DNA of 35,715 nt from Salinivenus iranica (GTDB taxonomy: Bacteria > Bacteroidota > Rhodothermia > Rhodothermales > Salinibacteraceae). Below, in pieces: positions 1 to 35,715 of the stretch (positions are counted from its first letter, which is position 1; every line of letters starts with the position of its first letter). Made by a program: the position numbers and the translations under genes. The stretch covers positions 1 to 35,715 of the forward strand of contig NCRB01000026.1 in NCBI GenBank assembly GCA_002894665.1. Direction: 5' to 3'. A model generated the notes under the pieces. That model saw only the letters and a program-made list of their open reading frames with translations. It was not told the origin of the DNA and ran no database searches.

Positions 1-420
1 CCCACCCGCCCCGCCTTCGTCAACCAAAAGGCCGCCTCGGCCATCCGCACCGACCTGCTCGGCCTGCTGAACGTGCCCCGCCTCTCGGAACTGGACCGTT
101 ACGACCTGTCGGCCCGCACCACGTTCGACGGCGACGTGCAGCGCCAGGTGACCGAGGTGCTCCGGCGCCTGCACGACCCCGACTACCTGCACCAGCAAGG
201 CCTGATCGGGAATCGCCTTCTGGCCTCGGGCGACCCGTCGGCCGTCACCTACTCGGTGGTGCTCTACGAGCGCGACTCGCTCGCCAACAAGCTGCGCGTG
301 CAGGCCGACACTTTCCCGGCCCCTTCGACGTGAACCGCGGCTCGAAGCTGGAGCTCGGCTCCACGGCCAAGCTCCGCCCCCTCATTACCTACCTCGAGCT
401 CGTCGAGGAGGCCTACGATG
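1..420 (+). pseudogene. Frameshifted, truncated class A penicillin-binding protein remnant
   Basis: The gene enters from the left edge. Frame 1 encodes a segment resembling the region just before the transpeptidase domain of large periplasmic glycosyltransferase/transpeptidase proteins (seen: LDRYDLSARTTFDGDVQRQV, then VVLYERDSLANKLRVQADTF). Frame 1 stops at 331, but the homologous reading continues in frame 3 from about 318 (PFDVNRGSKLELGSTAKLR). A frameshift therefore lies near 313-325. GSTAK fits the SxxK motif that carries the acylated serine in this family. After about residue AYDEH (near 420) none of the three plus frames looks like a transpeptidase, and no SxN or KTG motif follows, so the 3' part has been lost. 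The family builds and cross-links peptidoglycan; this copy would not make a working transpeptidase. The family call is fairly sure, the exact right limit is not. A sequencing error could explain the shift but not the missing domain. Confidence 0.7.
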
Positions 421-588
421 AGCACCGGGGCCGCGGCGGCTCAGCAGACCTGGGCGGCCTACCAGCAGGCCGAGGCCCGGCCCCATCGCAACCCGCGGTC
501 GAGGAACAGCCCCCGCCCGAGGATGCGCGCGTCGCCCCGCTCCCCTCGGGGCAGTCGCACCACACATCGGGGGCTGCATGTCCCCTCC

Positions 589-1407
589 TCATTGTCCATC
601 CGCCCCTCCGATCCCGACGTTCGTGCCGGCGGTTCGGGCACGCGACCCCACACTCACTCGCTCCGCCCGGAAGCCGATCCGGCGCTCGTACCCGTGGGTC
701 GACATCAGCACGGGATAGAACGGTTCGTCCGCCCGGCGCACGTCCCCGTCTTTTTCCGCGAACACCTCCCCCGCCTCCACCCGCTGGAAGTTATCGGCGA
801 GAAACCGGTAGCCCTGCCCCCGCTCCTCGCCGACCACCTTGTACACGTCGGGGCTCGACTCGACGGACTCGCGATCCACGAGGCCCTCGGCGGCCAAAAA
901 GTTGAGGAGGACGCGGTGGGCCGTGGTGGCGGCGCCCTCGTCGTCGTAGTAGCCGCACTCCACGGCCACGCCCGTCACCGCCTGCGTGACGCCGCCGCCC
1001 ATGTAACTGATGTCCACCACCCGGTCGAGGCCCGTCGAGCGGGCGAGGTGCACGGACGCCGCGTCCGTGCCCGCCACCACGGCGTACGGCCCGCCCCGCG
1101 ACTCGGTGGAGTGGAAGTCCAGCACCTTCGTCCCCGCCAATTCGTGGCCGAGGCGGGCCGCCAGACGTTCCTCGTGCCGGTCGCTGGACGCATCGCCCGG
1201 CATCACACGGTTGAGGTCGACGTCGCAGTAGCGATAGCCGAGCTTGAAGGCTCGCTCGTTGGCGAGAACAAACTTGAGCGGGGCCGTCAGCTCAACGTCG
1301 CTGGCCTTGAACCGGTTGAACGCATGCCAACCGCAGGTCTCATCCCCGTGTACGCAGGCGACAATTGTGTGCTGGGGACGGCCATCGCCAAGAGTCTCGA
1401 CGTGCAT
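589..1407 (-). CDS. Succinylglutamate desuccinylase/aspartoacylase-family zinc deacylase
   Basis: 272 aa, predicted zinc-dependent amide hydrolase of the AstE/AspA branch of the M14 carboxypeptidase fold. Visible motifs are HGDE (H20 and E23, two zinc ligands), DLNR (64-67), LDFHST with H99 as third ligand, and VAVECG with E150 as likely catalytic glutamate. Known family members remove an acyl group from N-acyl amino acids; which substrate this one uses cannot be told. The start chosen is the ATG at 1407, directly before a typical N-terminal strand. An in-frame GTG at 1452 would add 15 basic residues and is less likely. There is no signal peptide, so it is cytoplasmic. It is divergent from the secreted-protein gene at 1568, with about 160 bp between them, and ends just past the decayed PBP. 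Confidence 0.85.
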   Translation of the reverse strand: MHVETLGDGRPQHTIVACVHGDETCGWHAFNRFKASDVELTAPLKFVLANERAFKLGYRYCDVDLNRVMPGDASSDRHEERLAARLGHELAGTKVLDFHSTESRGGPYAVVAGTDAASVHLARSTGLDRVVDISYMGGGVTQAVTGVAVECGYYDDEGAATTAHRVLLNFLAAEGLVDRESVESSPDVYKVVGEERGQGYRFLADNFQRVEAGEVFAEKDGDVRRADEPFYPVLMSTHGYERRIGFRAERVSVGSRARTAGTNVGIGGADGQ

Positions 1408-1567
1408 GAACGAACGGGTACGTGAAAAAAACCGACTGCGGTATTCTCTCACCTTGGGTCGGCAGGGCAGTTCCAGCCCTCACCGAATCCTGTCATTCGA
1501 CCGACCGGAACCTACGGGAGGCCATCGGTTCGTATGGAACGGTTCTGTGTCCAAATCCCCACCCACC

Positions 1568-2341
1568 ATGCGCCTCATCCGTCGGACGTTCGTCCTGCTC
1601 CTCCTCTGCGGCCTCGGCGCCGGCCCCGTCGCCGCGCAGCCTACCACCGCGCCGGACACGCTGTCGCTCGATCAGGTCGACGGGTCCATGCTCCAGCCCA
1701 CCACGCTCCGGTACGACGTGACGGTGACGGCGGGCGGGCAGTCCCGCTCCTTCTCGGCCGTGCGCGCCCTCACCGCCACCCAGACCAACGGGCGCGACAC
1801 CTGGACCGTGACCGACCGCACCTCGCTCCCGCAGGCCACCGTCGTCGACTCGCTGGTGCTGGACCGCACCACCCTGCGCCCGGTGCTACGGCGACTGTCC
1901 GGCCCCATGACGATGTCTGTCTCCTACACCGACACCTCGGCGTCGGGCGCACTTCAACTGCGGGGCCGGTCGCAAAACATCGACGCGTCGTTCGACCGCC
2001 CCACCCTTGCCGGGGGCGCGAACGTGCGCATGGCCCTGGCCGGCCTGCCCCTGGCCCCCAACGCCTCCGCCGCCCTGCCCGTCTACAACGAACAGCAGCA
2101 GTCTGCGCAGACACTCCGATTCGACGTCACGGAGACGGACTCGGTCGACACCCCGGCGGGCACGTTCAACGCGTTCGTCGTGTCGATCGCGTCCTCGGGC
2201 GGCGGCCTCTGGGGCACGATGCACGTCCGACAGGCCGCCCCGCATCACATTGTGAAGTCGACCCTCACGCAGCCCGGCCCGCGGGGCGACCGCACGTTCA
2301 CCCGCACCCTGACCTCGATCGACGACGGTACGAAAAACTGA
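1568..2341 (+). CDS. Secreted protein of unknown function (DUF3108-like)
   Basis: 257 aa. An N-terminal signal peptide is clear: two arginines, a leucine-rich core and an AxA-type site ending VAAQ (about residue 24), so the product is exported to the periplasm or outer membrane. The mature part is rich in threonine, serine and beta-strand-like alternation and has no catalytic motif that I recognise. The segment DSVDTPAGTFNAFVVSI near residue 200 resembles the conserved stretch of DUF3108-type proteins, which are predicted beta-barrel-like periplasmic proteins of unknown role; this assignment is tentative. The ATG at 1568 was chosen because it starts the signal peptide, although the frame stays open upstream. 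The SMP-30-like gene follows 61 bp downstream on the same strand, so the two may be co-transcribed. Confidence 0.75.
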   Translation: MRLIRRTFVLLLLCGLGAGPVAAQPTTAPDTLSLDQVDGSMLQPTTLRYDVTVTAGGQSRSFSAVRALTATQTNGRDTWTVTDRTSLPQATVVDSLVLDRTTLRPVLRRLSGPMTMSVSYTDTSASGALQLRGRSQNIDASFDRPTLAGGANVRMALAGLPLAPNASAALPVYNEQQQSAQTLRFDVTETDSVDTPAGTFNAFVVSIASSGGGLWGTMHVRQAAPHHIVKSTLTQPGPRGDRTFTRTLTSIDDGTKN

Positions 2342-2402
2342 CCGTCCCCTGCAGTCCCGCATCCCGTTTCGCCCCGCTCTCTCCTCGACTGCTCTTCGGC
2401 CC

Positions 2403-3338
2403 ATGTCTCGTCTCGCCTCCATCGCCCCTCGCCCCTCCCCCGGGCCTCTCGCCGGGGCGCTGCTGCTCTTTGCGCTCGGCCTGGGGGGCCTTTCCGGCGC
2501 CCCGGCCCACGCCCAACCGTCCCCGGTGCCCGAGGACGCGAGCGTGGAGCGCATTGCCGGCGGGCTTGAGTTTACCGAAGGGCCCATCTGGTACGAGGGG
2601 CGTCTCCTCTTCAGCGACATCCCCGCCGACCGGGTCTACGAGTGGACGCCCGAGGACAGCGTGAGCGTGTTTCTGGAGCCGTCGGGGCGCGCCAACGGCC
2701 TGGCCGTCGACACTGCGGGGCGCCTCCTCCTCGCCCAGCACGACGGGCAGGTGGGCCGGTACGCCGACGGCTCCGTCGAGTCGCTGGTCGCGGAGTACGA
2801 GGGGCAGCGGCTCAACAGCCCCAACGACCTGGACGTGGCGAGCGACGGCACGCTCTACTTTACCGACCCGCCCTACGGGGTGGACGAGGCGAACCGGGCG
2901 CTCGACTTCTCGGGCGTCTATCGCCTCTCGCCAAACGGCGCCCTGACCCTCCTCACAAAAAAGTTCTCTCGCCCCAACGGCATCGTCCTCTCCCCCGACG
3001 CGTCGGTATTGTACGTCAACGACTCGGGCGAGACCGTAATCTGGGCGTACGACGTGACAGAGGACGGCACCCTCACGAATGGACGCCAGTTCGCGGCGCC
3101 CCAGGCGGAGGCCGACGGGACGACCGACGGCATGGCAATTGACGAACACGGGGCGCTCTACACCACGGGCCCGGGCGGCGTGTGGATCTACGCGCCCAAC
3201 GGCACGCTGCTCGACCGGATCTCCGTGCCGGAGGCCCCGACCAACGTCGCCTTCGGCGGCCCGGACCGCCAGACGCTCTTCGTTACGGCCCCGCCCAACG
3301 TGTACCGGGTGCGCCTCGCGGTGCCGGGGGCGAAGTAG
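2403..3338 (+). CDS. SMP-30/gluconolactonase-family lactonase, exported
   Basis: 311 aa. A long hydrophobic signal peptide (about residues 15-38, ending AHAQ) precedes a six-bladed beta-propeller of the SMP-30/gluconolaconase/LRE family. Family metal and substrate residues are visible: E59 in FTEGPIW, N141 in SPNDLD, N192 in RPNGIV and D242 in TDGMAID. These enzymes open sugar lactones, typically gluconolactone, to the acid using a divalent cation; the actual lactone is not deducible. Export suggests it acts outside the cytoplasm. The neighbouring downstream convergent remnant is from a Gfo/Idh/MocA sugar oxidoreductase, a common partner of lactonases, so this may be what is left of a sugar-oxidation locus (inference). 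The upstream gene lies 61 bp away on the same strand. Confidence 0.9.
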   Translation: MSRLASIAPRPSPGPLAGALLLFALGLGGLSGAPAHAQPSPVPEDASVERIAGGLEFTEGPIWYEGRLLFSDIPADRVYEWTPEDSVSVFLEPSGRANGLAVDTAGRLLLAQHDGQVGRYADGSVESLVAEYEGQRLNSPNDLDVASDGTLYFTDPPYGVDEANRALDFSGVYRLSPNGALTLLTKKFSRPNGIVLSPDASVLYVNDSGETVIWAYDVTEDGTLTNGRQFAAPQAEADGTTDGMAIDEHGALYTTGPGGVWIYAPNGTLLDRISVPEAPTNVAFGGPDRQTLFVTAPPNVYRVRLAVPGAK

Positions 3339-3350
3339 AGAGGGCGAGGG

Positions 3351-3579
3351 CTACGCACCGGGCGGCGTGTAGGACGCATCGACCCAGGCCTGCCGGCGAC
3401 TGCTTTCGAGGGCCGTCTCAACGAAATGGACGCCGCGACTTTTCGGGGTCGGAGGAGAAGGCCCCGGCCACGAGCACCATCTCGCCGTTGAGGGCCGCCG
3501 CCGAGCGGTGGATGTCCCCGATAAAGGCGCCGGGCCCGCCCCCCACCATGCCGTAGCGAATCTTTCGGTCGAGTGCCAT
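3351..3579 (-). pseudogene. Gfo/Idh/MocA oxidoreductase remnant with large internal deletion
   Basis: Reading the minus strand from the ATG at 3579 gives about 50 residues typical of the Gfo/Idh/MocA N-terminus: a beta strand then [14 protein letters not shown], a Rossmann NAD-binding glycine motif, followed by [15 protein letters not shown]. The frame then runs to a stop at 3418-3420. Immediately after, in another frame, the sequence reads [19 protein letters not shown] and stops at 3351, which looks like the extreme C-terminus of the same family. Intact members are about 330-400 aa, so roughly 300 central residues, including the catalytic lysine region, are missing. The junction lies near 3430-3445. 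The product cannot be functional. The N-terminal match is strong to my eye; the C-terminal match is weaker. It sits tail to tail with the SMP-30 gene and downstream of the S9 peptidase gene. Confidence 0.7.
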
Positions 3580-3630
3580 GCGGGTCGTTGCGCAAGAGAT
3601 TCCAAGGACGTGTGGGCTCCGGGCCTCCAG

Positions 3631-3654
3631 CGCCCCGCCCCGCGTCGGGGGGCG
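3631..3654 (-). terminator. GC-rich hairpin after the S9 peptidase gene
   Basis: CGCCCC (3631-3636) pairs with GGGGCG (3649-3654), with further GC pairing inside. It lies about 20 bp beyond the stop codon of the minus-strand peptidase gene, where a terminator would be expected. No clear U tract follows, so it may only stabilise the transcript end, or mean little in such GC-rich DNA. Confidence 0.3.
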
Positions 3655-3670
3655 GCGTCCGCGGGAGGAG

Positions 3671-6484
3671 CTAGCGGGCGGTCGGAGACGCCCCCTCGGC
3701 CTCCGTCTGCCGTTCCACCTGCTCGAGGAACGGCACGCCCTCCTGAATCCAGGCCGGGCCCTCGTCGTCCATCAGGTAGTAGTCGAACCACTCCAGCACC
3801 CGATTTCGGTAATCGACCGTGTTCTTGTCTTTTTTGCTGAGGCCGTGGTTCTCACCGTCGTAGACGAGGAACGCGAGCTGCTTATCCGCCCGGCGGGCCG
3901 CGTTGTAGAACTCAACGCCCTGGTTGAACTCCACCGCGCCGTCGTCGGTGCCCTGGGCGACCAGGAGGGGCGTGTTCATCGATTCGATGTGGTGGAGGGG
4001 CGAGTTGGCCACGTAGGCGTCCATGTCCTCCCACGGCGGCCCCCCCATTCGGCCCTGACTCATCTCGAAGATGCGGGCATCGGTGCCCCCGCTCCGCCAG
4101 TAGATGGAGTTGTACATCGACACCATGTTGGTGAGCGGGGCGCCGGCCACCGCGGTCTCGAAGATGTCGGTCTGCGTGACGGTGAACGTGGTCTGGTAGC
4201 CGCCCCAGGAGTGCCCCACCAGCCCCATCCGCGCCGTATCGACGGCGGCGGTTTCGGCGGCGGCCTGCACGCCCGGCACGATGGCGTCGACCGCCGAGTT
4301 GCCCGGGTCGCGGGGGCGGTACGTAATGTCGGGCTGGAAGACGACGTAGCCCTCCTGCGTGAACGCGGTTGTGTTGTAGGGGGATTTTCGCGTGGGCACC
4401 ACATAGCTCCGGGCCTGGGGCGAGCGCGTCTCGTAGACGTAGGTGATCATCGGATAGCGCTTCTCCGGATCGTAGTCCGCCGGGTAGAAGAGCGCGCCCT
4501 GCAGCTTCTGGCCGTTGGCATTGCGGAAGGAGACGAGCTCGGAGCGGCCCCAGGCGTAGTCGTCCTGGAACGGATTCGTGTGTGTCACCTGCCGCGCGTC
4601 GGCGAGCTGCGGCCCGGCCCGGAAGTAGTCGGGGGAGTCCTCAAAGTCCTCCACGCGATAGGTGTAGACACGGGCGGAGTCGGCCTTCGTGAGGCCGGCC
4701 ACCCTCTTCGGCCTCCACACGAGGCGCTCCGGCGTATCGGCGAGCGCGGACGCCCGGGCGTAGCCGTGCTCCTCGGTCCACTCGTCGTAGAGGTCCCAGT
4801 AGATCGGCTCGTTGCGCGGGATCACGTCCGGCTCGCCCGGCGCCTCGTCCTGCAGGTCCACGTAGCGGTGCCGCACCGAGTCGGCGCGGCCCGAGGTGAG
4901 GCGCTCGGTGGACGCCCCGTCCGGTGCGACCCGCCACACGTCGTACTCACTGTAGACGAGCACCGACCGGTCGCCCGCCGTCCACCCGGCGATGCCAAAG
5001 GGCGGCTTCTGCTCCACGGTGTGGTCGTCGTCCACGTCCACGACGGGGACGGGCACCTCCTCGGTAATCGTGGCGGTGGCCTCCTGCTGGAGGTCGTAGG
5101 CGTGATACTGATCGTCTTTCAGCCAGAGCAGGTAGCGGCCGTTCGGGCTTGGGCCCTCAAAGAACTGCACCTTCTCGGCGACCTGCTCGCGCTCGCCCGT
5201 CGCCACGTCGATGGTGTAGAGGTCGTGGTAGACCGGGCCGAACATGCGCTCCTCGCGGTAGGGCGTCTGGTCGAGGCCCACGGCCCGGGTGCCGCCGTGG
5301 AGGACCTGCACGTCTTCGGTCAATTCGGTGCCGAGGCGCGTCCAGCGAGCCTCACCGCTGCGGCCGAGGTGCCAGGCAGTGAGATAGTTTTCTTCTCGAT
5401 CCTGCTCGGCCTGCACCTCCTGGCGCGGGATGATCTCGACGTCGCTGGTGTGCCACACCTTGACCTCGGCGGGGCCGTAGTCCTTCAACGAGTCGGCGGC
5501 CGCGGAGTCGGCCGGGGCCGTGTCCGGCGCGACGGCCTCCCGCTTCTGGACGCCGAAGAAGAGGCGGTCGCGCTCGGCGGCCCACTCCGGCGGGCGGTAG
5601 TCCACGATGCGGAGCGAGTCGGGGAAGGCGCCCGCGGTCGCCGGGTCAAACTGACGGCGCTCGGGCGCACCGTCGTTGAGGCCGGTCCAGGCGAGCACCA
5701 CGTGGGTCTCGTGCTCCCAATCGTCGGTGTCGCGCGCCCGCAGCGCGGCGAGGTCGTCCTCGCCGGGCCGCCAGGAAAGGCCGGTGTAGTCGGCGGGCGT
5801 GGAGGCGAGCGTCCGCAGTTGGCCGGTGGCCGCGTCGTAGAGGCGCACGCCGTTTCCGGTCTCGGTCCGGCCGTCGATGGTGAGCGCGAGGTGCGGGGCC
5901 TCGTGCTGCCACGCCATGTCGGCCACGTTGCCGAAGCTGGTGTAGGTCTCGGCCTGCAGGTCGCGGACCAGCAGGTCGGCCCCGCGCAGGTCGTCGGGGG
6001 CCTCCTGGGGCGGGTAGCGGCGCATGGCGAGGTAGCGCCCGCCGTCGCTAAAGGCAAAGTCCGACACCGCGGGGACGACGGTCGTGTCGCCGGTGGCCAG
6101 GTTCAGCACCCCCAGCGTGCGGCGGACGGGCGTCTCTTCCTTCCGCCGCTTCGTGCGCTTCTCCTCCGACATCCCGATCGAGTACGCGAGCCACTGCCCG
6201 TCGGCCGAGAAGGCCGGGCTGCGCCCGAAGGCCACGGTGCGCGTGGTGTCGCGCTGGGTGTGGTGGATGCGCAGCTCGTGCCGGCCGTTCACGCGGCGGA
6301 CGGGGGTCGCCATCCAGGTGCCCTCGGGCGAGAGGGTTGCCTCGCCCAGTCGCTCCCACTGCCCATAATCGGCCTCCTCCAGCGTGGAATCGGGCGACTG
6401 GGCCGTGACGGGCGGCCCCGCAGTCGCCGTGAGCAGAAAGGCGAGGAGGACCACGAGCGACGGGCGCACGATCTTGAAACGCAT
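3671..6484 (-). CDS. Exported S9-family (prolyl oligopeptidase-type) serine peptidase
   Basis: 937 aa. The signal peptide is about residues 1-29 (basic start, leucine-rich core, VTAQ end), so it is periplasmic or surface-exposed. The N-terminal two thirds look like the beta-propeller of S9 peptidases, with repeated Asp/Trp-rich blades. The C-terminal alpha/beta-hydrolase domain holds the triad S759 (GHSWGG), D848 (QGTDDGAV) and H880 (ENHG). Family enzymes cleave short peptides, often after proline or as dipeptidyl or oligopeptidases; specificity is not deducible here. About 940 aa matches the large secreted S9 proteins of Bacteroidota. The gene lies 123 bp downstream of a TonB receptor on the same strand, so the pair may transport and trim the same peptide substrate (inference). 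A long open frame runs antisense to it but reflects only the GC-rich codon pattern. Confidence 0.92.
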
Positions 6485-6607
6485 CGGGAATCGCGGATCG
6501 GCGGAAGAGCGCGAGCAGTCGTCGGTTGAAGCGGCGGGGACGGCCCGACTGTTCCGGCTGGCCCACAGGGCGGACCACAGACGCGCCGACGCGTCGCTAG
6601 GGGGCTG

Positions 6608-8539
6608 CTACAACTGCACCGAGGCGCCGACCAGCAGCGTGCGGCCCGGCAGGGGCGCGTCGAAGATCTCGCTGTACTCCCGGTCGAAGGCGTTGCGGAG
6701 TTCGAGGGACAGCGTGGTGCGGGCGCCCGAGAGCCGCGTCGTGTAGCCCAGTCGCCCGTGCACCACGCCGTAGCGGTCGGTGGCCAGGGGCGCGTCGCGC
6801 TGGCGGTCCTTCCACAGGCCCTGCAGGCCGAGGGTGACGGCCCCCGCGGTCAGCGAGGCACTGCCCTGCACCTGGTGGCGGGCGCTGTTGAGGCCGTACT
6901 TGTAGGCGTCGGGCCCTCGCGCCGCATCGAGGGTGGCGTCGAGGAGCGTGTAGGCCGCGTTCAGGTTGAGGCCCACCGCGCCGAGGCGTCGATCAAAGGA
7001 CAGTTCCGATTCGAGGCCCGTCGTGGTGGTGCGGTCAAGATTCTGGGCCTGAAAGAAGTCGGGCCCCGACGCCTGTTCCTGCAACGAGTAGTCGATGGCG
7101 TTGTCCGTGGTGCGGTGAAAGCCGGTCACCGAGAGCGACAGGTGTGCCGGCAGGCGCACGTCGGCTCCCGCCTCGCCCGACCACGCCGTCTCGGCGTCCA
7201 GGTTCGCATTCCCCCGGTTGGTCGCGGAGTTGATGTAGCGCTCCACATAGTTCGGGGCCCGCACCACGCGGCCGCCGCCGGCCCGCAGCGTGACGGGGCC
7301 AAGACCGTAGGCCAAGTAGAGCTGCGGCGTCGGCTCCACGCCGTACACCGGGTCGTAGTCGACGCGCGTGCTCTGGTTGACGGTGAGGCGCGAGGTGGCC
7401 CGCCACTGCAGGTTCACGAACGCCCCCGCCGAGGGATCGCTGTGAATCCCGTCGCGGTTGCTGTCCACCCCTCGCAGGCCGGCGTCGGCTCCTCCCGTGA
7501 CGCGCACGGCGCCCAGCGTGTGGGACGCCTGCCCCTGCACCTGAACGCGACGGCTGATGTGCCGGTTGGAGCCGCTCGTGGCGCTGTAGGTGTACCGGTC
7601 GCGGTGCTGCTTGGCGAACGCTTGCACCCGCCAGGGCGTGTCCGCCCCACTGTTGCTCGACAGGCGGCTCTGCAGCCAGAACGTAGAGGTCGCCTCCCGG
7701 GCCCGGTCGCTGGGAAAGTTTGTGTAGTAGTGGTAGGCCCCGAACTCGCGGTCGTCCCCCCCCGCCCGGGTGTACCAGGTGGCGTCGCCCAGGTCGCGGG
7801 CAAGCGCCACGGTGCCGGCGCGTCGCTGAAAGTCGGTGCGGACGGTGGAGCCGTCGTCATACGTCACCGGCTGGCCGTCCGACCGGATCGTCTGCCCGTC
7901 GCTGCCCTGCGCGGTGGCCGCCGCGCTCACCGCCGTGCGGCCCCCAACGTGGCGGGCCGCAACGCCGCCCTCGTAGAGCGCATTCTTGCCGTAGCGTCCG
8001 TCGGCGCGGGCCGAGAGGCCCCCGTCGTCCATGGCGCCGCTCCGCAGGGCCGTTTTGGTGATCAGGTGCACCACGCCGCCGAGGGCGTCGGGGCCGTAGA
8101 GGGCCGTGGCGGGGCCGTGCAGCACCTCCACGCGGGCGATCTCCGAGAGGGGCACCGGCAGGTCCATGAGGAAATGGCCGGTGTACGGGTCGTTGACCCG
8201 GGCCCCGTCGAGCAGGAGCAGGACCCCGTTGAACGTGGACCCGCGCATCGTGAGGTCGCTCTGCACGCCGAAGCCGCCGCGGCTCTGCACGTCGAGTCCG
8301 CCCACCTGGTCGAGCAGCTGGTCGACACTGTTGACGGAGAGCGCCTCGATGTCCTCCCGGGTGTAGACGCTCACGCGGCGTCCGGTTTCCTGCGCGGCCG
8401 AGACGGTGCGCGAGGCGGTCACGACGACGCTATCCGGTAGTTGCACCGCAAACGCGACCTCTGCGGTGTCGGGGGCCTGTCCCTGAACCGGAAAAACAAC
8501 GGCACAGGCACAGGCGACGAGGAAGAGGAACCGATGCAT
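6608..8539 (-). CDS. TonB-dependent outer-membrane receptor, BtuB/CirA-like
   Basis: 643 aa. The signal peptide is about residues 1-21 (ending VQGQ). Next come a TonB-box-like stretch (DSVVVTASR, 36-44) and a plug domain (about 50-165) with the usual features: DQLLDQVGGLDVQSRGG, MRGSTFNGVLLLLDG and RVEVLHGPATALYGPDALGG. The rest is a beta-barrel ending in hydrophobic strand residues (LLVGASVQL). Such receptors import chelated metals, vitamin B12 or other large ligands using TonB energy. The plug style is BtuB-like, but I found no clear cobalamin riboswitch in the leader, so the ligand is unknown. The ATG at 8539 was chosen for the signal peptide; the frame stays open upstream to 8884. Upstream lies a divergent second receptor gene, downstream the S9 peptidase. 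Confidence 0.92.
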   Translation of the reverse strand: MHRFLFLVACACAVVFPVQGQAPDTAEVAFAVQLPDSVVVTASRTVSAAQETGRRVSVYTREDIEALSVNSVDQLLDQVGGLDVQSRGGFGVQSDLTMRGSTFNGVLLLLDGARVNDPYTGHFLMDLPVPLSEIARVEVLHGPATALYGPDALGGVVHLITKTALRSGAMDDGGLSARADGRYGKNALYEGGVAARHVGGRTAVSAAATAQGSDGQTIRSDGQPVTYDDGSTVRTDFQRRAGTVALARDLGDATWYTRAGGDDREFGAYHYYTNFPSDRAREATSTFWLQSRLSSNSGADTPWRVQAFAKQHRDRYTYSATSGSNRHISRRVQVQGQASHTLGAVRVTGGADAGLRGVDSNRDGIHSDPSAGAFVNLQWRATSRLTVNQSTRVDYDPVYGVEPTPQLYLAYGLGPVTLRAGGGRVVRAPNYVERYINSATNRGNANLDAETAWSGEAGADVRLPAHLSLSVTGFHRTTDNAIDYSLQEQASGPDFFQAQNLDRTTTTGLESELSFDRRLGAVGLNLNAAYTLLDATLDAARGPDAYKYGLNSARHQVQGSASLTAGAVTLGLQGLWKDRQRDAPLATDRYGVVHGRLGYTTRLSGARTTLSLELRNAFDREYSEIFDAPLPGRTLLVGASVQL

Positions 8540-9024
8540 GGGGAGCAGAGAGTCGTACAACAACAATCGAACCCGCTGAACGAGCGGGCACGGGGCGGGA
8601 TCCTCTGTCAACCCATCGTAAACTTTAGGCCCGCGCACCAACAAAACCCGCTGCCTCGCAACGAGAACCGGCTGCCCGCCTCGCGAGGGGCCGTGCCCCC
8701 TGTTGATCCTGCCCCGAGGGGCCGTCGTGTTGGCGACGGGCGGCGTACGCCCTTTCCAGTCGGGTCGGGGTGACGCCCCTCCCCCGATCGGGGGCTGCAA
8801 CGGGCTCGTTGAGTCTGCTTCGGGAGGCCGTCCGGACGGATCACCCCCTTCGGCCCCGCGTGCCATTTCTGATTGGTTCCCCATCGATCGTTCGACTCTG
8901 CCCGCATACCGCCCCGAACGGCCCGGCGGGATGCGGCTTCTCGCCCCGCCGGTGCCCGCTCACAGTTCGTTCGGGCCGGCGCGGATGCGTCCGATACACT
9001 GCCTTGCGACCCCGATCTTCCTTC
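8540..9024. other. 485-bp divergent intergenic region between two TonB receptor genes
   Basis: The region must hold the control elements for both receptors. I see a hairpin (CCCGCT 8572-8577 / AGCGGG 8583-8588) in the leader of the minus-strand receptor and a perfect 14-bp palindrome, CCCCCGATCGGGGG, at 8781-8794, a possible operator. The only AT-leaning patch is near 8615-8625. I looked for the conserved core and B12 box of a cobalamin riboswitch, and for TPP signatures, on both strands and did not find convincing ones. Short open frames here have arginine- and proline-rich compositions and look non-coding. The promoters cannot be placed with confidence. Confidence 0.5.
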
Positions 9025-11334
9025 ATGCCCCGACCGCTCGTCTCGACGCTCCTCCTCGCCGTGCTGGTGACCCTCGGGGGCGGCCTCCGCTCGGCCGCGG
9101 CCCAGGAGACGGCGTCGCTCCGCGGCTACGTGCGCGACGCCGCGACGGGGGAGACCCTGCTCCAGGCCAATGTTCTGGTGCAGGGCACCGGCCAGGGGGC
9201 CGCGACGAACAATGCGGGGTACTACACCCTCCGCGACCTGTCGCCCGGCACCTATACGGTCGTATTTTCCTACGTGGGCTACCAGACGCGCACGGAGTCG
9301 GTGACGCTGTCGGCCGGGGAGGAGCGCCGTCTCGACATCGCCCTGTCCCCGGAGGACCTGCAGGGCGAGGAGGTTGTGGTGACCGGCGAGCGCGAGGACA
9401 CTGACGACCGCGCCATCGGCGTGGACCGGCTGGAGGCGGCCCTGGTCAAGGAGCTGCCCTCGGTGCTGGAGCCGGACGTCTTCCGCTCACTCACGCTCCT
9501 GCCCGGCGTCAAAACCTCCTCGGACTACTCCAGCAACCTCTACATCCGCGGGGGCAGCCCGGGCCAGAACCTCGTTCTGCTCGACGGCACCACGGTCTAC
9601 AACCCGACCCACTTCTTCGGCTTCTTCTCCACGTTCAACCCGGACGCGATCAAGGACGTGCAGCTCTACAAAGGGGCCTACCCGTCCGAGTACGGGGGGC
9701 GCCTGGGGGGCGTGCTCGACATCTACAACAAGGACGGCAACCGGCGCGAGACGACCGGCGGGCTGAGCGTGGGCCTGCTCGCCTCCCGCGCCTACATCGA
9801 AGGGCCGTACGGGCGGGACGACAGCACGGACACGGCCGACGGCTCGTACATGGTGGCCGTGCGCCGCTCCACCCTCGAACCGGTGCTCGCGGCCCTCCGC
9901 CGCACCGACACGGACGGCATCCCGGACCGGTTCTACTTCTACGACGTCAACGCCAAAATCAACTACGACATCGGCCCGGACGACAAGCTGTCTCTCGCCC
10001 TGTACGGCGGGCAGGATCAACTCGACCTTCAGTTTCAGGACGATGGGCGGTTCGACATTGCCTACGGCAACCAGACCCTCAGCGCCAGTTGGACGCACCT
10101 GTTCGGCGACCAGGTGTTCTCGACGCTCCAGGTGACCGGGTCGCGCTACCGGAGCACGCCCGTCGCCTCGATCGCCAACACGCGCTTTCGGCAGGAAAAC
10201 GGGGTGGACGACGTGTCGGTGAACGCCGACGTGGAGTACACGCCCTCCGCCGCGCACACCCTGAAGGGCGGGGCGCGCTGGAGCACCCTGTCCTTTCGGC
10301 TGCGCAACGTGTTCGACGGCACGGAGACGTTTCGGCAGCGGCTGCGCAGCCAGCGGGCGGCCCTCTACGTGCAGGACACCTACGAGCCCAGCGCGGACTG
10401 GACCATCCGAGGAGGGCTCCGGGGCTCCTACTTCAGCCGCGGCGACTACTGGCGCCTCTCCCCTCGCCTCTCGGTGGAGTACAACGTGACCCCGTCGACA
10501 CAACTGCAGGCGGCGTACGGGCGGTACCACCAGTTCCTCACGCTGGAGACGAGCCAGCTCTTCACCGGCTTCGACACCTGGCTGATGTCCGACGCGGGCG
10601 TGCCGCCGGCCGCGGGCGACCAGCTCGCCGTGGGCGTCACCACGCAGCTGGGCGACGCGTGGGGACTGGAGGTAGAGGCCTACGGCCGCACCATGCGCGA
10701 CCTCTTCGAGCAGGACCCGTTCCTGCCGGACCAGGCCGGGGTGCCCTACGCGGAGCGCTTCCACTTCGGCGACGGGCGGGCGTACGGGGCCGAGGTGCTG
10801 CTGCGCCGACAGGAGGGCCCTCTCACTGGACTTCTCAGCTACACGCTCGGGCGCACCGAGCGGCGCTTCCCGAACATCAATGAGTCCGAGGCCGGCGCGC
10901 CGCAGTACTACCCGCCCAAATACGACCGGACGCATGATCTCACGCTGGTCGGAAACTACCGCCTCTCGGACGCCTGGCGCCTCACCAGCACCTTCACGTA
11001 CAGCACCGGGCAGGCCTTCACGCGCCCCCAGCAGCAATACCGCCTGGTGGACGGCCCCTTCCAACCGCGCACCGAATCTCGCGACGTGCTGGTCAGCCCC
11101 TTCAACAACGCCCGCCTCCCGCCCTACCATCGGCTCGACCTGGGGATCACCCGCACCGGCCGCCTCTTCGGAGCCGCGGAGTACGAGGTGAAGGTGCAAG
11201 TGATCAACGCCTATGCCCGCCGCAACATCTGGTTTTACCAGTACGAGAGCGAGTCCGACGGCACCCTGGATCGGACCGAGGTCCCCCAGATTCCCGTCCC
11301 GATTCCCAACCTCTCCTTCTCCCTGACCTTCTGA
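9025..11334 (+). CDS. TonB-dependent receptor with N-terminal carboxypeptidase-regulatory-like domain
   Basis: 769 aa. Signal peptide about 1-26 (ending SAAAQ). Residues about 27-110 form a CarboxypepD_reg-like domain (RGYVRDAATGETLLQANVLV then YYTLRDLSPGTYTVVFSYVG), typical of Bacteroidota receptors. A plug domain follows (about 120-235), with FRSLTLLPGVKTSSDYSSN, YIRGGSPGQNLVLLDG and YPSEYGGRLGG, then a C-terminal barrel ending in PNLSFSLTF, a terminal phenylalanine as expected for barrel insertion. It imports an unknown ligand through the outer membrane using TonB energy. The DUF4249 lipoprotein gene starts only 20 bp downstream, a standard pairing that strongly suggests one operon. The ATG at 9025 opens the signal peptide; the frame is open further upstream but that part is low-complexity. 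Confidence 0.93.
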   Translation: MPRPLVSTLLLAVLVTLGGGLRSAAAQETASLRGYVRDAATGETLLQANVLVQGTGQGAATNNAGYYTLRDLSPGTYTVVFSYVGYQTRTESVTLSAGEERRLDIALSPEDLQGEEVVVTGEREDTDDRAIGVDRLEAALVKELPSVLEPDVFRSLTLLPGVKTSSDYSSNLYIRGGSPGQNLVLLDGTTVYNPTHFFGFFSTFNPDAIKDVQLYKGAYPSEYGGRLGGVLDIYNKDGNRRETTGGLSVGLLASRAYIEGPYGRDDSTDTADGSYMVAVRRSTLEPVLAALRRTDTDGIPDRFYFYDVNAKINYDIGPDDKLSLALYGGQDQLDLQFQDDGRFDIAYGNQTLSASWTHLFGDQVFSTLQVTGSRYRSTPVASIANTRFRQENGVDDVSVNADVEYTPSAAHTLKGGARWSTLSFRLRNVFDGTETFRQRLRSQRAALYVQDTYEPSADWTIRGGLRGSYFSRGDYWRLSPRLSVEYNVTPSTQLQAAYGRYHQFLTLETSQLFTGFDTWLMSDAGVPPAAGDQLAVGVTTQLGDAWGLEVEAYGRTMRDLFEQDPFLPDQAGVPYAERFHFGDGRAYGAEVLLRRQEGPLTGLLSYTLGRTERRFPNINESEAGAPQYYPPKYDRTHDLTLVGNYRLSDAWRLTSTFTYSTGQAFTRPQQQYRLVDGPFQPRTESRDVLVSPFNNARLPPYHRLDLGITRTGRLFGAAEYEVKVQVINAYARRNIWFYQYESESDGTLDRTEVPQIPVPIPNLSFSLTF

Positions 11335-11354
11335 CTCTCGGGCAGCCCCCGCCT

Positions 11355-12416
11355 ATGTACCGCTTCATGCCCTTTCTCTTCGCCGCCGCCCTGGCCGTCG
11401 GCCTTGTCGGGTGCGACACGACCGCGACCGAGCCTACGTCGCAGGTTGTCGTGGAGGCCTACCTGGAGGCCGACGCGCCCCTGTCCACCGTGCGGCTGAC
11501 TCGCTCCGTCGGCGTGGACGAGTCCTACGACACGCGGCGCGCCGCAGTACGCAACGCGGAGGTCACCGTCCAGCGGCTCACCGCGGAGGGGGCAGTCGCC
11601 GACACCTTTCCCTATACGGAGACTGAAGACGATCCGGGGGGGTACCGCCCGGTGCCGCAGCATATCGTGCAGCCCCGCGGCACCTACCGGCTCCAGGTCA
11701 CCACTCCGGACGGGGCCCCGATCACCGCCACCACGACCGTGCCCGACACTGCGGGCGTGGTACGCACCGAAAACGACACCGTCACGTATCCCACCCCCCA
11801 GCGCCCCGAGCCGCCCCAGTTTTCGCTCACGATTACGCCCGGCGTAGCGACGCTGGACCGGCAGAACGTATACGTCCTGACCGCCACGTCCCTCCTCAAC
11901 TTCCAAGACACGCCGCAGGACCGCCTCCGGCGCGAGCTCACGCCCTTCTACGCCGACAACTTCGACCCCGAATCGGACACCCTCGCCTCCCTCCGGGTCA
12001 ACTCGTCGGGCCTGCTGAACGAGGCGAACTTTACCCGCAACGACGACGGCACCCTCACGATTCGGCTGCCGTGGCTGGCCGTGGCCTTCTACGGCCCCAA
12101 CCAGATCGACGCCAACGTCGTCGACAACAACCTCTACGACTTTCTCCGATCGCAGCAGGTGCAGCAGATGGGGACGGCCCCCGGCGAAATCCCCAACGTG
12201 ATTGAGCACATAGAGGGCGGCACCGGCGTCTTCGGGAGCTATGCGCGCGTCGGGGCCGAGGTGCTCGTGCGCCGGGGCGACGCGGACTCGGCCGCCGCCC
12301 CGGTCGACCCGGCCCGCCTAGGCCTCGGACGGGTGGGCCCCCTCCACCTCGATCTGGGTCCATTCGCCGACGTAGCCGCCCAGGAGGGAGGCCAGCAGCC
12401 CCACCACCAGCACTAG
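11355..12416 (+). CDS. DUF4249-family outer-membrane lipoprotein
   Basis: 353 aa. The lipoprotein signal has a lipobox LVGC with C20, so the protein is probably anchored in the outer membrane. The mature part begins with VVVEAYLEADAPLSTVRLTRS, the typical DUF4249 opening, and continues with Ig-like beta segments. DUF4249 proteins are usually encoded beside a TonB-dependent receptor, as here (20 bp downstream), and are thought to be receptor-associated surface lipoproteins; their function is not settled. The oddity is the 3' end. The last 99 bp (12318-12416) run antisense through the end of the convergent membrane-protein gene, and the tail after about VGAEVLVRRG looks low-complexity (ending GGQQPHHQH). 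This suggests that an earlier stop was lost. The family call is fairly sure. Confidence 0.85.
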   Translation: MYRFMPFLFAAALAVGLVGCDTTATEPTSQVVVEAYLEADAPLSTVRLTRSVGVDESYDTRRAAVRNAEVTVQRLTAEGAVADTFPYTETEDDPGGYRPVPQHIVQPRGTYRLQVTTPDGAPITATTTVPDTAGVVRTENDTVTYPTPQRPEPPQFSLTITPGVATLDRQNVYVLTATSLLNFQDTPQDRLRRELTPFYADNFDPESDTLASLRVNSSGLLNEANFTRNDDGTLTIRLPWLAVAFYGPNQIDANVVDNNLYDFLRSQQVQQMGTAPGEIPNVIEHIEGGTGVFGSYARVGAEVLVRRGDADSAAAPVDPARLGLGRVGPLHLDLGPFADVAAQEGGQQPHHQH

Positions 12417-13145
12417 CAGGAGGCGCGTGTAGGTAAGAATGATGAAGTCTTCGCCCTGCAGGGTGAAGATGAACACATCAATGAGCAGGATCAGCGTGAT
12501 GAGGCCCGAGATGGCGGCCTCGTAGGAGGTGTCGCCCGGCGACTGGAAGGCGCACACGTACCCAGTGGCCAGCAGGCCGAGGAAGACGACAAAGAGAAGG
12601 ATCCAGGCGTTGCCGGGCTCCAGGGCAGCGTACGGGCTTCCGAGCAGGCCAGACAGCCAGATGACGAGGTTGGCGAGGAACAGGCTAACCGCAACCCCCA
12701 GAATGGCCCCCGCTGCAATCCAACCCCACTCCATGGCGGGCGCCGCCGAGCCGGAGTACGTGCGCTCAAGCTTCTCGCCCGCCCAGGCCCCCGCGAAGGT
12801 GAGAAGCAGCCCATTCAGGAAGGAAATGACCATCATGTACGAGTACGACCCGTTGGTCACCAGAGACTCAAACGCCCGAAGGTCGAGCGCCGAGATGATG
12901 AAGTACGACACAATCGACACCAGAATGGCTGCCAGGGCGGGTTCGAGGACCGTCTCGCCTTCGCTCAGGGATCCGTAGGCCACGCCGGCCAGGATAAACC
13001 CGGAGGTCATGGCAAGAAGCGGGAAGGTGGCCGCCCCGAAGGCACTGCCGTTCATCCAGGTGAGGAGCACGACGAAGACCACGCCAACGAGGAACGACCC
13101 AGCGATGGCCGCGGGGTCAAAGCGAAAGGCGGAGCGGGTGGACAT
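12318..13145 (-). CDS. Polytopic inner-membrane protein of unknown function
   Basis: 275 aa with about seven or eight hydrophobic segments, roughly at residues 13-33, 38-58, 66-88, 100-122, 138-165, 180-200, 212-230 and 238-262. It is therefore an integral membrane protein. I do not recognise the family: there are no conserved charged residues inside the helices, no transporter signature and no catalytic motif that I can name. The acidic loops fit a halophile-like proteome. The start ATG at 13145 is followed by a short serine/arginine-rich leader before the first helix. It is convergent with the DUF4249 gene and overlaps its last 99 bp. Upstream is a 450-bp gap with an AT-rich stretch that may carry its promoter. 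Confidence 0.75.
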   Translation of the reverse strand: MSTRSAFRFDPAAIAGSFLVGVVFVVLLTWMNGSAFGAATFPLLAMTSGFILAGVAYGSLSEGETVLEPALAAILVSIVSYFIISALDLRAFESLVTNGSYSYMMVISFLNGLLLTFAGAWAGEKLERTYSGSAAPAMEWGWIAAGAILGVAVSLFLANLVIWLSGLLGSPYAALEPGNAWILLFVVFLGLLATGYVCAFQSPGDTSYEAAISGLITLILLIDVFIFTLQGEDFIILTYTRLLLVLVVGLLASLLGGYVGEWTQIEVEGAHPSEA

Positions 13146-13597
13146 AGGCTTGGAGGAGTCGTCTCTTGAAAAAAATAGGGTACGCGAACGGAAGAGGCCC
13201 GGCCGTGCCGGGTGGACATTTCTGATTCGTCTTTCCCTAAATACATTTCATCTTCCTAAATATAAAAATGTCGGGTGCAGAAGAAACCCTCTCCTGTATT
13301 TTGCGCCAGAACTCCCGTCCGCCCCCATCCAGGGCCCCAGTACTGGGTTAAATCCCCGTGACCCCCCTCGTGCTGGTTGCGTCGGAACGAACGAGGCCAT
13401 ACACTTGATATTCGATTCCCCCCTTCCGCCCGGGCGCACGGTGATGCCTCGGACCAGGAGGCTGCATCGCGTGTTGAACAGTGTTCACTGGGCGTGGAGG
13501 GTCCGGTCGGTCCACCCGGATCGCCGGGGTGTGGACCTCAGGGACCATTCCTGCGGCCACGATCTCGCCGCTCGACCGCCTGATTCGCTTTCCCCTC
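13146..13597. other. Divergent intergenic region with AT-rich patch
   Basis: This 452-bp gap separates the membrane-protein gene (-) from fabF (+). Most of it is GC-rich, but 13222-13275 is markedly AT-rich and holds two direct copies of CCTAAATA (13236-13243 and 13255-13262), 19 nt apart start to start. A GC hairpin (GCCCGGCC...GCCGGG) sits at about 13197-13212. A TATTTTG stretch near 13297 is one base short of the Bacteroidota minus-7 pattern. I find no convincing gene: the open frames have no family features. Confidence 0.45.
13236..13262. repeat. Direct repeat CCTAAATA x2, possible operator
   Basis: CCTAAATAC at 13236 and CCTAAATAT at 13255 lie in the AT-rich patch between two divergent genes. 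The 19-nt offset is close to two helical turns, which would place both copies on one face of the DNA. This fits a regulator-binding site, but the repeat is short and could be chance within an AT-rich stretch. Confidence 0.3.
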
Positions 13598-14863
13598 ATG
13601 GCTTCTTCGTCTTCTGCGCGTCGCGTCGTCGTTACTGGGCTTGGCACCCTGTCGCCGCTGGGCCACTCCGTGGACGCACATTGGAGCGGCCTGCTGTCCG
13701 GCACGAGCGGAGCCGGCCCCATTACCAAGTTCGACGCCTCGGACGTACGTTCCAAAATCGCCTGCGAGGTCACCGGCTTCGATCCCGCCGACTATCTCGA
13801 CGACAAGCAGGCCCGGCGCCAGGACCTCTTCAGCCAGTACGGACTGGTCGTCAGCCAGCAGGCGTTCGACGATGCTGGGCTCGACACCGATGCGCTTTCG
13901 GATGAGGAGCGCGACCGCATCGGGGTCATCATGGGCACCGGCGTGGGGGGCAGCAATATTTTTGTCGATGAGGTGTTGAACCTCGAGGAGAATGGGGCCC
14001 GGCGCATCTCGCCCTTCTTCGTTCCCATGATGATTAGCAACATGGGAGCGGGGCTCATCGCCATGGAGCATACGCTGCGCGGCCCCAACCACTGTGTCGT
14101 GAGCGCCTGCGCCACCGGCAACGACGCCATCACCGACGGCTACCTGCTGATGCAGCAGGGCCACGCCGACGCCATGCTGGTGGGCGGCACCGAGGCGTCG
14201 GTCAACGAGCTGTGCGTGGGCGGCTTCTCGTCGATGCGCGCCCTCTCGACCCGCAACGACGACCCAAAATCGGCCAGCCGCCCCTTCGACGCCGACCGCG
14301 ACGGCTTCGTGATTGCGGAGGGCGCTGGGGCCCTGCTCCTGGAGACGCTGGAGCACGCCCAAGAGCGGGGCGCACCGATTTACGCGGAGGTGGCCGGGAT
14401 CGGCAAGTCGAACGATGCGCACCACTACGCGGCCCCCGACCCGGACGGCCGGGGGGCGGCCCTCGCCATGGAAAACGCCCTCGACGACGCCGGCCTCGCT
14501 CCCACGGAGGTCGACCACATCAACATGCACGCGACCTCCACGCCCGTCGGCGACGTGATCGAATCCGACGCCGTGAAGACGGTCTTCGGCGAGCACGCCT
14601 ACGACATCAACCTGGCGGCCACCAAGAGCATGACCGGCCATATGCTCGGCGCCGCCGGCGCCGCCGAGGCCATCGCCTCCATCCTCGCCATCCGCGACGG
14701 GCACGTGCCCCCCACGATCAACGTGGAGGAGGTGGATGAGGAGTGCGACCTCAACTACACCCTCCACGAGCCGGTGGAGCGCGAGGTGACGGCGGTCCTC
14801 TCCAACGCCTTCGGCTTCGGCGGGCACAACACCACCCTCGCCTTCACGAAATTCGAGGAGTAG
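13598..14863 (+). CDS. fabF: 3-oxoacyl-[acyl-carrier-protein] synthase II
   Basis: 421 aa, the usual length for KASII. It condenses malonyl-ACP with a growing acyl-ACP in cytoplasmic fatty-acid elongation. Thiolase-fold features are complete: RRVVVTGLGTLSPLG at the start, nucleophile C171 in VVSACATGN, H311 in HATSTPVGD, K343 and H348 in KSMTGHMLGAAG, and the C-terminal NAFGFGGHN loop. The ATG at 13598 is chosen because it directly precedes the conserved first strand; an in-frame extension up to 13481 lacks conservation. It is not next to acpP, which is the common arrangement, but is followed 36 bp later by a hotdog thioesterase, suggesting an acyl-chain-related transcript. The upstream gap is 452 bp. 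Confidence 0.96.
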   Translation: MASSSSARRVVVTGLGTLSPLGHSVDAHWSGLLSGTSGAGPITKFDASDVRSKIACEVTGFDPADYLDDKQARRQDLFSQYGLVVSQQAFDDAGLDTDALSDEERDRIGVIMGTGVGGSNIFVDEVLNLEENGARRISPFFVPMMISNMGAGLIAMEHTLRGPNHCVVSACATGNDAITDGYLLMQQGHADAMLVGGTEASVNELCVGGFSSMRALSTRNDDPKSASRPFDADRDGFVIAEGAGALLLETLEHAQERGAPIYAEVAGIGKSNDAHHYAAPDPDGRGAALAMENALDDAGLAPTEVDHINMHATSTPVGDVIESDAVKTVFGEHAYDINLAATKSMTGHMLGAAGAAEAIASILAIRDGHVPPTINVEEVDEECDLNYTLHEPVEREVTAVLSNAFGFGGHNTTLAFTKFEE

Positions 14864-14899
14864 CGCGGCGGCCATTTCCCCGGTGCTCCCGCAGGTCTC

Positions 14900-15331
14900 A
14901 TGCCCCCCTCGTCCTCCTCCCCCGGCGCGTCGTTCCTCGACGACCTGGGCGGCGTCGCGTCGCTTCTCGACATCCGCCTCACGGAGTCTGAGCCGGAGCG
15001 CGTGGTGGCGACGATGCCCGTCACGCCCGATCACCACCAGCCCTTCGGGACGCTGCACGGGGGGGTGAGTGTCGTCCTGGCCGAAACGGTGGCCAGCGTG
15101 GGCGGCTTTCTGGCCGCGCCCGACGGCCAAACGGCGGCGGGCCTGGAGGTGAACGCCAACCACGTCCGCCCGGTGCGCGACGGCCGCCTCGTGGCCGTCG
15201 GCACGCCGCTTCACACCGGCCGCTCCACCCACGTGTGGGACGTCAAAATCCACCGCGAGGCGGACGAGGCCCTCGTCTGCGTGAGCCGCTGCACCCTCGC
15301 CATCGTGGACGCCCCCGACGCCCCGTCGTAA
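14900..15331 (+). CDS. PaaI/YdiI-type hotdog-fold acyl-CoA thioesterase
   Basis: 143 aa, a single hotdog domain. The signature is TPDHHQPFGTLHGGVSVVLA followed by E62, the expected catalytic acid of the 4HBT/PaaI group (YdiI, EntH, MenI). These enzymes hydrolyse aryl- or acyl-CoA thioesters in the cytoplasm; YdiI-like members include the 1,4-dihydroxy-2-naphthoyl-CoA hydrolase of menaquinone synthesis. The exact substrate here is not decided by the sequence. The HxxFGxxHGG form favours the YdiI/MenI side. It lies 36 bp after fabF and 18 bp before the MhqO-like gene, so the four genes from fabF to mhqD are plausibly one operon. Confidence 0.88.
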   Translation: MPPSSSSPGASFLDDLGGVASLLDIRLTESEPERVVATMPVTPDHHQPFGTLHGGVSVVLAETVASVGGFLAAPDGQTAAGLEVNANHVRPVRDGRLVAVGTPLHTGRSTHVWDVKIHREADEALVCVSRCTLAIVDAPDAPS

Positions 15332-15349
15332 CCGCTCCTCCCTACGACC

Positions 15350-16300
15350 ATGCCCCCCTCTCTCCCAGGCCTTCACCATATAACCGCCCTGTCCGGGGCC
15401 GCGCAGGACACGCTCAACTTCTACGCCGACGTGCTGGGCCTCCGCCTGGTCAAACGGACGGTCAACTTCGACGACCCGATGACCCACCACCTGTACTACG
15501 GAGACGCCGTGGGCCGGCCCGGCACGCTCCTCACGTTCTTCCCCTGGCCCCAGGCGCAACCGGGACGCCCCGGGGCCGGCATGGTGCAGGCCCTCTCGTT
15601 CGGCATCCCCGCCGGGACGCTCGACGACTGGGCCGACCGCCTCGAGGCGGCCGACGTGGCCATCCAGCGTGCCGAGCGCTTCGGAGCGCCCGTGCTGTCG
15701 TTCGGGGATCCCAGCGGGCTCTCCCTGGAGCTGGTCGCCACCGATGCCTCCAACGATACGGCCTGGACCGAGGGCCCCAATCCGCCCGAGGCGCCCCTCC
15801 AGTCCCTCCACGCCCCGACGCTGCCGGTCTTTCCCGACGACCGGACCCCCGACCTGTTCACCGACCTGTTCGGGTGGGAACCGGTCGGCACGGACGGCGA
15901 CCGCCTGCGGCTGCAGGCCCCCGACGCGCCCCTGGCCCCTGCGGTCGACCTCCTGCGCCGCGATCGGCACCCGTCCGGCCGCATGGGCCAGGGCACGGTC
16001 CACCACATCGCCTTCCGCGCCCGCAACGCCGACGAGCAGGCGCAGTGGCAGGCCGCCCTGCGCGACCGGGGCGTGCAGGTGACCGAGGTCAAGGACCGAC
16101 GCTACTTCCAATCCATTTACTTCCGAGACCCAGACTGGACCTCCGGCCTTCTGTTTGAGATTGCGACGGACGGCCCCGGGTTTTTGATCGACGAGGACGA
16201 GAACACGCTGGGGGAGACCCTCCAGCTTCCGTCCTCGTTGTCGAATCGCCGCGACGAGATCGAGGCGGCCCTGCCCACCCTCGTGCCGCCGCGCCCATAG
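15350..16300 (+). CDS. mhqO: MhqO-like ring-cleaving dioxygenase (VOC superfamily)
   Basis: 316 aa, two tandem vicinal-oxygen-chelate modules. The first begins LPGLHHITALSGAAQDTLNF and contains YADVLGLRLVKRTVNFDD and a THHLYYGD strand. The second has QGTVHHIAFRARN (about residue 220) and SGLLFEIATDGPGF (about 265). The histidines and the glutamate of LLFEI match the metal-binding positions of Fe(II) extradiol enzymes. In Bacillus subtilis the homologues MhqO and MhqA take part in resistance to methylhydroquinone and other electrophilic quinones; that role is inferred here. The next gene, 49 bp on, is an MhqD-like esterase, the classical partner, which strengthens the call. Cytoplasmic, no signal peptide. 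Confidence 0.87.
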   Translation: MPPSLPGLHHITALSGAAQDTLNFYADVLGLRLVKRTVNFDDPMTHHLYYGDAVGRPGTLLTFFPWPQAQPGRPGAGMVQALSFGIPAGTLDDWADRLEAADVAIQRAERFGAPVLSFGDPSGLSLELVATDASNDTAWTEGPNPPEAPLQSLHAPTLPVFPDDRTPDLFTDLFGWEPVGTDGDRLRLQAPDAPLAPAVDLLRRDRHPSGRMGQGTVHHIAFRARNADEQAQWQAALRDRGVQVTEVKDRRYFQSIYFRDPDWTSGLLFEIATDGPGFLIDEDENTLGETLQLPSSLSNRRDEIEAALPTLVPPRP

Positions 16301-16349
16301 GGCCACGGCCCGTCCCCTTCGCTCCTCCCTCTTTCAACCCCATTCCCGC

Positions 16350-17042
16350 ATGGCTTCTTCCGGCCCCCACGACGACCAACCCCTTCTCGAGGCCGGCGCC
16401 TCGCTCGCCGACGCCACCGTCGCGATGATTCTCCTCCACGGCCGCGGCGCCTCGGCGCAGGGCATGCTGGGCCTCGCCGACGAGCTGAACGTGCCTGAGG
16501 TCGCGTACCTCGCCCCGCAGGCCGCCCGCCGCTCCTGGTATCCGCAGTCGTTCATGGCCCCCACGGAGCAGAACGAACCGGAGCTGAGCTCGGCCCTGCA
16601 GCGGATCAGCGACCTGCTGGATCAGATCCAGGAAGCGGGCCTCGGGCCCGACCGCGTCGTGCTGCTCGGGTTCTCGCAGGGCGGCTGTCTGGCCACGGAG
16701 TACGCCGCGCGCCACCCGCAGCGCTACGGGGGCGTCGTGGCCCTGAGCGGCGGCCTGATTGGGCCGGAGGAGGCTCCGCTGACGTACGAGGGCTCGCTCG
16801 ACGGCACGCCCGTCCTCCTCGGGTGCAGCGACCAGGACCCCTACATTCCGCTGGAGCGCGTGCAGGACACCGCCGACGTGCTGGAAGAGATGGGGGCCCG
16901 CGTCACCACCCGCATCTACGAGGGGATGGGGCACACCACCAACGAAGACGAACTGCGTCACATCCAGCGGCTCCTGGGGCGCTACGTCGACGGGGTGTCT
17001 CCCGAGGCGGAGGAACCGGACAAGGACTTCGATACGGACTAG
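16350..17042 (+). CDS. mhqD: MhqD-like carboxylesterase/phospholipase family hydrolase
   Basis: 230 aa alpha/beta hydrolase. Catalytic triad: S109 in LLGFSQGG, D163 in GCSDQDPYIP and H195 in GMGHTTNEDE. The HGRGAS motif (30-35) supplies the oxyanion-hole region. This is the carboxylesterase/phospholipase (Abhydrolase_2) family; the linkage to an MhqO-like dioxygenase mirrors the quinone-resistance genes of Firmicutes, so hydrolysis of quinone adducts or ring-cleavage products is the likely role (inference). The C-terminal tail is very acidic (EAEEPDKDFDTD), in line with a halophile-like proteome. A strong hairpin at 17076-17105 follows, which may end the transcript. Confidence 0.87.
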   Translation: MASSGPHDDQPLLEAGASLADATVAMILLHGRGASAQGMLGLADELNVPEVAYLAPQAARRSWYPQSFMAPTEQNEPELSSALQRISDLLDQIQEAGLGPDRVVLLGFSQGGCLATEYAARHPQRYGGVVALSGGLIGPEEAPLTYEGSLDGTPVLLGCSDQDPYIPLERVQDTADVLEEMGARVTTRIYEGMGHTTNEDELRHIQRLLGRYVDGVSPEAEEPDKDFDTD

Positions 17043-17075
17043 CCGGCGTCTCCGTGCTCCGGGCGCGGCGGCGCG

Positions 17076-17105
17076 GGCCCCTCGCCGAGCCCCGGCGAGC
17101 GGGCC
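17076..17105 (+). terminator. Strong GC hairpin between the MhqD-like and GH13 genes
   Basis: GGCCC (17076-17080) plus CTCGCCG (17081-17087) pair with CGGCGAG (17093-17099) and GGGCC (17101-17105), with a single bulged C and a 5-nt loop: a 12-bp stem. No U tract follows directly, so it may be a factor-dependent terminator, a processing barrier or a 5' leader structure of the next gene. Confidence 0.45.
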
Positions 17106-17165
17106 GAAGCCCCCACGTCCGGCCCCGCCCGGCCGTCTTTTCCTCGCGCAGCCCGCCCCCCTCCT

Positions 17166-18617
17166 ATGACGACGCCCGACTGGGTGAAGCACGCCGTCTT
17201 CTACCAGATCTTCCCGGACCGCTTCGCCCGCAGCGGTCGCGTCGCGGCGCAGGACGAGGTGACGTTGAAGCCCTGGGGGACGCCGCCGACGGAACAGGGC
17301 TTCCAGGGCGGCGACCTCTACGGCGTGGTCGACCGGCTCGACTATCTCGACGACCTGGGCATTACGGCCCTCTACCTGAACCCCATCTTTGCCTCGGCGG
17401 CCAACCACCGCTACCACACCTACGACTACTACGAGGTGGACCCGCTGCTCGGGGGGAACGAGGCCCTTCGTGAGCTGCTGGACGCGGCCCACACCCACGG
17501 CATCCGCGTGGTGCTCGACGGCGTGTTCAACCACGCCAGCCGGGGCTTCTGGCCGTTCCACCACGTGCTCGAAAACGGCCCCGACTCCCCCTACGCCGAC
17601 TGGTTCAACATCCACGACTGGCCGCTCCGGCCCTACGCCCCCGACGCGTCCACCGACCACAATTACGACGCCTGGGCCGGCCTTCCGGCCCTCCCGGAGT
17701 TCAACACGGATCACCCGCCGGTCCGCGAGTACATCTTCGACGTGGCCCGCCACTGGATCGACTTCGGCATCGACGGGTGGCGGCTCGACGTGCCCACCGA
17801 GATCGACGATCCCCCGTTCTGGCGCGAGTTTCGGGAGGTCGTCAAGGCGGCTAACCCGGAGGCATACCTCGTCGGCGAAATCTGGGCCGAGGCACCCGCC
17901 TGGCTCAAGGGCGACCGCTTCGACGGCCTCATGAACTACCCCCTGCTCGATGCGATCCTCAGCTTCTTCGGCGCCGGCTCGCTCCGCGACTATCAAGAAC
18001 GGTACCTCTCCCTCTCCCCGCTGAAGGCCCCCGCCTTCGCCGACGAGGTGGACCGCCTCCTCGCCCTCTACAACTGGAGCGCGATCCAGGCCCAGCTCAA
18101 TCTGCTCGACAGCCACGACATGGCGCGGGCCCTGTGGATCCTCGGCGGGGACGAGGCCGCGCTCCGGCAGTCGGTCCTCTTCCTAATGACCATGCCTGGC
18201 GCGCCCTGCATCTACTACGGGGACGAGGTGGGCCTCTCCGCCGCCGGCGACCCCCACTGCCGCGAGGCGTTTCCCGAAGCACGAAGGGACTGGAATACCG
18301 ACCTCCACGCCTTCTATCGCGACGCGATTGCGCTGCGCCACCGGCACGAGGTGCTCCGCACCGGGCGCGTGACGCGTCTGCACGCCGACGGCCAGACCTA
18401 CGCCCTGCGCCGGGCGACGGGGGACGAGGAGGCCGTGGTGGCCTTCAACGCCGGGTCCACGCCGGCGTCGCTCCCGCTCGACCCCGAGTGGGTCGCGTCC
18501 GATGCGCTCCGCCCCGCCTGGCCGCCCAACGCCTCCGACGCTCCCCTTCGTCCCGCCAACACCAACGCCGTGCGCCTTCCGCCCCAGGAAACGCGCGTCT
18601 GGGTCGGGGCGGCGTAG
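17166..18617 (+). CDS. GH13 alpha-glucan hydrolase (cyclomaltodextrinase/neopullulanase-like)
   Basis: 483 aa, a GH13 (beta/alpha)8 barrel starting straight at the catalytic domain (WVKHAVFYQIFPDRF). Conserved regions: GVFNHA (119-124), GWRLDVPTEID with nucleophile D208, VGEIW with acid/base E238, and LDSHD with D318. IFPDRF and the MPGAPCIYYGDE block are typical of the neopullulanase/cyclomaltodextrinase/maltogenic group, but the N-terminal CBM34-like domain of those enzymes is missing. A small C-terminal beta domain is present (about 400-483). There is no signal peptide, so it should act on cytoplasmic maltodextrins or glycogen fragments. The glucan phosphorylase gene 1.5 kb downstream on the same strand supports this. 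Exact linkage preference is unknown. Confidence 0.92.
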   Translation: MTTPDWVKHAVFYQIFPDRFARSGRVAAQDEVTLKPWGTPPTEQGFQGGDLYGVVDRLDYLDDLGITALYLNPIFASAANHRYHTYDYYEVDPLLGGNEALRELLDAAHTHGIRVVLDGVFNHASRGFWPFHHVLENGPDSPYADWFNIHDWPLRPYAPDASTDHNYDAWAGLPALPEFNTDHPPVREYIFDVARHWIDFGIDGWRLDVPTEIDDPPFWREFREVVKAANPEAYLVGEIWAEAPAWLKGDRFDGLMNYPLLDAILSFFGAGSLRDYQERYLSLSPLKAPAFADEVDRLLALYNWSAIQAQLNLLDSHDMARALWILGGDEAALRQSVLFLMTMPGAPCIYYGDEVGLSAAGDPHCREAFPEARRDWNTDLHAFYRDAIALRHRHEVLRTGRVTRLHADGQTYALRRATGDEEAVVAFNAGSTPASLPLDPEWVASDALRPAWPPNASDAPLRPANTNAVRLPPQETRVWVGAA

Positions 18618-18629
18618 CCCCCGGCCGCG

Positions 18630-18660
18630 TTGACCGCTTCGGCCCGCACCGCTACGTTGT
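18630..18660 (+). promoter_or_regulatory. Bacteroidota-like promoter candidate upstream of SDR gene
   Basis: TTG at 18630-18632, 20 nt, then TACGTTGT at 18653-18660. This is close to the Bacteroidota pattern TTG-N19-21-TAnnTTTG, with two mismatches in the minus-7 element. It sits 38 bp before the ATG of the SDR gene at 18698, in a 80-bp gap. Plausible position, imperfect match. Confidence 0.35.
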
Positions 18661-18697
18661 ACACACACTCTCTTTCGCCCCACCCCCGACCCTTCTT

Positions 18698-19384
18698 ATG
18701 CCCACTGTTGCCATCACCGGCGCCGCCGGGGCCATCGGCTCCGTCACCGCCGAGGTCTTTGCGGACGCGGGCTGGGACCTGGCCCTGCTCGACTACGGCG
18801 CCGACAACCGCGCCTCCCTGAACGCCTCGTTCCCCGACGCGCAGACGTTCGACGCCGACCTGACCGACGCGGACGCGGCCCAGAAGGCGTTCGACGCCAT
18901 CGGGGCGGCCGGGCCGCTGGACGCGGTGCTCGCCATCGCCGGCGGCTTTGCCATGCAGCCCGCCGCCGAGGCCACCGCGGACGACTACGCCCACATGATG
19001 GACCTGAACGTCCGCACCCTCTTCAACACCGCCCGGGCCGCCGTGCCACTGCTCACCGAGCAGGAGCACAGCTTCCTGCTCGGCGTCTCGGCCCCCGCCG
19101 GGATCGACGGGCAGGCGCAGTCGGCCCTGTACGGCGCCGCCAAGGGCGCCGTGGCGGCGTACGTGAAGTCGCTCGGGAAGGAGTACAGGCCGGACGGCCT
19201 GCGCACAAGCGTGCTCTACCCCATGGGCGTCGTGGACACCCCGGCGAACCGGGACGGCATGCCGGACGCCGACCCGTCGGACTGGATCGCGCCCCGCGAG
19301 CTGGCGGACGGCATGCTGCACCTTGCCACCCGAAGCCCCCGCGGCCACGTGCCGGAGCTGAAGGTGCACGCCGCCTCGTCGTGA
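18698..19384 (+). CDS. Short-chain dehydrogenase/reductase (SDR)
   Basis: 228 aa, classical SDR fold. It has the nucleotide-binding ITGAAGAIGS (6-15), catalytic S131, Y145 and K149 (LYGAAKGA) and, unusually, AIAGGF in place of the common NNAG motif, as in dihydropteridine-reductase-like SDRs. It should oxidise or reduce an alcohol/carbonyl with NAD(P)H in the cytoplasm; the substrate is unknown. No acidic residue is obvious right after strand 2 (LLDYGAD has D32 and D36, possible NAD preference). It lies between two glucan-metabolism genes, with no obvious functional link. The ATG at 18698 begins the first strand; the frame is open upstream through the antisense of the GH13 gene, which is not coding. 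Confidence 0.88.
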   Translation: MPTVAITGAAGAIGSVTAEVFADAGWDLALLDYGADNRASLNASFPDAQTFDADLTDADAAQKAFDAIGAAGPLDAVLAIAGGFAMQPAAEATADDYAHMMDLNVRTLFNTARAAVPLLTEQEHSFLLGVSAPAGIDGQAQSALYGAAKGAVAAYVKSLGKEYRPDGLRTSVLYPMGVVDTPANRDGMPDADPSDWIAPRELADGMLHLATRSPRGHVPELKVHAASS

Positions 19385-19395
19385 CGGGGCCGGGC

Positions 19396-19409
19396 CCGGG
19401 ACGTCCCGG
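19396..19409. repeat. Perfect 14-bp palindrome after the SDR gene
   Basis: CCGGGACGTCCCGG lies 12 bp past the SDR stop codon. It could be a small terminator hairpin or a protein-binding palindrome. No U tract follows. Short GC palindromes are frequent in such DNA, so weight is low. Confidence 0.3.
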
Positions 19410-19478
19410 AACCCGCACGGGCCGTCCGGAATCAGAGGGGTTCGCTGATCTCCCAGGTCCGCCCGTCGCCCTGCCTCC

Positions 19479-19931
19479 ATGCCCGCCCCGTCCCCGCCTC
19501 CGACGCCCGTCGCCCACCTGCTCCGAAGGGCCCGCACCTGGACGGACGTGACCGTCCACCCTCACCCGGACGCCCGCCTCACGATCCAGGTCGGGTCCGT
19601 CCTCATCGGACGCCTCCGCCCCGACGACACGCTGGAGGTGCCCCTGCCCGCCCCCGTTCGCACGGTTCTCGTGGACCACGGCCTGGCAGGCCCGTCGCCG
19701 ACCGCCCCGGACGGGGTCACGCACCCGCTCGTTCGCCCCGACGACCTTCCGGGCGCCACCCAGCTCCTGCGCCTCTCCTACCTCTACCGGCGCCTCCTCC
19801 GCACCCGCGACCCCACGGCCCTCCACCGCATCCGCACCGAGCTGGCGCAACGCGAGCTCCCGGAGGCCCTCCGCGCCGTCTACGCCACCATGCTGAGCAA
19901 ACGCGAAGCATCGCCCCGCCCTTCGTCATAA
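19479..19931 (+). CDS. DUF5519 (luciferase-domain-like) small protein
   Basis: 150 aa, cytoplasmic. The order of segments (a short amphipathic start, HPDARLTIQVGSVLIGRLRP, then LEVPLPAPVRTVLVDHGLA, a proline-rich turn, VTHPLVRPDDLPGATQLLRL and a final YLYRRLL helix) resembles DUF5519 proteins, annotated elsewhere as luciferase-family proteins although they do not emit light. Function is not established and I see no catalytic motif. The last 30 residues (RTELAQRELPEALRAVYATM) are an added helix. It stands alone between the SDR and the phosphorylase gene on the same strand, 94 bp after the SDR stop. The family call is moderate. Confidence 0.65.
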   Translation: MPAPSPPPTPVAHLLRRARTWTDVTVHPHPDARLTIQVGSVLIGRLRPDDTLEVPLPAPVRTVLVDHGLAGPSPTAPDGVTHPLVRPDDLPGATQLLRLSYLYRRLLRTRDPTALHRIRTELAQRELPEALRAVYATMLSKREASPRPSS

Positions 19932-20189
19932 CCCCCCGCCTCCATCGGACACAGACCCCGATGGAACCGCTTCCGGGCAATGGGTAATGGATTTTTCACG
20001 CTGAAGACTTGGCAACTCGTGCCCAAACCCCGTCCCTTGTAAATGGTGTTTCGCCTTTCGCTGCGGGCATTTTCCCACCGTAGACGCTTTGGGACCCCAC
20101 CGGGTGCGTCCCGGGCTGGCTGCCCCCCGACTCTCCATTGGCCCGCTGCACCGCAGCCCCGCATCGCCTTTCGCAATTGACGTGATGGA

Positions 20190-22244
20190 ATGACGACCCT
20201 CGACAAGCTCGAAACCCTCTCGACGAACCTCTGGTGGACCTGGAACTCGGAGGCGCGGGCGCTCTACCGTCGCCTCAGCCCGGGCGTCTACCAGGCCTCC
20301 GACAACAACCCGCGGGCGGCCCTCGCCGCCCCGAAGGACGAGGTGCTCGACGACCCCGACTTTCAGGACGAGGTGGACCGCGTGTACGACGAGTTTCGCA
20401 CCTACATGGAGCGCGATCCGGAGGTCGAGGACGTCCCCGAGACGGCCTACTTCTGCATGGAGTACGGCCTGCACGAGAGCCTCTCGCTGTACTCCGGAGG
20501 GCTCGGCGTGTTGGCGGGCGACCACGCCAAGGCTGCGTCCGACCTCGGCCTGCCGTTTACGGCCGTCGGCCTGTTTCTCCGAGAGGGCTACTTCGAACAG
20601 TCGTTCAACGCGAACGGGTGGCAGCAGTCGACCTACCCGGTCCTCGACCCGGCGAAGCACCCCCTCTCGCTCGTCACGGGCCGCGACGGCGATCCGCTGA
20701 CGGTGGAGGTGCCCGTCGGCCACGACACGGTGCACGTGCGGGCCTGGAAGCTGAACCTGGGACACACCGACCTCTACCTGCTCGACACGGACTTTGACGC
20801 CAACGTCGAAGACCATCGGCCCCTCACCCGTCGGCTCTACCAGGGCGGCGACCACGAGCGCATCCGGCAGGAGATCGTGCTCGGCATTGGCGGGCTGCGC
20901 CTGCTCCGCGCCCTCGGCGAAGAGCCGGAGCTGTTCCACTCCAACGAAGGACACTGTGCCTTCCTGATGATGGAGCTGCTGCGGGAGCAGTTGGAAAAGG
21001 GCCTGTCGCTCTCGGACGCCGAGGAAACGGTCACCGAACACTGCGTCTTTACCACGCACACCCCCGTGCCCGCCGGACACGACCACTTCGCCCCCGACCT
21101 GTTCGCCGAGGCGATGGCGGGCTTCGAGGACGAAATCGACCTGAGCACACACCAGCTCCTCTCCTACGGGCGCGTCGATCCGTCGGACGACGAGGAAGAG
21201 TTCACCATGACGGCCCTCGGCCTAAAGCTGTCGCGCGCGGCGAACGGCGTGTCGAAGCTCAACGGCCACGTTGCCCGTCAGCAGTGGACCGACCTCTACC
21301 CCGACCGCCCGCTCGACGAGGTGCCCATCGGCGCCATCACCAACGGCGTGCACCTGCCCACCTGGACCGCCGGCCCGGCCCGCGACTTTCTCGACCAGTA
21401 CCTCGACGGCGACTTTACCGAGCGCCACAACCCGGACATCTGGACCGGCCTCGATGATGCGAGCGACGAGGAACTGTGGCGCTACCGCTCGTCTCTTCGG
21501 CAGCGCCTCATCGACTTCATTGAGGGGCACGTGCACACCCAGAGCCTCCCGATGCAGCCCGACCTCGACCCCGAGGCGCTGACCATCGGCTTCGCCCGCC
21601 GGTTCGCCACCTACAAGCGCGCCCCGCTCATCTTCACGGACCTGGAGCGTGCCCGCGCCCTGTTCGCCAACGAGGACCGGCCCATCCAGCTCATCTACGC
21701 CGGCAAAGCCCACCCGGCCGACCAGGGCGGCAAGCGCTTCATCCAGCGCATCTACGAGATTAGCCAGATGGAGGGCTTCGAGGGGAAGGTCATCTTCCTG
21801 GAGGGCTACAGCATGGAAATCGGCCGCATGCTCGTCTCCGGCTGCGACGTGTGGCTCAACAACCCGCGCCGCCCGCTGGAGGCCTCCGGCACGAGCGGAC
21901 AGAAAATCGCCGCGCACGGCGGCCTGAACCTGAGCGTGCTCGACGGCTGGTGGCCCGAGGGCTACAACGGCCACAACGGATGGGCCATCGGGCCCGAGCC
22001 CACCGGCGAACTCAAGGTGGACCGCCCCGACCAGGAGGAGCGCGACCGCGAGGACGCCCTCTCGCTCTATCACCAGCTCGAGGAGAACGTCATTCCGGCG
22101 TTCTACAACCGAAACGACGAGGGCCTGCCGCCCGAGTGGATCGACATGATGCGCGACGCCATGACGGGCCTGCCGGCCCCCTTCAGCGCCAAGCGCATGG
22201 TGCTCGACTACGTGGAAACGATGTACCGCAACGAGTCGGCGTAG
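20190..22244 (+). CDS. glgP: Alpha-glucan (glycogen/maltodextrin) phosphorylase, GT35
   Basis: 684 aa. It uses phosphate to release glucose-1-phosphate from alpha-1,4-glucans in the cytoplasm with PLP. The N-terminus (LSTNLWWTWNSEARALY) is the DUF3417-type cap of the bacterial/archaeal more-distant phosphorylase group. Conserved blocks follow: YFCMEYGLHESLSLYSGGLG (about 88-107), HSNEGHCAF (about 250) and FTTHTPVPAGHDHF (about 288). The C-terminal region has RRFATYKRAPLI and EASGTSGQKIAAHGGLNLS, where the PLP-region lysine and glycines lie. At 684 aa it is shorter than the 800-850-aa Thermus/Thermotoga forms but the expected blocks are in order. The ATG at 20190 precedes the conserved start; upstream is a 258-bp gap. 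With the GH13 enzyme it forms a plausible storage-glucan breakdown set. Confidence 0.93.
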   Translation: MTTLDKLETLSTNLWWTWNSEARALYRRLSPGVYQASDNNPRAALAAPKDEVLDDPDFQDEVDRVYDEFRTYMERDPEVEDVPETAYFCMEYGLHESLSLYSGGLGVLAGDHAKAASDLGLPFTAVGLFLREGYFEQSFNANGWQQSTYPVLDPAKHPLSLVTGRDGDPLTVEVPVGHDTVHVRAWKLNLGHTDLYLLDTDFDANVEDHRPLTRRLYQGGDHERIRQEIVLGIGGLRLLRALGEEPELFHSNEGHCAFLMMELLREQLEKGLSLSDAEETVTEHCVFTTHTPVPAGHDHFAPDLFAEAMAGFEDEIDLSTHQLLSYGRVDPSDDEEEFTMTALGLKLSRAANGVSKLNGHVARQQWTDLYPDRPLDEVPIGAITNGVHLPTWTAGPARDFLDQYLDGDFTERHNPDIWTGLDDASDEELWRYRSSLRQRLIDFIEGHVHTQSLPMQPDLDPEALTIGFARRFATYKRAPLIFTDLERARALFANEDRPIQLIYAGKAHPADQGGKRFIQRIYEISQMEGFEGKVIFLEGYSMEIGRMLVSGCDVWLNNPRRPLEASGTSGQKIAAHGGLNLSVLDGWWPEGYNGHNGWAIGPEPTGELKVDRPDQEERDREDALSLYHQLEENVIPAFYNRNDEGLPPEWIDMMRDAMTGLPAPFSAKRMVLDYVETMYRNESA

Positions 22245-22256
22245 GCCCAGGTTGGG

Positions 22257-22640
22257 CTACGCGTCCGTCTCCGGTGCCGGGGCCGCAGGAACCCGCCGGT
22301 ACGTGTGATACGTCACGTACGAGGTGACGAGGAGGGCGGACGCAACGATGGGAGGCACCACGTCCGCCACCGGATCGCCGACCGCTAGGTGCGCGATGAT
22401 GGCTGAGACAAAGCTGATCGTGAAGCCGGCGTAGGTCCACTCCTTTACGGCCCGCGGCAGTGGCACCACCAGCGCCACCGCGCCCACCACCTTGGCGATG
22501 CCGAGCTCGACCCGGAAGTAGTCCGGGAAGCCGAGCTCGGCAAACGTCTGGGCGGCGGCCTCGGAGACGAAGTACATGGTGCCCGACGCCGCCATCATGA
22601 GAGCGAGGAGGAGCGTTGTGCCCCAGTAGAGATATTTCAT
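22257..22640 (-). CDS. DoxX-family membrane protein
   Basis: 127 aa with four hydrophobic helices (about 5-24, 45-65, 72-90 and 95-113), the size and layout of DoxX/DoxX-like proteins. Seen: the start KYLYWGTTLLLALMMAASG, then GIAKVVGAVALVVPLPRAVKEWTYAGF. Family members are associated with terminal oxidases, thiosulfate oxidation or redox-stress complexes, but many have no known role. The ATG at 22640 is chosen because the first helix starts there; the open frame extends to 22736 without family features. It ends 12 bp from the phosphorylase stop (convergent), and is divergent from an SDR gene 161 bp away, so the intergenic region likely controls both. Confidence 0.82.
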   Translation of the reverse strand: MKYLYWGTTLLLALMMAASGTMYFVSEAAAQTFAELGFPDYFRVELGIAKVVGAVALVVPLPRAVKEWTYAGFTISFVSAIIAHLAVGDPVADVVPPIVASALLVTSYVTYHTYRRVPAAPAPETDA

Positions 22641-22801
22641 GGCCTGGTGGATCGTAAAAGAGTGAACCTGTGCGGCGGAATGATTCTCTGCGTCCCAAAT
22701 TCGCCGGGGGCCTGGGAGGTTGCGGCCCCGGAACAAATCGTTACACCCCAGGGCGCCGGCTTTTCCTTTTTACTGCTTCCGTTTATCAATTCTATTCGCC
22801 C

Positions 22802-23512
22802 ATGCCTGCTCCTTCTTCTCCCACCGCCCTCGTCACCGGCGGCAACCGCGGCATCGGCCGTGCCATCTGCGAAGGGCTCGTTGAGCGCGGCCTTCAGGTC
22901 GTCCTCGGCTCTCGCGACGAGGCCAACGGCGAGGCCGCCGCGCGCCCGCTCCGCGAGGCGGGCGGGACGGTGCACGTTGAGACCATCGACGTGGCCGAGC
23001 CGGACTCCATTGCGGCCTGCGCCGACCGCCTGGCGTCCAACGACGTGGCGGTGGACGTGCTCGTCAATAACGCGGGCGTCTACCCGACAAACAACGCCCT
23101 CGACGCCACACCCGACCAGCTCGACCACGCCTGGACCGTAAACGCGCGCGGCCCGTGGCTGCTCACGCAGGCGTTCGTGCCCGGCATGATCGACCGCGGC
23201 TACGGCCGCGTGGTCAACATGTCCTCCGGCTCCGGCTCGTTCGGCGAGGGCCTCGATCCCGAACACGCCGCCTACGCCGCCTCGAAGTCGGCCCTCAACG
23301 CCCTCACGCTCACGCTCGACCAGACCCTGCCCGAGGGCCCCGATGTAAAAGCAAACGCGATGTGCCCGGGCTGGGTGCACACCCGAATGGGCGGCGAGCA
23401 GGCCCCGCGGACGCCCGAGGAGGGTGCCGACACCGCCCTCTGGCTCGCCACCCTCCCGGCCGACGGCCCGAGCGGCGGCTTCTTCCGCGACCGCGAGCGC
23501 ATCCCCTGGTAG
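22802..23512 (+). CDS. Short-chain dehydrogenase/reductase, carbonyl-reductase-like
   Basis: 236 aa classical SDR. Cofactor motif TGGNRGIG (12-19), VNNAGVY (88-94), S142, and YAASK with Y158 and K162. The TGGNRGIGRAI start, the SRDEANG loop and the C-terminal VKANAMCPGWVHTRMGG resemble eukaryote-like NADPH carbonyl reductases (CBR1 type). S37-R38 after strand 2 would favour NADPH. Likely role: cytoplasmic reduction of carbonyls or quinones; substrate unknown. It is divergent from a DoxX gene across 161 bp. The ATG at 22802 lies at the family's normal start. Confidence 0.9.
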   Translation: MPAPSSPTALVTGGNRGIGRAICEGLVERGLQVVLGSRDEANGEAAARPLREAGGTVHVETIDVAEPDSIAACADRLASNDVAVDVLVNNAGVYPTNNALDATPDQLDHAWTVNARGPWLLTQAFVPGMIDRGYGRVVNMSSGSGSFGEGLDPEHAAYAASKSALNALTLTLDQTLPEGPDVKANAMCPGWVHTRMGGEQAPRTPEEGADTALWLATLPADGPSGGFFRDRERIPW

Positions 23513-23648
23513 GGTCTGCTGCGTTGCGAAGAATCGACGGGTCGCCGTCGCAGACGGGTCAGCCGCCCCTCGGGACGGATCTGCACGGGCCGGAATGAAT
23601 TGAGGGCGATCCCGATGCGCGACGCCTTTTTGGAATGAGCCTCGGCCC

Positions 23649-24679
23649 ATGCCCTCGTCCCGCCGCCAGTTCCTGGCCCTTGCCGCCACGGGGGCCGCCG
23701 CTGTTGCCACCCGCCCCTGGCGCACCACGCACGCCCTGATGCCGCCCTCGGCCGCGTGGCGATCGGCCCCCGCCCTGCCCGCATCCACCCAGGAAGTTTA
23801 CGGCACCGCGTGGAACGGACGGGTCCTGGTGGCCGGGGGGCTCCGCTCCACTGCGGACAGCCGCCGCCGGTTTACCACGCTCGGGCAAACCGCCCTCTTC
23901 GACCCCACAACCGAGACGTGGTCGATGGGCCCCGACCTCCCCGCCCCGCGGCACCACATCGTCCTCGCAACGGAGGGCGACACGGCGTACGGCTTCGGGG
24001 GGGCTTCGTCGGCGAAAACCTCGCGCAGGACGGCTTCCAGTTCCGCGACGACGTGTACGCGTTCGACGGCGACGCGTGGACCCGCGCCGGCTCGATGCCG
24101 ACGCCGCTTGGCGAGACGGTCGCCCTATCGGTCGACGGGCGCGTCCACCTCGTCACCGGCAGCCTGCACGGCGAACGGACCGGCCCGACCGGCACCCACC
24201 TCGTGTACAATCCGGACACCGACGACTGGACGGAGGCGCGCCCGGCCCCCACCGCCCGAAGCAGCGCCACCGGCGCCGTGATCGACGGAATGCTCTACGT
24301 CGCCGGAGGGCGCACCACGCAGAACGGGGTGACCAACCTCGGCGCGCTGGAGTGCTACGATCCGGCCTCCGACACCTGGACCGAACGCCGCTCCCTCCCC
24401 CAGCCGTCGGGCGGACTGAACGGGGCGGCCACGGGCGGCACGCTCTACGTCTTTGGCGGCGAGTACTTTTCGGACGGCGGCGGGGTCTTCGGCGAGACCT
24501 GGGCGTACGACCCGGCGGCGGACGACTGGACGGAGTTGCCCTCCATGCCTACGCCCCGGCACGGCCTCGCCGGCGTCGCCCTGAACGGGCGCGTCTACGC
24601 CGTCGGCGGCAACACCGCCCCCGGCATCGGCGCCGCCACCTCATCCACCGTCGAGGCCCTCGTGCCCGCCGCCACCTGA
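23649..24679 (+). pseudogene. Tat-exported kelch-repeat protein, frameshifted at a G7 tract
   Basis: The 5' part (frame of 23649) begins with a twin-arginine signal (SRRQFLALAATGAAAVA, residues 4-20), predicting Tat export, then kelch repeats (WNGRVLVAGG; FDPTTETWSMGPDLPAPRHH). At the seven-G run 23997-24003 this frame becomes nonsense. The continuation of the kelch sequence (GFVGENLAQDGFQF...) is in the frame one base on and runs to the stop at 24679. Removing one G joins the two halves into a continuous product of about 343 aa with five or six kelch blades: FDGDAWTRAG, YNPDTDDWTE, YDPASDTWTE and YDPAADDWTE are visible blade ends. Kelch propellers bind ligands or, in some exported forms, act as sialic-acid-type mutarotases; the function here is open. 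It may be a true mutation, a phase-variable tract or a read error. Confidence 0.85.
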
Positions 24680-24709
24680 TCCGCGCTCCGCTCACAATCC
24701 CGCCTCGCC

Positions 24710-25354
24710 ATGACCATCGACGTCTACGCCGACATCGCCTGCCCCTGGTGCTACGTCGGCCGCGCCCATCTCAAAAACGCGCTTGCCCAACGGCCGGCCC
24801 TCAACGTTACGCTCCGGTGGCGCCCCTTCCAGCTCCAGCCCCACATGCCCCCCACGGGCCGCGACTTCCGGAAGGTGCTATCGGAGAAGTTCGGCGGGTG
24901 GGACCAGGCACAACAGACGTTCGAGCGCATCCAGGACATGGGGGCCGAGGACGACCTCACGTTCGACTTCGAAGCCATCGAGGTGGCCCCCAACACGGCC
25001 GACGCCCATCGCCTCATCCTCTGGGCGCAGGACCAGGATCCGGAGGCGGCCGACGCCCTGGCCACCACGCTCTTCCGGGCCTACTTCACGGAGGGGCGCA
25101 ACGTGTCCGACCCGGCCGTGCTGGCCGACGGCGCCGCCGAGACGGGGCTCGAGGCCGACGCAGCGCGGGCGGTGCTGGAGGGGGACGACTACGCGGAGGC
25201 CGTACGCACGAGCCAGCAGCAGGCCCAGCGGCGCGGCATCACGGGCGTCCCGTGCTACGTCTTCGGCGACGAGCACGCCCTCACCGGCGCCCAGCCGACG
25301 GACGTGTTCGTGGAGGCCCTCGACACCCTCGCCCCCGACTCCTCTACGGGATAG
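24710..25354 (+). CDS. DsbA-family oxidoreductase, FrnE-like
   Basis: 214 aa. Thioredoxin-fold protein with the redox motif CPWC (C11-C14) right after the first strand (IDVYADIACPWCYVG) and the cis-proline strand ITGVPCYVFG near residue 183. The inserted helical domain and the absence of a signal peptide place it in the cytoplasmic FrnE group, also called 2-hydroxychromene-2-carboxylate isomerase/DsbA-like. These are thought to exchange disulfides or to isomerise polyketide intermediates; a general thiol-redox role is the safer guess. It follows the kelch gene by 30 bp on the same strand. A 15-bp tandem duplication covers its stop codon. Confidence 0.9.
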   Translation: MTIDVYADIACPWCYVGRAHLKNALAQRPALNVTLRWRPFQLQPHMPPTGRDFRKVLSEKFGGWDQAQQTFERIQDMGAEDDLTFDFEAIEVAPNTADAHRLILWAQDQDPEAADALATTLFRAYFTEGRNVSDPAVLADGAAETGLEADAARAVLEGDDYAEAVRTSQQQAQRRGITGVPCYVFGDEHALTGAQPTDVFVEALDTLAPDSSTG

Positions 25355-25371
25355 AACTCTACGGGATAGAG
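25342..25371 (+). repeat. Tandem 15-bp duplication over the stop codon of the DsbA-like gene
   Basis: CTCTACGGGATAGAA (25342-25356) is followed directly by CTCTACGGGATAGAG (25357-25371), 14 of 15 bases equal. Because the unit is five codons, the stop TAG is repeated in frame 15 bases later. It looks like a replication-slippage duplication. Confidence 0.8.
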
Positions 25372-25405
25372 CACTCTCCTTCGTCCACCGGCTCTTCGCT
25401 CCCCC

Positions 25406-26899
25406 TCACCCTCGCTCTTTGGCCGTCGTCTCGTCCCACTCGTAGCCCGAGGTGAGGGAGGCGTACTGGGGATCGCGCTCGGCGGCCTCGTCGTGGGGAA
25501 GGCTGCCGCGGTGCGAGCGCAGGTACGTGAACGGCGTGTGGTGCAGAAAATTCGAGACGCGCCCGGTGTACACGTCGGCGTAGCGCTCCACCTGGCGGGC
25601 GAAGAGGCTCTTGTCCTTGCCGGTGCGCATGAGGGGCCCCCAGTTGTCGTTGACCAGCTTGCTGGACGCCTTGGCGAGGGGCGCAATCTTCTGGTCGAGG
25701 GACGTCAGCCGGCTGCGGAGGTCGCTCATCTTCTGCTCCAGGACCTCTACGCTATCCGCCTCGGCGGCCCCGTACCCCTTCTGCAGGCGCTGTCGCTGCA
25801 ACCGCTTGGCGGAGAACTCCGCCTCCAATCGCTCCTTCTCCGCCATCAGCTCCGACAGCTGCTCCTGCTGGTCGGCAAATTCCTGAAAGTCCTCGATTTC
25901 CTTCTCCAGTTCGCGCACCACCAGGGCCGTGCGCCAGCGCAGCACCTTCTTCGATACGTTGACGTCCACGAACAGGTGATCGCCGACGTATAGGATTTCT
26001 TCCCCGCGCAGGCCCAGGCTCTCCTCCACCAGCGACGCGTTGCCGCCCACGTACACTTCGTCCTCCTTCAGCGGCCCGTTCGTGTGCTCGCGCAGGAGCC
26101 CGTCCTCGCTCTCCACCCGAAAGGCCGGCATGCGGACCGAGAAGAAGTCCGGCTTGCGGGCCCCCACGATCGAAAGGTCGAAGAGGTCACGCCACGTCAT
26201 CTCGCCCGGCAGAAACTCGTTGAAGGCGTACGCCAGCATCGGGCGGGCGTAGCTCCACTCCGAGTTCGTGATGAGGAGGAGCTTCTTGCCCGCGCGCTTC
26301 TGATCGAGAAGCGTGAGCGGCATCTCGGGGTCGAGGTTCACGAAGCGTCCGGGGTGGGCAATGATCTTTTCCTTGAGACGCCCCTCCATGTGGGCCTCGT
26401 CGAGGGTCTGCTGCACCTCATCCCAGAGGTCGGCGTAGCCCATCGATCCCTTGATGGCGTCCGCATCGAGCAGCTCCACGAGCTGCATGTACATGGAAGC
26501 CGACGAAATGGAGAAGAGGGTGTTGAGGAAGTGCCAGCGGTCCTCTCCGAGATCCACGAGCGTGCGCTGATACACCTCGCGCTGCCGCTCGTAGCCGAGC
26601 GGCTCGGTCCCGTGGAAGGCCCGCTTCACGTACCCGAAGCGGTTGGCCTTCACCACGTTGCCGTGCTCGGTGTCGATGACAAGCCCGCGGATGGCTAGGT
26701 CCGGGTTGAAGGCGAGATTCTCGACCGGCCACCCCTTCGCCAGCAGGCCTTCTTTGATGAAGCCGTACGCCCGCTGCTCCCACTCGCGCATGTGGTAGTG
26801 CACGAGCGTGTAGTCCATGTCGTACCCGATGGCCTTGATGCCGCGCAGGTTGAGCGTACGGTTGCAAAAAAGACCCCGGGCGGGATCAATGGTGTCCAT
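25406..26899 (-). CDS. HAD-IG family 5'-nucleotidase (cN-II-like)
   Basis: 497 aa, cytoplasmic. HAD motif I is DMDYTL (D27 nucleophile, D29 acid/base). The order continues with LLLITNSEWSYARPML (motif II serine/threonine region), RKPDFF (motif III lysine) and EILYVGDHLFVDV (motif IV aspartates). This matches the IMP/GMP-specific cytosolic 5'-nucleotidase family; bacterial members probably dephosphorylate purine mononucleotides. A charged, Leu-rich coiled-coil (about residues 335-420) separates the core from the C-terminal segment, with KSLFARQVERYADVYTGRVS as a further conserved part. The start MDTIDPARG at 26899 fits the family; an in-frame ATG upstream (MLGARAF) adds only about 14 residues. 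No operon partner is close; the plus-strand gene before it ends about 50 bp away, convergent. Confidence 0.9.
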   Translation of the reverse strand: MDTIDPARGLFCNRTLNLRGIKAIGYDMDYTLVHYHMREWEQRAYGFIKEGLLAKGWPVENLAFNPDLAIRGLVIDTEHGNVVKANRFGYVKRAFHGTEPLGYERQREVYQRTLVDLGEDRWHFLNTLFSISSASMYMQLVELLDADAIKGSMGYADLWDEVQQTLDEAHMEGRLKEKIIAHPGRFVNLDPEMPLTLLDQKRAGKKLLLITNSEWSYARPMLAYAFNEFLPGEMTWRDLFDLSIVGARKPDFFSVRMPAFRVESEDGLLREHTNGPLKEDEVYVGGNASLVEESLGLRGEEILYVGDHLFVDVNVSKKVLRWRTALVVRELEKEIEDFQEFADQQEQLSELMAEKERLEAEFSAKRLQRQRLQKGYGAAEADSVEVLEQKMSDLRSRLTSLDQKIAPLAKASSKLVNDNWGPLMRTGKDKSLFARQVERYADVYTGRVSNFLHHTPFTYLRSHRGSLPHDEAAERDPQYASLTSGYEWDETTAKERG

Positions 26900-27255
26900 A
26901 AGAGGCGGAGGGAACGAGGCAAAGGCGCGAGCGCCCAACATACAGAATGTACGCCGGGCGCGGTAAACGCGTCCTCTCACGGATTGCTTCGTTACGAAAC
27001 GAACACGCGCCTCGCTGGCGCAGGGCCGCCCGGTCGGGGGGGTGGCGGGCACTCGGCTGCGGGGGGCGCAGCCCCCATCACCCGTCCGCCCCTCGCAGCG
27101 GCGTGGCGCTGGTTTCCGCCCCGGACACTCACATTCCCCAGTGCGTGTATCAGTGGCCCTCGCGGGCGTCCTCCGACGCGTGAAGCGCCTGCCCGATTGG
27201 ACAGGCGACGCCCTGAGGACCCGTCTCTGCTCTTTCGTCCAACACGCGCCCCCCG
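26900..27255. other. 356-bp divergent intergenic region
   Basis: Between the nucleotidase (-) and the DoxX-like gene (+). I see an inverted repeat TTCGTT/AACGAA (26988-27003, 4-nt loop), a GGGGGC/GCCCCC hairpin around 27061-27077, and a weak minus-strand promoter-like pair: TTTA (26964-26967 as read on plus TAAA), 21 nt, then TATGTTGG (plus CCAACATA at 26935-26942), near the TAnnTTTG pattern. No credible gene is visible; open frames are arginine-rich and unlike proteins. Confidence 0.4.
26935..26967 (-). promoter_or_regulatory. Weak Bacteroidota-like promoter for the nucleotidase gene
   Basis: On the minus strand TTTA, 21 nt, then TATGTTGG. The minus-7 part differs by one base from TAnnTTTG. 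It lies about 36 bp before the ATG at 26899. The upstream element is poor, so this is only a suggestion. Confidence 0.28.
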
Positions 27256-27627
27256 ATGCACGGACCCTCAATCTACCTGATTGTCTTCCTGTTCGGCGCG
27301 GCGGGGGTCGCACACTTCGTCTGGCCGGCCGTCTTTGTCCGCATCGTGCCGCCGTCCCTGCCGGCCCCTCGCACGCTGGTGTACCTGAGCGGGGCGGCGG
27401 AGCTGCTGGGGGCGGTGGGCGTGCTGGTGCCCGGCCTGCGGACGTACGCCGGCTGGGGCCTGCTGCTGCTCCTGCTGGCCGTTTTCCCGGCCAACATCCA
27501 CATGGCCCTCCACCCGGGCGAGTTCGGCCGCATTCCGGCGTGGGCGCTGTACCTGCGCCTCCCCCTCCAGTTTGTGCTGATGGGATGGATCTACGGGGCG
27601 CTGGCCCTCGGCCCCGTTCCGTGGTAG
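27256..27627 (+). CDS. DoxX-like small membrane protein
   Basis: 123 aa, four helices (about 5-25, 42-60, 66-86 and 95-117). Seen: YLIVFLFGAAGVAHFVWP with a conserved-type aspartate/histidine pattern near the first helix, YLSGAAELLGAVGVLVPGLR and FPANIHMALHPGEF before the last helix. This order matches the DoxX-like DUF of about 120 aa (SURF4/DoxX superfamily). Role unknown; such proteins are often beside oxidoreductases. An SDR gene lies 14 bp downstream, convergent. This is the second DoxX plus SDR neighbourhood in the window. Clear start at the ATG 27256; no Shine-Dalgarno. Confidence 0.82.
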   Translation: MHGPSIYLIVFLFGAAGVAHFVWPAVFVRIVPPSLPAPRTLVYLSGAAELLGAVGVLVPGLRTYAGWGLLLLLLAVFPANIHMALHPGEFGRIPAWALYLRLPLQFVLMGWIYGALALGPVPW

Positions 27628-27641
27628 GGACGCCCGGGGCG

Positions 27642-28391
27642 CTACTCCTGCTGGTCGGTCGGCATCACGAGCAGCTCCTCCACGTCCACGCGCTCCGGGG
27701 CCGTGAGGGCGTAGCGAATGGCCTCGGCGATGTCCTCGGACTGGAGCATCTCCATCCCCTCATGGCCCTCCTCCATCCCCTCCAGCACGTCGGTGTCGGT
27801 GATGGTGTGGGGCAGTTCCGTATCCACCGCGCCCGGCTCGATGGTGGTCACCCGAATGTTGTGGTCGGGCGCCAGCTCGTTGCGCATGCCCTCCGAGAGC
27901 GCCGTCACGAAATGCTTGGTGCCGCAGTAGACGGCCCCGCCGGGAAAGACGCGGCGCCCGGCCACCGACGACACGTTCACGACATGCCCGCCGCCCTGCT
28001 CCAGCATGTGCGGGAGGGCCGCTTCGATGGCGTACAGCACGCCCTTCACGTTCACGTCTACCATCTGCTCCCACTCGTCGCCGTGCACGTTCTTCATGAG
28101 GGAGAGCGGCATGATGCCGGCGTTGTTGATGAGCACGTCGACGCCGCCGAAGGCATCGAGCGTGGCATCGATGAGGGCCTGCACCTGATCGCGATCGGTG
28201 ACGTCGGTGGGCACGACCCGGGCGGTGCCGCCGTCCGCTTCAATCTCGTCGCGGAGCGCATCGAGGCGTTCCCTGCGGCGAGCGGCCAGGACTACGTTTG
28301 CCCCCTCATCGGCCAGCTGGCGGGCGGTCGCCTCGCCGATGCCGCTGGAGGCGCCGGTGACGATGGCAGCGGTGTCGGTCAGGTCGGTCAT
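27642..28391 (-). CDS. Short-chain dehydrogenase/reductase (YdfG-like)
   Basis: 249 aa classical SDR. TGASSGIG (12-19), INNAGIMPLS (88-97), S142 in VNVSSVAGRR, Y155 and K159 in VYCGTK. The MPLSLMKNVHGDEWEQMVDV stretch is typical of the NADP-dependent serine/3-hydroxy-acid dehydrogenase (YdfG) group, and ARRRERL after strand 2 fits NADP(H). It would act on small hydroxy compounds in the cytoplasm; true substrate unknown. The acidic C-terminal part (EGMEEGHEGMEMLQSEDIAE) is a normal family feature, more acidic here. The start ATG at 28391 precedes the first strand. It is convergent with the DoxX-like gene and follows the metallophosphoesterase gene by 104 bp on the same strand. Confidence 0.9.
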   Translation of the reverse strand: MTDLTDTAAIVTGASSGIGEATARQLADEGANVVLAARRRERLDALRDEIEADGGTARVVPTDVTDRDQVQALIDATLDAFGGVDVLINNAGIMPLSLMKNVHGDEWEQMVDVNVKGVLYAIEAALPHMLEQGGGHVVNVSSVAGRRVFPGGAVYCGTKHFVTALSEGMRNELAPDHNIRVTTIEPGAVDTELPHTITDTDVLEGMEEGHEGMEMLQSEDIAEAIRYALTAPERVDVEELLVMPTDQQE

Positions 28392-28495
28392 GGTGGGATG
28401 GGGTTACAGAAAGAAAACGATCGGTACGGCGTATCGGCGCGACCGGGCGGAGATTCTCGCGGCCTGTATCGATTTTGGAATTCCGCGCCCCCGTC

Positions 28496-29110
28496 CTACG
28501 GCGACGCCTCGAGCTCCCACCCGCGTCCCTCCGGCCCGGCATTCACGACGGGCGTCCCGGCCAGGGTGTCCGTTTCGCCCCAGCTGCCGTGGATGTGGCC
28601 GCAGACGACGAGGCGGGGCGCGGTCGTTTCAATGGCGTCGCGCACCGCGGTGCTCCCAAGGGAGCGGCCGCTGGAGTCCCGGTCCACCGCGCCCTTGGGC
28701 GGGGAGTGCGACACGAGGACGGCCCCCTCCGGGCAGTCCGCAAGCAGATCTTCGGCCTCCGCCTCGGTGAAGTCATAGCTCCAGCCGCCGAAGGGCGTGA
28801 CGGGCACGCCCCCGCCCAGGCCGTAGAAGGGGATGCCCGCCACCGTCTCGCCGTTGCCGTGCAGCACGTGGGCGGCGGGCCACTCCCGGCAGGCCTCGCT
28901 CAGTTCCTCGGCACTCTCGGCGTTGCCCGGCACCAGCACGGTGGGCGTGTCGAGGGCCGAGAGGCACTCGATGGTGGGCTGCAGGCGACGGCGCATCACC
29001 GCAAAGTCGCCCGCCCCGACCACCGCGTCGGCGGCGGGGGCCCGGTCCACGAGGGCCCGGCAGGCGTCGAGGTCGTTGTGGACGTCGCTAAAGAGCAGGA
29101 GTTGAGGCAT
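28496..29110 (-). CDS. Calcineurin-like metallophosphoesterase
   Basis: 204 aa. The dimetal phosphoesterase motifs are present in order: SDVHND (D9, H11), GAGDF (D35), PGNAES (N63; the usual GNCD/GNHE), SHSPP (H135) and GHIHGSW (H172, H174). The family hydrolyses phosphomono- or diesters with two metals; short stand-alone members like this include YfcE-type phosphodiesterases, but the substrate is unknown. The ATG at 29110 puts the first strand at the N-terminus; longer in-frame extensions run through the neighbouring gene. Its ATG is only 4 bp after the stop of the DUF971 gene, so translation is probably coupled. Cytoplasmic. Confidence 0.9.
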   Translation of the reverse strand: MPQLLLFSDVHNDLDACRALVDRAPAADAVVGAGDFAVMRRRLQPTIECLSALDTPTVLVPGNAESAEELSEACREWPAAHVLHGNGETVAGIPFYGLGGGVPVTPFGGWSYDFTEAEAEDLLADCPEGAVLVSHSPPKGAVDRDSSGRSLGSTAVRDAIETTAPRLVVCGHIHGSWGETDTLAGTPVVNAGPEGRGWELEASP

Positions 29111-29114
29111 GGGA

Positions 29115-29453
29115 TCAGGTCGGATCGTCGTCGGCAGGCTGAAGCGAACGAAGGCGGTCCCATCGGTAGATGCCGCCGCTGTGGCCGTCGTCCCACGTGA
29201 TGCGGAGCCCCACGCTGCCGGCGGTCTCCACCGTGAGGTTCTGCCAGCGGTTCTTCTGGCGGAAGATGTGGAAGACCCCCGGCTTCGTGATGCGCTCCAC
29301 GTCGTCGCCCTGGCACTCGGCGCACGGGCAGGCCTGGCGCAGCGCATCGAGCGGAAAGACCGACACGTGCCCGTCGCTCCACTCGATGTTGAGCCGCTGC
29401 ATCTTTACGTCGACCGAGACGCGATCGGGCGGGGGAACGGTCATGGACGGCAT
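29115..29453 (-). CDS. DUF971 (gamma-butyrobetaine hydroxylase N-terminal-like) protein
   Basis: 112 aa. It shows the DUF971 fold order: MQRLNIEWSDGHVSVFPLDA, then a cysteine cluster ACPCAECQGDD (C42, C44, C47), VTV-like strands (LTVETAGSVGLRITWDDGHS) and the end GGIYRWDRLRSL. DUF971 is the small domain at the N-terminus of eukaryotic gamma-butyrobetaine/trimethyllysine hydroxylases; bacterial stand-alone copies often sit with iron-sulfur cluster or chaperone genes and probably bind metal or Fe-S through the cysteines. Its biochemical role is unsettled. It is 4 bp upstream of the metallophosphoesterase and 22 bp downstream of a small HTH-like ORF, all on the minus strand, so the three may be one transcript. 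Confidence 0.88.
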   Translation of the reverse strand: MPSMTVPPPDRVSVDVKMQRLNIEWSDGHVSVFPLDALRQACPCAECQGDDVERITKPGVFHIFRQKNRWQNLTVETAGSVGLRITWDDGHSGGIYRWDRLRSLQPADDDPT

Positions 29454-29474
29454 GCAACTGTGGGGCGGCCCCGG

Positions 29475-29675
29475 CTACGAGCGAGTGACCTCAAACCCTC
29501 CCTCCCGCAAAATGTCCGCGATCTTTTCCTCCAACTGGTCACTCTCTACAATGGTGAGCTCCGTCCCGCGCCGCACCTTGGACAGGAGCGTGTGCTTGTT
29601 CATATCGTCGATCTCCGCCGCAATGTTGGAGATTTTCAGGTACGGCTTCAGCGCCTGGAGTTGCTTGATGGTCAT
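29475..29675 (-). CDS. Small predicted helix-turn-helix protein
   Basis: 66 aa. I do not recognise a named family. The arrangement of helices (ISNIAAEIDDMNKHTLLSKV, then RRGTELTIVESDQLEEKI) looks like a small HTH domain of the type seen in Bacteroidota and phage regulators, where the second helix would read DNA. A Tyr-Leu-Lys-rich N-terminus precedes it and the C-terminus is short. The start at 29675 (MTIKQLQ) is preferred; an upstream in-frame ATG at 29726 would add a Cys- and Arg-rich leader without helical pattern. Just upstream is the AT-rich island with CATACG repeats, which could be its own operator (inference). Confidence 0.5.
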   Translation of the reverse strand: MTIKQLQALKPYLKISNIAAEIDDMNKHTLLSKVRRGTELTIVESDQLEEKIADILREGGFEVTRS

Positions 29676-29764
29676 GGGCGCGCCGCGATCTCGTGAACGA
29701 AGAGGACAGCAAGTGGGCTGCCGCATAGCCAGTTGGACCGATCAAGTTTCGACCGCACGATGAA

Positions 29765-29816
29765 CATACGCAGAGGCATTTCTATACGCCATACGAAACA
29801 CTGATCTACCGTATGG
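29765..29816. promoter_or_regulatory. CATACG repeat cluster with 7-bp inverted repeat
   Basis: CATACG occurs at 29765-29770 and 29790-29795, and its reverse CGTATG at 29810-29815. CCATACG (29789-29795) and CGTATGG (29810-29816) form a 7-bp inverted repeat with a 14-nt centre. It lies in an AT-rich island between a minus-strand HTH-like ORF (start 29675) and a plus-strand small ORF (start 29864), where an operator or divergent promoter is expected. Confidence 0.45.
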
Positions 29817-29839
29817 ATATTTTATTATGCAATTGGCTC

Positions 29840-29845
29840 TATAAT
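29840..29845 (+). promoter_or_regulatory. TATAAT-like minus-10 element
   Basis: A perfect TATAAT at 29840-29845 lies inside the AT-rich island, about 19 bp before the ATG at 29864. No good minus-35 hexamer appears at 16-18 bp upstream, so it is only half of a promoter. Such AT-rich sequence is rare in this window, which makes the match less likely to be noise. Confidence 0.35.
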
Positions 29846-29863
29846 ATTCATCTCCGGACTCCC

Positions 29864-30061
29864 ATGAGGGCTCCTATGCAGTTCCGCCGCCGTCGCCGCT
29901 CGCCGTCGTCCCGGCCAGACCCGACCAATCAGCAGAAGCAACGTGTGCGCGAGCAGCACATCCGTGCCCTGGAGCATATGCTCGGCGGCTCGGTTGGGCG
30001 CGGCTTCGACACGCTGTGCCGCCAGCTCTCCCAGATGCGGGGCCGCGACGACTCCCGGTAG
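29864..30061 (+). CDS. Small basic protein, uncertain
   Basis: 65 aa from the ATG at 29864 (MRAPMQFRRR). The N-terminal third is arginine- and serine-rich (a run of five arginines after F7), the rest is a predicted helix (QKQRVREQHIRALEHMLGG and GFDTLCRQLSQMRG). Strongly basic in an otherwise acidic proteome, which would suit nucleic-acid or ribosome binding, but I recognise no family. Support is positional: it follows an AT-rich promoter-like island and a TATAAT, and its C-terminal half keeps a helical hydrophobic pattern. It could still be chance. The next gene, nuoH, starts about 200 bp later with its own promoter candidate. Confidence 0.4.
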   Translation: MRAPMQFRRRRRSPSSRPDPTNQQKQRVREQHIRALEHMLGGSVGRGFDTLCRQLSQMRGRDDSR

Positions 30062-30170
30062 GGGAATCCGGGCGATTCGGGACCGCCGGCCTCGGCCCGC
30101 TTACGTGGGTGAATCCTCCCCGAAAACAGGGCGGAGCGGGGCTGCGCAACGGGCCGCCGGGATCGTGCGG

Positions 30171-30201
30171 TTGCGCCCGCCGTGCGTGACGGCTACGTTT
30201 G
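30171..30201 (+). promoter_or_regulatory. Bacteroidota-type promoter for nuoH
   Basis: TTG at 30171-30173, 20 nt spacer, then TACGTTTG at 30194-30201, an exact match to the minus-7 consensus TAnnTTTG used by the primary sigma factor of Bacteroidota. Transcription would start around 30207-30209, giving a leader of about 60 nt before the nuoH ATG. This is the best promoter match that I found in the window. Confidence 0.55.
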
Positions 30202-30268
30202 GGCATGATGGACGGTCTGTATGCCGGACCGCTCCGCCGAACGTCCTCTCTAACCCGACCGCCCGGAC

Positions 30269-31306
30269 ATGGATCTTCCGCTGTACCTGACGGCCCTGGT
30301 CGCCTTCCTCATCGTCAACGCGATGCTGCTGTCGGCCTCGCTCCTGGTGTACGCCGAGCGTCGCGTCTCGGCCTTCATCCAGAACCGGCCCGGCCCCAAC
30401 CGAGTGGGGCCCCTCGGTCTGCTTCAGCCCTTCGCGGACGTGCTCAAGTTCGTACTGAAAGAGGATGTTCAGCCCACGAAGGCGAACACCTTTATCCACG
30501 CGCTCGCCCCGGTGCTGATGGTGGTGGTGGCCATGAGCACGGCGGCCCTCATCCCGTTCGCCGAGGGCGTCGCGCTTGTCGACATCGACGTCGGCGCGCT
30601 GATGCTCCTGGCGCTGACCTCGATCAGCGTCTACGGCGTGACCCTGGCCGGCTGGAGCTCCAATAGCAAGTTCTCCCTCCTGGGCGGCCTGCGCTCGGCG
30701 GCCCAGATGGTGAGCTACGAGCTCTCGATGGGCCTGGCCGTGATTTCAGTCGTCATCATCTCCGGCTCGCTCAACCTGACAACCATCGTGGAGGACCAGG
30801 CTGCGGGCTGGGCCGTCCTCGGCTGGAACGTCATCCGGAATCCCATCGGGTGCCTCGCCTTCATCGCCACGGCCTTCGCCGAAACCAACCGCGCCCCCTT
30901 CGACCTGCCCGAGGCCGAGGAGGAGCTCGTGGCCGGCTACCACACCGAGTACAGCGGGATGAAGTTCGGGATGTTCTTCCTCGCCGAGTACGTCAACTTC
31001 TTCATCGCCTCCTTCTTTATCGCCACCTTCTTCTTCGGCGGGTACCTCGTGCCGTTTCAACCGCTGCTGCTCGACCTCGTGCCGGCCCTGAAGGGGACGT
31101 GGCTTCTGGCCGGGCTGCAGTTCCTGAGCCTCATGGTGAAGACCGGCTTCTTTGCCTTCGTCTTTATCTGGGCGCGGTGGACGTTCCCTCGCTTCAAGTA
31201 CAACCAGCTCATGGAGCTCGGCTGGAAGTACCTCCTCCCAATCACGTTCGCCAACGTGCTCCTGATCGCCCTCGGCGTGATGCTCTTCGACGCGATTGGG
31301 CTGTAG
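30269..31306 (+). CDS. nuoH: NADH-quinone oxidoreductase subunit H
   Basis: 345 aa, the usual length of NuoH/ND1, with about eight transmembrane helices. Conserved cytoplasmic loops are present: YAERRVSAFIQNRPGPNRVG (about 29-48), GLLQPFADVLKFVLKED and APFDLPEAEEELVAGYHTEY (about 208-227), where the acidic residues line the quinone entry and the first half-channel of the proton pathway. It is the membrane subunit joining the peripheral arm to the proton-pumping arm of complex I. Neither nuoG nor nuoI is beside it: it is flanked by unrelated genes. Upstream is a good promoter candidate, so it is probably a single-gene unit. No Shine-Dalgarno. Confidence 0.96.
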   Translation: MDLPLYLTALVAFLIVNAMLLSASLLVYAERRVSAFIQNRPGPNRVGPLGLLQPFADVLKFVLKEDVQPTKANTFIHALAPVLMVVVAMSTAALIPFAEGVALVDIDVGALMLLALTSISVYGVTLAGWSSNSKFSLLGGLRSAAQMVSYELSMGLAVISVVIISGSLNLTTIVEDQAAGWAVLGWNVIRNPIGCLAFIATAFAETNRAPFDLPEAEEELVAGYHTEYSGMKFGMFFLAEYVNFFIASFFIATFFFGGYLVPFQPLLLDLVPALKGTWLLAGLQFLSLMVKTGFFAFVFIWARWTFPRFKYNQLMELGWKYLLPITFANVLLIALGVMLFDAIGL

Positions 31307-31445
31307 GCGCGCAGCCGCAGGGCAGGAAGGCCCGGCTTGTCACGGGGTGTTCACCAAATGGACGGCGCGGGAACCTTTTTCTTCGCCGCGGCGCTTCCTT
31401 TATTACACGAACCCCACCGCTCTGCCGCCGCCCCCCCTTGTCTCC

Positions 31446-32138
31446 ATGCCCGCGCCTCCTACGATGCCCGCCCTCGCGCCCTCCCTCCTCGCCGCCGACC
31501 CCGGCCACTACGCCGATCGGGCCCGCGCGGCCTTTGACGCCGGGGCCGAATGGCTCCACCTCGACGTGATGGACGGTCACTTCGTGCCCAACATCACGTT
31601 CGGGCCCGGCGTGGTGGAGGCCCTGCGCCCCCTGGCCGACGAGTACGACGCCCGGCTCGACGTCCACCTCATGATTGAGGAGCCGCAGGACTACGTCGAC
31701 GTGTTTGCCGACGCCGGGGCCGACGTGCTGACCGTCCACGTAGAAACGTGTCCCCACCTCCATCGCGTGGCCCAACAGATCTGGGACGCCGGATGCAAGA
31801 TGGGCGTCGCCCTCAACCCCGCCACGCCCCCCGGCCACCTCGAAAGCATCCTCCCGATCGCGGACCTCGTGCTCGTCATGTCGGTGAACCCCGGCTTCGG
31901 AGGGCAGTCCTTCATCCCACAGTCCACCGCCAAGATCCAGACGCTCCGCCGCCAGCTGAACGCCCTCGGGTCGAATGCCCGGCTGGAAGTGGATGGCGGA
32001 GTGAGCCCCGACAACGCGATGGAGCTGCTCCGCGCCGGGGCCGACGTGCTGGTGGCCGGGAGTGCCGTCTTCGGCGGGGACCAATCCGTCGCCCAGAACA
32101 TCGAAGCTTTCCGGAGTGCCCTCACGCTGAAGGTGTAG
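31446..32138 (+). CDS. rpe: Ribulose-phosphate 3-epimerase
   Basis: 230 aa, standard size. Interconverts ribulose-5-phosphate and xylulose-5-phosphate in the cytoplasmic pentose-phosphate pathway. TIM-barrel signatures are complete: APSLLAADPG (11-20), WLHLDVMDGHFVPNITFG (H38, D40 metal/catalytic), DVHLMIEEP (H74), VMSVNPGFGGQSFIP (144-158) and LEVDGGV with catalytic D183. The ATG at 31446 gives a short MPAPPT leader; the ATG at 31464 is an alternative that trims to the conserved start. It lies 140 bp after nuoH and 45 bp before an SDR gene. No special control signals seen. Confidence 0.96.
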   Translation: MPAPPTMPALAPSLLAADPGHYADRARAAFDAGAEWLHLDVMDGHFVPNITFGPGVVEALRPLADEYDARLDVHLMIEEPQDYVDVFADAGADVLTVHVETCPHLHRVAQQIWDAGCKMGVALNPATPPGHLESILPIADLVLVMSVNPGFGGQSFIPQSTAKIQTLRRQLNALGSNARLEVDGGVSPDNAMELLRAGADVLVAGSAVFGGDQSVAQNIEAFRSALTLKV

Positions 32139-32183
32139 CCCGGCCCCGGTTTCGCCCAGACTGCTCGCCGCCCCCGCGTTTCT

Positions 32184-33116
32184 ATGGAGGACCGATACAA
32201 CCTGAAGGACCTGGAGGGCGCCGTGTGCATCGTGACCGGCGCCAACTCCGGCATCGGCAAGGCCACGGCCAAGGGCCTCGCCCGCCTCGGCGCCCGCCTG
32301 GTCATGGTGTGCCGCAACCAGGAGCGAGGCCGCGACGCCCAGGCCGAGATCCAGGCCGTCGCCGAACGGGCCCGCCCCAGCCACACCGACACGGTGGATC
32401 TCCACTTGGCCGACCTGGGGGTGCAAGAGGAGGTCTTCTCCCTGGGCGAAACCCTGCGCGCCGAGTACGACCGCCTCGACGTGCTCGTCAACAATGCCGG
32501 CGTGCTCCTCGGCTCCCGGGAGGAAACCCCCGACGGCATCGAAAAAACCTTCGCGGTGAACCACCTCGCCCCGTTCTTGCTCACGCACCTCCTTCTCCCC
32601 CTCCTGAAGGAAACGGCGGGACGCACCGGAGAGGCCCGCGTGGTCACCGTAAGCTCGGAGGCCCACCGCAGCGTGAGCCTCAATTTCGACGACCTCAACG
32701 CCGAGTCGGGCTACAACGCCCTCCGCGCCTACGGGCAGTCGAAGCTCGCCAACATCCTCTTCACCCACGAGCTGGCCCGCCGCCTGCGCGACACGGGGGT
32801 CACGGCCAACTGCGTGCACCCCGGCGTGGTGGCCACAAACCTGTGGCGCGGATCGGACTGGTTCTCGCGGCTCGCCCGCCTGTTCACCTGGTTCTACAAG
32901 GACCCCGAGGACGGGGCGAGCGGCGTGCTGTACCTCGCTTCCTCCGAGGACCTCGACGGCGTCACCGGACAATACTTCGACGGCACGGAGGCCGTCAACC
33001 CCTCCCCCGACGCCTACGACGAAAAGGCCGCCGCCCGCCTCTGGCGCGAAAGCCTTGACTTTTTGGGCCTGGAGGTGCCCGCCGAGGAGGACGACACCGT
33101 CGAGGGCTCGCCCTAG
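32184..33116 (+). CDS. SDR, retinol-dehydrogenase-like
   Basis: 310 aa, extended-length classical SDR. TGANSGIG (18-25), VNNAGVL (102-108), S158 in TVSSEAHRS and YGQSK with Y183 and K187. The order IVTGANSGIGKATAKGLARL and MVCRNQERG, and the AVNHLAPFLLTHLLL helix, match the RDH/WW-domain-oxidoreductase-like SDRs, which use NADP(H) (R44 after strand 2). The substrate is unknown. The C-terminal tail after about 285 is acidic (EVPAEEDDTVEG). It starts 45 bp after rpe on the same strand. A weak inverted repeat (ACGAGG/CCTCGT, 33149-33166) lies beyond its stop. Confidence 0.9.
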   Translation: MEDRYNLKDLEGAVCIVTGANSGIGKATAKGLARLGARLVMVCRNQERGRDAQAEIQAVAERARPSHTDTVDLHLADLGVQEEVFSLGETLRAEYDRLDVLVNNAGVLLGSREETPDGIEKTFAVNHLAPFLLTHLLLPLLKETAGRTGEARVVTVSSEAHRSVSLNFDDLNAESGYNALRAYGQSKLANILFTHELARRLRDTGVTANCVHPGVVATNLWRGSDWFSRLARLFTWFYKDPEDGASGVLYLASSEDLDGVTGQYFDGTEAVNPSPDAYDEKAAARLWRESLDFLGLEVPAEEDDTVEGSP

Positions 33117-33148
33117 CCCACGCCGTTGTGGTGTCTTTCGTCTCCGGT

Positions 33149-33166
33149 ACGAGGCTGTCACCTCGT
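33149..33166 (+). other. Small hairpin between SDR and Hsp20 genes
   Basis: ACGAGG (33149-33154) and CCTCGT (33161-33166) form a 6-bp stem with a 6-nt loop. No U tract follows. It could mark the end of the SDR transcript, but the structure is small. Confidence 0.3.
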
Positions 33167-33266
33167 CAGGGGCATGTTGTCGAATGGTCAGTCTGCACGC
33201 CCCCTCGCGCCCGGCCGCCGCGTGCTGGCACGCAGCTTGATTCTGGTGTTGAATGCAGTATTGCGG

Positions 33267-33292
33267 GACCGGGCGTCATGGAATGCCCGGTC
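33267..33292 (+). promoter_or_regulatory. Hairpin in the Hsp20 leader
   Basis: GACCGGGC (33267-33274) pairs with GCCCGGTC (33285-33292), an 8-bp stem with a 10-nt loop, about 54 bp before the hsp20 ATG. Small heat-shock genes are often controlled by leader structure (RNA thermometers), but here the stem does not cover the ribosome site, so a thermometer role is not shown. It could also be a regulator site. Confidence 0.35.
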
Positions 33293-33331
33293 GTGGCCTT
33301 GTTCGTGAGAGAAGTCGAACAATCCAACACC

Positions 33332-33340
33332 AGGAGGTGA
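33332..33340 (+). promoter_or_regulatory. Perfect Shine-Dalgarno for hsp20
   Basis: AGGAGGTGA, ending 5 nt before the ATG at 33346 (AGGAGG ends 8 nt before it). This is the full anti-16S complement, at ideal spacing. Most starts in the window have no such site, as is usual for Bacteroidota, so it stands out. Confidence 0.8.
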
Positions 33341-33345
33341 TTGCC

Positions 33346-33786
33346 ATGACGCAGCTGACGCGCCGCACGCCCAACCGAACGCTTCGGGACCTGCAGCGCG
33401 AGGTCGACAGCATCTTCGACCGGTTCTTCGGTCGAGGCAGCGGAGACGAGGGTCCGTCGGCCGTCTGGGCGCCGAGCACGGACCTCACGGAGACGGACGA
33501 TGCGTTTGAGCTCCAGATGGACGTGCCCGGCCTGAGCAAGGAGGACATCAAGCTGAACCTCCAGAACAACACGCTGACTGTAAGCGGGGAGCGGGCCCGC
33601 GAGCAGAAGCAGGACGACGAGGACCGCGTGCGTGTGGAGCGCGTGTTCGGCTCATTCCACCGCACGTTCACGCTGCCGGATGCGGTCGACCCCGACAACA
33701 TTGAGGCCACCTACGACGATGGGGTGCTCACGATCTCCGTGCCGAAGACGGAGGAGAGCACGCGTCGTCAGATCGAGATCCAGTAG
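33346..33786 (+). CDS. Small heat-shock protein, Hsp20 family
   Basis: 146 aa, ATP-independent holdase chaperone that binds unfolding proteins in the cytoplasm. A short N-terminal arm (TPNRTLRDLQREVDSIFDRF) is followed by the alpha-crystallin domain (about 42-135): WAPSTDLTETDDAFELQMDV, PGLSKEDIKLNLQNNTLTVS, RVERVFGSFHRTFTLPD and YDDGVLTISVPK, the conserved GVL motif. The C-terminal IEIQ resembles the I-x-I anchor. The ATG at 33346 is confirmed by the ideal Shine-Dalgarno at 33332-33340. It is a single-gene unit with a hairpin in the leader and a terminator hairpin behind it. Heat or osmotic control is likely but no sigma-32-type or CIRCE site is clear. Confidence 0.95.
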   Translation: MTQLTRRTPNRTLRDLQREVDSIFDRFFGRGSGDEGPSAVWAPSTDLTETDDAFELQMDVPGLSKEDIKLNLQNNTLTVSGERAREQKQDDEDRVRVERVFGSFHRTFTLPDAVDPDNIEATYDDGVLTISVPKTEESTRRQIEIQ

Positions 33787-33870
33787 CACGGCCCTGCCTC
33801 GTCGTCCCGTGTCCGGTCCCTCCGGGGCGACCGTCGTGCTACGGGCTCGACGAGTGGCCTCCTGTCCGCG

Positions 33871-33910
33871 CGCCCGGCTGGGCCTCCCAGGGCCCGGTCG
33901 GGCGCTTTTT
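33871..33910 (+). terminator. Rho-independent terminator after hsp20
   Basis: CGCCCG (33871-33876) pairs with CGGGCG (33899-33904), enclosing a second stem CTGGG/CCCAG with a 3-nt loop; a C and five T follow (33906-33910). It lies about 85 bp past the hsp20 stop. This is the clearest intrinsic terminator in the window. Confidence 0.6.
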
Positions 33911-33957
33911 CTTCGTGCGGGCGGCCCTACTGTTGTGTCAAACCTCAATGTTGTGTT

Positions 33958-34141
33958 TGTCATCCCGGCCAAGCCCCGAGGGCTTTCGGGGCGCCGAGCC
34001 GGGATCGATCCAGCCAACTCAATGGGGCTCGACTGAGGAAGAATGGCCCTGTGGGGGTCGGAGCGGAACCCGGAGTGCTCTCTTCTACTGCTGTATAGAT
34101 CCCGGATCTCCGCTCGTACGCTCGCTCCGCCCGGGATGACA
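33958..34141. repeat. REPIN-like element: paired REP-type palindromes in inverted orientation
   Basis: The outer ends are an 11-bp perfect inverted repeat: TGTCATCCCGG (33958-33968) and CCGGGATGACA (34131-34141). Inside, each end has its own smaller palindrome. The left unit runs from TCATCCCGGC to GCCGGGATC (about 33960-34005) and contains a CCCCGA...TCGGGG hairpin. The right unit runs from GATCCCGG to CCGGGATGAC (about 34098-34140). Two REP-type palindromes facing each other about 180 bp across are what is called a REPIN in other bacteria. The element sits wholly in non-coding DNA between hsp20 and the Uma2 gene. I cannot show other copies in the genome, and no transposase is near. Confidence 0.6.
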
Positions 34142-34182
34142 GGGGGCGATTTTTCTGTGCAAGAATCATGGTTGACACGGCA

Positions 34183-34752
34183 CTACCGGGGATCCCGAAA
34201 AAGTGTGGACAGCGGCAAGGCCCACGACGACAGCTGCGGCGTCGTGAGCGTATCGTCCGTCTCCGCCCTCCACTCGGCCACCTGGTCGTATCCGTCCTCC
34301 GGCCGTCGGTAGACCTTCACCGTCTCCAGTTCCGGATCCACCACCCAGTACTCCGCCACGCCGTGCCGGGCGTAGAGCCGCCGCTTGCGCACCTCGTCGT
34401 GCCGCCGGTTGCCCTCGGAGACGACCTCCACGACGAGGTCCGGCACTCCCGCAATGCCCCGCTCCTTCACGATGTCCCGCCGCTCGGCCGCCACGAAGAA
34501 CACGTCGGGCTGCACGACATCGTGGTCGGAGAGGATGACGTCGCAGGGAGCAACGAAGACTTCTCCGGCATCGTGCTCCTGGACGTGCTGCTTCAGAGCG
34601 GTCGCCAGATTCAATACGATACGCTGGTGCGGGGTCGTGGGAGACGGAGACATGTATTCCTCACCCTCAATGATCTCGTGGCGCTTCCCGTCGTCGGGAA
34701 TGGTGCGGTAATCCTCGTACGTGAGGCGCGGGGCGGTAGACGGGGACGACAT
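34183..34752 (-). CDS. Uma2/DUF820-family protein (PD-(D/E)XK endonuclease fold)
   Basis: 189 aa. Seen: RLTYEDYRTIPDDGKRHEII, then EGEEYMSPSPTTPHQRI, a nuclease-core DHDVVQPDVFFVAAERRD, PDLVVEVVSEGN and AEYWVVDPELETVKVY. This is the Uma2 (DUF820) family, a restriction-endonuclease-fold group expanded in cyanobacteria and halophiles; the core residues are the D of QPDV and the E of VEVVSE plus a downstream lysine-rich segment. Biological role is not established; some members are near mobile or repeat DNA. The ATG at 34752 fits the family start. It ends about 40 bp from the REPIN-like repeat and is divergent from priA across 148 bp. Confidence 0.88.
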   Translation of the reverse strand: MSSPSTAPRLTYEDYRTIPDDGKRHEIIEGEEYMSPSPTTPHQRIVLNLATALKQHVQEHDAGEVFVAPCDVILSDHDVVQPDVFFVAAERRDIVKERGIAGVPDLVVEVVSEGNRRHDEVRKRRLYARHGVAEYWVVDPELETVKVYRRPEDGYDQVAEWRAETDDTLTTPQLSSWALPLSTLFRDPR

Positions 34753-34900
34753 ATGGACGCCTCGGTGTCTATACACAAAATCTTTGCACGGAAGAAACGC
34801 CCCCGCCGCGCCGAATGGTTCCCTCGTCCGCCCGGCACCTGTGGGCGGCGTCGCCGTACGGACGTGCGCGCCATGCCTGCACTTCTGCCGCCCCTGCCCT

Positions 34901-35715
34901 GTGACCGTCAACGTCGTCCTCCTCCGCCCGCTCGACCAGGCCTTCACGTACCGTGTGCCCGAGGGCCTGACCGACGCGGCGCAGCGCGGCTGCCGCGTGC
35001 TCGTCCCCTTCCGCAACCAGCGCCTCACGGGCGTCGTCGTGGACGAGGGCCCGCCCGCCGACACGCTCGACTTCCAGGTGAAGGACGTGCTCGATGTGTT
35101 GGACGACGTGCCGACCTGCCCGCCGGGCCTCCTGTTGCTTACAAAGTGGATCGCCGACTACTACGTCTGCCGCTGGGGCGAGGCGCTCAAGGCGGCCCTC
35201 CCCGGGGGCATCACCGTCGAAACGCAGCGCACCCTCCGCCGCACGGATGCCGACGCGGGTGACTGGGCAGAGCACGACGTCGCCCGCCGTATGCTCGATG
35301 ACCTGGACGGTCGCTCCGAGACGACCCTCTCCGCCCTCCGCAAGCGAGTCGGCCCCGCCGTGCCGCTGGCCCTCATTCGGAAGCTGGCCGCCGACGGCCT
35401 GATTGAGGTGGACACCCGCCTCTCCGACGAGCGCGTGAGCGCCAAGACGGAAACCCACCTCCGCTTTGCCCCCGCCTTCCAGCACTCGGGCGCCGTGGCC
35501 GACCTTGTGGAGCAGCTGCGCGGCAAGAAGCAGCAGGCCGTGATTCGGTCCCTCGCCGGCTTCCGCGAGCAGGGCACGCCCGAGCCCCGCCAGGCCGACG
35601 TGGTGACGCACGCTGACGCCTCGTACTCCACCATCCGCAGCCTGGTGGACAAGGGCATGATTGAGCGGGTGGACAAGGAGGTGGTGCGTTCCCCCCTCGA
35701 CGACCTGCCCGCCCC
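34901..35715 (+). CDS. priA: Primosomal protein N' (replication restart helicase), 5' part
   Basis: At least 271 aa, running off the right edge. PriA is the 3'-to-5' helicase that reloads the replisome at stalled forks. The GTG at 34901 is the only good start in frame and is followed by the family N-terminus: NVVLLRPLDQAFTYRVPEG, then RVLVPFRNQRLTGVVVDEG, the 3'-DNA-end binding domain, and TKWIADYYVCRWGEALKAAL. Further on comes the winged-helix part (about 130-250), with SALRKRVGPAVPLALIRKL. The helicase motifs lie outside the window. No Shine-Dalgarno. The gene is divergent from the Uma2 gene. Confidence 0.93.
   Translation, partial: MTVNVVLLRPLDQAFTYRVPEGLTDAAQRGCRVLVPFRNQRLTGVVVDEGPPADTLDFQVKDVLDVLDDVPTCPPGLLLLTKWIADYYVCRWGEALKAALPGGITVETQRTLRRTDADAGDWAEHDVARRMLDDLDGRSETTLSALRKRVGPAVPLALIRKLAADGLIEVDTRLSDERVSAKTETHLRFAPAFQHSGAVADLVEQLRGKKQQAVIRSLAGFREQGTPEPRQADVVTHADASYSTIRSLVDKGMIERVDKEVVRSPLDDLPA

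Follow-up and report, generated by a model that had tools for sequence, protein, structure and literature searches.

In Salinivenus iranica, an isolated two-base insertion in a run of G residues has probably turned a single-copy, dispensable gene, predicted to encode an exported kelch protein, into a young pseudogene. The window analysed here is an entire contig of 35,715 nucleotides (35.7 kb), one of the 133 contigs of a 3.4-Mb draft genome (G000), which is the one genome representing the species. The nearest relative among the genomes compared (G001), which appears to be Salinivenus lutea DBO, has DNA 96.4% identical to the window over 18.4 kb. Orthologues were surveyed in 13 genomes of the genus Salinivenus, 10 of them at least 90% complete. 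The features of the locus are as follows.

23649..23996, + strand: 5′ part of the kelch gene; spans 116 codons of the ancestral frame and encodes the Tat signal and the first kelch motif
23997..24003, + strand: G7 run where the frame changes; S. lutea has G5 here, and other orthologues have two to six consecutive Gs
24005..24679, + strand: 3′ part of the kelch gene, in a different frame from the start codon; stop codon at 24677–24679
23649..24281, + strand: present open reading frame of 210 aa, whose final 94 residues lie outside the kelch frame
24710..25354, + strand: DsbA-family gene, intact (PF01323, E 1.6e-48); adjoins the kelch gene, also in several relatives

The initial annotation placed a G7 run at 23997–24003, where it would split a predicted Tat-exported kelch protein. 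The run is present there, and the two halves of the gene are found in different frames: phase 0 before the run and phase 2 after it. The upstream frame, which starts with the ATG at 23649, holds approximately one kelch motif (Kelch_6, E 1.7e-4), and the bulk of the kelch repeats falls in the 3′ part (24005–24676; Pfam Kelch_1, E 3.7e-26). Halves in phases 0 and 2 imply an offset of two bases relative to an intact copy, so the claim that removing one G would give back about 343 aa does not hold; the S. lutea copy has five Gs and encodes 342 aa. Deletion of one G was rejected as a repair because it leads not into the kelch frame but into the third frame, which runs on to 25455 and is open by chance, given a window GC content of 68.6%. 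A 459-aa shadow open reading frame in this third frame (24076–25455, + strand) crosses both the kelch and the DsbA genes.

The kelch gene is carried by 8 of the 13 genomes, S. iranica included (8 of the 10 with completeness of at least 90%). It is missing from the remaining 5 (2 of the 10), a distribution which suggests that the gene is dispensable. All seven other carriers have an unbroken orthologue, with one open frame of 340–342 aa, which bears out the annotation of the S. iranica gene as broken at a homopolymer. No second kelch copy was found in S. iranica at E ≤ 0.001. Since S. iranica alone has a broken copy, the change arose on its branch. The orthologue of S. lutea DBO (NCRC01000046.1, L045) is the same gene with the same neighbours, including the downstream DsbA gene, but has G5 and one open frame. 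The two genomes differ by two bases at the G run and nowhere else within the kelch gene, and amino acid identity between them is 94% in the 5′ part and 97% in the 3′ part; identity of the 5′ part to the six other orthologues is 59–63%. At the site of the run there are five consecutive Gs in G001, G003, G008 and G011, six in G004 and two in G005 and G010. In the last two the stretch is interrupted (GGAGGA and GGCGGC in two orthologues), and all seven orthologues encode YGFGGF at this site. A pattern search of viral_contigs found no other versions of the G-run site, and the papers listed for Salinivenus, for Salinibacter kelch proteins and for homopolymer phase variation in halophilic Bacteroidetes included nothing on the kelch locus.

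The most probable course of events is that the G run was lengthened by two bases, from the G5 of the closest relative to G7, probably via replication slippage. The lengthening would shift the last two thirds of the kelch beta-propeller gene out of frame, leaving a 210-aa product of approximately one kelch motif and a nonsense tail. With only about one motif kept, such a product should be unable to fold as a propeller. We infer that the chromosome really carries the two extra bases, that the insertion has become fixed and that the 210-aa product is inactive.

Both halves of the gene still bear the mark of purifying selection. Measured against S. lutea, the 5′ part has an omega of 0.235 and the 3′ part one of 0.233, and the probability of so few replacements under neutrality is 0.004 and 0.006, respectively. 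The corresponding values for the neighbours are 0.254 for the DsbA gene and 0.03 to 0.53 for the other neighbours kept, a range that leaves out 25493–25990 and 26084–26695 as antisense frames of a minus-strand gene. Purifying selection in both halves points to a recent break, with most of the divergence accrued while the gene still worked. The same patterns would be equally expected if the gene were intact and the assembly in error, or if it were still expressed through switching or recoding. Among the six replacements in the 3′ part, three are derived in S. iranica (no outgroup shares the residue; two under a stricter rule), three are ambiguous and none is clearly on the S. lutea side, while two of the seven replacements in the 5′ part look derived on the S. 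lutea side. The pattern in the 3′ part would fit recent release from selection, in numbers too small to support the claim.

A G7 run is in itself unsurprising in this genome, which contains 446 exact G7 runs (both strands, 3.4 Mb); five other genomes of the genus contain 401 to 693. The behaviour of such runs was followed in a sample of 380,237 bases of S. iranica (window included) and 1,134,528 bases of S. lutea, which overlap in 125,075 alignment columns, or approximately 4% of the genome. Of the 21 G or C runs of at least seven bases in S. iranica, 19 have the same length in S. lutea, including a C9 in both, and the same is true of 82 of the 92 runs of at least six, with some of the length-unchanged runs broken by substitution in S. 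lutea. Among the longer runs there are two exceptions: the kelch site, and a place directly after 27036–27042 where the two genomes differ by 8 bases. Coding indels were sought with a strict filter that demands, in each genome and on either side of the indel, at least 150 nt of open frame rich in GC3, and that misses short or weakly biased genes; it replaced a first, looser list, rejected because its open reading frame ends extend into intergenic DNA. Over the 125 kb, the strict filter returned two sites, the kelch site and L078 7065. The latter looks intergenic, as the coding signals of its flanks lie on opposite strands and neither genome has an intact frame. Apart from the kelch site, six indel sites were inspected (L075 4119, L074 14329, L078 7065, L077 17814, L076 18303 and window 29688), and none was judged a clear mid-gene break; L074 14329, where a weakly biased frame differs between the two genomes, is uncertain. 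The strict scan of 125 kb thus yielded no second clear coding frameshift relative to S. lutea. With run lengths mostly kept and no second clear frameshift, neither frequent slippage nor general homopolymer error is visible in the sample of approximately 4%.

The main rival to a young pseudogene is an error in the draft contig at the G7 run, with the gene unbroken in the chromosome, which we consider unlikely. The initial annotation had raised sequencing error in general terms. The sampled assembly shows no sign of a general homopolymer problem, and it is an isolated local slip that stays in contention. Such a slip is compatible with the draft state of the genome and with the conservation of both gene halves, but it needs a two-base over-call at one run in an assembly where the other runs of this length match S. 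lutea almost throughout and where the scan turned up no comparable break. In the excerpt of the GeneTack survey drawn on here (PMC3711429), singleton frameshifts confirmed by BLASTp are expected to be mostly sequencing errors and less often real indels, a point against the pseudogene and the reason for keeping assembly error as a rival. As far as that excerpt describes them, frameshift pseudogenes of the GeneTack class resemble the kelch gene in that a lone frame change occurs in one species, with the gene intact elsewhere and the shift site not conserved (PMC3711429). The kelch break, which lies at a G run and is seen in the single genome of its species, differs from them in no notable way.

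Phase variation, in which slippage at the G run would turn expression of the exported kelch protein on or off, was one of the readings offered in the initial annotation and is improbable. The run does sit at the frame change of a predicted exported protein, and its length does differ between species (two to six Gs in the relatives), but all seven other copies are in frame, which fits a plain mutation. Nor is the run kept as a homopolymer in the orthologues, and for a contingency tract its seven Gs are few. Moreover, equal runs are found by the hundred in the genome, and most G or C runs of seven to nine bases hold their length between the two species. In a GC-rich genome with hundreds of such runs, finding a homopolymer where the frame of an exported protein changes says little in favour of a switch. 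According to the excerpt of the GeneTack survey (PMC3711429), phase variation is called where there are repeats together with a known phase-variable function, and type III methyltransferase genes are named among the phase-variable genes. Like such poly-G genes, the kelch gene has a G run inside its coding sequence, here that of a predicted exported protein; unlike them, its run is short and not kept in relatives, and the other G or C runs in the sample show no sign of variable length. A special form of the idea, in which a young contingency tract was lengthened in S. iranica until slippable and now switches the exported kelch protein, is slightly less probable again. Should mixed run lengths prove true, the locus would represent an envelope trait under phase variation in a halophilic member of the Rhodothermota; we know of no phase variation in this group. 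As it stands, the result is a useful negative, and little hangs on the kelch break.

The least probable reading is that some full-length protein is made through a programmed −1 frameshift, or through slippage during transcription of the G run. A −1 shift would correct the offset, the position of the run is suitable, and both halves have been conserved. None of the seven relatives has the frame change, however, so the shift site lacks the conservation that the excerpted GeneTack survey requires for a programmed frame change (PMC3711429), and the 87 nt downstream (24004–24090) fold no better than shuffled sequences (z +0.84; 167 of 200 shuffles were as stable or more so). Phase variation and recoding are both unsupported here, their positive evidence being limited to the presence of the run.

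The product of the intact gene is predicted to be a Tat-exported kelch beta-propeller. The twin-arginine signal of the window open reading frame scores weakly (TIGR01409, 17.9 bits; cut-off 16.7), and the S. lutea protein gave no match to this profile at E ≤ 0.01; an RR motif is present at the N terminus of all seven other orthologues. By Pfam the intact protein is a kelch propeller, and it is similar to solved kelch propellers, namely designed SAKe proteins and Keap1. It is weakly like the NanM/YjhT kelch mutarotases, with which it shares kelch repeats and partial profile similarity, but its scores of 62.6 bits against a cut-off of 416, and 55.7 against 256.35, fall far below the curated NCBIfam thresholds. 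On these scores, a mutarotase function cannot be assigned.

Several observations concern the surroundings of the gene. In G003 the DsbA gene is reduced to an 18-residue match at its start (E 8.3e-4), located as follows.

L016 about 1300–1480; G003:C1 near 3332666–3332719, − strand: DsbA remnant, 18-residue match

In G011 no DsbA match was found, and in G012 the DsbA gene is present and the kelch gene absent. The kelch–DsbA pair seems to have been lost piecemeal within the genus. Further along the window, the open reading frame at 27645–28391 (− strand) has a dS of 0.28 relative to S. lutea, compared with 0.04 to 0.14 for the other neighbours kept, and may stem from a recombination event that brought in the version of a more distant relative. 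Within 29109–29763 (+ strand), the two genomes differ by one base at 29687–29688, near the 3′ end of overlapping open reading frames, which changes the last codons of a frame ending at 29696.
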